DNA of 55,658 nucleotides, taken from an uncultured SAR86 cluster bacterium (GTDB lineage: Bacteria; Pseudomonadota; Gammaproteobacteria; Magnimaribacterales; D2472). A program made the position numbers and the translations under genes. The notes beneath the pieces are model-generated. The model was given only the letters and a program-made list of their open reading frames with translations. It made no database searches and was not told the DNA's origin. Where the stretch lies: assembly GCA_902623535.1 (NCBI GenBank), contig CACNUA010000006.1, positions 1 through 55,658 of the forward strand, read 5' to 3'. Every line of letters starts with the position of its first letter. Position 1 is the first letter of the stretch. Positions 1 to 55,658 of this stretch are shown here, one piece after another.

Positions 1-2
1 AT

Positions 3-455
3 ATTTTGCTCGAGGACTTTGAGGATGGCTCATTTGAACAGTGTCTTACGCAAAATAAAAGTTTATTCTCATCCGTTGTAGCAAAGTTAATTATTTTGAT
101 TATTTACAAAGCGCTCCCTTTGTCATTGCTCACTATTTTATTTGCAAGTGTAAATAATGTAGATACATTTATTTTTTTAGATCTATTTTTAATATCTTTT
201 TTTTGCCAAATATTATTTTTAAATATCTTTCTTTTTGGGAGTGCATTGGGTATTAATAAAGGTGGATTACTAGGACTTATAGTTGTCATGCCATTAGTTT
301 TTCCAGTAATCATTATTTTTGGACAATCAATGACTTTATTGCAAAACAATTCAAGTATAGATAGTTTTTTACTTCTTAGCCTAGGAATTTGTTTTCTTAT
401 TACTCCTATATTTTCTTATTTATCTTCGCTTATACTCAAAATGCATTTGGAATAG
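3..455 (+). CDS. ccmB: Heme exporter subunit CcmB, 5'-truncated by window edge
   Basis: This is the C-terminal part (about 150 residues) of CcmB, the membrane subunit of the CcmABCDE heme-handling ABC transporter for cytochrome c maturation. The reading frame is open to the first base of the window, so the real start lies upstream; CcmB is usually about 220 residues. The conserved EDGS-EQ motif sits at the beginning (ILEDFEDGSFEQ), and four strongly hydrophobic membrane segments follow. The identification rests on that motif plus the order ccmB-C-D-E-F-G-H that follows. The gene ends 26 bases before the preferred ccmC start. Confidence 0.85.
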   Translation: MLLEDFEDGSFEQCLTQNKSLFSSVVAKLIILIIYKALPLSLLTILFASVNNVDTFIFLDLFLISFFCQILFLNIFLFGSALGINKGGLLGLIVVMPLVFPVIIIFGQSMTLLQNNSSIDSFLLLSLGICFLITPIFSYLSSLILKMHLE

Positions 456-481
456 CAATTCAGGGCCTTATATATAGATTA

Positions 482-1213
482 GTGTCTAATAAAATTATAA
501 ATAGATTTGCATCTGCAAAAACCTATATCGAAACCTGTGATAAATACTTCCTATTTGTATTTATTCCTAGCGCTGTATTGATCATTACTGGTTGGTCTTG
601 GGGAATTTTTATTGCTCCTCCTGATGCTGTACAAGGAGATGCATATCGAATTATTTATCTACATGTACCGACCTCTATATATGCTCAACTTATATATTGG
701 ATAATGGCTGCTTGGTCAGCTATATACCTAATATGGAGAGTGAAACTGGCTGCATACTTGACAATATCTGCTGCGTACGTAGGCCTTTTAGTTACTTTTT
801 TAGCATTATTTTCTGGATCAATTTGGGGTATTCCAACCTGGGGTACTTGGTGGCAATGGGATGCAAGAATAACTTCGACTCTAATACTTTTTTTAATGTA
901 TTTGGGATTAATTGCATTACATGATTCGTTTAATAATCAAAATAAGGCTGATAACTTAATGTCTATTTTGACAATAGTAGGATGTGTAAATTTACCAATT
1001 ATAAAAAAATCTGTTGACTGGTGGTCAACCCTTCATCAACCAGCCTCAATAACTTTAACTGATAATCCGGCTATAGATCCTGCAATGTTGTATCCATTAA
1101 TACTTTGCATTGTTTCATTTGGTTTTGTATTAATATCTATGGGAGTTTTAGTAAGTAAAATTATTATTTTTAATAGAGAAAAAAATAGGAATTGGGTAAA
1201 GAACTATGGATGA
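482..1213 (+). CDS. ccmC: Heme transporter CcmC
   Basis: CcmC is an inner-membrane protein that loads heme onto CcmE. The tryptophan-rich signature WGTWWQWDAR lies at about residues 120-129. The flanking periplasmic histidines expected to ligate heme are near residue 61 (YLHVP) and 184 (STLHQP). There are six membrane segments. I chose GTG at 482, which gives 243 residues, the normal family length. An in-frame ATG at 389 would add 31 residues but overlap ccmB by 67 bases and lacks family similarity in the extra part. The gene overlaps ccmD at its 3' end. Confidence 0.9.
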   Translation: MSNKIINRFASAKTYIETCDKYFLFVFIPSAVLIITGWSWGIFIAPPDAVQGDAYRIIYLHVPTSIYAQLIYWIMAAWSAIYLIWRVKLAAYLTISAAYVGLLVTFLALFSGSIWGIPTWGTWWQWDARITSTLILFLMYLGLIALHDSFNNQNKADNLMSILTIVGCVNLPIIKKSVDWWSTLHQPASITLTDNPAIDPAMLYPLILCIVSFGFVLISMGVLVSKIIIFNREKNRNWVKNYG

Positions 1214-1322
1214 AATTCTTTTCATGAATGGTCATGGTATTTATGTCTGGGCTGTCTATTCAGTAGGCACCATATTGCTATCCGGGTCATTTATTTTTTT
1301 GTTTTATAAGCTTAGGAAATAG
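1206..1322 (+). CDS. ccmD: Heme exporter small subunit CcmD
   Basis: This 38-residue membrane protein begins MDEILFMNGHGIYVWAVY. The G-x-Y-V-W pattern followed by a single transmembrane helix and a basic tail (FYKLRK) is typical of CcmD, which holds CcmC and CcmE together and helps release holo-CcmE. The ATG lies 8 bases inside the end of ccmC. The gene sits exactly between ccmC and ccmE, as in the canonical operon. A second in-frame ATG at 1224 is possible. The gene is short enough to be missed by automatic calling. Confidence 0.85.
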   Translation: MDEILFMNGHGIYVWAVYSVGTILLSGSFIFLFYKLRK

Positions 1323-1330
1323 TTTTTCAA

Positions 1331-1729
1331 ATGCTTCCTCATCGAAAAAAGAGACTGCAGAATATTTTATTATTACTTGGCTCATCTTTTGTTGGTATTT
1401 TCCTGATATTAACTGCATTGAACTCACAACTAGATTTATTTTATTCACCTAGCGAATTAAACAAAAATAATCTTCCACAAGAAAGAATAAAACTTGGTGG
1501 AATGGTAAAAAAAGGGTCAATCAAGTATGAAGATACAAAAGTTTTATTTGTATTAACTGATTTCGAAGAAGATTTAGACATTGAATTTGATGGAATTCCT
1601 CCTGACCTCTTCAAAGAAGATAGTGGAGCAGTTATGTTAGGAAGTTTTGATGGTAACGGCGTATTTGTTGCCGAAGAAGTTTTTGCAAAGCATGATGAAA
1701 ATTACATGCCACCGGAACTAAGTAAATAA
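1331..1729 (+). CDS. ccmE: Cytochrome c maturation heme chaperone CcmE
   Basis: This 132-residue periplasmic heme chaperone is anchored by an N-terminal membrane helix (about residues 11-30) after a basic head. The HxxxY heme-binding motif is intact: His121 forms the covalent heme bond and Tyr125 is an axial ligand (KHDENYMPPEL). The OB-fold core (ERIKLGGMVKKGS) is recognisable. It starts 8 bases after ccmD and ends one base before the ccmF start, so translational coupling is likely. The short C-terminus after PPEL is slightly shorter than in many homologues. Confidence 0.95.
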   Translation: MLPHRKKRLQNILLLLGSSFVGIFLILTALNSQLDLFYSPSELNKNNLPQERIKLGGMVKKGSIKYEDTKVLFVLTDFEEDLDIEFDGIPPDLFKEDSGAVMLGSFDGNGVFVAEEVFAKHDENYMPPELSK

Positions 1730-1730
1730 A

Positions 1731-3620
1731 ATGATTCCTGAGATATCACATTTACTCACAATATTAGCAGCAGGTCTGTTTTTGTTTTCTTTCCTAGTAA
1801 TTCTAACCACCAACGGTTTAAGTGTTACCGATTCAATAATTAGGCTTTCATTAAACTGTTTCAACGCAGCAACGATTTTCTTGATTTCTGCATTTATTTT
1901 ATATATCTACTTGGCAGTTATGAATGATTTTTCTGTGAAATACATAGCAATGCATTCAAATTCAGATCTACCAATCTTTTACAAAATTTCATCGATTTGG
2001 AGTTCTCATGAAGGATCAATGTTTTTATGGATTTTGTTTCTTTCAATGTGGCTATGGCTATTCGTTAACAGACTAGATACTCAATCTAATCTATTTAGGT
2101 ATGTAATCTTTTTCTCTGCAATGGTTTTGTTATTCTTTTTGTTATTTTTGCTAGTAACCTCATCACCCTTTGAAAGAATATTGCCGCTTGCTCCAAGCAA
2201 TGGAGGAGACATAAACCCCGTTCTACAAGATCCTGCATTAGTGATCCATCCTCCAATGTTATATCTTGGGTATGTAGGCTTTGCTGTTCCATTTGTCTAT
2301 ATCTGTGCTTACTTAGCACATGGAGAATTTAGACAGGGATGGGAAACAATTATTCAAAAGTGGAGTCTCTATGCTTGGGCGTTCTTAACATTAGGAATAG
2401 GGCTTGGAAGTTGGTGGGCATATTATGAACTTGGTTGGGGAGGCTATTGGTTCTGGGATCCTGTTGAAAATGTCGCACTGATGCCATGGTTGGCAGCAAC
2501 AGCCTTTACTCACTCAATTCATGCATCCACTAAATCAGGCGTACTTAAATCCTGGACTCTTTTTTTGGGGCTTACAGTCTTTATTCTCAGTCTTTTTGGA
2601 GCATTCATTGTTAGATCTGGGATTATTGATAGCGTGCATTCATTTGCCAATGATCCTCAAAGAGGCTTAACTTTGTTATTAATCACTGGAGTAATATCAC
2701 TCATAAGCTTTGGTTTGTTTAGCTTCCGATCTACCAAGATTGTAAATTCAAGGCTTGTAGTATCAGGTTCGAAAGAATCATTTCTCTCATTGAACAATAT
2801 TTTAATGATTACAAGTATATTCTCAGTTTTCCTAGGAGTTATATATCCTTTAATTACACAATATTTTTATTCTACAAAAGTCAGTATCGGTCCGCCTTAC
2901 TACAATACAATCTTTGCACCATTGATCTTCATTGCAGCATGTTTCATAGCATTATCAGTTGAATCTAAATGGCAGCGTAAGTGGAAGCTCACAGAAACAC
3001 TTTCCAAATTAGGTATTCCAATACTAATATCATGTTTTTTAACTTTTATTGTTCAAAGTCTTCACCAATACAGTGTTAGCTTGATTCAAATGATCGGGCT
3101 TTTTTCAGGTATTTTTATAATTTCAATCTATTCATTCAAACTATTAATGAATTCATTAAATAGGGAATTTATTAACTGGTCGAGCGCAGTATCCCACTTA
3201 GGATTTGGCTTACTACTTTTTTCTATAGCTTGTAATTCTATTTTTAGTTATGAAAAAAACCTTAAATTAAATGTAAATGAGGAATATATCAGTGAGCAAC
3301 TTGAAATTAGTTTTGATGATTTGTCCTTAAAGGATGAATCAAATCATCAACGAATAATTGCTCAAATCAATATGAAGATCCACGACAAAACAATAAGTTT
3401 TTCTCCAGAAAAAAGAAAATATTTCACTAGGGGTCAAGTTACATCTGAAACAGATATTGAAGCCACATTTTTAAGAGATATTTATATCAACATTGGCGAA
3501 CAGCTCGATGATGGGAGCTGGACGTTTAGGGTCCAGTTTAACTATTTAATTAAATGGATTTGGTTTTCTGTATTACTAATGATTCTTGGAATACTAATAA
3601 GATCGAGGGCAATGGTATGA
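1731..3620 (+). CDS. ccmF: Heme lyase subunit CcmF
   Basis: This 629-residue polytopic membrane protein is the core of the cytochrome c heme lyase that moves heme from CcmE to the apocytochrome CXXCH motif. The WWD domain is at residues 237-253 (GGYWFWDPVENVALMPWL). Candidate heme-ligand histidines are His173 (VIHPPML) and His261 (FTHSIH). The length is close to the family norm of 630-660. The stop codon overlaps the ccmG start (ATGA at 3617-3620). Confidence 0.96.
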   Translation: MIPEISHLLTILAAGLFLFSFLVILTTNGLSVTDSIIRLSLNCFNAATIFLISAFILYIYLAVMNDFSVKYIAMHSNSDLPIFYKISSIWSSHEGSMFLWILFLSMWLWLFVNRLDTQSNLFRYVIFFSAMVLLFFLLFLLVTSSPFERILPLAPSNGGDINPVLQDPALVIHPPMLYLGYVGFAVPFVYICAYLAHGEFRQGWETIIQKWSLYAWAFLTLGIGLGSWWAYYELGWGGYWFWDPVENVALMPWLAATAFTHSIHASTKSGVLKSWTLFLGLTVFILSLFGAFIVRSGIIDSVHSFANDPQRGLTLLLITGVISLISFGLFSFRSTKIVNSRLVVSGSKESFLSLNNILMITSIFSVFLGVIYPLITQYFYSTKVSIGPPYYNTIFAPLIFIAACFIALSVESKWQRKWKLTETLSKLGIPILISCFLTFIVQSLHQYSVSLIQMIGLFSGIFIISIYSFKLLMNSLNREFINWSSAVSHLGFGLLLFSIACNSIFSYEKNLKLNVNEEYISEQLEISFDDLSLKDESNHQRIIAQINMKIHDKTISFSPEKRKYFTRGQVTSETDIEATFLRDIYINIGEQLDDGSWTFRVQFNYLIKWIWFSVLLMILGILIRSRAMV

Positions 3621-4117
3621 AATCCAAAATAAGATATATATTTCTATTAGTTCCAATCTCGATAATTGTTTTCTTTGCTTATGTAATTTCTGAAAGTCAA
3701 AATGAAGCAAGCCAACCATTAAATCTAGAGTTACCAGAATTTCAACTTCAAACGCTTGATGACAAAACTTTGAGTGAAGAAGATATTTCCACTGGCACTT
3801 ACCTTATAAATGTTTGGGCAAGTTGGTGCATTACCTGCAGAGTTGAGCACCCATTTCTGATTAATTTAAAAGATAAAGGAGTTCCCATTATTGGTTTGAA
3901 TTATAAGGATAATAAAGATGATGCGATAAATTGGTTGAAAGATTTTAAAAGTCCATATGAAATTTCATTACATGATTTTTATGGAACGTTTGCACTAGAT
4001 TTGGGTGTGACGGGTGCACCTGAAACTTATTTATTAAAAGATGGAATTATCGTAAGAAGACATATTGGTGAACTGAATATTGAAAAGTGGAGGCAAGATT
4101 TTGCAGAGTTTTTCTAA
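3617..4117 (+). CDS. ccmG: Thiol:disulfide interchange protein CcmG/DsbE
   Basis: This 166-residue membrane-anchored thioredoxin keeps apocytochrome cysteines reduced. It has an N-terminal signal anchor (residues 6-24), a WASWCITC active site with Cys71 and Cys74, and the cis-proline Pro135 in VTGAPETY. The usual active site is WCPTC; here the proline after the first cysteine is replaced by isoleucine. ATG at 3617 overlaps the ccmF stop in ATGA. A longer in-frame extension upstream lies inside ccmF and is not convincing. Confidence 0.93.
   Translation: MKSKIRYIFLLVPISIIVFFAYVISESQNEASQPLNLELPEFQLQTLDDKTLSEEDISTGTYLINVWASWCITCRVEHPFLINLKDKGVPIIGLNYKDNKDDAINWLKDFKSPYEISLHDFYGTFALDLGVTGAPETYLLKDGIIVRRHIGELNIEKWRQDFAEFF
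4089..4093 (+). promoter_or_regulatory. Shine-Dalgarno GGAGG fixing the ccmH start
   Basis: GGAGG lies inside the end of ccmG, 7 bases before TTG 4101. It decides between two in-frame TTG starts (4080 and 4101) for ccmH, which has no ATG near its N-terminus. Confidence 0.6.
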
Positions 4118-4484
4118 AAAATCTTTAATTGTTATATTTTTTTTATTTCATTTAGATTCGTTCGGTAATGACATTTATGAATTTAAAGACTCCTATCAAG
4201 AGCAAAGATTTTTCAGCTTAATCGATGAGATTCGGTGTCCAAAGTGCACCAGTGGAAGCCTTGCTAGTTCCGATGCACCGGTATCAAAAGATTTAAAAGA
4301 TAGAATCTATTTTATGATACTCGATGAAAAATCTGATCAAGAGATCAAAGATTTTGTTATTCAAAGGTATGGTAAGCAGTCTGACTACAATCCTTCATTT
4401 TCAGAGAATTTGTTTCTTTGGTTGATGCCATTAATATTTTTCATTTCCTTCATTATTTTTTTTGGCCTAAAAAAAAGGATTTAG
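4101..4484 (+). CDS. ccmH: Cytochrome c-type biogenesis protein CcmH
   Basis: This 127-residue protein has a cleavable signal (about residues 1-22), the redox motif Cys46-Pro-Lys-Cys49 in the conserved context of IRCPKC followed by SDAP-KDL, and a C-terminal membrane anchor (about residues 103-123) with a basic tail. CcmH reduces the apocytochrome CXXCH disulfide and partners CcmF and CcmI. The TTG start at 4101 is chosen because of a GGAGG ribosome-binding site 7 bases upstream. TTG at 4080 is the alternative. It overlaps ccmG by 17 bases. Confidence 0.92.
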   Translation: MQSFSKKSLIVIFFLFHLDSFGNDIYEFKDSYQEQRFFSLIDEIRCPKCTSGSLASSDAPVSKDLKDRIYFMILDEKSDQEIKDFVIQRYGKQSDYNPSFSENLFLWLMPLIFFISFIIFFGLKKRI

Positions 4485-4485
4485 A

Positions 4486-5277
4486 TTGCTGTATTTAGTA
4501 TTTGGAATCTCTCTTATACCCATACTTTTTTACTTGTTTTCAAGAGGAGTGAATCACAAGTCAGTGGTTTTATTATCTGCAAGTTTGATCTATGGATTTA
4601 TTTATTTTTCCTATTTCTCTAGCTATCAAATCATTGGATCTCACAGAGAGGTTAGTCTTATAAATTCAATCGATTCACAAATTTTTGAAAATACTGATGT
4701 TTCTTTCGAGGCGTTAGCTGAGGTTTCAAGGCTACAGAGTCGAGAATTGAGTTTTTTATATATAGCTAAAAAGGTAAATGAAGCAATTTCAAACAACTTA
4801 CTGATTTCAGCAGAAAGCTTATTAAAGTTCATAAATCAAAACTTTAAGGAAGAAGAGTTTCAAGTTGATACTTTTAATTTATTAGCAGACCTTAGAGATA
4901 CCAAATACCCGAAATATTCTGAGGCATCTGTTTTGATTGGCTTAAATTTAATAGATGAACCTAAATGTATAAATGGGACTATTAACACTCAAGTCTTTCT
5001 TAAAAAAGGACCCTTAGTGCCATTAGCTGTGTCCTCACATAGTTTAAGTGATATGAAAAACAATAATCTAATGCTGGATAAAACCAATGCTGTTGTTCGA
5101 GGATTTGACATACCATCAGCAGCACTTAATAAAGAAATTACTTCATTTATTGCAGAATTAAAATGTAATGATGGAATTTATTACTATGAATCAAATATTA
5201 ACTTTTCCAAGCCTATAGAAGCAGGACCATGGCAGGTAAATATTACTGATTCTGAATGGTCTAAAAGGGAACAATAG
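4486..5277 (+). CDS. ccmI: CcmI-like cytochrome c biogenesis protein
   Basis: This 263-residue protein begins with two membrane helices (about residues 2-18 and 26-47), as in CcmI, the apocytochrome chaperone of the heme lyase. The middle is helical. The C-terminal third carries a pattern typical of the CcmI periplasmic domain, with a VFLKKGPLVPLAV stretch and a GPWQV end. Sequence conservation is weak, and the call depends partly on its place one base after ccmH. Translation starts at TTG 4486, with an AAGGA-like site upstream. The TPR region is not obvious. Confidence 0.7.
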   Translation: MLYLVFGISLIPILFYLFSRGVNHKSVVLLSASLIYGFIYFSYFSSYQIIGSHREVSLINSIDSQIFENTDVSFEALAEVSRLQSRELSFLYIAKKVNEAISNNLLISAESLLKFINQNFKEEEFQVDTFNLLADLRDTKYPKYSEASVLIGLNLIDEPKCINGTINTQVFLKKGPLVPLAVSSHSLSDMKNNNLMLDKTNAVVRGFDIPSAALNKEITSFIAELKCNDGIYYYESNINFSKPIEAGPWQVNITDSEWSKREQ

Positions 5278-5293
5278 TTTAAAATAAGACTAC

Positions 5294-7476
5294 ATGCAGC
5301 TTAAACATCTTAAACTTGCTGGTTTTAAGAGTTTCGTTGATCCAACGAGGATATCCTTCCCCACAAATATGGTAGCCGTAGTAGGCCCTAACGGATGTGG
5401 TAAATCAAATATTATTGACGCGGTTAGATGGGTCCTTGGCGAGTTATCAGCTAAAAACCTTCGGGGCGAGTCAATGGCAGATGTAATTTTTAACGGTTCA
5501 GAATTAAGAAAAGCATCTGGTCAGTGCAGCATAGAATTACTCTTTGACAACTCAATGGGTAAATTGGGCGGCGAATATTCAAAATATAATGAAATATCTG
5601 TTAAAAGGGTAATGTCTAGAGATGGCCAATCAAGCTATTTTATTAATAAAGCGAAGGTTAGGCGTAAAGATGTTCAAGATATTTTCTTGGGAACAGGACT
5701 AGGACCAAATAGTTACGCAATAATAGAGCAAGGGATGGTCTCGAAGATCGTCTCAGCAAGACCTGAGGATTTGAGAATCTACATAGAGGAGGCTGCAGGT
5801 ATTTCCAAGTACAAAGAAAGACGCAAAGAAACCGAATCTAAGATTAAACGAACCAAAGAGAACATTTCAAGAGTAAAAGATATAAGAGATGAAATTAAGC
5901 GTTTAATTGGTCGATTAGAGAGACAGGCAAAGGCTGCAAAAAAATACAATGAATTGAGTTCTCAAGAAACAGACATAAAACTCAAAATCTCAATAATGAA
6001 TTCACTTTCAGCCAAGACCCAAAGAGATAAAATTAATTTAAGTCTCAGAGATTTAACTAGCAAGCTTAGGGTAGCTAACGGTGAAGTCTTAACAATTCAA
6101 TCGAAGATTGATCAGATTAAAACTGAGCATCAAGATACTCTTGCTGCTTATGATAAGGCTCAAAAATCCTTTTATGGAGTAGGTTCTGAGTTAGCTCGAT
6201 TAGAAGAAAGCTTGCAAAACCTTACCTTAGCAGAAGCTAATACTAAAACCGATATTACTAAAGCAAATCAGGCTTATGAAGATGCTATGAAAAAAGCTAC
6301 TGATTTTGAAGAATTGCCCCCAAAAGAGAAGGCTCTTCATATTCTTGATAAATTAATTTCTTCAATTAACAAAAGTGAATTGAAAGCGTTAGCTTTGCAG
6401 TTAAAAGAGATCCTCCATAAAGTCATGAATATTGCTTCAGAACAAACAAAGGACTTTGCTCAAGAATTCAAGCAAAGAATAGATGAGTTTGAATTAAAGC
6501 TTGATGAAATTTCCAAGAAGAAATCTGAAACTCAAGATCTGCTTACAAAACAAGTTGAGATGAAATCTTCATCTGAATCAGGGCTGTTAAAAATTAAGCA
6601 GGCTCAATCTAAAGTCACTGATGAGATAAATCATTTAGAAAATCAGAAGGGGTTACTCCAAATCGATGAAAAGAATTTAGAAGAAAAGATTAACCAAAAT
6701 AAACTTGATTTAAGGACTTTTGAAATAAATTTAGAAAACTCTTCAAAATTATTAGAAAAAAATAACATTAATATTGAGAATTTAGATCCCAACGACTATA
6801 ACAATTTTTCACTTGATGGCTTGGAAAGCGATCTAAATTCTGTACAAAATAAAATTACCTCTCTGGGAGCAATAAATTTGGCTGCTCCAGAAGAAATTAA
6901 ATCTGAATCAGAAAGAATGTCAGAGCTGGATCGCCAAATCAATGATCTTAATGAGGCGTTAGATAAATTGCAGATAGCTATTCAAAAAATTGATAATGAA
7001 TCAAGATCTAAATTTGAGTCAAGCTTTAAGGCAGTGAATGAAAAAATATCTGAAATCTTTCCTATACTCTTTGGTGGTGGGAAAGCTGAGCTAAGACTTT
7101 TAGAAGGCGACGCTCTTTCTAGTGGTATTGCTCTTATGGCAACACCTCCTGGCAAAAAGAATTCAAATATTTCTCAACTTTCTGGTGGCGAAAAAGCTTT
7201 AACAGCTCTTTCACTGGTCTTCGCTCTATTTAAACTTAATCCTGCACCGTTTTGCATGCTTGATGAGGTTGACGCTCCATTAGATGATCTAAATACTACC
7301 CGGTTTGTGAATATGGTTGAATCAATGTCACCTAAAGTCCAATTTATATTTATTACGCACAATAAGATCTCAATGGAAAAAAGTGATCATCTCATGGGGA
7401 TTACAATGCAAGAAGCAGGTGTTTCAAGAGTTGTATCCGTTGATGTAAGTGAAGCGCTTGAGCTTGCTGCCTCTTA

Positions 7477-7477
<1 letters not shown>
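5294..7477 (+). CDS. smc: SMC-family chromosome condensation ATPase, short form without recognisable hinge
   Basis: Both SMC head halves are complete. Walker A GPNGCGKSN is at residues 31-39, the signature LSGGEKALTAL at about 629-639, and Walker B CMLDEVDAPLDD at about 654-665. SMC condenses and segregates chromosomes with ScpA and ScpB, neither of which is in this window. The protein is only 727 residues, whereas bacterial SMC is usually 1150-1200. The hinge domain that normally joins the arms is not visible: the middle (about 335-400, starting ELPPKEKALHIL) is a short helical linker without the hinge glycines, and both coiled-coil arms are shortened. There is no Rad50-type CXXC hook either. 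The order smc-zipA-ligA is the usual gammaproteobacterial one. Confidence 0.9.
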
Positions 7478-10793
<3,316 letters not shown>

Positions 10794-10797
<4 letters not shown>

Positions 10798-13631
10798 CTT
10801 AGTTCTTTTTGATTCAATGAAAGGCTTTTGAAGTCAGATTCAAAGTCTTTACTTCCAATAACTGATTTAAATGATTTTGTTGTGAGATACTTCTCTGCAA
10901 CTTGATGTAAATCTTGCAATCGAGTGTTTAAGATTTTATTTCTATAATCCAGACGCATTTCATGATTAATTCCATTGAGGTTTTGATAAAAATCTGACTT
11001 GGCTTCACCCACAGGAGACAGAGGCTTATCCACACTTGAGATAACATTTAAAACTGCCTCATCAAGATGTTTCTTTTTTAAATTATGTTTTACCCAATCA
11101 ATGGATGATTGAAATTCGTGGAAGGTTTCACCACAGTTAGGATCTCTGTATGAGAAGAATTTAAAGACTCCTGAGCTTGCATCATGCATTGCACCCGCAC
11201 CATAAGCACCTCCTTTTTCACGGATAGCAGTATGTAAGTAACCATTCCTTAACGCAGCACCCAATAGAGACAGCTTCGGAGCATCATCATGCAAGAAATT
11301 CACCCCTTTGAAAGTTTCAGCACAATAATTAACTTGCGCAGGGATTATCCAAGCTGTTTCGTTTTTAAAAATTGGAACATTGGTTTGAGTATTTTGAAAG
11401 CTTGAATCAGTAACGAGACTCTCTGAAAGGGCATTTGCATCTGACAATACGGTTAATATATTGCTAGGATTCCTTTTAACTTTTTCATGTATATTTCTTA
11501 ATATTTCAACTACCTCATTACATCCTTTTTCAATACCATATTCATTAATAATTGATTTAATGCCCTGCAGCTTTTTGATTCCAAACATGGATGCATTAAG
11601 GGCAGCAAAGGAAGATATTCCACCTGCAGCATAATCCATAGCTAATCCATGACCATTTGAGTTTATTGCTTCTTCATTTCTTGCAATGCTGTATTGAATT
11701 AATTCTTGTATTCTTTTAGTTTCATCAAATCTTGCATGATTAATTGATTCAATGATGAGGTCCCTCATTTTTGATGCATTTTTTTCTAAAGATTTTGCTG
11801 AAATAATTAGGGATAATTTTTGCTCCCCTGTTAAGTGGTTTATATCAGGTTTAATCGAGGCTGATATGTTTCCAGTGATAAGAGATTGATACTCTTGAAT
11901 TTCATCATAGCCTTTATCGTTCAACCCTACGTTGGTCAAGAGATATGCATACAAAGAGGCTATACCAATTTCTTCTTCATTCAAATCTTCCAGTGAAAAA
12001 ATGTAGTCATGATAAATAATCCCATTCGTACCTGCTTTATAAAATTTTTTTTCGTTTAAAGTAGAGATTTCTGGAAATGATCTAGAGTCAGGAATGTCTT
12101 TTTTTTCTATTTTTGGCAATATTGATTCATCATCAACCTGATTTTGTCTATTGTTTAACCTAGATGAGAGTTCTATGATTTCTTTTTTACTTGATTCATC
12201 CAATTCTTGATTCTTTTGGGCAAGATAAGATTTGTAATATGTATTTTCTTTGTCATTAAATTCAGGATCTGCCTTGAGTTCAAATAATAGCCTATGCTTA
12301 TTATTAATAAGGCAGTCTTTAATTAATGTATCAATATAATCGCTGATATTAACTTTCTCTTTAAGTAGCTCAATATTTTTATTAATATCAAGCAAAGAAA
12401 TTGGATCTTCATCATGGATACAGCCTCCCATAGCACCGAGGATAAGTTGAAGACCATATGGCATTGTTCCACCAGATATCTCTCTTTGACTAATCTCAAG
12501 TTGATGGAGTGCCGCATCAATTTTTGATTGAGATATTCCTCCGCACAAAGCTGATTCCAAAGAGTCCATAACTAGCTTTTCAATATCTTTAGCTTTGTTT
12601 GGTAACACGCCCTCAAGTCCTACTGCAAAAACCAATTCTTTATTGCTTGGCTCCAGACCCATAATTGGTGAAATTGAAGAGCCAAGATTGGTTGTTTCAA
12701 GAGCATGACGTAGAGGAGAGGAGGAGTTATCGATAAGTAAACTGCTAAGAAAATATTTTTCTAACAAATTAAAAGAGTCATAACTCTTTCCCAGCAACCA
12801 ACTCACAACAACATGATTACTATCTTTTTTATCTTCAGTGGGTTGGTAATATTCAAAAGAATATTTTGGGCTTTCAAACTTTTTTGCAAGTGGGACACTT
12901 AATGCGCTTTCAAGCGGATCAAATTTACTCATTACATTTTCTTCTAAATATTCTTGTAGCTCTTTTACATTCATGTCACCAAAAGAATAAAACGATGCAT
13001 TTGTCGGGTGATAATGACTTTGATGAAAATTGACTAGATCATTATGTGTTAAATTTAATATGTCTTTTGGCTCACCACCGCTATTGAATTGATATGTAGT
13101 TTCAGGAAAAAGATGCTTTGTCATCCCATGCCACAATTGCGAACTCGGAGCACTCATTGCTCCTTTCATTTCATTAAAGACTACCCCTTTTATTTCTAAT
13201 TCATTATTTTCATTAAACTCTAGTCGATGACCCTCTTGAAAAAAATCCAGCTCATCAAGGTTTGGGAAGAAGGCCGCATCTGTGTAAACTTTTAAAAGAT
13301 TTTCAAAGTCTTTGGAGTTTTGAGTTGCAAAAGGATAGGCCGTCCAGTCACTTGAGGTAAATGCATTCATGAATGTGTTAATTGACCGACGGAGCATCAT
13401 AAAAAAGGGATCTCGAACGGGGTAACGTTTCGACCCACATAAAGCTGTATGTTCCAAGATATGAGCAATTCCAGTTGAGTCCTCAGGAACAGTTTTAAAT
13501 GCAACCATAAATACTTTCTCAGAGTTTTCTGATTCAAGATGAAGATGCTTGGTTTTGAATTTTGAGTGTTGATATAGATTTGCATTAAGATTTAGCAAAT
13601 CCACCTTCTTAGTATCTATAAGTTCAAACAT
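10794..13631 (-). CDS. PreP-like M16C zinc metallopeptidase
   Basis: This 945-residue protein carries the inverted zinc motif HxxEH (His57, Glu60 catalytic, His61) with the distal ligand Glu154 in NEMKGAMS. The adjacent ALCGSKRYPVRDPFF stretch is characteristic of the presequence-protease/falcilysin branch (M16C), and the two-half clam-shell architecture fits the length. These enzymes degrade peptides of up to about 65 residues, such as cleaved signal or targeting peptides. No signal peptide is seen, so it is probably cytoplasmic. It is divergently transcribed from the lipoprotein gene at 13703 across a 71-base promoter region. Confidence 0.9.
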
Positions 13632-13644
13632 ATTAATTATTTAT

Positions 13645-13673
13645 TTAGAAAAATTTGAGTAAACCATTATAAT
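13645..13673 (+). promoter_or_regulatory. Candidate promoter for the lipoprotein gene at 13703
   Basis: A perfect TATAAT lies at 13668-13673, with a weak -35 (TTAGAA, 13645-13650) 17 bases upstream. Transcription would begin near 13680, giving an untranslated leader of about 23 bases. The opposite strand of the same gap must serve the M16 peptidase gene. Confidence 0.45.
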
Positions 13674-13702
13674 AAAAAATAGTTAATCTTTTAATTTAAA
13701 TT

Positions 13703-14212
13703 ATGAAATTTCACTCTTTAGTTTTAAATTTTTTGTGTTTATCTATTATTGTTGCCTGCAATACTGGACCTTACTTAAAAACAAATGCAATAGAAGCTTT
13801 TGACTTGCCTCTGGATGCTTCGTTAAATATAAAAATCGATAGGGATATACCTGCAAAAGTTGATCCAATTTTTGTAGATTTTATTAAACAAGCTGTTAAA
13901 CAAAATTTATCTGACAGAGGTAATTTAATTTCAGATGAAGCTAATCTAGTTATTAATATATCACTCAGTTCTGATGAATTTATTAGAGACGAAGGACATT
14001 ACTATCGCTATCCTTACTATTACAGATCACCTTATGACTTTGATCGTATTCGATCAATCGATGAGTTCTATCTAAGAATATCTATATTTGATGTCGAGGC
14101 TGATCAAACGCTTTGGACAGGCTTAACAAGATGGAGACCTGGTTCAGTTTTTGAACCATCAAGTATTGATAAAGCTGAAAACTTAGTTGGTTTAATACTA
14201 GAAACTATATAA
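13703..14212 (+). CDS. DUF4136-like lipoprotein
   Basis: This 169-residue protein has a lipoprotein signal peptide with lipobox IVAC (Cys19). The remainder resembles DUF4136-type envelope proteins: a beta-rich domain with strand pairs ANLVINISLS and EFYLRISIFDVEADQTLWTG, separated by a tyrosine-rich loop (HYYRYPYYYRSPY). The biochemical role of this family is unknown. It converges with mnmC, overlapping by 8 bases. Confidence 0.65.
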   Translation: MKFHSLVLNFLCLSIIVACNTGPYLKTNAIEAFDLPLDASLNIKIDRDIPAKVDPIFVDFIKQAVKQNLSDRGNLISDEANLVINISLSSDEFIRDEGHYYRYPYYYRSPYDFDRIRSIDEFYLRISIFDVEADQTLWTGLTRWRPGSVFEPSSIDKAENLVGLILETI

Positions 14213-15977
14213 ATCTGTTTGGCTGAAGGCTATCCGTCACTATTTTTTCTAATGGACTGATATTGTTGCCTATCAAGCTGGCTACATGATCCCCAAGGAT
14301 AGGCCCATAACAAAATCCTCTTGAGCCTAAACCTCCCAGCAAGAATACATTTTTGTATTCTTTATAATGGCCCGAAATTGGTAACTTATCTTTTGAAATG
14401 ACCCTTATCTGAGTTTTTGATCCGCATTCATTTTGAGCATTTTGCAGATTGAATTGATCACACTGAAATTCGATCATTTCTTGCAGTTTACTTTTATTTA
14501 CATCCATATTTTGAAATTGATTTTCATAGGACGATCCAATCCAATTAACTTCATCTTTTAGGGGAAGTATGTATCCATTGGAGTTGATTGGCATCTGAAT
14601 AGAATCAGAGATTTTTGCTGCAGCTAATTGGCCTTTTGAAAGCGTTAAATTACTTGAGAAATTAATTAATCCTGATCCATGAGCAAGAACCAGACAATCA
14701 AATGTTAATTCTTTGTTATCTTGAAAATGTAATTTAACTGATGATGAATTTGAATCAAAGCTCTTAAATTCATAATTTTTATTAACGGTAATATTTTTAT
14801 GCTCAATCAAACATCCATTCATCTTTACCGGATCAAGATACCCACCATGACTGAAAATTACACCCTCAAAGTTATCATATCCAGTTGAATTCTTTTCATC
14901 GCTGAAGACAAATAAATCCTCCCTATTAAGCATCTTTAACTTTTTTATCCATTTTTCAGTTCTCTTATCATGATTCAAAAATGCAACCCCGGTTCTGAAG
15001 TAGGCATCACAATTAAGAGATTCATAAAATCTATCGGCATAAAAAAAACTTGAAAGATTCAAGGTATTGATTGGTTGCTCATTTGGATTAAAACGAGGAT
15101 AGAGTGCCGCTAGGGGATTGCCTGATGCACCAGAAGAAATTTCTCCATTGATCTCAAAGAGCTCAACAGTATGACCATTTTTTGCAAGATGATAGGCCGT
15201 AGAACATCCGGCGATACCTGAACCAACTACAGCAACCCTTTTAAAAGTTTGTTTTTGTTCTATTTGAGAATAGGATCCTGCAAGATGATGTCGCTTAAAT
15301 TTAAACCCTTTTTTTCTTTCAACCTCAAAACCTCTTTCTGATAGTCCTCTGCGAATGAAACCTGCTGCTGAGAAGGTTGATAAGGTTGTATTCTTATGAG
15401 AATGAATTTTTATAAAATCCAATACATCATTACTCCACATAACAGGATTAGCTTTTGGATCAAAGCCATCTAGATACCATGCATCCATCATAAAGCCTCC
15501 ATAGAGGTCTCTTATTGCATCAATTACATCTCCTATATAAAGAATTAATTCAACATTCCAATTTGGAAAAAAGAACTTATTTATCCCTTTATGGATTGGA
15601 TCGAAAGATTCAAAGAATTCATCCTCAAGATCTTTAAGTATTTTAAATTTTTTAAATAATCTTTTTATTTCTGTTTGTGTCGGGACTTTATGATCAATGC
15701 TAATGAAAGTTAGCAAACCATTATTTGAATTTTTAAGCCAAGATTTACAGGTTGAAAGAAAATTTAACCCGAAGCCAAAACCAATCTCACCAATTACAAG
15801 ATTTGTATCTTTTAAGGCTCTTTGAAGAATTAGATTTGGTTTTATGAAGACGTGTTCAATCTCGTCCAATGCATCAACTTGAAAAAAAATGTCATTGGAA
15901 TCCAATGAAAATGGGAGATCATTCCGCCATTTCAGTTGATGAGTTTCTAAAGTTAATTTATGAAAGGCATCAGACAC
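14205..15977 (-). CDS. mnmC: Bifunctional tRNA mnm5(s2)U biosynthesis protein MnmC
   Basis: MnmC completes mnm5(s2)U34 in the anticodon of several tRNAs. The N-terminal half is the SAM methyltransferase (GEIGFGFGLNF near residues 63-73, WYLDGFDPKANP near 170). The C-terminal half is the FAD oxidoreductase that removes the carboxymethyl group (VVGSGIAGCSTAYHL near 255, C-terminal GGLGSRGFCYGP). I prefer GTG at 15977 (590 residues), which has an AAGG site about 10 bases upstream. TTG at 15995 would give 596 residues but has no Shine-Dalgarno. It lies just downstream of two acyl-CoA dehydrogenase genes on the same strand. Confidence 0.92.
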   Translation of the reverse strand: MSDAFHKLTLETHQLKWRNDLPFSLDSNDIFFQVDALDEIEHVFIKPNLILQRALKDTNLVIGEIGFGFGLNFLSTCKSWLKNSNNGLLTFISIDHKVPTQTEIKRLFKKFKILKDLEDEFFESFDPIHKGINKFFFPNWNVELILYIGDVIDAIRDLYGGFMMDAWYLDGFDPKANPVMWSNDVLDFIKIHSHKNTTLSTFSAAGFIRRGLSERGFEVERKKGFKFKRHHLAGSYSQIEQKQTFKRVAVVGSGIAGCSTAYHLAKNGHTVELFEINGEISSGASGNPLAALYPRFNPNEQPINTLNLSSFFYADRFYESLNCDAYFRTGVAFLNHDKRTEKWIKKLKMLNREDLFVFSDEKNSTGYDNFEGVIFSHGGYLDPVKMNGCLIEHKNITVNKNYEFKSFDSNSSSVKLHFQDNKELTFDCLVLAHGSGLINFSSNLTLSKGQLAAAKISDSIQMPINSNGYILPLKDEVNWIGSSYENQFQNMDVNKSKLQEMIEFQCDQFNLQNAQNECGSKTQIRVISKDKLPISGHYKEYKNVFLLGGLGSRGFCYGPILGDHVASLIGNNISPLEKIVTDSLQPNRFI

Positions 15978-16010
15978 GTTATCTAAGCCTTTCAAATTCT
16001 ATATGTAAAA

Positions 16011-17243
16011 CTATTTTCCTGACGGTATATCTTTAAAAGGCAAGCCTTTATCTGCTCTTGGATCTTGCGGTAATCCTAAGACTCTTTCGGCAATGATATT
16101 TTTAAGAATTTCGTCAGTACCCCCTGCAATCCTAAGACCAGGTGCGCCAAGCCATGCTGCTTGAAAAGAACTCATTCCATCCTCTTCATCAATCAACATT
16201 CCAGCCATATCGCCTGAATCAATTCCAAAATTACCTATGGCTTGAAGTTTGTTTGCACTCACAATTTTAGTAATCGATGCTTCAGGACCAGGTGCCTCAC
16301 CTTTTGAGAGGGCTGACATGGTTCTAAATTTTGTGTATTTAAGTCCATTTGCCTCACAGAACCAATCAGCTAGTTTATCTCTTACGGCTTGATTTTTAAT
16401 CATTAGCTGACCAAAGTCATCTTTATCTTTAGCTAGAGAAAGAGCTTCATTTACATCGGCTCCCTTAGCATCACCAACTGCCAATCTCTCATTCATTAAT
16501 GTCGTAATAGCTACTTTCCATCCATCACCTATTTCGCCAAGTCTTTGTGAATCGGGAATCCTGACATCATCAAAGTAAACCTCATTAAAGCCAGCACCAC
16601 TTCCAGCAGTTCCAGTAATTTGTTTTATGGGTTTGACTGTTATGCCCGGTGACTTCATATCAACAAAAAAGAAAGTTAAACCTTTATGTTTTTCAAGATC
16701 AGGGTCATGTCTGACTACCAAAATTCCATAATCTGAATAGTGAGCCCCCGAAGTCCATACTTTTTGACCATTAATAACCCACTCATCGCCATCTTTTACG
16801 GCTTTACTTCTAAGACCTGCAACATCGGAACCAGCAGATGGTTCAGAGAATAATTGGCACCAAATTTCTTTCCCTTCTGCCATAGGAGGTAAGTACCTTT
16901 CTTTCTGTTCTTGTGAAGCATACTGCATCATGACAGGACCACACATTCCAAGACCTATCTCAAAAATACTTCCTGGCACGTCATATTTTGATTCCTCCTG
17001 ACCCCAAATTATGCGCTCAATTGGAGTTGCATTTATACCACCATATTCCTTTGGCCAATGAAGCATTGCCCAACCTGCATCATATTTCTTTTTTTGCCAA
17101 ACTTTGGCTTTGGCAATTAATTCTTCCAGGTTACTTTCTACGTTTATACGTTTGCCTGCATCTTTCAGCTTAGCATTACCATCTAGCCATTCTTTGCACT
17201 TGGCTCTAAATTTAGCTTGATCCGGAGTATCATTAAAATCCAT
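16011..17243 (-). CDS. Acyl-CoA dehydrogenase, large subunit of an adjacent pair
   Basis: This 410-residue FAD-dependent acyl-CoA dehydrogenase has the typical middle-domain motifs WCQLFSEPSAGSDVA and INGQKVWTSGAHYSDYG, and a C-terminal IAGGTDEILKNIIAER. In medium-chain enzymes the catalytic Glu sits in YEGT; here the equivalent position is Gly (AGGT), so the base, if present, lies elsewhere or in the partner. It is 12 bases downstream of a second, shorter dehydrogenase gene. That arrangement resembles alpha2beta2 FadE pairs known from actinobacterial steroid side-chain degradation. A GAGGAA ribosome-binding site precedes the ATG. The substrate is unknown. Confidence 0.88.
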   Translation of the reverse strand: MDFNDTPDQAKFRAKCKEWLDGNAKLKDAGKRINVESNLEELIAKAKVWQKKKYDAGWAMLHWPKEYGGINATPIERIIWGQEESKYDVPGSIFEIGLGMCGPVMMQYASQEQKERYLPPMAEGKEIWCQLFSEPSAGSDVAGLRSKAVKDGDEWVINGQKVWTSGAHYSDYGILVVRHDPDLEKHKGLTFFFVDMKSPGITVKPIKQITGTAGSGAGFNEVYFDDVRIPDSQRLGEIGDGWKVAITTLMNERLAVGDAKGADVNEALSLAKDKDDFGQLMIKNQAVRDKLADWFCEANGLKYTKFRTMSALSKGEAPGPEASITKIVSANKLQAIGNFGIDSGDMAGMLIDEEDGMSSFQAAWLGAPGLRIAGGTDEILKNIIAERVLGLPQDPRADKGLPFKDIPSGK

Positions 17244-17255
17244 ATTATTTCCTCA

Positions 17256-18371
17256 TTAATTAAGTGTATTTGTTTTTTCCATCGCAGAAACGAGCTTTTC
17301 TTTCCAGCTTGCTTCTGATCCTAAGTTTAGTGAAAGAACTTTAGATCGCTTGTAAAAGAGATGACAGTCATATTCCCAAGTAAATCCATTCCCTCCATGA
17401 GTTTGAATATTCTCTTTAGCACATAACTGAAAAGCTTTTGTAGCACTTACTCGTGAAGTGGCTGCAGCAAGTGGCAACTCTGATGACTCAGATGAAAGTG
17501 CCCAGGCACCGTAATAACAATTTGATTTTGCCAAAGTTACTGCAACATACATATCAGCAAGTTTGTGCTTAATAGCTTGATAAGAACCAATCTGTCTCCC
17601 AAATGCATAGCGCTCCATAGCATATTCTTTAGCCATATCTAGAGCTTGCTGCGAACCGCCAACTTGCTCAAAGGCAAATAGTACGGCCGCTTGGTCCATA
17701 ATATGGACATGAGATTCCCAGCCAGAACCTTGATCACCCAAAAGAGATGACTGAGCATTATTAAAAGCTACTTTATAAAATGATCTTGATTTATCTAGAT
17801 TTTTTTGAAGAGAGATTTCAACCTCAGTAGAGTTCAACTCAACCAACCTTAATTCTGGACCTTTAGCCCCTTTAACCAAAACAACTGAGTGAGTTGCAAG
17901 CTCTGCATCTGGGACAGCTATTTTTGCTCCTGTGACAGAATCGCCCTCAACAGCACATGAAAGAGTTGATTCAGTAATTGCAGACATGTCTTCAGCAACT
18001 GCATAGGTACCTACGATTTCACCTGTAACTAGTTTTGGAAGAACATTTTTTTTAATTTCCTCAGACCCATATTTAATGATGGCTTCAGTAAATAAATATA
18101 CTGAAGATGAAAAGGGTATTGGAGCCAAAGCTCTCCCAATTTCTTCAGCAATGACACATAGTTCAAGGTGACCAAGACCCAAGCCATCATATTCTTCAGG
18201 AATTCGAATTCCTGTCCAACCGAGTTCAAGCACTTTTTCCCATAGTGCTTCATCATGGCTAAGGCTCTCATCCATTACCTTCCTAGTGTTAGCAAGCCCA
18301 CCTTCTTTATCGAAAAATTTTCGAGCTTCGTCTTGTAAGAATTTTTGATCGTCAGAAAAATCTAAGTTCAT
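17256..18371 (-). CDS. Acyl-CoA dehydrogenase, small subunit of an adjacent pair
   Basis: This 371-residue protein has the acyl-CoA dehydrogenase fold: N-terminal helical domain (GWTGIRIPEEYDGLGLG), middle beta domain, and C-terminal helical domain with YAFGRQIGSYQAIKHKLAD and QTHGGNGFTWEYDCHLFYKR. The middle domain lacks the usual TEP-AGSD FAD/substrate motif and reads AVAEDMSAI instead, as is common in the degenerate partner of heteromeric dehydrogenases. It is first in an apparent three-gene unit with the 410-residue dehydrogenase and mnmC. No Shine-Dalgarno is visible before the ATG. Confidence 0.85.
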   Translation of the reverse strand: MNLDFSDDQKFLQDEARKFFDKEGGLANTRKVMDESLSHDEALWEKVLELGWTGIRIPEEYDGLGLGHLELCVIAEEIGRALAPIPFSSSVYLFTEAIIKYGSEEIKKNVLPKLVTGEIVGTYAVAEDMSAITESTLSCAVEGDSVTGAKIAVPDAELATHSVVLVKGAKGPELRLVELNSTEVEISLQKNLDKSRSFYKVAFNNAQSSLLGDQGSGWESHVHIMDQAAVLFAFEQVGGSQQALDMAKEYAMERYAFGRQIGSYQAIKHKLADMYVAVTLAKSNCYYGAWALSSESSELPLAAATSRVSATKAFQLCAKENIQTHGGNGFTWEYDCHLFYKRSKVLSLNLGSEASWKEKLVSAMEKTNTLN

Positions 18372-18445
18372 AGCTTAATGTTCAAATATTTTTAGTAATT
18401 AGTTAGTTAATTGATTAACATATTAAAACATAAATTATACCCGTC

Positions 18446-19093
18446 ATGACAGATAAAATATCACCTGAAGACTTTCAGAGAATCTACAAAGTTGTTGAAG
18501 AAAAAGGTGGTATTGTCTTAGCAATAGTCTTTGTTGCACTTTTATTTGGAATTCTTTTTCTTTCGCTGTGGGTTGGACAGATTTCAAAAAATACAGGTTT
18601 AAATACTACTGATTTAGAATCTAGACTTATTCAGCTAGAGGAGGAGTTTCAATTGGCTGACGAAGTAAGCACTGAGTTTCTGACAGATACTGGCGCACAG
18701 CTTCAATTTTTGGATAAAGAAATTAAGAAGCTTTGGGACCTTAGTAACAAAAGAAATAAAGCAAATATTCAAAAAATATTTGCTGAACTTGAGGCAATAA
18801 AAGATCGAAATAAGGCTGTTACCCAAAGTCTTAATCAGCTTAAGGCCTCCTCAAGTAATGCCAATAGAGAACTAAAAGATCTTAACGATATTATTAGAAA
18901 GCTTAATGTTGAGAGCGAGGAGTTTAAGGCCATAGCTCAACAAATCAATGCTCTTCAGAGGAGAATGTTGGTAATGGATGAAACCATTCAAGCCTTTGAT
19001 AATTTTAGAAGGCAAACCAATCAATCGATTGTTGACATCCAAACGCTTATCAATGAGGGTAGAAATAGCCCTCAGGAGTTGACTTCTCCTTAA
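18446..19093 (+). CDS. Membrane-anchored coiled-coil protein, unknown
   Basis: I do not recognise a family for this 215-residue protein. It has a short cytoplasmic head, one transmembrane helix (about residues 23-45), then a long region rich in Glu, Lys, Gln and Leu with heptad character (about 58-205), predicted as coiled coil. That design suits a structural or tethering protein with its coil in the periplasm. It stands alone, between divergent acyl-CoA dehydrogenase genes and the TonB receptor. The ATG follows an AT-rich tract with no Shine-Dalgarno, and a -10-like ATTATA lies 6 bases upstream, so a leaderless transcript is possible. Confidence 0.7.
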   Translation: MTDKISPEDFQRIYKVVEEKGGIVLAIVFVALLFGILFLSLWVGQISKNTGLNTTDLESRLIQLEEEFQLADEVSTEFLTDTGAQLQFLDKEIKKLWDLSNKRNKANIQKIFAELEAIKDRNKAVTQSLNQLKASSSNANRELKDLNDIIRKLNVESEEFKAIAQQINALQRRMLVMDETIQAFDNFRRQTNQSIVDIQTLINEGRNSPQELTSP

Positions 19094-19182
19094 ATTCAGT
19101 CATCTGTAAAAGGGTCAAAAGAGTTTATATTTATACGAAAAAAAGGTATATTCTTGATAAGTTTTTCATATTAGGGGGAAAA

Positions 19183-21714
19183 ATGCGTAAATTATTATCT
19201 ATATTATTGTTGTTGCCAGTAGGCATCATTTCTTCGAATTTACATGCTCAGAATGAGTTAGTTCTCGAAGAAGTCGTGGTTACAGCTACAAAGAAAGAAG
19301 AAAATGTTCAAACAATTGCTGAAACTGTTAATGCAGTAAGCGGAGGTGATATTGATGATTATCAAATTCGTCAGCTTGGTGAATTGGCTCAGCTAGTTTC
19401 TGGAGTTGAGTTCACTCAAATTGATCCTAGAAGATCAAGTATCACAATCCGGGGGCAAAAATTAGATCCAGATACTGGAACTGATCAGCCTATTCAAGCA
19501 TATATCGATGAGGTTCCAGTAAGACCTCAGGTTGCTTTTTACCAGATGTTTGATACTGAGAGAGTTGAAATTCTTAAAGGTGCGCAAGGAACACTTCAAG
19601 GAGTTGTGAGTACTGGTGGAGCGCTTCAAATCTATACAAGAGATGCTGAGGTTGGTAGTGATGCAAGAAATGGATATATCAAAACATCTTTTGCAGATAA
19701 CTCTACTCAGATCTTAGAATTTGCATCAGATATTGGTATTAGTAATAACATGGCAATGAGATTTGCTGCTGTTACAAATGATAATGCAGGAAATGAGGTT
19801 AAAAATATAAGAAATGGCCAAAGAGAAGATCATGCTTACGATGCCTTTAGAATCTCATTAAACTGGGAGCCAAGCGATAATCTCTCATTAAGACTTAAGT
19901 ATCAAAATATGGAATCAACTAGCATTGCTCCAAGAGCAGTTGCTGGTTCAAGTGGCCCTATCACATTTGACACATTTGCGGCTGTTGCCGGTGTTTCAAA
20001 TCCATTTTTCCCTGCCACGACATATCCAGATTATGCTTCACTAGTAAATGGTTATGTAGCTACTGTTGCTCAACTTGGAGGAGCAGCTGCAGCACAACAA
20101 CTAGCCTTTCTTCATAGACCAAACTATAGTGATGTTGCTGGCGGATCACTAGATTTTGAAGATAGAACAGCATTACATTTCCAAAGAGCATATCAGAATA
20201 ATTCTGGAGAGATCCTTAATCTTATGATTGATTATGATATGGGATCACACCTATTAGCATTGAGAATATCTGACTATCAGAATGATAGTTTGGGACTTAT
20301 TGATCGTGATTATGCTGGTGCTTATCCATATGGATACCCTCAAGAGGTAAGAACTAATGCAGGTATTGATACATTTGAAGCTAGGCTTTCAAATCAAGAC
20401 AGCGACAAATTTGAATATACAATAGGTGTCTTCAGCAGAGATTCAGAGACTTTTACTCATGCTGACCTTGACAGATCTTTTGATATTACAGCCGTAGCTC
20501 CTCATTTGTATAAGGGAGCAGTTCCATTTAGTTACAAGACACCTTTTAACGCATGTCAAGCTGCTGTTAAAGATGGCAGTACATTTGCAAATCAAAGAGT
20601 GATTTTGGCTTGTTCAAACTATACAGTTAACTCTAAAACTGAAGCAGTTTTTGCTAACTTTAAGTACAACCTTAGCGATCAAACTTTTCTTCAGTTTGGT
20701 GTCAGAGAGCAAGAAATATCTGCCTATGCATCAAATCAATTCTTCCTTCCATTATCTTTGTTGGTAGGACAAGCATCAGGCGGCGGCGGATCATTTGAGT
20801 TAATTCCTGCTGCTTTACAGCAAGTTGATAATGAGTCAACAACTGGAAGCTTTAAAATCGGCCATTTTGTTAATGATGACGTACTGGTTTATTACTCATT
20901 GCAACAAGGCTTTAGAGGTGCAGGACGTACTTTGGCAAACACACCAATTTCACCAGCGCTAGTTCCATTTGCTGAAGAGGAAACCGACATGATTGAGGTT
21001 GGAATGAAAGGAACATTTATGGATGGCAGATTAAGATTTAATTTTGCTTATTTTGATTATTCCTTCGAAAATTTCCAAAGAAAATGGGATGACGTAACCG
21101 CAAGAACATATGGTCCAACTGGGCCAGGTGCAACTGCTCAGGTGCAGGGTGGAATCATTAATAATAATGATGCATCTCTTTCAGGTCTGGATTTAGAGTA
21201 CAAATATATTGTTAACGAAAATCTAGTGTTAGGTGGAAGCATTACATCTTCTGAAAGTGAGTTTGATGCAGGATCAATTGGTTATACCAATGATCCGACC
21301 TATACGGGAATGACTGCTGCTACTAGAGATGTTAGCGGTGATCCAATAAATGATGCTGTTGAAACTTCATGGACTTTTTATCTTGATCACACAGTACCTT
21401 CATATGCAGGTGGTGAAAGATACACAAGATATAATCTCAACTACAGAGGTGAAAGAGACAATGGTGTTAATGCTGATCTCAAAATTGGTGAGCTTTATCT
21501 TGCTAATATTTACTTTGGTTGGAGGTCAGGTGATGGACAATGGGATGCAAATGTTTTTGTGAAAAATGTCTTGGATGATGTAGATATGGCCTTTATATCT
21601 AACTATTTCACTGACTATGCGCTTCCTGGTGGAAATGGATTACCTTCAAAATTCTATGAAGCAGTAACCAACCGTGGAAGACAAATTGGATTCCAATTAA
21701 CTTACAACTTTTAA
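19183..21714 (+). CDS. TonB-dependent outer-membrane receptor
   Basis: This 843-residue receptor has a signal peptide (about residues 1-22, ending HAQ), a TonB-box-like LEEVVVTATKK, a plug domain (about 30-150, with SSITIRGQ and VEILKGAQGTLQG), and a 22-strand barrel ending in an aromatic Phe (GFQLTYNF). Such receptors import substrates larger than about 600 Da, or scarce ones. A strong AGGGGGAA ribosome-binding site precedes the ATG, and a terminator follows directly, so it is expressed as a unit of its own. Its position before the catabolic gene array suggests it imports that substrate, which is inference. Confidence 0.93.
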   Translation: MRKLLSILLLLPVGIISSNLHAQNELVLEEVVVTATKKEENVQTIAETVNAVSGGDIDDYQIRQLGELAQLVSGVEFTQIDPRRSSITIRGQKLDPDTGTDQPIQAYIDEVPVRPQVAFYQMFDTERVEILKGAQGTLQGVVSTGGALQIYTRDAEVGSDARNGYIKTSFADNSTQILEFASDIGISNNMAMRFAAVTNDNAGNEVKNIRNGQREDHAYDAFRISLNWEPSDNLSLRLKYQNMESTSIAPRAVAGSSGPITFDTFAAVAGVSNPFFPATTYPDYASLVNGYVATVAQLGGAAAAQQLAFLHRPNYSDVAGGSLDFEDRTALHFQRAYQNNSGEILNLMIDYDMGSHLLALRISDYQNDSLGLIDRDYAGAYPYGYPQEVRTNAGIDTFEARLSNQDSDKFEYTIGVFSRDSETFTHADLDRSFDITAVAPHLYKGAVPFSYKTPFNACQAAVKDGSTFANQRVILACSNYTVNSKTEAVFANFKYNLSDQTFLQFGVREQEISAYASNQFFLPLSLLVGQASGGGGSFELIPAALQQVDNESTTGSFKIGHFVNDDVLVYYSLQQGFRGAGRTLANTPISPALVPFAEEETDMIEVGMKGTFMDGRLRFNFAYFDYSFENFQRKWDDVTARTYGPTGPGATAQVQGGIINNNDASLSGLDLEYKYIVNENLVLGGSITSSESEFDAGSIGYTNDPTYTGMTAATRDVSGDPINDAVETSWTFYLDHTVPSYAGGERYTRYNLNYRGERDNGVNADLKIGELYLANIYFGWRSGDGQWDANVFVKNVLDDVDMAFISNYFTDYALPGGNGLPSKFYEAVTNRGRQIGFQLTYNF

Positions 21715-21732
21715 GTTAGCTAAATTATTTAT

Positions 21733-21760
21733 AAAAGGCAGCCTAGGCTGCCTTTTTTGT
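21733..21760 (+). terminator. Rho-independent terminator after the TonB receptor
   Basis: AAAAGGCAGC and GCTGCCTTTT form a 10-base-pair stem around the four-base loop CTAG, followed by a T run. The A tract on the 5' side makes it potentially bidirectional. Confidence 0.9.
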
Positions 21761-21779
21761 TATATATTGAGGAGTAGTA

Positions 21780-22463
21780 ATGATTGATTTTTATACAGCG
21801 CCAACACCTAATGGCCATAAGGTTTCTTGTACCTTAGAGGCCTTAGAGATGGAATATGAGGTTCATGTGGTTAATCTTATGGAAAATGAACAAAAAAAAC
21901 CTGATTTTTTAAAGATTAGTCCTAATGGAAGAATACCTGCAATTGTTGATAGGTCTGAAAATAACTTATCTGTATTTGAATCCGGTGCAATTATGATTTA
22001 CTTGGCAGAAAAGTCAGGAAAATTAATTCCTACAGATGCAAACAAAAAAGCAAAAGTTTTAGAATGGCTAATGTTCCAGATGGGTGGAGTCGGCCCTATG
22101 ATGGGACAAGCCAATGTATTTTTTAGATATTTTCCTGAAAAAATTCAACCCGCTATTGATCGGTATCAAAATGAGGGCAGAAGGCTTTTTGAAGTACTAG
22201 ATACTCATCTTAAATGCAATGAGTGGCTGGCTGGAGAATTCTCAATCGCTGATATTGCTAACTGGTGTTGGGTTCGAACGCATAAATGGTCAGGAATTAA
22301 TGTTGATGGTCTTGAGCACTTAGATAGGTGGATAAAAGCTATGTACGAACAGCCTGGCATGGTTAAAGGTATTGAAGTTCCTATAAAGATAGAGAGCATG
22401 TTAGATGATGATGAGAAGGCAAAAGAATTTGCTAAAAATGCTGAAAAAATGGTTAAAAAATAA
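21780..22463 (+). CDS. Nu-class-like glutathione S-transferase family protein
   Basis: This 227-residue GST has an N-terminal thioredoxin fold and C-terminal helical domain. It begins like the YfcG/YghU Nu class: TAPTPNGHK places Thr9 and Asn11 where YfcG uses them for glutathione or glutathione-disulfide chemistry. The glutathione gamma-Glu-binding Glu67-Ser68 (FESGAI) and cis-Pro53 (GRIPAI) are present. GAGGAG lies 6 bases upstream of the ATG. It is first in the long co-directional array and 12 bases from a second GST gene. Confidence 0.88.
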
Positions 22464-22475
22464 GGAGAAAAAATA

Positions 22476-23090
22476 ATGTTAAAAGTTCACTTTGTTGCTG
22501 GAACTAGAGCAGGTCGCGTGGTCTGGTTATTAGAGGAGTTAGGTTTGGAGTACGAGGTCAACATCATGCCTTTTACAAAAGAAGGGCTAAAATCTCCTGA
22601 ACATAGAGCAAGGCATGCACTTGGAAGAGTCCCGGTGTTAGAGGACGGTGATGTATCAATTTTTGAATCCGGTGCTATTATTGATTACATACTCGAGCGT
22701 CATAAAAATGGTGGATTAAAACCCGGTTCAGATGCTGCTGAGTTTCCTTTCTATTTGCAGTGGTATCACTATTGTGAGGGTATGGTGATGCCCCCAATGA
22801 ATCAGATAGTTGTGCAGACTCTTTTATTGCCACCCGATCGAAGGGACGAGACTGTCTTAAACCAAGCTAAGAACTTACTTACCAAATCGCTATTGCCTGT
22901 TAATGAGAACTTAGCTGATAAAGAATACTTAATTGGTAATTTTTCTGCTGCTGATCTGATGCTTGGACATTCATGCTTTATGGCCAATAGACTAGGGTGT
23001 GTAGGTGAAGACATGAGCAACATCAAGGCCTATGTTGAAAGGATTAAGGCAAGGCCAGCTTTTGCAAAAGCAATCACTATGGGGGAGTAG
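22476..23090 (+). CDS. Glutathione S-transferase family protein
   Basis: This 204-residue GST differs in class from its neighbour. The N-terminal domain reads AGTRAGRVVWLLEELGLEYEV, with cis-Pro in LGRVPVLED and the Glu-Ser pair in FESGAI; the C-terminal domain has the N-capping FSAADLMLGH motif. It probably conjugates, dehalogenates or isomerises a substrate with glutathione. The two adjacent GSTs are not close duplicates, which suggests two distinct steps on one substrate. It is followed after 2 bases by a DUF1330-type gene. Confidence 0.87.
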   Translation: MLKVHFVAGTRAGRVVWLLEELGLEYEVNIMPFTKEGLKSPEHRARHALGRVPVLEDGDVSIFESGAIIDYILERHKNGGLKPGSDAAEFPFYLQWYHYCEGMVMPPMNQIVVQTLLLPPDRRDETVLNQAKNLLTKSLLPVNENLADKEYLIGNFSAADLMLGHSCFMANRLGCVGEDMSNIKAYVERIKARPAFAKAITMGE

Positions 23091-23092
23091 GC

Positions 23093-23506
23093 ATGAAAGT
23101 AAAAAATCATTCTCGTCCTCATAAAACACAAATGGATGGGTTTTTTGAAGGCGATACTGAAACACCTATTGCAATGCTGAATTTATTAAAATTCAAAGAA
23201 AAAGCAAAGTACGAAGACGGAAGAGAAACAGACCTTACAGGCAAAGAGGCTTACTCAATTTATGGGCAGGAAGTTGTAAAACATCTAGCAAAAGTTGGAG
23301 GTAAACTGGTTTTTGGCGGCAGGATCAGTCGTTTGATGATTGGTGAGGTTGAGGATCTTTGGGACAGTGTTGCTATTGCACAATATCCCAGCAGGAAGGC
23401 AATGCTTGAAATGTTAATGGATCCAGACTACCAAAAATCTGAAGAGCACCGCGAAGCTGGACTAGAGGGCCAATTGAATATTGAAATTAAAGAAAGGGAG
23501 TTATGA
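23093..23506 (+). CDS. DUF1330-like protein (copy 1)
   Basis: This 137-residue soluble protein has a dimeric alpha-beta-barrel (ferredoxin-like) fold of the DUF1330 type. The markers are IAMLNLLKFKEKA near the N-terminus, the core VAIAQYPSRKAMLEMLMDPDYQKSEEHR, and a terminal strand LNIEIK. The family has no firmly established reaction and is often next to catabolic genes. It overlaps the next gene, a paralogue, by 4 bases. Confidence 0.8.
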   Translation: MKVKNHSRPHKTQMDGFFEGDTETPIAMLNLLKFKEKAKYEDGRETDLTGKEAYSIYGQEVVKHLAKVGGKLVFGGRISRLMIGEVEDLWDSVAIAQYPSRKAMLEMLMDPDYQKSEEHREAGLEGQLNIEIKEREL

Positions 23507-24003
23507 AGAAGTATTTAATAGGCTTAGTTATTATTAGTGGCTCAATGTTTTTTTTAATAAGCAATGATTCAGATTCTAACGAATCCAATTCCTATAAAAA
23601 TGCATTGAGACCAAATCCTATACAACTTGCAGAATTTGCACTAGGGGATGATGATCCCATCTTAATGGTTAACCTTCTTAAATTTAAAGATAAAGCAGAA
23701 TATGAAGATGGAAGAGCTACAAATCTGACTGGAAGGGAAGCCTATGAAATTTATGTAACAGAAACAAGAGAGCATCTAGCAAATGTTGGTGCTGAACTGA
23801 TATTGGGTGGTGAAGTAAATGGATTGTTGTTGGGAGAGGTTGAAGAACTTTGGGATGCTTTCGGCGTTGCTAGGTACCCTAGTCGAAAAGCCATGATTGC
23901 CATGGCAAGGAATCCGGCTTATATAGAGAGTGAAAAGCACAGAGCTGCCGGCTTGGCAGGGCAACTTAATATCGAAGTTTCGGAGCAGGGGTTTGGATTT
24001 TAG
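23503..24003 (+). CDS. DUF1330-like protein with N-terminal membrane anchor (copy 2)
   Basis: This 166-residue paralogue of the preceding gene shares ILMVNLLKFKDKAEYEDGRATNLTGREAYEIY and the RYPSRKAMIAMARNPAY core. It differs in having an N-terminal hydrophobic segment (about residues 3-19) that is either an uncleaved anchor or a signal, followed by a Ser/Asn-rich spacer. The pair probably arose by tandem duplication, with one copy kept in the cytoplasm and the other sent to the periplasmic side. ATGA overlap with copy 1. Confidence 0.78.
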   Translation: MKKYLIGLVIISGSMFFLISNDSDSNESNSYKNALRPNPIQLAEFALGDDDPILMVNLLKFKDKAEYEDGRATNLTGREAYEIYVTETREHLANVGAELILGGEVNGLLLGEVEELWDAFGVARYPSRKAMIAMARNPAYIESEKHRAAGLAGQLNIEVSEQGFGF

Positions 24004-24118
24004 CAAGCTCTTTCCTGAAAACGCAAACAATAATTATGTTGGACATAAGTTTGCACTGTGGGGATTTATTCTTTTTACCTGTCTAATGACTTGGCGATCC
24101 GTTGTGCATATATTTTAA
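24004..24118 (+). pseudogene. Possible remnant of a small membrane-protein gene
   Basis: The 171-base gap before the DUF2855 gene contains an open frame (ending TAA at 24116) that encodes a clear transmembrane segment, YVGHKFALWGFILFTCLMTW followed by RSVVHIF. This looks like protein sequence rather than random AT-rich DNA and resembles the N-terminus of small multi-helix membrane proteins. There is no plausible start codon or ribosome-binding site outside the upstream gene, and the frame stops after one helix. It may be a decayed gene, or nothing. Confidence 0.25.
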
Positions 24119-24174
24119 TTATTTTATTGGTTCTCTTTGTGTTATCAATTTTTAAAAATAATAATTAGGCAATT

Positions 24175-25281
24175 ATGAATCAGTTTCAAACTCTTAAATC
24201 TGACCTTACAAAATCAAGGATTATTAACGAAGATCTCCCAATTATTAGTGACGGAGAAATTCTTTTGAAAATTGAGAGCTTTGCATTCACAGCAAACAAC
24301 GTTACCTATGGAGTTGCTGGAGATACAATCGGATACTGGAAATTCTTTCCAGCCGCACAAAATAGTGACAATAGTTGGGGGTGCATACCCATGTGGGGTT
24401 TTGCAGAAATAGTTGAATCAAATAATCAGAATCTAGATGTTGGTGAGAGGTTGTTCGGATATTTTCCTGCGGCAGATTCACTGGTCTTAAGTCCAATCAA
24501 AATTTCTGATCAGAGCTTTAGTGATGGCAAAGAACATCGAAAAGAGTTGCCCCCAGTTTATAATAACTATCTAAGACTTAATGGTGAAAGCGACTATGAT
24601 CCATCAATGGATCCAATCAGAGCGCTTTTATTTCCACTTCATATTACTGCCTTTTGTTTATGTGACTCGTTAGAGGAAGATCAATATCTAGGTGCATCAC
24701 AGATAATCATTATTAGTGCTTCGAGCAAGACGGCTATTGGCCTGGCTCAAGGCCTTGCAGATTCAAAAAATTCACCAAAAATCGTTGGATTGACTTCGGC
24801 AACAAACTCAAAATTTGTCGAGGATCTGGGTTGTTACGATGAGGTCATTTCCTATGACCAACTAGAAAAAATCGATTTTTTACAGGGCACTGTAATGGTA
24901 GATATGGCAGGAAATCGTGAGATTTTGGGAACTCTTCATGGCAAACTCGCAGACAACATGCTTAAGTGTCTTACGGTTGGGATGACACACTGGGACAATG
25001 AAACAACCGCCGAAGATGCTCTTGGACAAGCAATGTTAAGAGAGAGGACTGAATTCTTTTTTGCTCCTGCGCATATTCAAAAGCGAATAGGGGAATGGGG
25101 GCATGAGGGATATGCTCAAAAAACAAATGCCTTCATGTCTGCAAGAGCATTACAAAGCAATAATTGGATGCAGATAAAAAAGATTATTGGTTTGGAAGAT
25201 TTTACTACTACCTATAAAGAGGTTGTTGCAGGGCAAATAAAACCTCATGAGGGAATTATTGTTAAGTTAAAAGATGACTAA
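24175..25281 (+). CDS. DUF2855 family protein (MDR-like oxidoreductase)
   Basis: This 368-residue protein belongs to the DUF2855 group, distantly related to medium-chain dehydrogenase/quinone reductases. The markers are an N-terminal GroES-like part (EILLKIESFAFTANNVTY, PMWGFAEIV), GYFPAA, and a nucleotide-binding half with IIIISASSKTAIGLAQGL. The reaction is not established. An 8-base overlap with the sulfatase gene downstream indicates coupled translation. Confidence 0.82.
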   Translation: MNQFQTLKSDLTKSRIINEDLPIISDGEILLKIESFAFTANNVTYGVAGDTIGYWKFFPAAQNSDNSWGCIPMWGFAEIVESNNQNLDVGERLFGYFPAADSLVLSPIKISDQSFSDGKEHRKELPPVYNNYLRLNGESDYDPSMDPIRALLFPLHITAFCLCDSLEEDQYLGASQIIIISASSKTAIGLAQGLADSKNSPKIVGLTSATNSKFVEDLGCYDEVISYDQLEKIDFLQGTVMVDMAGNREILGTLHGKLADNMLKCLTVGMTHWDNETTAEDALGQAMLRERTEFFFAPAHIQKRIGEWGHEGYAQKTNAFMSARALQSNNWMQIKKIIGLEDFTTTYKEVVAGQIKPHEGIIVKLKDD

Positions 25282-26926
25282 AAGTCTATCCTTATTTGTA
25301 CTAGCACTCTTAGTATCTGCATTTTTAATTTGGGAGTATAAAGTCAATTTGATTGTTTGGGCTTTACCAAAGGTAATGAATGTTGTGAATCCAATTCAAG
25401 AAAATATACCTACCACTTGGTCAATGGGGCCTAAAGAAGCACTGGATAGAGATGACGCTCGACCAAATATCATATTAATTTTGGCAGATGATATGGGTTA
25501 CAACGATGTATCGTTACATAATGGTGGGGCGGGAGATGGTACCCTTTTAACCCCTCACATAGACTCCCTTGCAACAAGCGGTGTTTGGTTTGCAGAAGGC
25601 TATGCAGCAAATGCTACCTGTGCGCCTTCTCGAGCAGCAATTATGACCGGTAGGTATCCAACTAGATTTGGATTTGAATTTACGCCTGTTCCTGATTATG
25701 GCCGTTTAGTAGTTCAGTGGCTTGCTGAAGAAGATGACGATATTTTAAAAACAAAAATTGACAAAACAATTGCCAACAATCTTCCAGATTTCATGGATCA
25801 GGGCATGCCTTCAGATCAAATAACTATTGCAGAAATATTAAAAGATGCAGGTTACTATACTGCTCATATTGGCAAATGGCATCTTGGTCATTCTAACGGC
25901 ATGTCACCAAATGATCAGGGTTTTGATGATTCTTTATCTTTAGGCGGTTCATATTACCTGCCAGAGAATGATCCCAATGTTGTGAACGCAAAATTTGATA
26001 CATCAATCGACAAAATGATTTGGGCATCAGGCCAATATGCGGCCCAATTTAATGGAGGAGATTATTTCGCTCCAGACAAATATGTTACTGATTATTACAC
26101 TGACGAAGCGCTTAAGGTTATTGAAAATAATCAACATAGGCCCTTTTTTCTTTACCTAAGTCATTGGGCTATTCATAACCCATTGCAGGCCTTAAGAAGT
26201 GATGTTAAAGAAATGAATCATATGAGGGGACATAACCTCAAGGTATATTCTGGAATGATCAGGGCGCTTGATAGAAGTGTAGGCAAAATCGTTGAAAAGT
26301 TAAAAGATTTAGATATTTATGGAAAAACACTAATTATCTTCACCAGTGATAATGGAGGAGCTAACTATATTGAATTAGATGATATCAATAAACCATTCAG
26401 AGGCTGGAAGATAAGTTTCTTTGAGGGCGGTATTCGAGTTCCCTTCATTGCAAGCTGGCCTGACGAAATTGATTCAGGTCTAAAATTTAATCAACCTGTT
26501 CATCACTTTGATATTTTTTCAACCATTGCTGCTGCTTCGCGAACATCACTTCCAGCCGATAGAAAGATTGATGGAGTAAACCTGCTACCTTTTATTAAAT
26601 CAGGTAAAACTGAAAAACCCCACAAGACACTTTTTTGGAGGTCAGGAAATCACCAAGCTGTTTTGCATGAGGATTGGAAATACATTACAAGTAAACAAGA
26701 AAATTCAAAATGGCTCTTTAATACAAATTTAGATCCTCATGAAAAGGATAATTTAATTGAGAGTCATCCCGTGGAATTAAAATTAATTGAAAATCTTTTA
26801 GGGAAATTTAATTCGGAGCAAAAAGATCCTTTGTTTCCGTCAAGTACACAAATACCGATTTTAATTGATAAATATGATGGCCAAATTATCGAAGAAAAAG
26901 ATGAATATATTTACTGGTCAAACTAA
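25274..26926 (+). CDS. Membrane-anchored type I sulfatase (arylsulfatase family)
   Basis: This 550-residue sulfatase has an N-terminal signal anchor (about residues 5-29), so the enzyme faces the periplasm. The formylglycine motif is Cys116-Ala-Pro-Ser-Arg, followed by AAIMTGRYP. Metal-ligand signatures are ADDMG (71-75) and FTSDNGG, and the catalytic HIGKWHLG is intact. It should hydrolyse a sulfate ester after conversion of Cys116 to formylglycine; no maturase gene is in this window. It is inside the array, so the imported substrate, or one of its forms, may be sulfated. Confidence 0.93.
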   Translation: MTKSLSLFVLALLVSAFLIWEYKVNLIVWALPKVMNVVNPIQENIPTTWSMGPKEALDRDDARPNIILILADDMGYNDVSLHNGGAGDGTLLTPHIDSLATSGVWFAEGYAANATCAPSRAAIMTGRYPTRFGFEFTPVPDYGRLVVQWLAEEDDDILKTKIDKTIANNLPDFMDQGMPSDQITIAEILKDAGYYTAHIGKWHLGHSNGMSPNDQGFDDSLSLGGSYYLPENDPNVVNAKFDTSIDKMIWASGQYAAQFNGGDYFAPDKYVTDYYTDEALKVIENNQHRPFFLYLSHWAIHNPLQALRSDVKEMNHMRGHNLKVYSGMIRALDRSVGKIVEKLKDLDIYGKTLIIFTSDNGGANYIELDDINKPFRGWKISFFEGGIRVPFIASWPDEIDSGLKFNQPVHHFDIFSTIAAASRTSLPADRKIDGVNLLPFIKSGKTEKPHKTLFWRSGNHQAVLHEDWKYITSKQENSKWLFNTNLDPHEKDNLIESHPVELKLIENLLGKFNSEQKDPLFPSSTQIPILIDKYDGQIIEEKDEYIYWSN

Positions 26927-26936
26927 GGAGTAATAA

Positions 26937-27314
26937 ATGGAGAGAATTTTAAGAGTAATAGCAGGATTTTTTGGAGCCTTCTTTTTGCTAATGGGTTTGC
27001 GATGGATCATTGACCCATCTTCAGCAGCCGCATCTCTGAGCATGCCTCTGTTAGACGGGGCTGGATTAAGTACCCAAATTGGCGATGTGGGAAGTTTCTT
27101 TATCACAATCGGCGTGATGACTCTAATCGGCGTAATTAAAAAGCAACGCCATTGGCTTTACGCACCTTCAATGCTCTTGCTTACGGCTGCTTTATATAGA
27201 GTCCTTTCAACAGTTCTGCATGGAGCTGCATTTGCACTCCCATCAATTGCTATTGAGATAATTGTAGGTTTATTTTTAATCTTTGCTGGATCAAAAATTT
27301 CAAAGGAGTCCTAA
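26937..27314 (+). CDS. Small four-helix membrane protein, DUF4345-like
   Basis: This 125-residue protein has four predicted transmembrane helices and the pattern GLRWIIDP near the end of helix 1, common in DUF4345-type proteins. The family's function is unknown. An AAGGAG site precedes the ATG, and it follows the sulfatase by 10 bases and precedes the metallo-hydrolase by 3, which places it firmly in the operon. A similar protein occurs at 46741 in this window. Confidence 0.65.
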   Translation: MERILRVIAGFFGAFFLLMGLRWIIDPSSAAASLSMPLLDGAGLSTQIGDVGSFFITIGVMTLIGVIKKQRHWLYAPSMLLLTAALYRVLSTVLHGAAFALPSIAIEIIVGLFLIFAGSKISKES

Positions 27315-27317
27315 ATA

Positions 27318-28379
27318 ATGAAACTTTTAAAATATTTGGCTGCCATTCTCTTTATTCTTTTTATCTTGGTAAATGTCTTAACACGACTACCTATAGTCCA
27401 AGATAGAATCATGATGACTGCATTAAATAATGCAGTAAATGCCACAGCAGAGCTTCCTGATAACGCATTATCTGCACTAGTCTGTGGTTCAGGACCTCCG
27501 TTGGCTTCACCAGGAGCTGCACAATCATGCATTTTGATTAAGGCTGGTGATGAGTACTTTATCGTTGATATAGGAGATGGCGCCTCTGCCAATTTAATGA
27601 ATTGGGGCATTGACGTACAAAAAGTCAAAGCTGTTTTCTTAACCCATCTGCATTCTGATCACATTGCTGATTTAGCTGAATTGCATCTCATGAACTGGGT
27701 AACCGCTTCAAGACAAAGCAAATTAAAAGTTTATGGTCCTGAGGGTGTTTTAAATGTTACTGAGGGATTCGAAGCTACTTATGCATTGGATTATAAATTT
27801 AGAAACGAGCATCATGGTAATGAGATTGCCCCCATCGAAGTAGCTGGATTTGATCCTTATACAATCAACCTTGATGAACCTGTTATTTATAATAAAAACG
27901 ATTTAAAGGTGACTGCCTTTGAGGTTGAACATGACCCAGTACCAGCAGTTGGTTTCAAGTTTGATTACAAGGGCCGTTCTATTGTAATCAGTGGGGATAC
28001 CAAGTATTCCCAAAAGGTTATTGATGGGGCTAAAAATGCCGATGTGCTTTTTCATGAAAATCAAGCAAACCATATTTTAGAAATGATGAATAAGCCCTTA
28101 ATGAATGCTGGTCGACCTCAAGCAGCTACTGTCATGAAAGATATTGTGACTTATCATACTACACCAACAGAGGCTGCAGATATTGCAAACAAAGCTAATG
28201 TTGATCACTTAGTCTTCTATCATCATGTGCCTTATCCTAGAATATCAATTATGGAAAGAGTGCATTTGAGAGGTGTCAATGAGGTTAGATCAAAAGATAA
28301 ATGGACTTTCTCTAAGGATGGAACATTGATTGTTTTACCTTTAAATTCAGATGAAATAAAAATTACTTCAATAAATTAG
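27318..28379 (+). CDS. Metallo-beta-lactamase-fold hydrolase, exported or anchored
   Basis: This 353-residue protein has an N-terminal hydrophobic segment (about residues 4-22) and a binuclear metal site: His110, His112, Asp114 and His115 in LTHLHSDHIADL, then SGDTK and a late His in VFYHHVPYP. The arrangement resembles tRNase Z/arylsulfatase-AtsA-type members rather than true beta-lactamases. The substrate is unknown; next to a sulfatase, an ester, lactone or alkyl-sulfate substrate is plausible. It starts 3 bases after the previous gene. Confidence 0.85.
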   Translation: MKLLKYLAAILFILFILVNVLTRLPIVQDRIMMTALNNAVNATAELPDNALSALVCGSGPPLASPGAAQSCILIKAGDEYFIVDIGDGASANLMNWGIDVQKVKAVFLTHLHSDHIADLAELHLMNWVTASRQSKLKVYGPEGVLNVTEGFEATYALDYKFRNEHHGNEIAPIEVAGFDPYTINLDEPVIYNKNDLKVTAFEVEHDPVPAVGFKFDYKGRSIVISGDTKYSQKVIDGAKNADVLFHENQANHILEMMNKPLMNAGRPQAATVMKDIVTYHTTPTEAADIANKANVDHLVFYHHVPYPRISIMERVHLRGVNEVRSKDKWTFSKDGTLIVLPLNSDEIKITSIN

Positions 28380-28387
28380 GAAAAATT

Positions 28388-29356
28388 ATGAAAACTAAAA
28401 TTACAGAAATGTTTGGAATCAAGCATCCAATTATTCAAGGTGGCATGCATCATGTTGGGTTTGCCGAGCTAGCTGCTGCAGTATCAAATGCTGGAGGGCT
28501 TGGAACGATAACAGGCTTAACTCAAGGAACGCCTGAAAAACTTGCTAATGAAATTGCACGTTGTAAAGAAATGACCGATAAACCTTTCGCAGTGAATCTA
28601 ACATTTCTTCCTTCATTGACCCCTCCTGATTATCCTGGTCTAGTTGATGTAATCATTGAGGGAGGCGTGCCAATTGTCGAAACCGCAGGACGAAATCCTG
28701 CTGAGTATTTACCTGCACTTAAAGATGCAGGAATTAAAATTATTCATAAGTGCACTTCTGTAAGACATTCACTAAAAGCCCAATCTATTGGTTGTGATGC
28801 TGTCTCTGTGGATGGCTTTGAATGCGGCGGTCATCCTGGCGAAGATGATATTCCTAACTTCATTCTCTTGCCAAGAGCGGCAGATGAACTTGAGATACCT
28901 TTTGTGGCATCAGGTGGCATGGCAGACGCTAGAAGTTTAGTGGCGGCAATGGCACTTGGAGCCGAAGGGATGAATATGGGCACAAGATTTATAGCTACAC
29001 AAGATGCTCCTGTTCATCAGAATGTTAAAGAAGCCATAGTTGGAGCATCAGAGCTTGATACCCGTTTAATTATGAGATCTCTAACAAATACCGAAAGAGT
29101 TATGAACAATGATGCTGTTGAGCGCTTAATGGAAAAAGAAAAAGCTCTTGGAGATCAGTTAACATTTGCTGATATTGTTGATGAAGTTGCTGGTGTTTAT
29201 CCAAAGATTATGCATGAAGGAACCATGGATGCAGGCGCATGGTCTTGCGGTATGGTTGCTGGATTGGTAAATGATATTCCTACTGTCAAAGAATTAATCG
29301 ACACAATTATGGATGAAGCCGATGCAATAATTTCAAAGCGACTAAGTAATTTCTAA
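28388..29356 (+). CDS. Nitronate monooxygenase/FabK-like flavoprotein
   Basis: This 322-residue TIM-barrel FMN enzyme has HPIIQGGMHHVGFAELAAAV at the N-terminus, GFECGGHPGEDD with His149 of the GGH motif, and the FMN-phosphate loop VASGGMADARS followed by GAEGMNMGTRF. Members oxidise nitronates or act as enoyl reductases; in catabolic operons the true substrate is often unknown. A paralogue at 50625 lacks the GGH histidine. It lies 8 bases after the metallo-hydrolase. Confidence 0.87.
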   Translation: MKTKITEMFGIKHPIIQGGMHHVGFAELAAAVSNAGGLGTITGLTQGTPEKLANEIARCKEMTDKPFAVNLTFLPSLTPPDYPGLVDVIIEGGVPIVETAGRNPAEYLPALKDAGIKIIHKCTSVRHSLKAQSIGCDAVSVDGFECGGHPGEDDIPNFILLPRAADELEIPFVASGGMADARSLVAAMALGAEGMNMGTRFIATQDAPVHQNVKEAIVGASELDTRLIMRSLTNTERVMNNDAVERLMEKEKALGDQLTFADIVDEVAGVYPKIMHEGTMDAGAWSCGMVAGLVNDIPTVKELIDTIMDEADAIISKRLSNF

Positions 29357-29371
29357 ATAAAAACTAAATAG

Positions 29372-30715
29372 ATGCTCAAGTGGTTCAGAAACTTCATGAA
29401 CAGGCGCACGGCTAGCGCAAAGGTTCGCAATGCAGTCATGAATCACTTTGCAAGTTATGAAGTCTTTAAAGAAAATCGAAAAAAGAGCGAGGAAGCACGA
29501 AGCTCAGAAAATCGGCCTCATGAGATCTTATATTTTCATAAAGTTGACGATCCTTACTCACATTTAACCATTCAATTTATTGATCGCTTTCGATCTTCAT
29601 ATAACATTCAATTTAAACCTATCTTAGTTGGAGAAGAAAATCCTGAAACTGTTCACGAACCTTCTCTTTACAACATTTATTGTCTTGAGGATGTTAGAAG
29701 AATAGCACCTTATTATGATGTAAGTTTTTCAGTTCACTCTTACCCCTCAAAAGATCTTGTAAGTAAAGCCAATAGAATTTTGTCTGCTGTGGAAGATGTT
29801 AATTTTGGTGAGGTTGGTAAAAAAGTGAGTGCTGCATTGTGGTCTACTGATGAAGCTTGCCTTGACGCATTATCAAAGGAATACAGCGTCAGCGAAAACG
29901 ATGCTCAACAGAAAATTAGGGATGGGAACTCAATTAGGGATGAAAAAGACTATTACTTTGGATCAGCTTTCTATTATGAAAATGAACTTTACTGGGGAGT
30001 TGATCGATTACATTATTTGGAAAGAAGACTTTCAGAATTAAAGCTGGGAACAGCTCACGAATATACTCCTACCTGCAAACCTAGATTAGTTGCTCCGTTA
30101 ACACTTTCCTCCACAAAAAAGTTTAATCTTACTTATTACCCTTCATTGAATAGCCCGTATACTTTTGTAAGCACAAAAAGGGTCAGACAACTTCAAGAAA
30201 ATTACCCTATTAACCTTATAACTAAACCTGTACTACCAATGCTAATGCGAATGATGACCATTCCAACTTTCAAGGCAAAGTACATTATTTCAGATGCAGC
30301 TCGAGAAGGTAGAACACACCAACATGAGATTAAAAGGATTTATTCACCTATTGGAAAGCCAGCACGCAAAGCTTACTCATTGTTTCCAATTATCGATGAA
30401 ATGGGTAAAGGCTTTGAATATATTGAAGCACTGTTAATTGCCTCTTTTCAGGATGAAATCAATATTGGTGATGATACTTATTTAGAAGACTTAGTTTCTT
30501 CATTGAAATTGGATTGGAGTGAAGTAAAAAAGCATCTCAACAGCAAGCAATGGAGAGAAGATTTAAATCATAACCTTCAAGAAATGTACGCAGGGAACTG
30601 TTGGGGCGTACCTAGTTTCAAATTAACCGATGATGATGGCGGAAATCCCTTTTATGTTTGGGGTCAAGATCGAATGTGGTTAATTCAAGAAGAGATCGCA
30701 AAACGTAGTAGTTGA
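29372..30715 (+). CDS. Tandem-domain DsbA/HCCA-isomerase-like protein
   Basis: This 447-residue protein seems to contain two kappa-GST/2-hydroxychromene-2-carboxylate-isomerase-like domains. Domain 1 (about 45-225) opens with ILYFHKVDDPYSHL and closes with FYYENELYWGVDRLHYLE. Domain 2 (about 240-445) opens with FNLTYYPSLNSPYTF and closes with FYVWGQDRMWLIQEE. There is no CXXC, so it is not an oxidoreductase of the DsbA sort; glutathione-dependent isomerisation is more likely. It falls in the same array as two GSTs. Confidence 0.75.
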   Translation: MLKWFRNFMNRRTASAKVRNAVMNHFASYEVFKENRKKSEEARSSENRPHEILYFHKVDDPYSHLTIQFIDRFRSSYNIQFKPILVGEENPETVHEPSLYNIYCLEDVRRIAPYYDVSFSVHSYPSKDLVSKANRILSAVEDVNFGEVGKKVSAALWSTDEACLDALSKEYSVSENDAQQKIRDGNSIRDEKDYYFGSAFYYENELYWGVDRLHYLERRLSELKLGTAHEYTPTCKPRLVAPLTLSSTKKFNLTYYPSLNSPYTFVSTKRVRQLQENYPINLITKPVLPMLMRMMTIPTFKAKYIISDAAREGRTHQHEIKRIYSPIGKPARKAYSLFPIIDEMGKGFEYIEALLIASFQDEINIGDDTYLEDLVSSLKLDWSEVKKHLNSKQWREDLNHNLQEMYAGNCWGVPSFKLTDDDGGNPFYVWGQDRMWLIQEEIAKRSS

Positions 30716-30763
30716 TATTCATCTCAAATCATTTAAATTAAATCCTATCTATAGGGGAACTTC

Positions 30764-31588
30764 ATGAACACATTTGAAAATAAAGTAGCATTAGTTACCG
30801 GTGCATCTTATGGAATTGGTTTTGCGATTGCAAAAGATTTAGCAAGCAGGGGAGCTCATCTAATTCTTACTGCGAGATCAGTTGAAAAATTAGAAGCTTT
30901 AGCAAGCTCAATAAGATCTGAGGGTGGCAAGGCAAATGTTTTTGAGGCTGACCTTAGTGTTTCTGGTTCTGCGAATGAGCTTTTTGAAAAAATCTCTAGT
31001 GAAGGCATTAAGATCGATTTACTAGTAAACAATGCCGGTTATGGAAGATGGGGTGAGTTCACTGAATTTGAAAGATCTGATTACTCAAAAATGCTTCATT
31101 TAAACATTAATTCTCTGATAGAACTAACCCATATGTTTATTCCTCAGATGATTCAAAAGGGTGGTGGCGGAGTAATTAATGTGGGTTCAACTGCCTCTTT
31201 TCTGCCAGTTCCGTTTGCGAGCGTTTATTCGGCTTCAAAAGCATTTGTTTTAATGTTTTCAGATGCAATTCGTTATGAATATCAAGATAAAAATATTCAA
31301 GTTATGACCTTATGCCCAGGAGGTACTGCATCTAAATTTAGTGAGGTTGCCAGTGAAAAATCGTCTGATGCTTTAAAAAAATTAAATCAAGTGCTGAAAG
31401 AGAAGGGTCAGCTTGGGGACAGTTGTGAGCTTGTAGCAAGAGATGGACTTGATGCTTTCCTAAAAAATAAATCATCATTCATTACTGGTAAAGGAAATAA
31501 AAAATTTGCTTTCTTACCTCGAATTCTCTCAAGAGATAGAATCATTAAGCTGACCGGAGATATTTTTAGAAAAAGAGTAGCTAAATAA
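30764..31588 (+). CDS. Short-chain dehydrogenase/reductase
   Basis: This 274-residue classical SDR has the cofactor motif TGASYGIG (residues 12-19), with an Arg after strand 2 (ILTARS) suggesting NADPH, the NNAG motif, and catalytic Tyr155 and Lys159 in YSASK. It probably reduces a carbonyl or oxidises an alcohol in the pathway. An AGGGGA site precedes the ATG. The 48-base gap upstream is the second largest in the array, so an internal promoter is possible but none is clear. Confidence 0.9.
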   Translation: MNTFENKVALVTGASYGIGFAIAKDLASRGAHLILTARSVEKLEALASSIRSEGGKANVFEADLSVSGSANELFEKISSEGIKIDLLVNNAGYGRWGEFTEFERSDYSKMLHLNINSLIELTHMFIPQMIQKGGGGVINVGSTASFLPVPFASVYSASKAFVLMFSDAIRYEYQDKNIQVMTLCPGGTASKFSEVASEKSSDALKKLNQVLKEKGQLGDSCELVARDGLDAFLKNKSSFITGKGNKKFAFLPRILSRDRIIKLTGDIFRKRVAK

Positions 31589-31591
31589 TTA

Positions 31592-32530
31592 ATGAAATTA
31601 TCTATTCGTATCGCAGTAATTATTGCCATATTGCTGTGGATACCTTTTTATTTAAATACATATTATCTAAAAAATATTTTAATTGAAGATATTCCCTTAT
31701 CTGGTGAATGGGTTCAACTTGAGGATGGGAACATCTTTTTTACATGGCATCATCCTGAAGAGCCTTCAAAAGATAATATTGTGGTCCTTGTGCATGGATT
31801 CTCAAGTCCACAATTTGTTTGGGATGGTATTGCTGAATTGCTTGTTGATGCAGGGTATAGCGTTCTAGCATATGATCATTTTGGGAGAGGTTATTCAGAA
31901 AGACCAAGAATCAAATATGACCATAACCTTTACATTAGAGCTCTAAATGGTCTTCTAGAATCTCAGTCCATTGATACCCAGGTTCATCTTGTAGGCTACT
32001 CCATGGGAGGTGCGGTAATTGCTCATTTTGCTGATTTACATGGTGAAAAGGTAAAAAGTATTTCCTTGATTGCTCCAGCTGGAACAATGATTGAAGAACC
32101 TGATATAAACTTCTGGGCAGTTCAACCTTTAATAGGAGAATGGTTCTGGCATGTGTTGGGTAGCTTTTATGTAGAAGAACAAGTTTATGAAGTAAATGAT
32201 CCACGAGGATTATTGCCACTGGAGTATATGGAGCTATTATCTGAGCAAGGCAAATACAAAGGTTTCATTGAATCATTGCTTTCGACTGTAAGGCATTTTG
32301 ATATGTTTAATACAGAAGATGAATACAGGTCTATTAATTCATTAAATATTCCAGTTTTGGCAGTCTGGGGCACCAATGATCAAGTGACACCCTTTTCCGG
32401 TAGCAATAGATTATTGGAAGTAATGCCCTCAACAGAGTTAAAAATTATTGAAGGAGGCACTCATAATATTACCTTTGTCCAACCAACTAAAATTGGTAAG
32501 ATGATAGTATCTTTCTTGGAGGGGAAATAA
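31592..32530 (+). CDS. Membrane-anchored alpha/beta hydrolase
   Basis: This 312-residue protein has an N-terminal transmembrane anchor (about residues 7-26) and an alpha/beta-hydrolase domain. Its oxyanion motif is VLVHGFSSP, nucleophile Ser137 is in GYSMGG, the acid is probably Asp in WGTNDQVTPF, and the catalytic His is in EGGTHNI. It could cleave an ester, a C-C bond or an epoxide. The anchor suggests action at the periplasmic face, like the sulfatase and metallo-hydrolase of the same array. It starts 3 bases after the SDR gene. Confidence 0.87.
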   Translation: MKLSIRIAVIIAILLWIPFYLNTYYLKNILIEDIPLSGEWVQLEDGNIFFTWHHPEEPSKDNIVVLVHGFSSPQFVWDGIAELLVDAGYSVLAYDHFGRGYSERPRIKYDHNLYIRALNGLLESQSIDTQVHLVGYSMGGAVIAHFADLHGEKVKSISLIAPAGTMIEEPDINFWAVQPLIGEWFWHVLGSFYVEEQVYEVNDPRGLLPLEYMELLSEQGKYKGFIESLLSTVRHFDMFNTEDEYRSINSLNIPVLAVWGTNDQVTPFSGSNRLLEVMPSTELKIIEGGTHNITFVQPTKIGKMIVSFLEGK

Positions 32531-32532
32531 GA

Positions 32533-33018
32533 ATGTTGCCACCAATAACTTTTCTTGGATGGATACATACAGGGTGCGGAATTGCCGCTATTTTGATCGG
32601 TGCTTACGCATTAAATAAATACAAAGTTATTTCCTTTTCTGAGCGTGCAGCAAAAATATATTTACTTCTAACATTAATTACTGCTTCAACGGCATTAGCT
32701 ATTTATAATCAAGGTGGCTTTAGTATCGCGCACTTTCTTGCCATCCTAACTTTGATTGCTTTGATGGCTGGTACTATAGTTGAAAAAACCTACATGATGG
32801 GCTCACTTTCAAAATATTTTTTTACTCTCTGTTATACATCAACTTTCTTATTTCATATGATTCCTGCTATCACAGATACGTTAAGAAGACTTCCTGTTGG
32901 TGACCCCTTCGCAAGCAGTTTTAATGATCCGTTGGTGGTTAGCTTTCATGCCTTATTTTTTGTAATTTTTATTTTTTTATATCTATGGCAAGTTCAATGG
33001 TTGAAAAGAGAAACTTAG
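32533..33018 (+). CDS. Four-helix inner-membrane protein, unknown
   Basis: This 161-residue protein has four to five hydrophobic helices with short loops and begins LGWIHTGCGIAAILIGAYAL, a pattern seen in DUF2306-like membrane proteins. His residues in helices 1, 3 and 4 (WIHTG, FHMIP, SFHALFF) could bind heme, but this is not established. It starts 2 bases after the hydrolase gene. Confidence 0.6.
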   Translation: MLPPITFLGWIHTGCGIAAILIGAYALNKYKVISFSERAAKIYLLLTLITASTALAIYNQGGFSIAHFLAILTLIALMAGTIVEKTYMMGSLSKYFFTLCYTSTFLFHMIPAITDTLRRLPVGDPFASSFNDPLVVSFHALFFVIFIFLYLWQVQWLKRET

Positions 33019-33031
33019 GGAGTCAATTAAA

Positions 33032-33301
33032 ATGAAATTATTTATGATCCATGTTGGATTTTATGATCCAGCATTAGGCGAGGGTATATATGAATTTCAT
33101 ACCAATTATTTTGTGGTTGCTTATGATCCAAAGTCTGCAAAAAAAGAACTCATGTCTAGAGATGAATTTAAATCAAAGAAGATGCACATCGATGGAATTA
33201 AAGAAATTAATCAGGTTGATGGATACGATATATCTCTCAATAAAAGCAATCAGTCAAATGAGAATCAAACTTTTGACTATGACAAATCTAAAACATTATG
33301 A
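33032..33301 (+). CDS. DUF1543-like small protein
   Basis: This 89-residue protein resembles DUF1543 proteins: LFMIHVGFYDPALGEGIYEF-H at the start, FVVAYDPKSAKKEL in the middle, and the HIDGIKEINQVDGYDI segment. The family has no known activity. The C-terminal 20 residues are polar and probably disordered. It overlaps the following SDR gene by 4 bases. Confidence 0.72.
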   Translation: MKLFMIHVGFYDPALGEGIYEFHTNYFVVAYDPKSAKKELMSRDEFKSKKMHIDGIKEINQVDGYDISLNKSNQSNENQTFDYDKSKTL

Positions 33302-34086
33302 AGATCGAAGGTAAAAGAGTAGTGGTTACAGGCGCTGCAAGTGGTATAGGCCGTGCATTAGCTCATGCTTTTAATGATAAAGGTGCCAGTAAAGTAGTTT
33401 GCGCGGATTTAAATTTTGCAGAGGCACAGAATACAGCAGATTCAATAAAGGGCCTCGCAATTAAATGTAATGTTGGTGATGAAAATGAAATTCAAGATCT
33501 GGTCCAAGAAAGTACAGATTGGATGGAGGGAATAGATATTTTTTGTTCAAACGCAGGTATTATGGGGGAGATAGGCTTGTTGGAAACATCCTCAGAAAAA
33601 TGGCAATCAATTTGGGAAATAAATGTGATGGCGCATGTTTATGCAGCCAAAGCAGTGCTGCCTCAAATGCTAGAAAGAGGAGAGGGTTATCTAATGAATA
33701 CTGCCTCAGCAGCTGGCCTATTAACTACACTCGGCGCAGCTCCTTACACTGTCACAAAATCAGCAGCTGTAAGTTTTGCTGAATGGGTTAAAATTACTTT
33801 TGGAGAAAAAGGTATTGGTGTTTCCTGTCTTTGCCCTCAAGCAGTGAGAACTGCCATGACTGCAGGTGGAGCAGGAGTTGCAGGTGTAGATGGTATGTTA
33901 GAGCCTGAGAAAGTTGCTACGGACGTTTTGCAAGCAATCGAAGATGAAGTTTTCTTAGTAACTCCACATGAAGAGGTATTAGAGTATGTCAAACGTAAAG
34001 GGAATGATCGAGATCGTTGGATTGAAGGTATGCAAAGGCTGCAGAAGCAATTCGAAGAATTTCTAACACCACCCAAAGGAAATTAA
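33298..34086 (+). CDS. Short-chain dehydrogenase/reductase
   Basis: This 262-residue SDR has cofactor motif TGAASGIG (residues 11-18), with CADLNF after strand 2; the Asp there favours NAD+. The SNAG motif and catalytic Tyr150/Lys154 (YTVTK) are present. An NAD-dependent enzyme here and an NADPH-type enzyme at 30764 suggest opposite redox steps in the pathway. ATGA overlap with the DUF1543 gene. Confidence 0.9.
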   Translation: MKIEGKRVVVTGAASGIGRALAHAFNDKGASKVVCADLNFAEAQNTADSIKGLAIKCNVGDENEIQDLVQESTDWMEGIDIFCSNAGIMGEIGLLETSSEKWQSIWEINVMAHVYAAKAVLPQMLERGEGYLMNTASAAGLLTTLGAAPYTVTKSAAVSFAEWVKITFGEKGIGVSCLCPQAVRTAMTAGGAGVAGVDGMLEPEKVATDVLQAIEDEVFLVTPHEEVLEYVKRKGNDRDRWIEGMQRLQKQFEEFLTPPKGN

Positions 34087-34097
34087 TTAATTCATTG

Positions 34098-35846
34098 ATG
34101 CAAAAATACCTATTTTTTTGCTGCATCCTTTCAATTAGTTTATTTGCTGAAATTTGCGAAGAAAACTATCCAGATAAAATTCCTTTATTTGGTGATTTGC
34201 ATGTTCATACTGCACTATCATTAGACGCTGCGACCCAAGGCACAATTAACAGGCCAGATGATGCATATAGATATGGCAAAGGGGAATCAATTTCAATTCA
34301 ACCTTATAAGGATGGGATTGGTCAAAGAACTTCTAAACTGTCTCGGCAATTAGATTTTATGTCTGTTACTGACCATGCTGAATTGCTTGGAGAGGTAAAC
34401 ATTTGTGAGAGTCCAGAATTAGACGGGTATTCAAATCTAGTTTGCTTGGGTTATAGGTATTTTCCAAAACTTGCTTATTTCTACATGAATGGAATGGCAA
34501 GCCTTGCTAAACCCATGAGCCTTTGTGGGGACGATAGAAAAAATTGCAAAGAAGCTACCAGAAATCCATGGAAAGAAATTATAAAAAGTGCTGAGAAGCA
34601 TAATGCTCCATGCAAGTTTACTACCTTCATAGGTTACGAATGGACTGGAGCAAAATATTCTGGAAATAATCTCCATAGAAACATTATTTTTGAAAACAGC
34701 TCTGTGCCTGAACTCCCAGTAAGCTTTTATGATGCAACCTCAAGAGAAGATCTATGGAATAAACTTGATAGTGAATGCAACAAAGATTGTGATTATGTTG
34801 TTATCCCTCACAATTCAAACCTATCTAATGGATTGATGTTTGAAGATCCTAATGCTGAGGATTATCAACGCATAGCAGATCGAGAACCATTAATAGAAAT
34901 ATTTCAGCATAAAGGTGCCTCTGAGTGCATTGATGAAGAAGATCCCTATTGTGATTTTGAATTACTAGAATATACAGACTTTGCTGCTAAATTTACTGGG
35001 GGTGACGAAGAAATACCCAAAGAAAGTTTTGCAAGGCATGGCTTGAATCGAGGTCTCGAACTAAAAAATGATACTGCAAACCCTTTTAGGTTTGGATTCA
35101 TTGCCAGCACTGATACTCATCTCGCCATTCCAGGTGCAACAGATGAAGTTTCAATGCCTGGACACGGTGGAGCAGGAAAATCCCTCAGCAAAAAGTTGCC
35201 AAAAGGACTGCCCGATGATATTGAGTTTAATCCAGGTGGTTTAGCAGTTGTTTGGGCCACAAATAATTCTCGCAAGAGTATTTTCCAGTCATTAAAGTCA
35301 AAAGAAGCTTATGCCACATCAGGTCCGAGATATATTGTTAGATTTTTTGGCGGTGAAGAAATCAATGAGGACTCATGTAAGTTAGAAACTGCCATCTCAT
35401 CTGCTTACCGAAATGGTGTTCCAATGGGCGGCACACTTACTAAAATTAGCTCAAAACCAAGGTTCTTAATCTCTGCAATAGCTGATCAAAGTGATAATGA
35501 TCAATACATTTCTAGTATTCAAATCATCAAATCTTCTTATGGAGATCAAACTCTTCATTCTGAAGTTATTGAGGTGCTTGATCTATCTGATTCATACCAA
35601 TTAGATGAAACTTCATGCATGGTCAGCGGAATAAAGAAGAAAAATTATTGTTCGGTTTGGGAAGATAAGAATTTTAATAAAGATGAAGATGCCTATTACT
35701 ATTTAAGAGTAATATCTGCACCAACCTGTAGATGGTCGCATGAACTCTGTAATCAAAACCCTGATTTTTGTGAAGACCATAGTCAGTTTCCAAAATCCAT
35801 TCAAGAAAGGGCGTGGACTTCACCAATTTGGATTGATCAAAACTAA
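34098..35846 (+). CDS. Exported DUF3604 protein (PHP-like fold)
   Basis: This 582-residue protein has a signal peptide (about residues 1-17) and then the DUF3604 hallmark LFGDLHVHTALSLDA, with Asp33, His35 and His37 as likely metal ligands, and SVTDHAE and PHNS further on. The fold is related to PHP phosphoesterases; the reaction is unknown. I chose the ATG at 34098 over TTG at 34095. The many cysteines fit a periplasmic protein with disulfides. It closes the array, 11 bases after the SDR gene. Confidence 0.88.
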   Translation: MQKYLFFCCILSISLFAEICEENYPDKIPLFGDLHVHTALSLDAATQGTINRPDDAYRYGKGESISIQPYKDGIGQRTSKLSRQLDFMSVTDHAELLGEVNICESPELDGYSNLVCLGYRYFPKLAYFYMNGMASLAKPMSLCGDDRKNCKEATRNPWKEIIKSAEKHNAPCKFTTFIGYEWTGAKYSGNNLHRNIIFENSSVPELPVSFYDATSREDLWNKLDSECNKDCDYVVIPHNSNLSNGLMFEDPNAEDYQRIADREPLIEIFQHKGASECIDEEDPYCDFELLEYTDFAAKFTGGDEEIPKESFARHGLNRGLELKNDTANPFRFGFIASTDTHLAIPGATDEVSMPGHGGAGKSLSKKLPKGLPDDIEFNPGGLAVVWATNNSRKSIFQSLKSKEAYATSGPRYIVRFFGGEEINEDSCKLETAISSAYRNGVPMGGTLTKISSKPRFLISAIADQSDNDQYISSIQIIKSSYGDQTLHSEVIEVLDLSDSYQLDETSCMVSGIKKKNYCSVWEDKNFNKDEDAYYYLRVISAPTCRWSHELCNQNPDFCEDHSQFPKSIQERAWTSPIWIDQN

Positions 35847-35857
35847 TTTCTTATAAT
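35828..35857 (+). promoter_or_regulatory. Promoter for the small membrane protein at 35866 (leaderless type)
   Basis: TTGGAT (35828-35833), 18 bases, then TATAAT (35852-35857). The -10 ends only 8 bases before the ATG, so transcription would start at or just before the start codon. There is no Shine-Dalgarno. Confidence 0.6.
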
Positions 35858-35865
35858 ATAAAAAT

Positions 35866-36078
35866 ATGAACAGAGTTTTATTGCAAATATTTCTTTTGTT
35901 AGCAGTCATTCCAATTATGTTGGTAATTGGATGGGGTTTTCTTATTTTGGGTCCAATCATCTGTTTTGGGTTTGCAATGAATGCTTACCGATATAACAAT
36001 GAAAAAGAATTATATTTTTGGCTGATCATCGGTGTGATTTCTTTCATCATATCTTTATTTGTTTTAGGGATTTTTTAA
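35866..36078 (+). CDS. Small membrane protein, unknown
   Basis: This 70-residue protein has two hydrophobic helices (about residues 5-35 and 49-69) with a short polar loop, YRYNNEKE. No family is recognised. It has its own promoter with the -10 box 8 bases from the ATG. A real gene is likely because the hydrophobic pattern is clean and the promoter is perfectly placed. Confidence 0.6.
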   Translation: MNRVLLQIFLLLAVIPIMLVIGWGFLILGPIICFGFAMNAYRYNNEKELYFWLIIGVISFIISLFVLGIF

Positions 36079-36116
36079 ATCATAAGATTGAATTCTTTCT
36101 AGTACTTATTCGTTTT

Positions 36117-36127
36117 TATAATATAAT
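36117..36127 (+). promoter_or_regulatory. -10 region of the tRNA-Leu promoter
   Basis: Two overlapping perfect TATAAT boxes (36117-36122 and 36122-36127) lie 14 to 24 bases upstream of the tRNA. The -35 is weak (TTCTTT near 36093). Confidence 0.45.
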
Positions 36128-36141
36128 TCCTCTTCAGCTTT

Positions 36142-36226
36142 GGGGATGTGGTGGAACTGGTAGACACGCTTGGCTTAGAACCAAGTGCCGCAAGGCGTGG
36201 GGGTTCGACTCCCTCCATCCCTACCA
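36142..36226 (+). tRNA. tRNA-Leu (anticodon UAG)
   Basis: This 85-base class II tRNA has acceptor stem GGGGATG/CATCCCT (with a G-U first pair), D-arm GTGGAACTGGTAGACACGC, anticodon loop CTTAGAA giving UAG, a long variable arm (GTGCCGCAAGGCGT), T-loop TTCGACT, and genomically encoded CCA. It reads CUN leucine codons. Confidence 0.95.
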
Positions 36227-36276
36227 TTAATATAAATAGGATGTGAGCTCAGCTCATTTCACACCTAATAAAATCA

Positions 36277-36282
36277 TATAAT
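36277..36282 (+). promoter_or_regulatory. -10 box of a leaderless-type promoter for 36291
   Basis: A perfect TATAAT ends 8 bases before the ATG of the following gene. No Shine-Dalgarno is present. The -35 region is poorly matched. Confidence 0.5.
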
Positions 36283-36290
36283 ATGTACTT

Positions 36291-36788
36291 ATGGAATTAG
36301 ACTTTAGAGCTTTACAAGTAATCGCTGAAGTTGCCTTAGGCATAGTAGGGTTCTCAGCAATTCTTATAGCACTCAGTAGATCAGAGGATGGTTTCACGGA
36401 ACCAGATAATTTTAGGATACAACTCCTAATATTTTCGGCTTTTGGTGCGATGTTTTGTGCGTTATTACCATTTGCAATTTTTAATACTGATAATCCATCC
36501 ATGAGCTGGAGTATTATCAGCACTGTTTTGTGTATATATTCAGTGATTGGATTACTAATCTTCCCTAGACGAGTTATAGGGTTAAGAAAAAAAGGCTACC
36601 AAGACCTTTTTCCTGTAAGAATTGTTGCAATACAACAGGGAATCCTTGCAATAAATTTCTTATTATCTGGAATGATGGTTGTCGATGTGCTTTCGCAAAA
36701 AAATAACATTTACCTGTTTTGTCTGATTTTATTCTTAGTTCAGAGCACCATTGCCTTCATAAGGACTATGTTTTTTAGAGTTAAGTAA
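36291..36788 (+). CDS. Four-helix membrane protein, unknown
   Basis: This 165-residue protein has four predicted membrane helices (about residues 8-27, 42-62, 73-92, 108-130), a final helix near 140-158 and a basic C-terminus. The first helix region reads VIAEVALGIVGFSAILIAL, a pattern seen in uncharacterised membrane proteins. It is monocistronic, between tRNA-Leu and the arg leader. The start is supported by the nearby -10 box. Confidence 0.65.
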   Translation: MELDFRALQVIAEVALGIVGFSAILIALSRSEDGFTEPDNFRIQLLIFSAFGAMFCALLPFAIFNTDNPSMSWSIISTVLCIYSVIGLLIFPRRVIGLRKKGYQDLFPVRIVAIQQGILAINFLLSGMMVVDVLSQKNNIYLFCLILFLVQSTIAFIRTMFFRVK

Positions 36789-36795
36789 AATTTCA

Positions 36796-36811
36796 TTGAT
36801 TTCTAAATCAA
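36796..36811 (+). promoter_or_regulatory. Perfect inverted repeat upstream of the arg promoter, candidate operator
   Basis: TTGATTT-CT-AAATCAA is a 7-base-pair perfect dyad, 8 bases upstream of the proposed -35. It does not match the ArgR box consensus well. It could bind a repressor or activator of the arg operon, or arise by chance in AT-rich DNA. Confidence 0.35.
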
Positions 36812-36819
36812 CATAACTA

Positions 36820-36847
36820 TTTACATATTTACAATTTTGCTTATCAT
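36820..36847 (+). promoter_or_regulatory. Candidate arg operon promoter
   Basis: TTTACA (36820-36825), 16 bases, then TATCAT (36842-36847). The predicted transcription start is at or next to the leader-peptide ATG at 36855, so the leader would be translated from a leaderless mRNA. Confidence 0.5.
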
Positions 36848-36854
36848 TAAAAAG

Positions 36855-36899
36855 ATGAATTTCTTTAATCAAATTAATACACGGAGACAGCTAATATAG
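36855..36899 (+). CDS. Putative arginine attenuator leader peptide
   Basis: This 14-codon open frame reads MNFFNQINTRRQLI and then TAG. The tandem arginine codons CGG AGA (36882-36887) sit directly before the first arm of the attenuator hairpins, and the stop codon overlaps the second arm. CGG looks rare in neighbouring genes, which would sharpen sensitivity to charged tRNA-Arg. It lies 68 bases upstream of argF', with a terminator between. There is no Shine-Dalgarno, but the promoter -10 ends 7 bases before the ATG. The call depends on the surrounding RNA architecture rather than on homology. Confidence 0.7.
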   Translation: MNFFNQINTRRQLI

Positions 36900-36950
36900 C
36901 TGGGCTACTTTTTTTGTTAAAGAACCCAGCTGATGCTGGGTTTTTTGTTT
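36888..36950 (+). promoter_or_regulatory. Ribosome-mediated attenuator of the arginine operon
   Basis: Four mutually exclusive arms are visible. Arm 1 (CAGCT, 36888-36892) pairs arm 2 (AGCTG, 36898-36902). Arm 2 (AGCTGGG, 36898-36904) pairs arm 3 (CCCAGCT, 36925-36931) as antiterminator. Arm 3 (AACCCAGC, 36923-36930) pairs arm 4 (GCTGGGTT, 36935-36942) as terminator with a T tail. A ribosome stalled on the Arg codons would cover arm 1 and free arm 2 to pair arm 3. A ribosome at the stop codon would cover arm 2 and let the terminator form. Confidence 0.75.
36923..36950 (+). terminator. Intrinsic terminator of the arg attenuator
   Basis: AACCCAGC-TGAT-GCTGGGTT is an 8-base-pair stem with a 4-base loop, followed by TTTTGTTTT. 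It lies between the leader peptide and argF', so it can only be a conditional terminator. Confidence 0.88.
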
Positions 36951-36966
36951 TTTAGGGTACAAAAAT

Positions 36967-37968
36967 ATGGATGATATCAGACACTTTATTTCGACTAATG
37001 ACTGGAGTAAGAATGACCTGCAAGCAATTATTGATGAAGCTGTAAAACTTAAGGCTTCACCTTTTCAAGCATCCCTTCAGAATAAATCAGTTGCAATGTT
37101 ATTTTTTAACCCATCACTTAGAACTAAGACAAGTTTTGAAGTGGGTATTAGTGAGCTTTCTGGCACCGCTGTTATTTTACAACCTGGTAAGGATGCTTGG
37201 CCTATTGAGTTTGAAGATGGAGTCATTATGGATCAAGATCCTGAGGAGCATGTCAAAGAGGTTGCGCAAGTTCTTTCTGAATACTGCGATTGTATTGCCA
37301 TCAGAGCTTTTCCAAAGTTTATAGACTGGAATATTGACAGGACTGATCACGTAATTAAAAGTTTTGCAAAATATGCATCTGTTCCAGTAATTAATATGGA
37401 AACCATTGAGCATCCTTGTCAGGAATTGGCACACTTGATGACTTTACAGGAAACGTTAGGATCTCTTGAGGGAAAAGATTATTTGCTCACCTGGACTTAT
37501 CATCCCAAACCATTAAATACTGCTGTAGCAAATTCCAGCCTTTTAATTGCAAGTAAGTTTGGAATGAATGTGAAGCTTCTTTGTCCTTCTAAGGATTACT
37601 TGCTGGATAGACGATATCTTGATTATGCTCAAGAGGCCTGCAGCAAAAATAATAAAAGCTTTGAAATTACTCATGATATTAATGCTGGCTATGATGGAGC
37701 CAATATTGTTTATGCAAAAAGCTGGGGGTCTCTAAATTTTTATGGAAATCCAAAAGATGAATTTGAGGTTAGAAAAAAATTTAAACACTTTATCGTAGAT
37801 GAAGAAAAAATGGAGTTAACCAATAATGCTCTTTTTAGTCACTGCTTCCCTTTAAGAAGAAATGTAAAGGCAACAGATGAAGTCATGGATTCTCCTAATT
37901 GCGTAGCCATCCAAGAGGCTGCGAATAGAAAACATGTGCAAAAGTCACTTTTAACAAAAATCTTATGA
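36967..37968 (+). CDS. argF': N-acetylornithine carbamoyltransferase
   Basis: This 333-residue carbamoyltransferase resembles the Xanthomonas enzyme that carbamoylates N-acetyl-L-ornithine rather than ornithine. Signatures are the carbamoyl-phosphate loop FFNPSLRTKTSFE, QPGKDAWPIEF with the substrate-loop Trp, HPCQELAH, the AOTCase-specific TWTYHPKPLNTAVANS, and FSHCFPLRRNVKATDEVMDS. Glu in the DPEEH segment matches the position I recall as distinguishing acetylornithine from succinylornithine enzymes. It is the first structural gene after the attenuator, with an AGGG site 9 bases before the ATG. Confidence 0.93.
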   Translation: MDDIRHFISTNDWSKNDLQAIIDEAVKLKASPFQASLQNKSVAMLFFNPSLRTKTSFEVGISELSGTAVILQPGKDAWPIEFEDGVIMDQDPEEHVKEVAQVLSEYCDCIAIRAFPKFIDWNIDRTDHVIKSFAKYASVPVINMETIEHPCQELAHLMTLQETLGSLEGKDYLLTWTYHPKPLNTAVANSSLLIASKFGMNVKLLCPSKDYLLDRRYLDYAQEACSKNNKSFEITHDINAGYDGANIVYAKSWGSLNFYGNPKDEFEVRKKFKHFIVDEEKMELTNNALFSHCFPLRRNVKATDEVMDSPNCVAIQEAANRKHVQKSLLTKIL

Positions 37969-37970
37969 GG
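37967..37970 (+). promoter_or_regulatory. Shine-Dalgarno GAGG fixing the argG start
   Basis: GAGG overlaps the argF' stop and lies 6 bases before ATG 37977. It favours that start over ATG 37965. Confidence 0.55.
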
Positions 37971-37976
37971 AATTCT

Positions 37977-39164
37977 ATGAAAAAAATAGTTTTAGCATTT
38001 TCGGGAGGCTTAGATACAAGTTTTTGTATCCCTTACCTTATTGAGCAAGGTTATGAAGTGCATACCTTATTTGTCAATACTGGCGGTATTTCAATCAGTG
38101 AGGAAAAACATCTATCCAATAGAGCAATTCAACTTGGTGCCAAAAAGCACAAGAATGTAAATGTTGAAACTAAGCTTTGGGATCAAGTTTTGGTCCCATT
38201 AATTTTTTCAGGTGCACTTTACCAAAATAGATATCCTGTTTTATGTTCGGACAGATATTTAATAGTTAGTGAGTCCATGAAATTATGTAAAAAGCTTAAC
38301 ACTAAATATATTGCTCATGGGTGTACTGGCATGGGAAATGATCAGGTAAGGTTTGATACCTCAATAAATGCCTTAGGCTCATTCAATATCATTACTCCAA
38401 TCAGAGATATTCAAAATATTACTGATAATGTCAGGGACTATGAAATTAATTATCTGAAGCAAAAAGGGATTAGCGTCTCAAGCCTACATAAGAAATACAG
38501 CATCAATGAAAATCTAATGGGAGCAACTATTTCTGGATCAGAGATTGATGTCTGGAAGGCTCCAAAAGCAGAGAGTTATGTCTTATGTAACTTACCTGAA
38601 GATTATCCTAAGAGAACGAAAAAGATTTCAATTAGATTTGATAAAGGAAAGCCTGTAGCCATTAACGGTTCAAAAGTAAAAGGACCTGAGTTGCTCCGCC
38701 ACCTAAATCAAATAGGGGGTAAATACGGCATTGGAAGGAGTGTTTTTACCAGCGATACCATCATAGGATTAAAGGGCAGATTTGTCTTTGAAGCGCCAGG
38801 AATTTCTATTTTAATGACTGCGCACAGAGCTCTAGAGGAAAGTGTTCTTACGGATAAACAGAATCACTTTAAGTCAATGGCTGGACAAGAATGGGTAAAC
38901 CTTGTCTATCGTGGTTTCTTTTTTGACCCGCAGCGAGAAGATCTTGAAGCATACCTAAACTCATCGCAAACAAAAGTAACCGGAGATGTAATTATTCAAC
39001 TTGAGCCAGGTAAAGCTGAAGCAATTGCAGTTGATTCAAAAAATATTCTTATTAGTGCAGATGGATCTTATGCTCAGTCAGCTGAATGGTCAGATGATGA
39101 ATCCAAGGGATTCATTAAACTTTTAGGTCAAAGTACTTCTACTTGGGCAAAACTTCATAAATAA
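37977..39164 (+). CDS. argG: Argininosuccinate synthase
   Basis: This 395-residue enzyme condenses citrulline and aspartate using ATP. The P-loop-like AFSGGLDTS lies near residues 6-14, and HGCTGMGNDQVRFD carries the citrulline and ATP contacts. The ATG at 37977 is preferred because it has a GAGG site and gives the canonical MKKIVLAFSGGLDTS start; the ATG at 37965, which overlaps the argF' stop, would add four residues. It follows argF' as in Xanthomonas-type clusters. Confidence 0.95.
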   Translation: MKKIVLAFSGGLDTSFCIPYLIEQGYEVHTLFVNTGGISISEEKHLSNRAIQLGAKKHKNVNVETKLWDQVLVPLIFSGALYQNRYPVLCSDRYLIVSESMKLCKKLNTKYIAHGCTGMGNDQVRFDTSINALGSFNIITPIRDIQNITDNVRDYEINYLKQKGISVSSLHKKYSINENLMGATISGSEIDVWKAPKAESYVLCNLPEDYPKRTKKISIRFDKGKPVAINGSKVKGPELLRHLNQIGGKYGIGRSVFTSDTIIGLKGRFVFEAPGISILMTAHRALEESVLTDKQNHFKSMAGQEWVNLVYRGFFFDPQREDLEAYLNSSQTKVTGDVIIQLEPGKAEAIAVDSKNILISADGSYAQSAEWSDDESKGFIKLLGQSTSTWAKLHK

Positions 39165-39167
39165 CTC

Positions 39168-40232
39168 ATGAAAGAGCTATTTAATTCAGCTATCAATCAT
39201 CTTGAACAATTGGTTTCATTTGATACCTCAAATCCTCCAAGGGCAATTTCAGAATCCGGATTGTTGGATTATTTGGAATCTATAGCTGGTCACAATTTAT
39301 CCATAACTGATCATGGTAATGGTTCTTTTAATTGCTTAATCCAGCAAGGTAATCCAAAGCATTTAATTAATGTTCATTTAGATACCGTTCCAGCAGGAGA
39401 TGGTTGGGAAACAGATCCTTTTAAATTACACATAGACAATGATGTTGTTCATGGACTCGGAGCATGTGATATTAAGGGAGCTGCAGCAGCACTTTTATCA
39501 TTGATTGAATCCTATGATTCTGAGTATGCGATTTTATTTAGCACAGATGAGGAAGCAGGCAATAGTACTTGCATCAAGAAGTTCTTAGAAGTAGATCATC
39601 CTTTCGAAGGCATTATAGTCGCAGAGCCAACAAACAATCTTGCGGTTACATGCCACAGAGGAATCTTTACTGGTACAAAAAAATTTAAGGGTAAAGCTGG
39701 ACATAGTTCAGAGAAACGAGGCCTTAAAGACAGTGCCATCCATAAGCTGGTACATTGGTCAGAAAAAGCATTAAAAGTTGCCGAAGATCACACAGAAACG
39801 TCTTATGAAAACCTTCATGGCCTAGCTTTTAATCTTGGTCATATCAACGGCGGTATCAAACCCAATATCATTGCTGAATCTGCAGAATTGAGACTCGGCT
39901 TAAGACCATTGCCAAATCAGGACATCAGTGAGTTAGTGGCTGAGTTAGGTTTAAGTGATTCCAATGAGGAGGAGTTTATTCAAGGGTTTTCAGGCCCCAG
40001 TCTGCCAGCACAAGGATCAAGCAATGATCTAAAGGCCTTCGCAAACAAACTAAATTTGTCATTATCATCTCCTGTAAATTTTTGGACTGAAGCATCTTTG
40101 TTCAACGAAGCCGGCTATCCTGCGATCGTTATAGGACCAGGAAATATTGAAAATGCACATCAAGCAAATGAATTTATCCATTTGAGTCAGATTAAGGAAT
40201 CAATTGAAATATATAAGGGGCTTTTGAAATGA
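39168..40232 (+). CDS. argE': N-acetylcitrulline deacetylase (ArgE-like, M20)
   Basis: This 354-residue M20 zinc peptidase-fold enzyme has metal-site motifs NVHLDTVPAG, GACDIKGAAAA and STDEEAG. Segments such as LVSFDTSNPPRAI, GPSLPAQGS and FWTEASLF match the acetylcitrulline deacetylase described in Xanthomonas more closely than classical ArgE. It would convert N-acetylcitrulline to citrulline for ArgG. It is 3 bases after argG and overlaps argBA by 4. Confidence 0.9.
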   Translation: MKELFNSAINHLEQLVSFDTSNPPRAISESGLLDYLESIAGHNLSITDHGNGSFNCLIQQGNPKHLINVHLDTVPAGDGWETDPFKLHIDNDVVHGLGACDIKGAAAALLSLIESYDSEYAILFSTDEEAGNSTCIKKFLEVDHPFEGIIVAEPTNNLAVTCHRGIFTGTKKFKGKAGHSSEKRGLKDSAIHKLVHWSEKALKVAEDHTETSYENLHGLAFNLGHINGGIKPNIIAESAELRLGLRPLPNQDISELVAELGLSDSNEEEFIQGFSGPSLPAQGSSNDLKAFANKLNLSLSSPVNFWTEASLFNEAGYPAIVIGPGNIENAHQANEFIHLSQIKESIEIYKGLLK

Positions 40233-41542
40233 CACAAGCCTCAAATATCTTTATCAAAGATACTATCATTAAACTTTTAACTGCAATTGGGTCAGAAAAA
40301 GAAATCAAAAAATATATAAATAAGTTCTCTTCAACAGAACAACAATTTGCTGTTATAAAAGTTGGTGGCGCGGTTGTTGAAGAAGATCTTGATAATCTTA
40401 TTTCTTCAGTAGTCTTTTTAAATCAAGTTGGGTTAAGACCGATTATTATTCATGGGGGAGGGCCTGGGCTTTCCAAGGAACTCGATGCAAAGAAAATTGA
40501 TTTTTCATTTATTGATGGTCAAAGAGTTACATCTGAAGCAGTCAGGGATGTAGCAATCAATGTCTTCGGTGATATTAACTCTTTATTGGTCAGACGTTTA
40601 AACGAACAAGGAGCATTGGCAATGGGTTTTAAAGAGGAAATATTTAAATCTGAAAAAAAATCAGAAGAACTTGGCTATGTTGGAGAAATTAAGAAAGTAA
40701 ATATTAAGCCTATTAATGAAGCTATTAAGGATGGCTTTATTCCAGTGATTTCACCGTTAGGAATTACTGAAACTAATGAGGTGGTTAATATCAATGCAGA
40801 TGTTGCCACAATAAACCTTGTTGAGGAAATTAAGCCCTATAAAGTTGTATTTTTATCTCAAGTTGGAGGAATCTATGACAATAATGAATCCTTAATACAA
40901 TCGATTAACCTTGATCTAGAGTATGAAGAAATGATGAATGCTGATTGGCTGCATTCAGGAATGCAATTAAAACTAAAACAGATTAAGGAGTTATTGGATT
41001 TATTGCCTCGATCATCATCAGTATCAATTACAAAACCTATTGACCTGCCCAAAGAATTATTTACTGACTCTGGATCAGGGACACTTATTAAACGTGGGCA
41101 CGGCATAGATATTTTTGAGTCCAAAGATCAGGACATTCAGAAAAAATTTTTTAGTATCATAGAAAGTTCATTTAATGGCATATTGAATAAATCTTTTTTT
41201 AATGACGGCGATTACAAAATTTTTTTGACGACCTGCGAACGAGCAGCAATTGCAGTTTCTATGGAATACAAAGTTCCATACATGGATAAATTTGGTGTTA
41301 TTGCTGAAGCTAAAGGTGAAGGAATTGGCTCCGCAATTTTTCATGAAATGAAAAAAGAATTTCCCGAGATTTTTTGGCGCTCTAAATCAAATAATCCAAT
41401 CAATAAATTCTACCTATCCATGGCAGACGGATATCAAAAAACAGGGGAGTGGGATATTTTCTGGATGGGAATTAATGACTACAGCAAATTGAATGAGTGT
41501 ATTAATTTCGCAGTATCAAAACAGCAAACTATCAGTTATTAA
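40229..41542 (+). CDS. argBA: Bifunctional N-acetylglutamate synthase/kinase
   Basis: This 437-residue fusion has an amino-acid-kinase domain (about 30-285; KVGGAVVE, IIHGGGPGLS, NINADVAT) and a C-terminal GNAT acetyltransferase domain (about 290-437; AAIAVSMEYKVPYMDKFGV, AKGEGIGSAIF). The same fusion in Xanthomonas makes and phosphorylates N-acetylglutamate, the first two steps of the pathway. Arginine feedback inhibition is likely for this family. ATGA overlap with the deacetylase gene. GSGTLIKRGHGI bridges the domains. Confidence 0.92.
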   Translation: MTQASNIFIKDTIIKLLTAIGSEKEIKKYINKFSSTEQQFAVIKVGGAVVEEDLDNLISSVVFLNQVGLRPIIIHGGGPGLSKELDAKKIDFSFIDGQRVTSEAVRDVAINVFGDINSLLVRRLNEQGALAMGFKEEIFKSEKKSEELGYVGEIKKVNIKPINEAIKDGFIPVISPLGITETNEVVNINADVATINLVEEIKPYKVVFLSQVGGIYDNNESLIQSINLDLEYEEMMNADWLHSGMQLKLKQIKELLDLLPRSSSVSITKPIDLPKELFTDSGSGTLIKRGHGIDIFESKDQDIQKKFFSIIESSFNGILNKSFFNDGDYKIFLTTCERAAIAVSMEYKVPYMDKFGVIAEAKGEGIGSAIFHEMKKEFPEIFWRSKSNNPINKFYLSMADGYQKTGEWDIFWMGINDYSKLNECINFAVSKQQTISY

Positions 41543-41543
41543 C

Positions 41544-42467
41544 ATGTCAAAGAAAATTAGCATCATTGGAGGAAGAGGATTTACTGGCCAAGAGCTTATC
41601 AAGCTTATTGATTCTCATCCGCAATTTGAACTTGCACAAGCATTTTCATCATCAGTGGCAGGCGATGAAATCATGATCGATGAACGCAAGCTTAAAAAAA
41701 CTTATGCCTCGCTTGATGAAGATATAGAGTTTGTTGAAGAAGATGCGATTATTTTGGCTCTTCCAAATAATGAAGCCGCCAAATGGGCTGGTAAGATATC
41801 TAAAGAAAAATCTCAAGCTATTATTCTTGATTTGAGTGCAGATCATCGTTTTGATGATGAATGGCATTACAGTGTTCCCGAGTTAACCGAGACCATTGTA
41901 AGAAATAAGATAAGCAATCCAGGTTGCTATGCAACAGCAATGCAATTAATGCTTGCACCCATAAATAACATAATTGATGGAGAGGTGAATTTTTTTGGGA
42001 TTTCTGGATACAGCGGAGCGGGTGCAACTCCAAATGATAGAAATGATCCTGATAAATTAAAAAATAATATTATTCCCTATTCACTTAATAATCATATTCA
42101 TGAAAGAGAGGTAAGTTTTCATATGCAAAGGGAAATAAACTTTATGCCCCATGTAGCAAATTTCTTTAGAGGAATTTTAATCACTGGAAATTTTTCTTTA
42201 AAGAGCCAATGTTCTTTAGAAGAGACTAGAAATATCTTTGATGATTTTTATGATGAGCATTCTTTTATAGCTATTAAAGAAGAATTCCCCTCAATATCTG
42301 AGGTTATCAACACACCCAATGCCATTATTGGTGGATTTAATATTGATGAATCAAAAAAGCGATTAAGCTTTTGTTGCTCAATTGATAATCTACTAAAAGG
42401 AGCAGCATCACAAGCCATACAAAATTTAAATAATGCAATGAATTTTGATGAAGGGTTGGGGCTATAG
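41544..42467 (+). CDS. argC: N-acetyl-gamma-glutamyl-phosphate reductase
   Basis: This 307-residue NADPH-dependent reductase makes N-acetylglutamate semialdehyde. The dinucleotide-binding GGRGFTGQE is at the N-terminus, and catalytic Cys128 lies in SNPGCYATAMQL. A frame extension to 41493 exists, but the ATG at 41544 starts the family sequence (MSKKISIIGGRG) one base after the argBA stop. The next enzyme, ArgD, is not encoded in the window. Confidence 0.93.
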   Translation: MSKKISIIGGRGFTGQELIKLIDSHPQFELAQAFSSSVAGDEIMIDERKLKKTYASLDEDIEFVEEDAIILALPNNEAAKWAGKISKEKSQAIILDLSADHRFDDEWHYSVPELTETIVRNKISNPGCYATAMQLMLAPINNIIDGEVNFFGISGYSGAGATPNDRNDPDKLKNNIIPYSLNNHIHEREVSFHMQREINFMPHVANFFRGILITGNFSLKSQCSLEETRNIFDDFYDEHSFIAIKEEFPSISEVINTPNAIIGGFNIDESKKRLSFCCSIDNLLKGAASQAIQNLNNAMNFDEGLGL

Positions 42468-42481
42468 AAAGGATAGAAACT

Positions 42482-43762
42482 ATGAAAATCTGGAATTCAA
42501 AGAATCAAAAAATAGATCAAAGAGTAGATACTTTTTTAAGTGGTGAAGATATAGATCTTGATAATGAGATATTTATATTTGATGTAGATGCATCCATTGC
42601 GCACACTGAAGAATTACTTGCGATAAAACTACTTACTGGGAATGAGGCTTCTTTGTTAAAAAGAGAGCTTAAGAAAATTAAAAAAGATTTTTTATCTGGC
42701 ATGCTTGCTCTTAATAAAAAATTTGAAGACTGTCACTCGGCTATTGAATATCTATTAATCAAGGAGCTTGGAGATGTTGGCAAGAAGATACATACCGGAA
42801 GAAGTAGAAATGATCAGGTACTGGTTGCCATTAGACTTTATCAACAACACAATTTAAAAATTATCAGGAAGTTAGTGCTAAAGCTCGCGAAAGAACTTTT
42901 AAGCAAGTCAAAGCAAAATGAATATTTACCAATGCCTGGTTATACCCATCTACAAAGAGCAATGCCATCAACATGGGGGTTATGGTTTTCTTCTTATGTA
43001 GAAGCATTTTTAGATGATGTTGAGTTATTGGATGCAATTTCAGATTGGATTAATATCAATCCCCTTGGAACAGCAGCAGGCTATGGTATTAATTTACCTA
43101 TTAAAAGAGAGCTTTCAACCAAGAAGCTAGGCTTCAAAAGACCTCAAGTAAATGCTTTGTATGTTCAAAATAGCAGAGGCAAAATGGATTTAGAAATTTT
43201 GGGTGCCTTAAAGCAACCTTTCTTGGATTTAAGAAAATTATCATGGGATCTGAGCTTATTTACTTCAACTGAATTTAACTTAATTAAGATTGGTAAGGAA
43301 TTTGCAACTGGGTCTTCTATTATGCCTAATAAGTCAAACCCCGATACCGTAGAAATAATGAGAGCAAATTATGCAAAACTAGCAGGCTATTATGCTGAAA
43401 TTGAGAACTTAATTTCACTTCCTAGCGGCTATCATAGGGATTTGCAGATATCTAAAGGAGCAATCATTAATGCATTTAATCTATGCGAATCCTCATTTTC
43501 TTTAGCATCTGCATTAATCAAATCATTAAAAATCAATAAAAAGAGAGCTGCAGAGATGATTGACTCTGATATGCAAATGACTGATCAGGTAAATGGGCTT
43601 GTTCAGCAAGGCATACCTTTTAGAGATGCTTATAGGTCTGTAAAGAATGAACCTAACAAGCATAAAAGTTTGTCTTCAAAAACAGATGCTTCATCGGTTG
43701 GGTCTGCAAATAACTTGAAGTTAAATCTCCTATCTTTAAGACTAAAAAAGTTAGCAAAATAA
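42482..43762 (+). CDS. argH: Argininosuccinate lyase
   Basis: This 426-residue fumarase/aspartase-superfamily enzyme releases arginine and fumarate. HTGRSRNDQV is near residue 102, TPLG-type contacts appear as INPLGTAAGYG, and the signature loop GSSIMPNKSNPD is near 277-288 with the catalytic Ser. It is the last gene of the arg operon, with AAAGGA before the ATG. The C-terminus is a little shorter than in E. coli. No terminator is visible before the next gene. Confidence 0.94.
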   Translation: MKIWNSKNQKIDQRVDTFLSGEDIDLDNEIFIFDVDASIAHTEELLAIKLLTGNEASLLKRELKKIKKDFLSGMLALNKKFEDCHSAIEYLLIKELGDVGKKIHTGRSRNDQVLVAIRLYQQHNLKIIRKLVLKLAKELLSKSKQNEYLPMPGYTHLQRAMPSTWGLWFSSYVEAFLDDVELLDAISDWININPLGTAAGYGINLPIKRELSTKKLGFKRPQVNALYVQNSRGKMDLEILGALKQPFLDLRKLSWDLSLFTSTEFNLIKIGKEFATGSSIMPNKSNPDTVEIMRANYAKLAGYYAEIENLISLPSGYHRDLQISKGAIINAFNLCESSFSLASALIKSLKINKKRAAEMIDSDMQMTDQVNGLVQQGIPFRDAYRSVKNEPNKHKSLSSKTDASSVGSANNLKLNLLSLRLKKLAK

Positions 43763-43797
43763 TTAGATCTTCTTAAATTAAATAACAACGATTTTTT

Positions 43798-43806
43798 TGC
43801 TAGAAT
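43798..43806 (+). promoter_or_regulatory. Extended -10 promoter for the PQQ dehydrogenase (leaderless type)
   Basis: TGCTAGAAT is an extended -10 element (TGnTAnAAT) that ends 6 bases before the ATG at 43813. There is no Shine-Dalgarno and no clear -35. The same TTTGCTAGAATC string recurs at 54253. Confidence 0.6.
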
Positions 43807-43812
43807 CTTTGT

Positions 43813-45897
43813 ATGAAAAATCATTTCATCGTCCTGCCATTACTGTTTTTAATTTTTAGCTGCAGCGAGGCAGTTGACTCAAAAAATCCATTAGTTGATT
43901 TTAACTCCAGTCCAAATGAGTGGTTATTGCATGGGAGAACTTATGCAGAAGAAAGGCACAGCCCATTGGATCAAATTAATACCTCTAACGTAGATCAGAT
44001 TGGATTATCTTGGTCTTTTGAGACTGGCACAAATCGGGGTCATGAAACTACTCCAATTGTAAAAGATGGAGTCATGTTTATAACAGCTCCATGGAGTGTA
44101 GTGCATGCATTGGATGCAAAAACGGGCGATTTGCTTTGGACTCATGATCCGCAGGTTGAACGTGCGTGGGCAATTAATGCTTGCTGTGATGTCGTTAATA
44201 GAGGCGTAGCTCTTTATGAAAACTCCATCTTTTTTGGGACGATAGATGGCAGATTAATTTCATTAGATAAAGATACTGGCACTGAAAATTGGAGCATTTT
44301 AACAATTGATAAATCAAGGCCATACACGATTACTGGAGCTCCAAGAATTGTTAAGGGAAATGTGATTATTGGTAACGGTGGCGGTGAATTTGGGGTAAGA
44401 GGCTATGTTACTGCCTATGACGTAGATAGTGGGGATGAATTGTGGAGATTTTATACTGTTCCAGGCAATCCTAATGAGCCTTTTGAATCTCCTGAAATGG
44501 AGATAGCTGCCAAAACCTGGTCCGGTGGTAAATGGTGGGAATACGGTGGTGGTGGAACTGTTTGGGACTCTATGGCTTATGATCCAGCCCTGGATACTTT
44601 ATATATTGGTACAGGCAATGGCTCGCCATGGAATAGATATGTTAGAAGTCCTGGGGGAGGGGATAATTTATACCTATCATCTATTGTAGCCTTGAATCCA
44701 GATACGGGAGAATATAAGTGGCATTATCAGACCACGCCGGGGGATTCATGGGATTATACAGCTACTCAACATATGATCCTTGCCGATCTCGAAATTAATG
44801 GTCAAATGCGAAAAGTAATTATGCAGGCTCCAAAAAATGGTTTTTTTTATGTGATTGATCGAACGAATGGTGAATTAATATCAGCTGAGAATTATGTACC
44901 AATTAACTGGGCAACTCATGTTGATATGGAAACAGGAAGGCCGGTTGAAAATCCAGCAAACAATTATTTTGATACACCAGCATTAACAACTCCAGGTCCA
45001 CTTGGCGGTCATAATTGGCAACCCATGGCTTTTAATCCTGATACTGGACTTGTTTACATTCCAGCTCAAGAAATGCTTTTCGTTTACAGTCATGATAAAG
45101 ATTTTGAATACAATCCAAAGACATGGAATACAGGACAACAGATTGAAATGACTTATTTGCCCAAAAACCCTGACGAGTTAGCAATGGTTGATAAAGCTAC
45201 ATTTGGGTATTTATTGGCGTGGGATCCAATTGCTCAAAAAGAAGTTTGGCGTGAGCAGTATCAAAGACCTTGGAGCGGTGGACTTTTATCTACTGCTGGA
45301 GACTTGGTACTTCAAGGAACCTCTGATGGAAGATTTATTGCTTTTGATGCTGCCTCCGGAGAAATATTGTGGAGTACTGATACTGGGCAAGGAATAATCG
45401 CACCACCAATAACTTACATGATTGATGAGGAGCAATATATTGCTATTCAAGTTGGTTATGGAGGAGCTTATGCCTTAGCAGGAGCATTTCCATCTGCAAA
45501 TAAAAATCCAGCACAGAATGGCCGCATGCTGGTTTTTAAGTTAGGTGGAGAGGATATGAGTCCGCCCGTTCAATCCATTGCACAAGTTAACCCAGTCGTA
45601 CCCTCAATGACAACAGATGCCCTTACAATTGCTCGAGGCGAGTATGAATATCATGAACATTGTCAATTTTGTCATGGTGCAGGTGTTATTGGAGGTGGAG
45701 TTATTCCTGACTTGAGGTATCTAGATGAGGTTGGTCATCAGACTTTCTTGGGAGTAATTTTGGGGGGCATGCACTCTGAAAAAGGCATGGCATCATTTAA
45801 AGATGTTTTAAGTCTGGAGCAAGCTAATCAAATTCAAGCTTACATTATTTCACAGGCTAAACTAGCTGGAGTAACCCAAGAAGCTGCAGAGGATTAG
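43813..45897 (+). CDS. PQQ-dependent quinohemoprotein alcohol dehydrogenase, lipoprotein
   Basis: This 694-residue protein has a lipoprotein signal (IFSC, Cys17), an eight-blade beta-propeller with the vicinal disulfide Cys124-Cys125 over PQQ, and a C-terminal cytochrome c domain (Cys617-Q-F-Cys620-His621). The catalytic Asp is probably Asp314 in SWDYTATQ. The residue two positions later is Thr316 rather than Asp, which predicts a calcium rather than a lanthanide enzyme. It oxidises an alcohol in the periplasm and passes electrons to its heme, which needs the ccm system at the other end of the window. The organism must obtain PQQ; no pqq genes are here. Confidence 0.93.
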   Translation: MKNHFIVLPLLFLIFSCSEAVDSKNPLVDFNSSPNEWLLHGRTYAEERHSPLDQINTSNVDQIGLSWSFETGTNRGHETTPIVKDGVMFITAPWSVVHALDAKTGDLLWTHDPQVERAWAINACCDVVNRGVALYENSIFFGTIDGRLISLDKDTGTENWSILTIDKSRPYTITGAPRIVKGNVIIGNGGGEFGVRGYVTAYDVDSGDELWRFYTVPGNPNEPFESPEMEIAAKTWSGGKWWEYGGGGTVWDSMAYDPALDTLYIGTGNGSPWNRYVRSPGGGDNLYLSSIVALNPDTGEYKWHYQTTPGDSWDYTATQHMILADLEINGQMRKVIMQAPKNGFFYVIDRTNGELISAENYVPINWATHVDMETGRPVENPANNYFDTPALTTPGPLGGHNWQPMAFNPDTGLVYIPAQEMLFVYSHDKDFEYNPKTWNTGQQIEMTYLPKNPDELAMVDKATFGYLLAWDPIAQKEVWREQYQRPWSGGLLSTAGDLVLQGTSDGRFIAFDAASGEILWSTDTGQGIIAPPITYMIDEEQYIAIQVGYGGAYALAGAFPSANKNPAQNGRMLVFKLGGEDMSPPVQSIAQVNPVVPSMTTDALTIARGEYEYHEHCQFCHGAGVIGGGVIPDLRYLDEVGHQTFLGVILGGMHSEKGMASFKDVLSLEQANQIQAYIISQAKLAGVTQEAAED

Positions 45898-45904
45898 CCT
45901 CAAT

Positions 45905-46294
45905 TTATAATTCAGAGCTGAAGCTTTGTAAGTATTTTACAAATTCTGTATCAGGAATATTTCTTGAATCTCTCCATTGATCATTAGACTTTAAATTTAA
46001 AACCTTGCCACTTTTGTTTACCAAAAAAACTCTAGGTATGCCCTCAATAATCTCTACGCCAAAAGATTTATAAATTTCCATATTGATTGAATATTTTTCA
46101 ACATCTATGAAGTAGGTAACAAACTGATTATTAAGGATTTCTTTTACGCTATTATCATCAAGTTTTTTTAGTAAATTCATAGCATCCGGGCACCAATTTG
46201 CTCCAAAAACAAATAATTTATTTGATTTTTTATCTGCCATGAGTTCCTCAATAACTTGAGGATTTTCGATTCTTCCACTAAATTGGTTATTCAT
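45905..46294 (-). CDS. Thioredoxin-like protein with a single active-site cysteine
   Basis: This 129-residue thioredoxin-fold protein has the strand LFVFGANWCPDAMNLLKKL and the cis-Pro in EGIPRVFLVNKSGKVL. The active site is WCPDA: the resolving cysteine of the common WCPDC is replaced by Ala, so it cannot form the usual disulfide. It has no signal peptide. I chose the ATG at 46294; a GTG two codons upstream is possible. It converges with the PQQ dehydrogenase gene, 7 bases apart. Confidence 0.75.
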   Translation of the reverse strand: MNNQFSGRIENPQVIEELMADKKSNKLFVFGANWCPDAMNLLKKLDDNSVKEILNNQFVTYFIDVEKYSINMEIYKSFGVEIIEGIPRVFLVNKSGKVLNLKSNDQWRDSRNIPDTEFVKYLQSFSSEL

Positions 46295-46344
46295 AAGCAC
46301 AATTTCGCTGTAAAAAGTAGTATTTTACAAGAGTGGTTTGAATT

Positions 46345-46737
46345 ATGGATAGGCTTACAAACATTTTTTTAATATTTGCTTCCCTTTGGATTGCAGTTCA
46401 AGCAGTTGGTTTGATATTCTTTTATGATCTTTTTGATGTGCCTTATTTTGCCATCAATTTGGATTCAGAAATACTTAATGAATTTAGGCATAGAACTGTG
46501 ATGCCAGCTTTTTATATAACCCTTCTTTACTTTGTTGTAAGGTATTTCTCAGGAAGAAATCCTACCTCACCAATTTGGCCAATCTTCGTCGCGTATAGTG
46601 CATGGACAATAACTCTATTTATTTCATTTTTTACCATAGGCATCCATACAATTAATGTAACCTTCTTTATAATTACTATTATTGGAATAATACTTGTTAG
46701 AAGAGCCCATAATAAGAGAAAAAATGAAATTTTTTAG
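46345..46737 (+). CDS. Small membrane protein, unknown
   Basis: This 130-residue protein has four predicted transmembrane helices (about residues 5-25, 48-65, 75-95, 100-120) and a basic C-terminal tail. No family is recognised. Three bases separate it from the next membrane-protein gene, so the two are probably co-expressed. Confidence 0.6.
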   Translation: MDRLTNIFLIFASLWIAVQAVGLIFFYDLFDVPYFAINLDSEILNEFRHRTVMPAFYITLLYFVVRYFSGRNPTSPIWPIFVAYSAWTITLFISFFTIGIHTINVTFFIITIIGIILVRRAHNKRKNEIF

Positions 46738-46740
46738 AGA

Positions 46741-47202
46741 ATGATCTGGCTTTTAAGAATTTATTTATTTTTATACTTTGTTCTTTATTTTGGAATAGGA
46801 GCATGGGCAATTGTAGAACCAGTGAGAGAAATTTTAGAATTTGACGTACCTTCTTTCATGCTGGCTATTGGTCTGAGTGTTTCTGCACCAATAGGCTACT
46901 CAGAGGTAGCTGGATTGTACGGAGGCATCAACTTGATGGTAGGAATATTTTGCTTCCTTGGGCTATTCAGCAAATATTTAGCAAATAAAGCTTTATTTAT
47001 ATTAGCTTTTTTAACTTTTTCAATTGCAGGCGGACGCTATCTGTTATCTCTAATTCCTACAGCACCTGGATTTTTAAATAGCTTTTTTATTTTTGAGGTA
47101 GCAACTTTCTTTATCTCAATATTTTTTATGATCTATTTAAGAACCCTAAATCAATCCGCTAAGATTAATAATGTAAGCGATGTAGCTGCTAACGAAAGTT
47201 AA
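46741..47202 (+). CDS. DUF4345-like membrane protein
   Basis: This 153-residue protein has four membrane helices. The layout (first helix, then a WAIVEPVREILEF segment, then YGGINLMVGIFCFLGLF) resembles DUF4345-type proteins of unknown function. The 3' end overlaps the convergent antiporter gene by 57 bases, a long overlap for this compact region; the overlapping residues are the polar tail of this protein and the last helix of the antiporter. Confidence 0.65.
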   Translation: MIWLLRIYLFLYFVLYFGIGAWAIVEPVREILEFDVPSFMLAIGLSVSAPIGYSEVAGLYGGINLMVGIFCFLGLFSKYLANKALFILAFLTFSIAGGRYLLSLIPTAPGFLNSFFIFEVATFFISIFFMIYLRTLNQSAKINNVSDVAANES

Positions 47203-48090
47203 ACCAAATAACTTCATTACCCACCCCTTAAATGGAGCAAATTTAAGCAACATAATTGCTACTAAAAACGCTGTACTTAGAAGAGCTAAAACAAGAAAAT
47301 CTCTCTCAAAGACAGTATCTTCTATGGTTAAAGCAGAGAAAAATCCAATCATTGGAACAACAAAGACTAAATTGAATATATTTGAACCGATGATATTGCC
47401 TACCACCATCTGAGCTTTCTTTTTTACTAGGGCAGCAATACTTGCTGCTAACTCAGGAAGGCTTGTGCCCAGGGCAAGAATCGTTAAGCCAATAATAATT
47501 TCAGGCACCCCTAGAATGACAGCAATATTCTCGGCATGGTTAACACAAAGGTGAGATCCAAAAATTAATCCTATTAACCCAATTGTTAACCCAAGCATCT
47601 CTTTAAATATGCTACCAGCTTGATCTTGAATATTTTCTTCTTTCAAGTCGTTGGATTTAAAAAGGGTAAAAAGAAACAGTCCTAATATTCCAATAAAAAC
47701 AATTGCTTCGAACTGATTGATTTTTCCATTAAATAAAGCAAAACCTAACCAGATAAATGAAATAACAAATGGCAGAAGGTTGATCAGAGAGTCAGCGATT
47801 TGTTTCCTAAGTGAAAAGCAAGCGATACCAAATATTAAAGCAATATTTGAAATATTTGACCCTATCACTGTCCCAAGAGATAAAGCAGCACTTTCATTAA
47901 AGATACCTGAGATACCAATGAAAATCTCAGGAGCTGAAGTACCAAATGCAACAAGAGTTAATCCAATGATTAAATCGCTGACCCCAATTCTTTTGGCAAA
48001 GACTGATGATTGGGCCACAAACTTATCAGCACCCCAAATAAGAATAGCCAATCCAAAACAAAGAATAAGAAAATTTTGCAGCAACAACAT
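47146..48090 (-). CDS. Calcium/sodium antiporter, CaxA (YrbG-like) family
   Basis: This 314-residue cation exchanger has ten or so membrane helices arranged as two inverted alpha-repeats. The repeats carry GTSAPE (residues 50-55) with GTVIGSNI and GTSLPE (208-213) with GNIIGSNIFN, the signature ion-binding sequences. A hydrophilic loop (about 146-162) separates the halves. It probably exports Ca2+ or exchanges Na+. Its 3' end overlaps the membrane protein gene on the other strand. Confidence 0.93.
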   Translation of the reverse strand: MLLLQNFLILCFGLAILIWGADKFVAQSSVFAKRIGVSDLIIGLTLVAFGTSAPEIFIGISGIFNESAALSLGTVIGSNISNIALIFGIACFSLRKQIADSLINLLPFVISFIWLGFALFNGKINQFEAIVFIGILGLFLFTLFKSNDLKEENIQDQAGSIFKEMLGLTIGLIGLIFGSHLCVNHAENIAVILGVPEIIIGLTILALGTSLPELAASIAALVKKKAQMVVGNIIGSNIFNLVFVVPMIGFFSALTIEDTVFERDFLVLALLSTAFLVAIMLLKFAPFKGWVMKLFGLTFVSSYIAYIINLSGLI

Positions 48091-48158
48091 CTGAGCATTT
48101 TAATTGCAAATACAAAGAATTAATATTAGATTCAACAGGAAACAAATTAAGGAACAAA

Positions 48159-48962
48159 ATGAGATTAGATCAATTATTTAGCATTGAGGGCAAAACAGCA
48201 GTTGTCACTGGTGGATCAAGAGGAATAGGAGAGATGATTACGGCTGGCTTTTTGGCTAATGGAGTTAAAGTTTACATAACTGCTAGAAAAGCAGGACCAT
48301 TAATTGATAAAGCCAAAGAACTATCTGACGAATACGGACAAGAGTGTATTGCGATAACTTCAGATTTAAGCTCTCATGGTGGGATTGTTGAGTTTGCAGA
48401 TGAATTAAAAAGTAGGGAATCTTCAGTAGATTTCTTAATTAACAATGCTGGCGCTGCATGGGCAGAACCTCTGGATACGTTTTCTGAGGAAGGGTGGGAT
48501 CGTGTGATGGATTTAAATGTAAAAAGCTTATTTTTTGTTACTCAACAATTCTTACCGCTGCTCAGGGTTAATGCGGATAATGATGACCCCTCAAGAATTA
48601 TAAATGTGGGATCAATTGACGGCATTAACACCCCAGTATTTGAAACCTATCCATATGGGCCTTCAAAAGCAGCTGTGCATCATTTAACAAGAGTGCTTTC
48701 AGCAAAACTAGTAAAAGAAGATATTATTGTAAATGCAATTGCTCCAGGTCCGTTTCCAAGCAATATGCTAGGGCCAGCGGTTGGCCATGATTATTCAGGT
48801 ATTGCGAAAGCAAATCCAAGAAGCAGAGTTGGTACCCCAGAAGACATCGCTGGATTAGCAATATATTTGTGCTCCAGAGCAGGAGCTTTTACTGTCGGCG
48901 AAACGATTACTTGCGACGGCGGATTGGTTGCAAGATCAGGGCATGATTTAAGTGGCGGATGA
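48159..48962 (+). CDS. Short-chain dehydrogenase/reductase
   Basis: This 267-residue SDR has cofactor motif TGGSRGIG (residues 17-24), an Arg after strand 2 (ITARK) suggesting NADPH, NNAG, and catalytic Tyr166/Lys170 (YGPSK). The C-terminal part (GTPEDIAGLAIYLCSRAGAFTVGETITCDGG) is typical of 3-oxoacyl reductase or RhlG-like enzymes. An AAGGA site precedes the ATG. It overlaps the methyltransferase gene by 4 bases. Confidence 0.9.
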   Translation: MRLDQLFSIEGKTAVVTGGSRGIGEMITAGFLANGVKVYITARKAGPLIDKAKELSDEYGQECIAITSDLSSHGGIVEFADELKSRESSVDFLINNAGAAWAEPLDTFSEEGWDRVMDLNVKSLFFVTQQFLPLLRVNADNDDPSRIINVGSIDGINTPVFETYPYGPSKAAVHHLTRVLSAKLVKEDIIVNAIAPGPFPSNMLGPAVGHDYSGIAKANPRSRVGTPEDIAGLAIYLCSRAGAFTVGETITCDGGLVARSGHDLSGG

Positions 48963-49576
48963 GTTTTTACGAAACATACATTCTTCCTAAGTTTCTTGAT
49001 TGTGTTTGTTCGCAAGAGGGATTTCAGAATAAGCGTGCACAGATATTTCCTCATGCATCAGGGGAGGTATTAGAGATTGGAGTTGGGACCGGTTTAAATT
49101 TTGAGTTTTATGATTTTGATAAAGTTACCTCAGTTAAAGGTATTGACCCAGCAATTAGTTCTCTTGAAGTTGCAAATAGAAGAATTGCTGAGATGAATAT
49201 TCCGGTTGAGGTTATGGAAGGTTCAGCTGAAGAAATTTCTTATAAAGATAATGCTTTTGACTCAGTTGTTGTGGGCTACAGCTTATGTACTATCCCTGAT
49301 CCTATAAAAGCATTGAAAGAAATTAAAAGGGTTTTAAAAATCAATGGTAAGTTATTTTTTACTGAGCATGGGATTTCACCTGAGGAATCAGTGCGAAGAT
49401 GGCAACATAGAATAAATCCTGTTTGGAGTAAATTTGCAGGTGGTTGCAATATAAATCGCAATACTGAAGATATGATTCTAAGGGTAGGTTTTAAATTTGA
49501 TCAATTGCAAAAGAAGTACATTAAAGGACCTAAAATAGCTTGTTTTAATTATTACGGTATTGCTAGAAAAAATTAA
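48959..49576 (+). CDS. Class I SAM-dependent methyltransferase
   Basis: This 205-residue methyltransferase has the SAM-binding motif VLEIGVGTGLNF near residues 37-48, acidic Asp in IDPA, motif II AFDSVVVGYSLCTIPD, and a post-motif LFFTEHG. The closest general type is the UbiE/Coq5-like methyltransferase_11 group; the substrate is unknown. ATGA coupling with the SDR upstream suggests they act together. The end converges with the LysR gene. Confidence 0.85.
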   Translation: MSFYETYILPKFLDCVCSQEGFQNKRAQIFPHASGEVLEIGVGTGLNFEFYDFDKVTSVKGIDPAISSLEVANRRIAEMNIPVEVMEGSAEEISYKDNAFDSVVVGYSLCTIPDPIKALKEIKRVLKINGKLFFTEHGISPEESVRRWQHRINPVWSKFAGGCNINRNTEDMILRVGFKFDQLQKKYIKGPKIACFNYYGIARKN

Positions 49577-50478
49577 CTTGTTTTCGCAGCATCAAAAGCT
49601 TCAGTAATAAGCTCTCTCATCCATATGTGAGAGCCATCATTATCATCACTGGTATGCCAGATTAGGTATTGTTCAACGGGCGAAATATCGAGAGGGAGCT
49701 CTTCGAATTGAAGCCCATGTTTTTTAGCAAAACTCTGTGAGCAGACCAAAACTAAGTCTGTCGATCTAACAATTTCTGGAGTAACCAAAAAGTGCTGCGC
49801 GCGAAGCGCAACCTCTCGTTGCAGTTGCATCTTAGATAATTCAACATCAATTAAGGCTGGTCCTCTTTTTCGATTAGATATGTTAATAAATTTTTGAGCA
49901 AGCAATGCATCCAAATCAAAATTAGGTAACTTTGTAAGTGGATGGTTAGCTCTGTGCGCACAAACAAATCTATCTTCAAAGACTTTTTTTGAAAGCACAT
50001 CTTTTGATCTTGGGATCAAGGGATCAACTGCAAAGTTGAGCTCGTTGGTGGCAAGGGCATGTACTAAATCTTCACGTGTTGTGAAATAACTTTCAATTGC
50101 AATTTTTGGTGCAGTGTTATTTATTTTTTCTAATAGAAATGGCAGTATTCTGCCTTCAGAAATATCACCAAGAGAAATTCTAAAAGTGCGTTGAGATGTA
50201 TTTGGATCAAACTCATCTGGTTCATTGACACTCTTTTGCATTAGATTAAGAGCATGTTGCACGTCATTTATCATGTGTTCGGTTTTATGAGTTGGAACCA
50301 TACCTGTTCCAGTTCTAACAAATAAGTCGTCGTTAAATCTTTCTCTAAGTCTAGCAAGTGCATTTGAGACCGCAGGTTGTGTGATCCCAACAACCTCTGC
50401 TGCCTTAGTTAAACTTCCTTCTGTATAAATAGCATTCATGATCACGAAAAGGTTTAAATCGAAGGAGCTAATTTTCAT
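49573..50478 (-). CDS. LysR-family transcriptional regulator
   Basis: This 301-residue regulator has an N-terminal winged helix-turn-helix (about residues 21-41, GSLTKAAEVVGITQPAVSNA) followed by LARLRERFNDDLFVRTGTGM and a substrate-binding domain resembling the NodD/DNT-type group. It is divergently transcribed from the nitronate-monooxygenase-like gene across 146 bases that contain a T-N11-A dyad. It probably controls that gene and the acyl-CoA dehydrogenase behind it, and itself. Confidence 0.92.
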   Translation of the reverse strand: MKISSFDLNLFVIMNAIYTEGSLTKAAEVVGITQPAVSNALARLRERFNDDLFVRTGTGMVPTHKTEHMINDVQHALNLMQKSVNEPDEFDPNTSQRTFRISLGDISEGRILPFLLEKINNTAPKIAIESYFTTREDLVHALATNELNFAVDPLIPRSKDVLSKKVFEDRFVCAHRANHPLTKLPNFDLDALLAQKFINISNRKRGPALIDVELSKMQLQREVALRAQHFLVTPEIVRSTDLVLVCSQSFAKKHGLQFEELPLDISPVEQYLIWHTSDDNDGSHIWMRELITEAFDAAKTS

Positions 50479-50514
50479 TGTGGACTAGCGTGAGGGGTTA
50501 ATTATGAAGATTAC

Positions 50515-50535
50515 GTTATTCATCAAACTTATAAC
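50515..50535 (+). promoter_or_regulatory. Candidate LysR operator GTTAT-N11-ATAAC
   Basis: The dyad GTTAT (50515-50519), 11 bases, ATAAC (50531-50535) is the classic T-N11-A LysR box with 5-base arms. It covers the -35 region of the plus-strand promoter and is 37 bases from the LysR start codon. Confidence 0.55.
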
Positions 50536-50552
50536 TTCATCTTAGCAATTTG

Positions 50553-50558
50553 TATAAT
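50553..50558 (+). promoter_or_regulatory. -10 box for the flavoprotein gene at 50625
   Basis: A perfect TATAAT sits 17 bases downstream of the candidate LysR dyad. Transcription would start near 50565, leaving a leader of about 60 bases. The -35 is poor, as expected for an activator-dependent promoter. Confidence 0.5.
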
Positions 50559-50624
50559 AGAAATAAAGGATTGTGAGGGTATAAATACGGTGACATACTA
50601 CACGTCAATGCTTGTCTCAATACC

Positions 50625-51554
50625 GTGAATAGAGTAATTCAAATACTGGGATCAAAATATCCAATCATTCAAGCTCCAATGGGTTGGATTGCAAGAAGCA
50701 GGCTTGCTTCAGCTGTATCGAATGCTGGAGGCTTTGGCATCATTGAAACCTCTTCAGGTGAAGTTGAAAACTGCAAGAATGAAATTATGGCAATGGCCGA
50801 CTTAACTGATCAGCCTTTCGGGGTAAATTTACCACTTCTTTTCCTAAAAGATGAATCCATGATTGATGTTGTTTTAAATGCTGGTATTAAGTTTGTTACC
50901 ACTTCCGCAGGTGATCCTGCAAAGTACATCCATATCCTCAAAGATGCAGGGATTAAAGTTTTTCATGCTGTGCCTAATGTTGCAGGTGCAAAAAAAGCTG
51001 TTGATGCAGGCGTTGATGGATTGGTTGTTGAGGGAACTGAAGGCGGCGGTTTTAAAAATCCTGAAGAAGTTGGATTGTTTGTATTAATACAAGCTATAAG
51101 AAATATCACTGATCTACCAATTGTTGCTGCTGGAGGTATTGTGGACGGACGTGGAATGGCAGCTGCATTTGCAGCAGGTGCTGAAGGCATTCAAATGGGC
51201 ACCCGATTTGTTTCTTGTATAGAAAGCCCGGTGCATGAAAACTTTAAAAACTATATTATTGATTCTGATGAACAGGGCACATGGATATTAAATAAAAAAG
51301 GTAAGCCTTGTATTCGAGCACTCAAAACAGATTACACTCAGCCCATCTATGAAGCGGGTGAGATGGATATGAGTGCAATGATGAACATTCAGGATTTATA
51401 TTTTGGAGGTGACATGAATGCAGCTCCTGCACTTTCAGGTCAATCAGTTGGATTAATCAGCACCATGAAGCCTGTCAAAGAAATTATTTCTGAAACCATC
51501 AAAGAATTTAATGAAATTTGTTCATCCATGAGTCAACAAGCCTTTGATGAATGA
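50625..51554 (+). CDS. Nitronate-monooxygenase-like flavoprotein lacking the GGH histidine
   Basis: This 309-residue TIM-barrel FMN protein is paralogous to the gene at 28388: YPIIQAPMGWIARSRLASAV at the N-terminus, VAAGGIVDGRGMAAAF for FMN phosphate, then GAEGIQMGTRFVS. At the position of the usual GGH catalytic motif it reads GGGF (Phe143), so its chemistry should differ. It starts at GTG 50625; no ATG lies in frame upstream. LysR-controlled expression with the acyl-CoA dehydrogenase is likely. Confidence 0.85.
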   Translation: MNRVIQILGSKYPIIQAPMGWIARSRLASAVSNAGGFGIIETSSGEVENCKNEIMAMADLTDQPFGVNLPLLFLKDESMIDVVLNAGIKFVTTSAGDPAKYIHILKDAGIKVFHAVPNVAGAKKAVDAGVDGLVVEGTEGGGFKNPEEVGLFVLIQAIRNITDLPIVAAGGIVDGRGMAAAFAAGAEGIQMGTRFVSCIESPVHENFKNYIIDSDEQGTWILNKKGKPCIRALKTDYTQPIYEAGEMDMSAMMNIQDLYFGGDMNAAPALSGQSVGLISTMKPVKEIISETIKEFNEICSSMSQQAFDE

Positions 51555-51580
51555 TATTATTACTATAACCAGGAAAAAAA

Positions 51581-52831
51581 ATGAAATTTGAACTTAGCGA
51601 AAAAACTCAATCTTTATTAGATCAAGTTACTGAATTTATAAACAAGGAAATTATTCCTAATGAATCACTTTACGAGCAACAAGTAGAAGAGGGTGGTAGA
51701 TGGTGTGTCCCGCCCGTCATTGAAAAAATGAAAGAGAAGGCAAAAAAAGTTGGACTATGGAATCTCTTTCTTCCTGAAAGTGAACTTGGAGCGGGATTAA
51801 CAAATTTTGAGTACGCACATTTAGCAGAACAAATGGGTCGATCTGGAATTGCATCTGAAGTTTTTAATTGCTCAGCACCTGATACAGGCAACATGGAAGT
51901 TTTGGTTAGATACGGAAGCGAAGCTCAAAAAGATGAGTGGTTAGCACCCTTATTAAATGGAGAGATCAGATCAGCATTCGGCATGACTGAGCCAGGCGTT
52001 GCTTCATCCGATGCCACCAATATGGCAGCCAGTGCAGTGCTTGATGGGGATGAATATGTTATTAATGGTGAAAAGTGGTGGACCTCCGGTGCTGGTGACC
52101 CAAGATGTAAGATTATTATCTTTATGTGCGTAACTGATCAAGATCCTGATTCACCAAGACATAAGAGACATTCAATGATTTTGGTGCCTACAGACACACC
52201 AGGAATTGAAACTCGTAAAATGATGCACGTGTTTGGCTGGGACGATGCTCCTCATGGTCATGCGCATCTAAAGTTTGATAATGTTAGGGTCCCTAAAGAA
52301 AACATGATTTTGGGTGAAGGCAGAGGTTTTGAAATAGCTCAAGGCAGGCTTGGGCCAGGTAGAATTCATCATTGTATGAGAGCTATAGGCATGGGTGAGA
52401 GAGTTATCGAGATGATGTGTCGACGGGGTCAAACCCGAGTAGCATTTGGTAAACCCATCGCTCAACTTGGAGGCAACTTTGATGTGATAGCTGATTCAAG
52501 AATTGAGCTAAATATGGCTCGATTATTAACTCTTCAAGCTGCCCATATGATGGATACTGTAGGCAATAAGGTTGCAGCTAGTGAGATTGCCCAAATTAAA
52601 GTGGCGGTTCCTAATATTGTTTGTAAGATCATTGATCGTGCAATTCAAATTCATGGTGGAGCTGGTGTTTCCCAAGTTTTCCCGCTTTCAAGAATGTACG
52701 CCGGGATGAGAACTCTTCGCTTAGCTGATGGACCAGATGAGGTTCACAGGAGAGCGGTTGCTCGATATGAGCTTGGCAAACATGCTGTTCAAGATGGTCA
52801 GGTTGAATCATCTGAAATTTCTAGAAGTTAA
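51581..52831 (+). CDS. Acyl-CoA dehydrogenase, ACAD10/11-like
   Basis: This 416-residue dehydrogenase has the middle-domain motif [16 protein letters not shown] and [17 protein letters not shown], and the C-terminal [22 protein letters not shown], which is typical of the ACAD10/11 branch acting on long or hydroxylated acyl-CoAs. It follows the flavoprotein gene by 26 bases with an AGGAAA site. The partner reaction is unknown, but the LysR unit suggests degradation of a fatty or isoprenoid acid. Confidence 0.9.
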
Positions 52832-52842
52832 GCGATAGAGCA

Positions 52843-54225
52843 TTGTCAGCAAATCTGATCTTTTACGATACAGAGACCTCAGGGATTCAGAAAGATTTCT
52901 CTCAGATTTTGCAGTGTGGCTCCATCCAAACCAATCGCAGTTTTGAAGAATTAGCGCAACAAAATATTGGATGCAGACCGCTTCCATGGGTTAATCCTCA
53001 ACCGAAAGCAATGCTCACCAATAAAAAAATTGAGTTATTTAAATCAAATACTTCCCATTATCAGATGATGAGTGAATTGCATCGCCAGTGGCGTGAGTGG
53101 ACGGTGGATGGCCCAGGCACCTTCGTGACTTATAACGGTCACGCATTCGATGAAGAATTAATTCGAAGACAATTTTATTGGAATCTGTTGGATATATATC
53201 TAACAAATACCAACGGCAATGGGAGGCTTGATCTCTATTTAATGCTGCAAAACCTTGCTTGTTATTTTAACAACGTGATTGAAATCCCTTTACATGATGG
53301 TGGACCAGGCATCAGTTTAAAGCTTGAAGACCTAGCAGCTGCAAACAATATTAGTAATGATGATGCTCATGACGCGATAGCTGACTGTAAATTGATGCTT
53401 GAGCTCCTAAAAATTATTGATAACAAAAAACCTGAGTGGATTGATTTTTTTATTTCAACTGCAACCAAGCTAGGGATGCAAGCTGCCATCAATTGCGAAA
53501 CCTTTCTTGCGCTTGGAGAAGTTTATCGACGAGAACGTTTTAGATATCCTGTGGTCATATGTGGTGCTGATGCTACCCGACCTAATGAAATTGTTTTTTT
53601 TGATCTTAGCTTTGATCCCGAAGAAATTTTTTCATTAGAAACTTCTGATATCTTTAGTATGGTGCATAAGGGAGGTCGTGATGGACCTCTTAAAAAATAT
53701 AAAATTAATAAAACTATTCCTATATGTCCTCAAGAAATGATTGAGGATGATGCAATTTTTGATATGGATATCAGTATTCTTGCAAAAAGAGCTGAGCGTG
53801 TTAAAAATAATACTGATTTTCATACGCTAGTAAGTGATGCTATGGCAGATCGTATTTTTAATTTCAAAGAACCTGAACATATTGAACAGCTAATTTACTC
53901 TGGAGGTTTCCCAAAACCCTCAGATAAGGAATTAATGGATGATTTTCATCGTATCGAAGAGGCATCCTATCGAATAAAAATAGCAAGAAACATTGAAGAT
54001 GAGCGTTTTAGGCTCTTTGCTGAAAGGTTGGTTTGTCAAATGTATCCGTCAGAGGTTCCAAAGGATATGCAAAAAAGGTATGAGGACTTCTTAAGCGAAC
54101 GCTTAAATGAGGAGGGGCCATGGGGCTCAACTGAAAAAATACTCACTGAAATAGAAAAATTAAAAAATTCTGAGGACATTGATATTCTAAAAGCAACGGA
54201 ATCTTTTATTAAACGGAGAAAGTGA
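52843..54225 (+). CDS. sbcB: Exodeoxyribonuclease I
   Basis: This 460-residue DEDDh 3'-5' exonuclease of single-stranded DNA acts in mismatch repair and recombination. Catalytic residues are visible: Asp9 and Glu11 in YDTETSG, Asp in NGHAFDEEL, and His176 and Asp181 in AHDAIADC. The conserved opening FSQILQCGSIQTN and RREFRYP-like RRERFRYPV appear as in E. coli. The start is TTG at 52843; an ATG is absent nearby. Length matches the family (about 475). Confidence 0.93.
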   Translation: MSANLIFYDTETSGIQKDFSQILQCGSIQTNRSFEELAQQNIGCRPLPWVNPQPKAMLTNKKIELFKSNTSHYQMMSELHRQWREWTVDGPGTFVTYNGHAFDEELIRRQFYWNLLDIYLTNTNGNGRLDLYLMLQNLACYFNNVIEIPLHDGGPGISLKLEDLAAANNISNDDAHDAIADCKLMLELLKIIDNKKPEWIDFFISTATKLGMQAAINCETFLALGEVYRRERFRYPVVICGADATRPNEIVFFDLSFDPEEIFSLETSDIFSMVHKGGRDGPLKKYKINKTIPICPQEMIEDDAIFDMDISILAKRAERVKNNTDFHTLVSDAMADRIFNFKEPEHIEQLIYSGGFPKPSDKELMDDFHRIEEASYRIKIARNIEDERFRLFAERLVCQMYPSEVPKDMQKRYEDFLSERLNEEGPWGSTEKILTEIEKLKNSEDIDILKATESFIKRRK

Positions 54226-54252
54226 ACCTAAAATGTTTTAAATTTGTATAAA

Positions 54253-54263
54253 TTTGCTAGAAT
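54253..54263 (+). promoter_or_regulatory. Extended -10 promoter upstream of the repeat protein
   Basis: TTTGCTAGAAT contains TGnTAnAAT (54256-54263). The predicted start near 54270 gives a leader of about 90 bases to the ATG at 54362. The string TTTGCTAGAATC is shared with the PQQ dehydrogenase promoter. Confidence 0.55.
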
Positions 54264-54350
54264 CGCTTTCGTTTTTGACTAGAAATTGTTAACCTATGTA
54301 CCCTTTTTAGGCAAACTGACAAAAAGTCATGAAGATATTAAATTTTTTTA

Positions 54351-54356
54351 AGAGGA
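54351..54356 (+). promoter_or_regulatory. Shine-Dalgarno AGAGGA for the repeat protein
   Basis: AGAGGA lies 5 bases before ATG 54362 and favours that start over ATG 54329, which has no such site. Confidence 0.5.
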
Positions 54357-54361
54357 TATTT

Positions 54362-54970
54362 ATGAGCGAAGATAATAAAATTGTCGATGGCGCTAAAGAC
54401 GTTGTTGAAGGTGTTGCAGACGTAACCAAAGAAACTGTTGGTGCTGTTGGCGATGTAGCTGGAGAAGCGGTGGAAGGTGTTGTTGAGACAGCATCTGCAG
54501 CTGCAGAAGGCGTGAAAGAGACTGCTGAAGAAGTAGTAGATACAGCTAAAGAAGTCGCTGGCGAAGTTGTGGAAACTGTTGGTGAAACAGTTGATGCTGC
54601 TATAGAAGGCGTTAAAGATGTAGCTGGTGAAGTTGCTGAAGCAGGAAAAGAAGTTTTAGATGAATTAAAAGAAGGCGATGTCGTTGGTGCCGCTAAAGAA
54701 GTTGTTGAAGGCGTAGCTGAAACAGCCGGAGCAGCAGTTGATGCAGTAGCAGACGTAGCAGGCGAGGTTGTTGAAGGAGCAGTTGAAACAGCTTCTGCAG
54801 CCGTTGAGGGTGTTGTTGATGTAGCTAGTGAAGTTGCTGAAGGCGTTAAAGACGTAGCTGAAGAAGTAGTTGAAACTGTTGGTGAAACAGTTGATGCTGC
54901 TATTGAAGGGGTTAAGGATGTTGCTGAAAGCGTCAAAGACGCTGTTCTCGGCGACGATGACGATAAGTAG
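54362..54970 (+). CDS. Ala/Val/Glu-rich repeat protein (two 100-residue tandem repeats)
   Basis: I do not recognise a defined family for this 202-residue protein. It is almost entirely A, V, E, D, G, K and T, with short amphipathic modules such as DVAGEVVEGVVETA and ETVGETVDAAIEGVKDVA. Repeat 1 (from Gly10) and repeat 2 (from Ala110) are offset by exactly 100 residues. The composition resembles LEA-like or apolipoprotein-like helices that bind membranes or surfaces. The C-terminus is DDDDK. Start chosen at ATG 54362 because of AGAGGA; ATG 54329 would add 11 residues with a hydrophobic, basic head. It ends at a strong terminator. Confidence 0.65.
   Translation: MSEDNKIVDGAKDVVEGVADVTKETVGAVGDVAGEAVEGVVETASAAAEGVKETAEEVVDTAKEVAGEVVETVGETVDAAIEGVKDVAGEVAEAGKEVLDELKEGDVVGAAKEVVEGVAETAGAAVDAVADVAGEVVEGAVETASAAVEGVVDVASEVAEGVKDVAEEVVETVGETVDAAIEGVKDVAESVKDAVLGDDDDK
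54389..54958 (+). repeat. Imperfect 300-base tandem duplication within the repeat-protein gene
   Basis: Unit 1 starts about 54389 and unit 2 about 54689. A 32-base identical block starting GAAACTGTTGGTGAAACAG occurs at 54572-54603 and again at 54872-54903, exactly 300 bases apart. Synonymous differences elsewhere show the copies are not brand new. Confidence 0.85.
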
Positions 54971-54987
54971 TACTATCTTTTCTCAGT

Positions 54988-55015
54988 AAAAAGGAGGCTT
55001 TGCCTCCTTTTTTTT
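54988..55015 (+). terminator. Rho-independent terminator after the repeat protein
   Basis: AAAAAGGAGGC-TTT-GCCTCCTTTTT is an 11-base-pair stem with a three-base loop and a T run. It isolates the downstream tRNA-Val gene. Confidence 0.92.
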
Positions 55016-55028
55016 GGTTTCAGGATTA

Positions 55029-55056
55029 TTGCCTTTAGACCAACCTCGTTTAAAAT
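55029..55056 (+). promoter_or_regulatory. tRNA-Val promoter
   Basis: TTGCCT (55029-55034), 16 bases, then TAAAAT (55051-55056). Transcription would start near 55063, four bases before the tRNA. Confidence 0.6.
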
Positions 55057-55066
55057 AGTTCGTCCT

Positions 55067-55143
55067 AGACCCGTAGCTCAGTTGGTTAGAGCGCTGTCTT
55101 GACATGGCAGAGGTCAGCAGTTCAAATCTGCTCGGGTCTACCA
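55067..55143 (+). tRNA. tRNA-Val (anticodon GAC)
   Basis: This 77-base tRNA has perfect acceptor stem AGACCCG/CGGGTCT, D-arm GCTCAGTTGGTTAGAGC, anticodon loop TTGACAT giving GAC, T-loop TTCAAAT, and encoded CCA. It reads GUC/GUU valine codons. Confidence 0.95.
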
Positions 55144-55157
55144 ATTTAAGGATCTAT

Positions 55158-55658
55158 ATGAAACATTTACTTCTGGGTTTATCGACATTATTTTTTTCAA
55201 CTATAGGTTTAGCTGCCTACTTTCCAGGTGATAACTGGGAAATTTCTAGTGCATCGCAAGAAGATGTTAATGAGCTAAGGTTGAAAGCTCTCGAAGACAT
55301 TGCATTTAAAGATCCTGCAACTCAGGCTTTGGTAGTTGTCAAAAACGGGAAGATAATAAGTGAGCGATATTCTAAAAATTATGATAAAGATTCTTTCGGT
55401 ACCTCATGGTCAGTTGCAAAAAGTTTCTATGCTGCATTAATTGGTGTTTCTATTGAGAAAGGTGAAATAGACAGTCTCGATGATCCAGTTTACAAATACC
55501 TGCCGGTTTACAAAGAAGATAAGCGCTCAGTTATTACCCTTAGAAATATTCTTGATATGGAAAGTGGTCTGCAGTATCCAGAGACGCAACACGAGACAAT
55601 GTTTTTAAATGAAGACCAACTTCAATATGCTTTAAATATCCCACTGGAAAAAAAACCT
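55158..55658 (+). CDS. Serine beta-lactamase-family hydrolase, 3'-truncated by window end
   Basis: The first 167 residues of an exported protein are present and the frame is open to the last base. A signal peptide (about residues 1-19) is followed by a class C beta-lactamase/esterase-type domain. TQALVVVKNGKIISERY is the usual first strand pair, the nucleophile Ser is in the SxxK motif WSVAKSF, and LRNILDMESGLQY matches the family LLTMTSGL element. These enzymes hydrolyse esters or amides; antibiotic resistance should not be assumed. AAGGA precedes the ATG, just after tRNA-Val. Confidence 0.85.
   Translation, partial: MKHLLLGLSTLFFSTIGLAAYFPGDNWEISSASQEDVNELRLKALEDIAFKDPATQALVVVKNGKIISERYSKNYDKDSFGTSWSVAKSFYAALIGVSIEKGEIDSLDDPVYKYLPVYKEDKRSVITLRNILDMESGLQYPETQHETMFLNEDQLQYALNIPLEKKP

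What the first reader, a model, noticed from the sequence alone, without database searches (positions are those of the whole stretch)
36855..36950. Complete arginine attenuator: Arg-Arg leader peptide plus 1:2, 2:3 and 3:4 hairpins before argF'
Seen: a 14-codon frame with tandem Arg codons (CGG AGA, 36882-36887), then arms 36888-36892, 36898-36904, 36923-36931 and 36935-36942 with perfect mutual complementarity, and a T-tailed terminator 17 bases before argF'. The Arg codons abut arm 1 and the stop codon overlaps arm 2, exactly what ribosome-stalling control needs. Known: trp, his, leu and ilv operons use this logic, whereas proteobacterial arg genes are usually ArgR-repressed. I know of no described arg leader-peptide attenuator in this type of organism. 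Inference: transcription of the operon is coupled to Arg-tRNA charging.
Basis: partly seen in the sequence, partly recalled or inferred. Interest (0 to 1): 0.9.

Follow-up and report, generated by a model that had tools for sequence, protein, structure and literature searches.

The report
Arginine leader-peptide attenuator before argF'
A 14-codon mini-gene with arginine codons, followed by a switchable RNA hairpin, sits before the arginine-making genes of an ocean bacterium, and relatives of the same switch stand where the usual arginine repressor is missing in another large group of bacteria.

Summary
Comparison supports the interpretation. In its family 28 of 28 argF' genomes outside one genus (19 genomes) carry the leader. 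Arg stands five codons before the stop in 45 of 46 leaders read, as the rare codon CGG in 43. The ORF starts 6-9 nt after the -10 box, so it is probably leaderless. The same logic precedes argF' in an order with Xanthomonas-type bacteria: in 150 pooled loci, 137 have a terminator and 130 of these an Arg-rich ORF ending near the antiterminator arm (shuffles about 50). Arms change together (21 and 23 matched, 1 crossed). ArgR is over cut-off in 0 of 202 SAR86-order genomes and, in the other order, only in one family, whose argF (4 loci read) has no leader. Rfam 'sRNA' Xoo5 is this leader. In a SAR86 genus mostly without argF', the leader precedes a TonB receptor at the same tRNA-Leu locus (21 of 21 receptor genomes). 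Not shown: response to arginine. Ten searches of open papers found no arginine-biosynthesis attenuator.

The parts
36142..36226 (+). tRNA-Leu(TAG) that marks the locus in relatives
   Evidence: ARAGORN
36820..36847 (+). promoter: TTTACA - 16 nt - TATCAT; -10 ends 7 nt before the leader ATG
   Evidence: (TTTAC invariant in 25 rows)
36855..36899 (+). leader ORF, 14 codons + TAG, MNFFNQINTRRQLI*; probably leaderless
36882..36887 (+). control codons CGG AGA (codons 10, 11)
36888..36892 (+). arm 1 (CAGCT), pairs with arm 2; pause/protector hairpin 1:2
   Evidence: weak or imperfect in some relatives
36898..36904 (+). arm 2 (AGCTGGG), overlaps the stop codon; antiterminator 2:3
   Evidence: covariation in other families
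36923..36931 (+). arm 3 (AACCCAGCT), shared by antiterminator and terminator
36935..36953 (+). arm 4 (GCTGGGTT) and T-rich tail; intrinsic terminator 3:4
36967..37968 (+). argF', N-acetylornithine carbamoyltransferase
   Evidence: NCBIfam NF003384 above cut-off
37965..39164 (+). argG, argininosuccinate synthase
   Evidence: TIGR00032 above cut-off
39168..40232 (+). argE-type acetylornithine deacetylase
   Evidence: NF006439 above cut-off
40229..41542 (+). acetylglutamate kinase fused to an N-acetylglutamate synthase (NAT) domain
41493..42467 (+). argC
   Evidence: TIGR01850 above cut-off
42482..43762 (+). argH
   Evidence: TIGR00838 above cut-off

Best explanation
A ribosome-mediated transcription attenuator sets expression of the arginine operon by the supply of charged tRNA-Arg. 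Transcription starts at about the leader ATG, so a ribosome loads directly on the 5' end. If Arg-tRNA is plentiful, the ribosome runs to the TAG and covers arm 2; arm 3 then pairs with arm 4 and transcription stops before argF'. If Arg-tRNA is scarce, the ribosome waits at CGG (AGA) and covers arm 1 only; arm 2 pairs with arm 3 before arm 4 is made, the terminator cannot form and the operon is transcribed. If the leader is not translated, 1:2 forms and the terminator follows. The system stands in for ArgR. Shown here: anatomy, conservation, codon-level constraint, arm covariation across families, ribosome-compatible spacing, absence of ArgR. Inferred: translation of the ORF, stalling, the kinetic choice of 2:3, and response to arginine.
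For: SAR86: 28 of 28 argF' genomes outside genus g5 carry the leader directly upstream. All 50 hits with E<1e-8 among 203 genomes are accounted for: 28 argF', 21 TonB receptor, 1 orphan (adjacency by coordinates; orphan; the 19 training rows match by construction). Arg at codon -5 in 45 of 46 leaders (25 argF', 21 receptor; L241 has it at -4), CGG in 43 of the 45; ATG or GTG exactly 14 codons before the stop in 39 of 45. CGG is 11 of 587 Arg codons in window genes and 30 of 1972 in relatives, but 24 of 56 in argF' leaders; a 95% complete relative shows no tRNA-Arg(CCG) among its 34 tRNA matches. Wider order: terminator in 137 of 150 pooled loci; at least 2 Arg within 5 codons in 130 of 137 (60 shuffles: mean 50, max 60), at least 3 in 113 of 137 (mean 10.8, max 16). 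In four families 59 of 60 loci contain MTSRARR (the other is a 67-nt fragment), with synonymous changes in the 57 tabulated. Covariation: hexamer before the stop versus terminator core 21/1/0/23 (in 13 further loci the stop lies elsewhere and the rule does not apply); own pairing score 19.47 versus 17.3 (max 17.82 of 200 permutations); further versions CCAGG/CCTGG and TCTTTGG/CCAAAGA. Last Arg codon of the densest cluster to arm 2 is 9-19 nt in 120 of 130, fitting a stalled ribosome's leading edge. ArgR: 0 of 202 SAR86-order genomes over cut-off; 8 of 151 in the other order, all in family f193, where 4 of 4 argF loci read have no leader. Published 5' RACE and Northern data for Xoo5 (passages of PMC3039613): short RNA of about 130/100 nt directly upstream of the N-acetylornithine carbamoyltransferase gene; the Rfam model's 5' end lies 2 nt before the leader ATG in three loci.
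Against: No expression data for SAR86. At equilibrium the terminator is predicted even with arm 1 masked (-20.1 kcal/mol against -13.3 for 2:3), so the choice must be kinetic. L032 and L034 have one Arg codon, as do 14 of 20 receptor leaders tabulated. Genus g5 (15 of 15 named loci read, 0 of 19 genomes with a strong model hit) lacks it. Family f191 has a terminator in 13 of 23 and both features in 10 of 23; f187 in 0 of 1. Arms in SAR86 are nearly invariant, so no covariation there. MTSRARR is conserved beyond its Arg residues, which plain codon stalling does not need. The tool's own scan reported the terminator in L075 but not on the + strand of L072 or L074, probably because the long A/T-ended stem uses up the T-run. 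The f16/f182 arm switch may be one inherited double change. The frame with most Arg near arm 2 was chosen, which raises both the count and its null.
Confidence: 0.86

Rival explanations
1. Nascent-peptide arrest: the leader peptide with arginine or another metabolite stalls the ribosome from within the tunnel, as ornithine does with SpeFL (recalled), rather than starvation stalling at Arg codons.
For: MTSRARR is kept at protein level in 59 of 60 loci of four families; single-Arg leaders exist.
Against: Leader peptides of other families share little but Arg clusters; SAR86 ones are 14 residues, too short to fill the tunnel (recalled tunnel length); biosynthetic genes need induction by absence, not presence, of arginine.
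Confidence: 0.08
2. A trans-acting small RNA, or a small protein with its own function (the present Rfam label for the Xanthomonas version).
For: Xoo5 was cloned and seen on Northern blots as a short RNA (PMC3039613 passages); terminated leaders can accumulate.
Against: All 50 strong SAR86 hits but one lie directly before argF' or the receptor in the same orientation; arms covary with the terminator and the stop lies at or near arm 2.
Confidence: 0.03
3. A plain promoter-proximal terminator that gives constant read-through, with a short frame by chance.
For: The terminator is the most conserved element.
Against: Arg enrichment 113 of 137 against 10.8 in shuffles, Arg at -5 in 45 of 46 SAR86 leaders, alternative pairing kept through changes.
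Confidence: 0.02

Closest known systems
trp/his/leu/ilv leader-peptide attenuators of enteric bacteria (recalled)
   Same: Short ORF with codons of the operon's own amino acid, arms 1-4, intrinsic terminator, stop overlapping arm 2.
   Different: Arginine specificity; ORF apparently leaderless in SAR86; a rare codon at a fixed place; found where ArgR is absent; one branch stands before a TonB receptor.
Salmonella orf34-speF (PMC6386406; outline with abstract and found passages seen)
   Same: Two consecutive Arg codons in a leader ORF whose translation rate senses arginine.
   Different: Controls polyamine synthesis through Rho, RNase G and translation, not through an intrinsic 3:4 terminator of an arginine-biosynthesis operon.
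carA leader of Pseudomonas aeruginosa (PMC4997734, passages seen)
   Same: Leader peptide before a gene that also serves arginine synthesis; attenuation proposed.
   Different: The passages ascribe the possible attenuation to pyrimidines and the arginine control to the transcriptional level; no Arg-codon mechanism is described in them.
Rfam RF02242 Xoo5, Xanthomonadaceae sRNA
   Same: In Xanthomonas-type loci it is the argF' leader region itself (L075 E 1.2e-27, 8 of 20 loci given, all 8 among the 9 of family f16).
   Different: Annotated as an sRNA gene; the model stops short of the terminator; it does not detect the SAR86 version.
uORFC-8-2 cysS attenuator of Rhodobacterales (PMC8632094, passages seen)
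   Same: Tandem codons of one amino acid plus terminator.
   Different: Cysteine, tRNA-synthetase gene, different clade.
Leaderless polycysteine ORF attenuators of mycobacteria (recalled, not looked up)
   Same: Leaderless regulatory ORF.
   Different: Cysteine, other phylum.

Membership tests
Ribosome-mediated transcription attenuator | leader ORF with codons for the operon's amino acid | tested here: met
   operon identified
Ribosome-mediated transcription attenuator | mutually exclusive antiterminator and intrinsic terminator | tested here: met
   covariation across families
Ribosome-mediated transcription attenuator | spacing such that a stalled ribosome frees arm 2 and a ribosome at stop covers it | tested here: met
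   9-19 nt from last Arg codon to arm 2 in 120 of 130; stop at or near arm 2
Ribosome-mediated transcription attenuator | 1:2 pause/protector hairpin | tested here: inconclusive
   clear in the window, imperfect or weak in several relatives (read by eye)
Ribosome-mediated transcription attenuator | leader is translated | tested here: inconclusive
   constant peptide with synonymous variation; no ribosome profiling
Ribosome-mediated transcription attenuator | read-through rises when the cognate tRNA is uncharged | not testable with these tools
   needs a reporter or in-vitro assay
Rfam RF02242 Xoo5 | match over the gathering score | tested here: not met
   window region: not among matches up to E 1; met by L074, L075 and 8 of 20 loci, not by L072 (31 bits, gathering 50)
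T-box or known riboswitch | match to a Rfam cis-regulatory family at gathering score | tested here: not met
   six matches up to E 1, all below gathering, none a T-box or riboswitch
ArgR regulon | ArgR encoded in the genome | tested here: not met
   own genome (71% complete) none; 0 of 202 over cut-off, two weak hits
speF/orf34-type leader | tandem Arg codons acting through Rho and RNase G | tested here: inconclusive
   tandem Arg codons present, intrinsic terminator present instead; Rho and RNase G not testable

The most novel reading that the evidence does not exclude
A widespread arginine attenuator stands in for ArgR in ArgF'-type gammaproteobacteria. In SAR86 that lost arginine synthesis, the same attenuator at the same tRNA-Leu locus was handed to a TonB-dependent receptor, turning a synthesis switch into an uptake switch. 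This predicts that the receptor imports arginine or an arginine-bearing substrate.
Probability: 0.45. Interest if true: 0.85.

Novelty: new member of a known kind. Interest (0 to 1): 0.74.

Why it matters
Arginine biosynthesis is usually presented as repressor-controlled (ArgR), in contrast to leader-peptide attenuation. These data suggest that bacteria from SAR86 in the ocean to Xanthomonas-type species control it by attenuation where ArgR is missing. That would reassign a published Rfam sRNA to a cis leader, give a natural set for studying how antiterminators evolve (several hexamer versions and one loop-pairing version), and point to a testable substrate for a SAR86 TonB receptor.

Tried and rejected
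Rfam on the window region: no family at gathering score. Covariation within SAR86: none to be had, arms nearly invariant; the RNAalifold structure of model R1 holds the terminator only. First reads of genome-search loci used a wrong flank (3000 instead of 1500) or the wrong strand for minus matches (L073, sixteen loci); done correctly. The first terminator finder missed or mischose some (for example L081, L094) and was replaced. Equilibrium folding with a masked ribosome does not by itself predict read-through. Genus g5 hairpins between leader stop and argF' are not significant (6 folded, z -0.8 to -1.8), so no mechanism is claimed there. Many R1 hits weaker than 1e-6 occur on both strands and look like ordinary terminators. 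Literature: ten searches of the open-licence PMC set listed no paper on a leader-peptide attenuator of arginine biosynthesis; Naville and Gautheret 2010 (PMC2965389, term search of the main text) has no 'arginine'. Subscription papers (for example Vitreschak 2004, recalled only) were not readable.

Rows dropped: L066 (argF' truncated) from upstream reading (40 of 41 loci used). L065 (not clearly SAR86) was left out of the model and, but is one of the 26 rows of the SAR86 group. One search was given 26 loci and printed 25. L064 and five near-identical rows (L053, L054, L055, L056, L070) were left out of A2. One search was given 25 argF' and 15 receptor leaders and gave 39 usable rows (L241 missed, its stop being TAA) plus one spurious second L062 row; one search repeats it with 46 leaders, L241 read by eye. 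In one search the -10 box was the best match within 4-14 nt of the start, ties going to 7 nt. One search's codon table covers 57 loci because its pattern also asked for the residues before MTSRARR. Of 130 genomes matched, six (G577, G585, G630, G637 of f193; G619 and G626 truncated or split) were not in the 124-locus set. L173 in that set is a 67-nt fragment. In the class sample two weaker argF matches, L076 and L077 (39 and 35% identity), directly follow another ORF and show no leader.

Full report
WHAT IS THERE. The window lies in a SAR86-type genome (named close relatives are mostly titled SAR86; own genome 71% complete). All details of the finding are present at the stated coordinates: a 14-codon ORF 36855-36899 (MNFFNQINTRRQLI*), CGG AGA at 36882-36887, arms 1-4, and a 13-pair terminator with T tail. 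Downstream are argF' (N-acetylornithine carbamoyltransferase), argG, an argE-type deacetylase, an acetylglutamate kinase-NAT fusion, argC and argH, in close order on one strand.

CONSERVATION IN SAR86. Of 40 readable named relatives (41 loci, L066 truncated), 25 have leader plus terminator and 15 do not (L065, one of the 25, read by eye). All 15 are genus g5 by matching contig coordinates. A covariance model of 19 leaders (R1) searched over 203 genomes of the order gives 50 hits with E below 1e-8; by coordinates 28 lie directly before argF', 21 before a TonB-dependent receptor, and one (G044) is an orphan. The 28 are all the argF' genomes outside g5 (47 strong argF' genomes, 19 of them g5). 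The 19 training rows match by construction. Peptides vary (MNNYLTQERRVSAL, MINTNTRLRRVPAL, MIKLKTQLRRVSAI, MNILNTQRRRDMVE, MKFIDNSIIRRQLI). Over 46 leaders (25 argF', 21 receptor) Arg stands five codons before the stop in 45 and four in L241; the codon at -5 is CGG in 43, AGG in L062 and AGA in L313; ATG or GTG lies exactly 14 codons before the stop in 39 of 45. L032 and L034 have Arg-Gly.

LEADERLESS START AND RARE CODON. In the 39 rows the position 14 codons before the stop lies 6-9 nt after the best -10 hexamer, where transcription itself should begin; this is inference from consensus promoters. The Rfam model of the Xanthomonas version, as long as the RACE-mapped RNA of the source paper (124 nt), starts 2 nt before the leader ATG. 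CGG is 1.9% of Arg codons in window genes and 1.5% in relatives, but 24 of 56 in argF' leaders. A one-contig, 95% complete relative (G052) has Arg anticodons TCT, TCG, ACG and CCT and no CCG among its 34 tRNA matches, so CGG should be read by wobble, perhaps slowly.

BEYOND SAR86. In 369 genomes sampled from the class, close argF' relatives (about 60% identity) were found in families f16 (3) and f182 (1), and two weaker ones elsewhere without a leader. In the order of G214, 130 of 151 sampled genomes have an argF' match. Upstream regions of 124 such loci plus 26 others (24 SAR86 relatives, the window and L065) were examined. A terminator was found in 137 of 150; in 130 of those an ORF ends near the antiterminator arm and holds at least two Arg in five codons (60 shuffles: mean 50, max 60), and 113 hold at least three (mean 10.8, max 16). 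Per family (loci, with terminator, with both): f16 25/25/25, f182 24/24/24, f189 22/22/21, f190 12/12/12, f185 8/6/6, f184 3/3/3, f186 3/3/3, f188 2/2/2, f192 1/1/1, f187 1/0/0, f191 23/13/10, SAR86 group 26/26/23 (the three short of two Arg are L032, L034 and L065, whose arm was misplaced). Peptides differ by family...MTSRARR... (59 of 60 loci of f16, f182, f184, f185; synonymous changes)...VVVRRRRP..MELFG...RRLRRPGFH...LRRRRRSSQRRAG.

COVARIATION. With arm 2 taken by a fixed rule (six bases before the leader stop), GCTGGG goes with CCCAGC in 21 and CCCGGC in 1; GCCGGG goes with CCCGGC in 23 and CCCAGC in 0. These 45 are f16 and f182; in 13 further loci of f16, f182, f184 and f185 the stop lies elsewhere and another hexamer stands there. 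f190 has a CCAGG/CCTGG version (4 of 5 exact, one by G-U) and, in 7 loci, TCTTTGG near the stop pairing with CCAAAGA of the terminator loop. L108 in f189 has GGTCGG with CCCGAC. Over all 137 loci own arms pair better than permuted ones (19.47 against 17.3, max 17.82 of 200). By cruder word counts, 54 of 86 CCCAGC loci hold GCTGGG and 7 GCCGGG; 23 of 44 CCCGGC loci hold GCCGGG and 6 GCTGGG. Changes are partly shared by descent; I count about four separate versions, not tens of events.

REPRESSOR. ArgR (PF01316) is over the cut-off in 0 of 202 SAR86-order genomes, with two weak hits, and in 8 of 151 of the other order, all in f193 (9 f193 genomes are listed). The f193 argF matches are 36-39% identical, and in the 4 loci read argF begins 3-6 nt after the preceding ORF, without a leader.

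XOO5. Rfam RF02242, 'Xanthomonadaceae sRNA Xoo5', matches the leader (126 and 119 bits in L075 and L074; 31 bits, below gathering, in L072) and passes gathering in 8 of 20 further loci given, upstream of argF'. In the source paper (PMC3039613, passages seen) Xoo5 lies between PXO_00354 and PXO_00353, was seen as bands of about 130 and 100 nt with growth-phase changes, and a proteomics table in the same paper names PXO_00353 N-acetylornithine carbamoyltransferase and PXO_00352 argininosuccinate synthase. The word 'arginine' counts 0 in its main text. I read Xoo5 as the terminated argF' leader; in L075 the terminated RNA would be about 155 nt, longer than 124-130, so the exact 3' end remains open.

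THE RECEPTOR BRANCH. In genus g8, argF' and argG were found in 3 genomes only (G059, G062, G067). In 21 of 21 receptor-bearing g8 genomes the leader precedes a roughly 790 aa TonB-dependent receptor (leaders; receptors; two checked as PF00593/PF07715), with Arg at -5 (-4 in L241), a single Arg codon in 14 of 20 tabulated, and the same arms. Receptor and argF' exclude each other: 47 argF', 35 receptor, one with both (G098), 25 neither of 106; Fisher p 1.7e-10, not corrected for descent, and the samples (107; 106) differ by one genome. argG was found in none of the other 34 receptor genomes, so these probably cannot make arginine by this route; many are incomplete. The locus is shared: tRNA-Leu(TAG) lies upstream in the window, in L032, L033, L050 and L063 (argF' type), in all seven receptor-leader loci tested, and in L339 and L340; of 19 loci tested, L342, L343, L067, L062, L046 and L045 had none in the stretch held. 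In G098 the order is tRNA-Leu, receptor, leader, argF'. Receptors outside g8 (9 loci read) have no leader of their own. A simple reading is that the attenuator passed from a synthesis operon to an uptake gene; the receptor's substrate is unknown, and chance capture of a promoter is not excluded.

GENUS g5. The two g5 loci tested have no tRNA-Leu nearby and the upstream genes differ, so the operon probably sits elsewhere. Several g5 loci have other Arg-rich ORFs before argF'; in L035, L036 and L048 I saw none.

HOW IT LIKELY WORKS. See Best explanation. The 9-19 nt from last Arg codon to arm 2 in 120 of 130 loci matches the distance a stalled ribosome shields (recalled). Antiterminator 2:3 alone is -13.3 kcal/mol before arm 4 is made; with arm 4 present the terminator wins at equilibrium, as is usual for attenuators (recalled), so timing decides.

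NOVELTY. The mechanism class is classical. New, as far as ten searches of the open PMC set show, are arginine biosynthesis as its target, its spread in ArgR-less ArgF'-type bacteria, the identity of Xoo5, and the receptor branch. The nearest published arginine-codon leader found is Salmonella orf34-speF (PMC6386406, outline, abstract and passages). Whether subscription literature already reports it I cannot tell.

Noticed in passing
L319-L338, L341 (SAR86 genus g8); L234-L245, L248-L250, L313-L318: The same attenuator stands before a TonB-dependent receptor at the tRNA-Leu locus in SAR86 genomes in which argF' and argG were not found.
   Followed up: yes
L072, L073, L074, L075, L080, L088, L092, L096, L098, L099, L101: Rfam RF02242 Xoo5, labelled sRNA, covers the argF' leader peptide region (below gathering in L072).
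   Followed up: yes
L037, L038, L042, L043, L046, L049, L068, L020 (SAR86 genus g5): A different leader ORF of about 37-42 codons ends in Arg-rich tails (RRRRRSI*, RRLRSI*, PKLRSL*) some 25-38 nt before the argF' match, with a TTGCATACT-like promoter just before its ATG; the hairpin after the stop is not significant.
   Followed up: partly
L039, L040, L041, L044, L045, L010, L011 (SAR86 genus g5): A gene that looks like panD (recognised from memory, not by a search) lies directly upstream of argF' and ends in the same kind of tail, IPTQR[IL]RS[LV]*, as if its C-terminus had taken over the leader's role.
   Followed up: partly
L246 (G044): Intact-looking argF'-type leader with no argF' behind it in the stretch read: an orphan leader.
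   Followed up: no
f190 loci L082, L094, L100, L103, L110, L116, L128: The leader's stop region (TCTTTGG) pairs with the terminator loop (CCAAAGA) instead of the stem arm.
   Followed up: partly
f191 loci L157, L166, L168, L169, L175, L176, L177, L179, L181, L193: argF' without a terminator found upstream; control unknown.
   Followed up: no
G087:C2:200526-201716 and G090:C51:14646-15836: argG with one in-frame TAA in two related SAR86 genomes that keep the leader.
   Followed up: no
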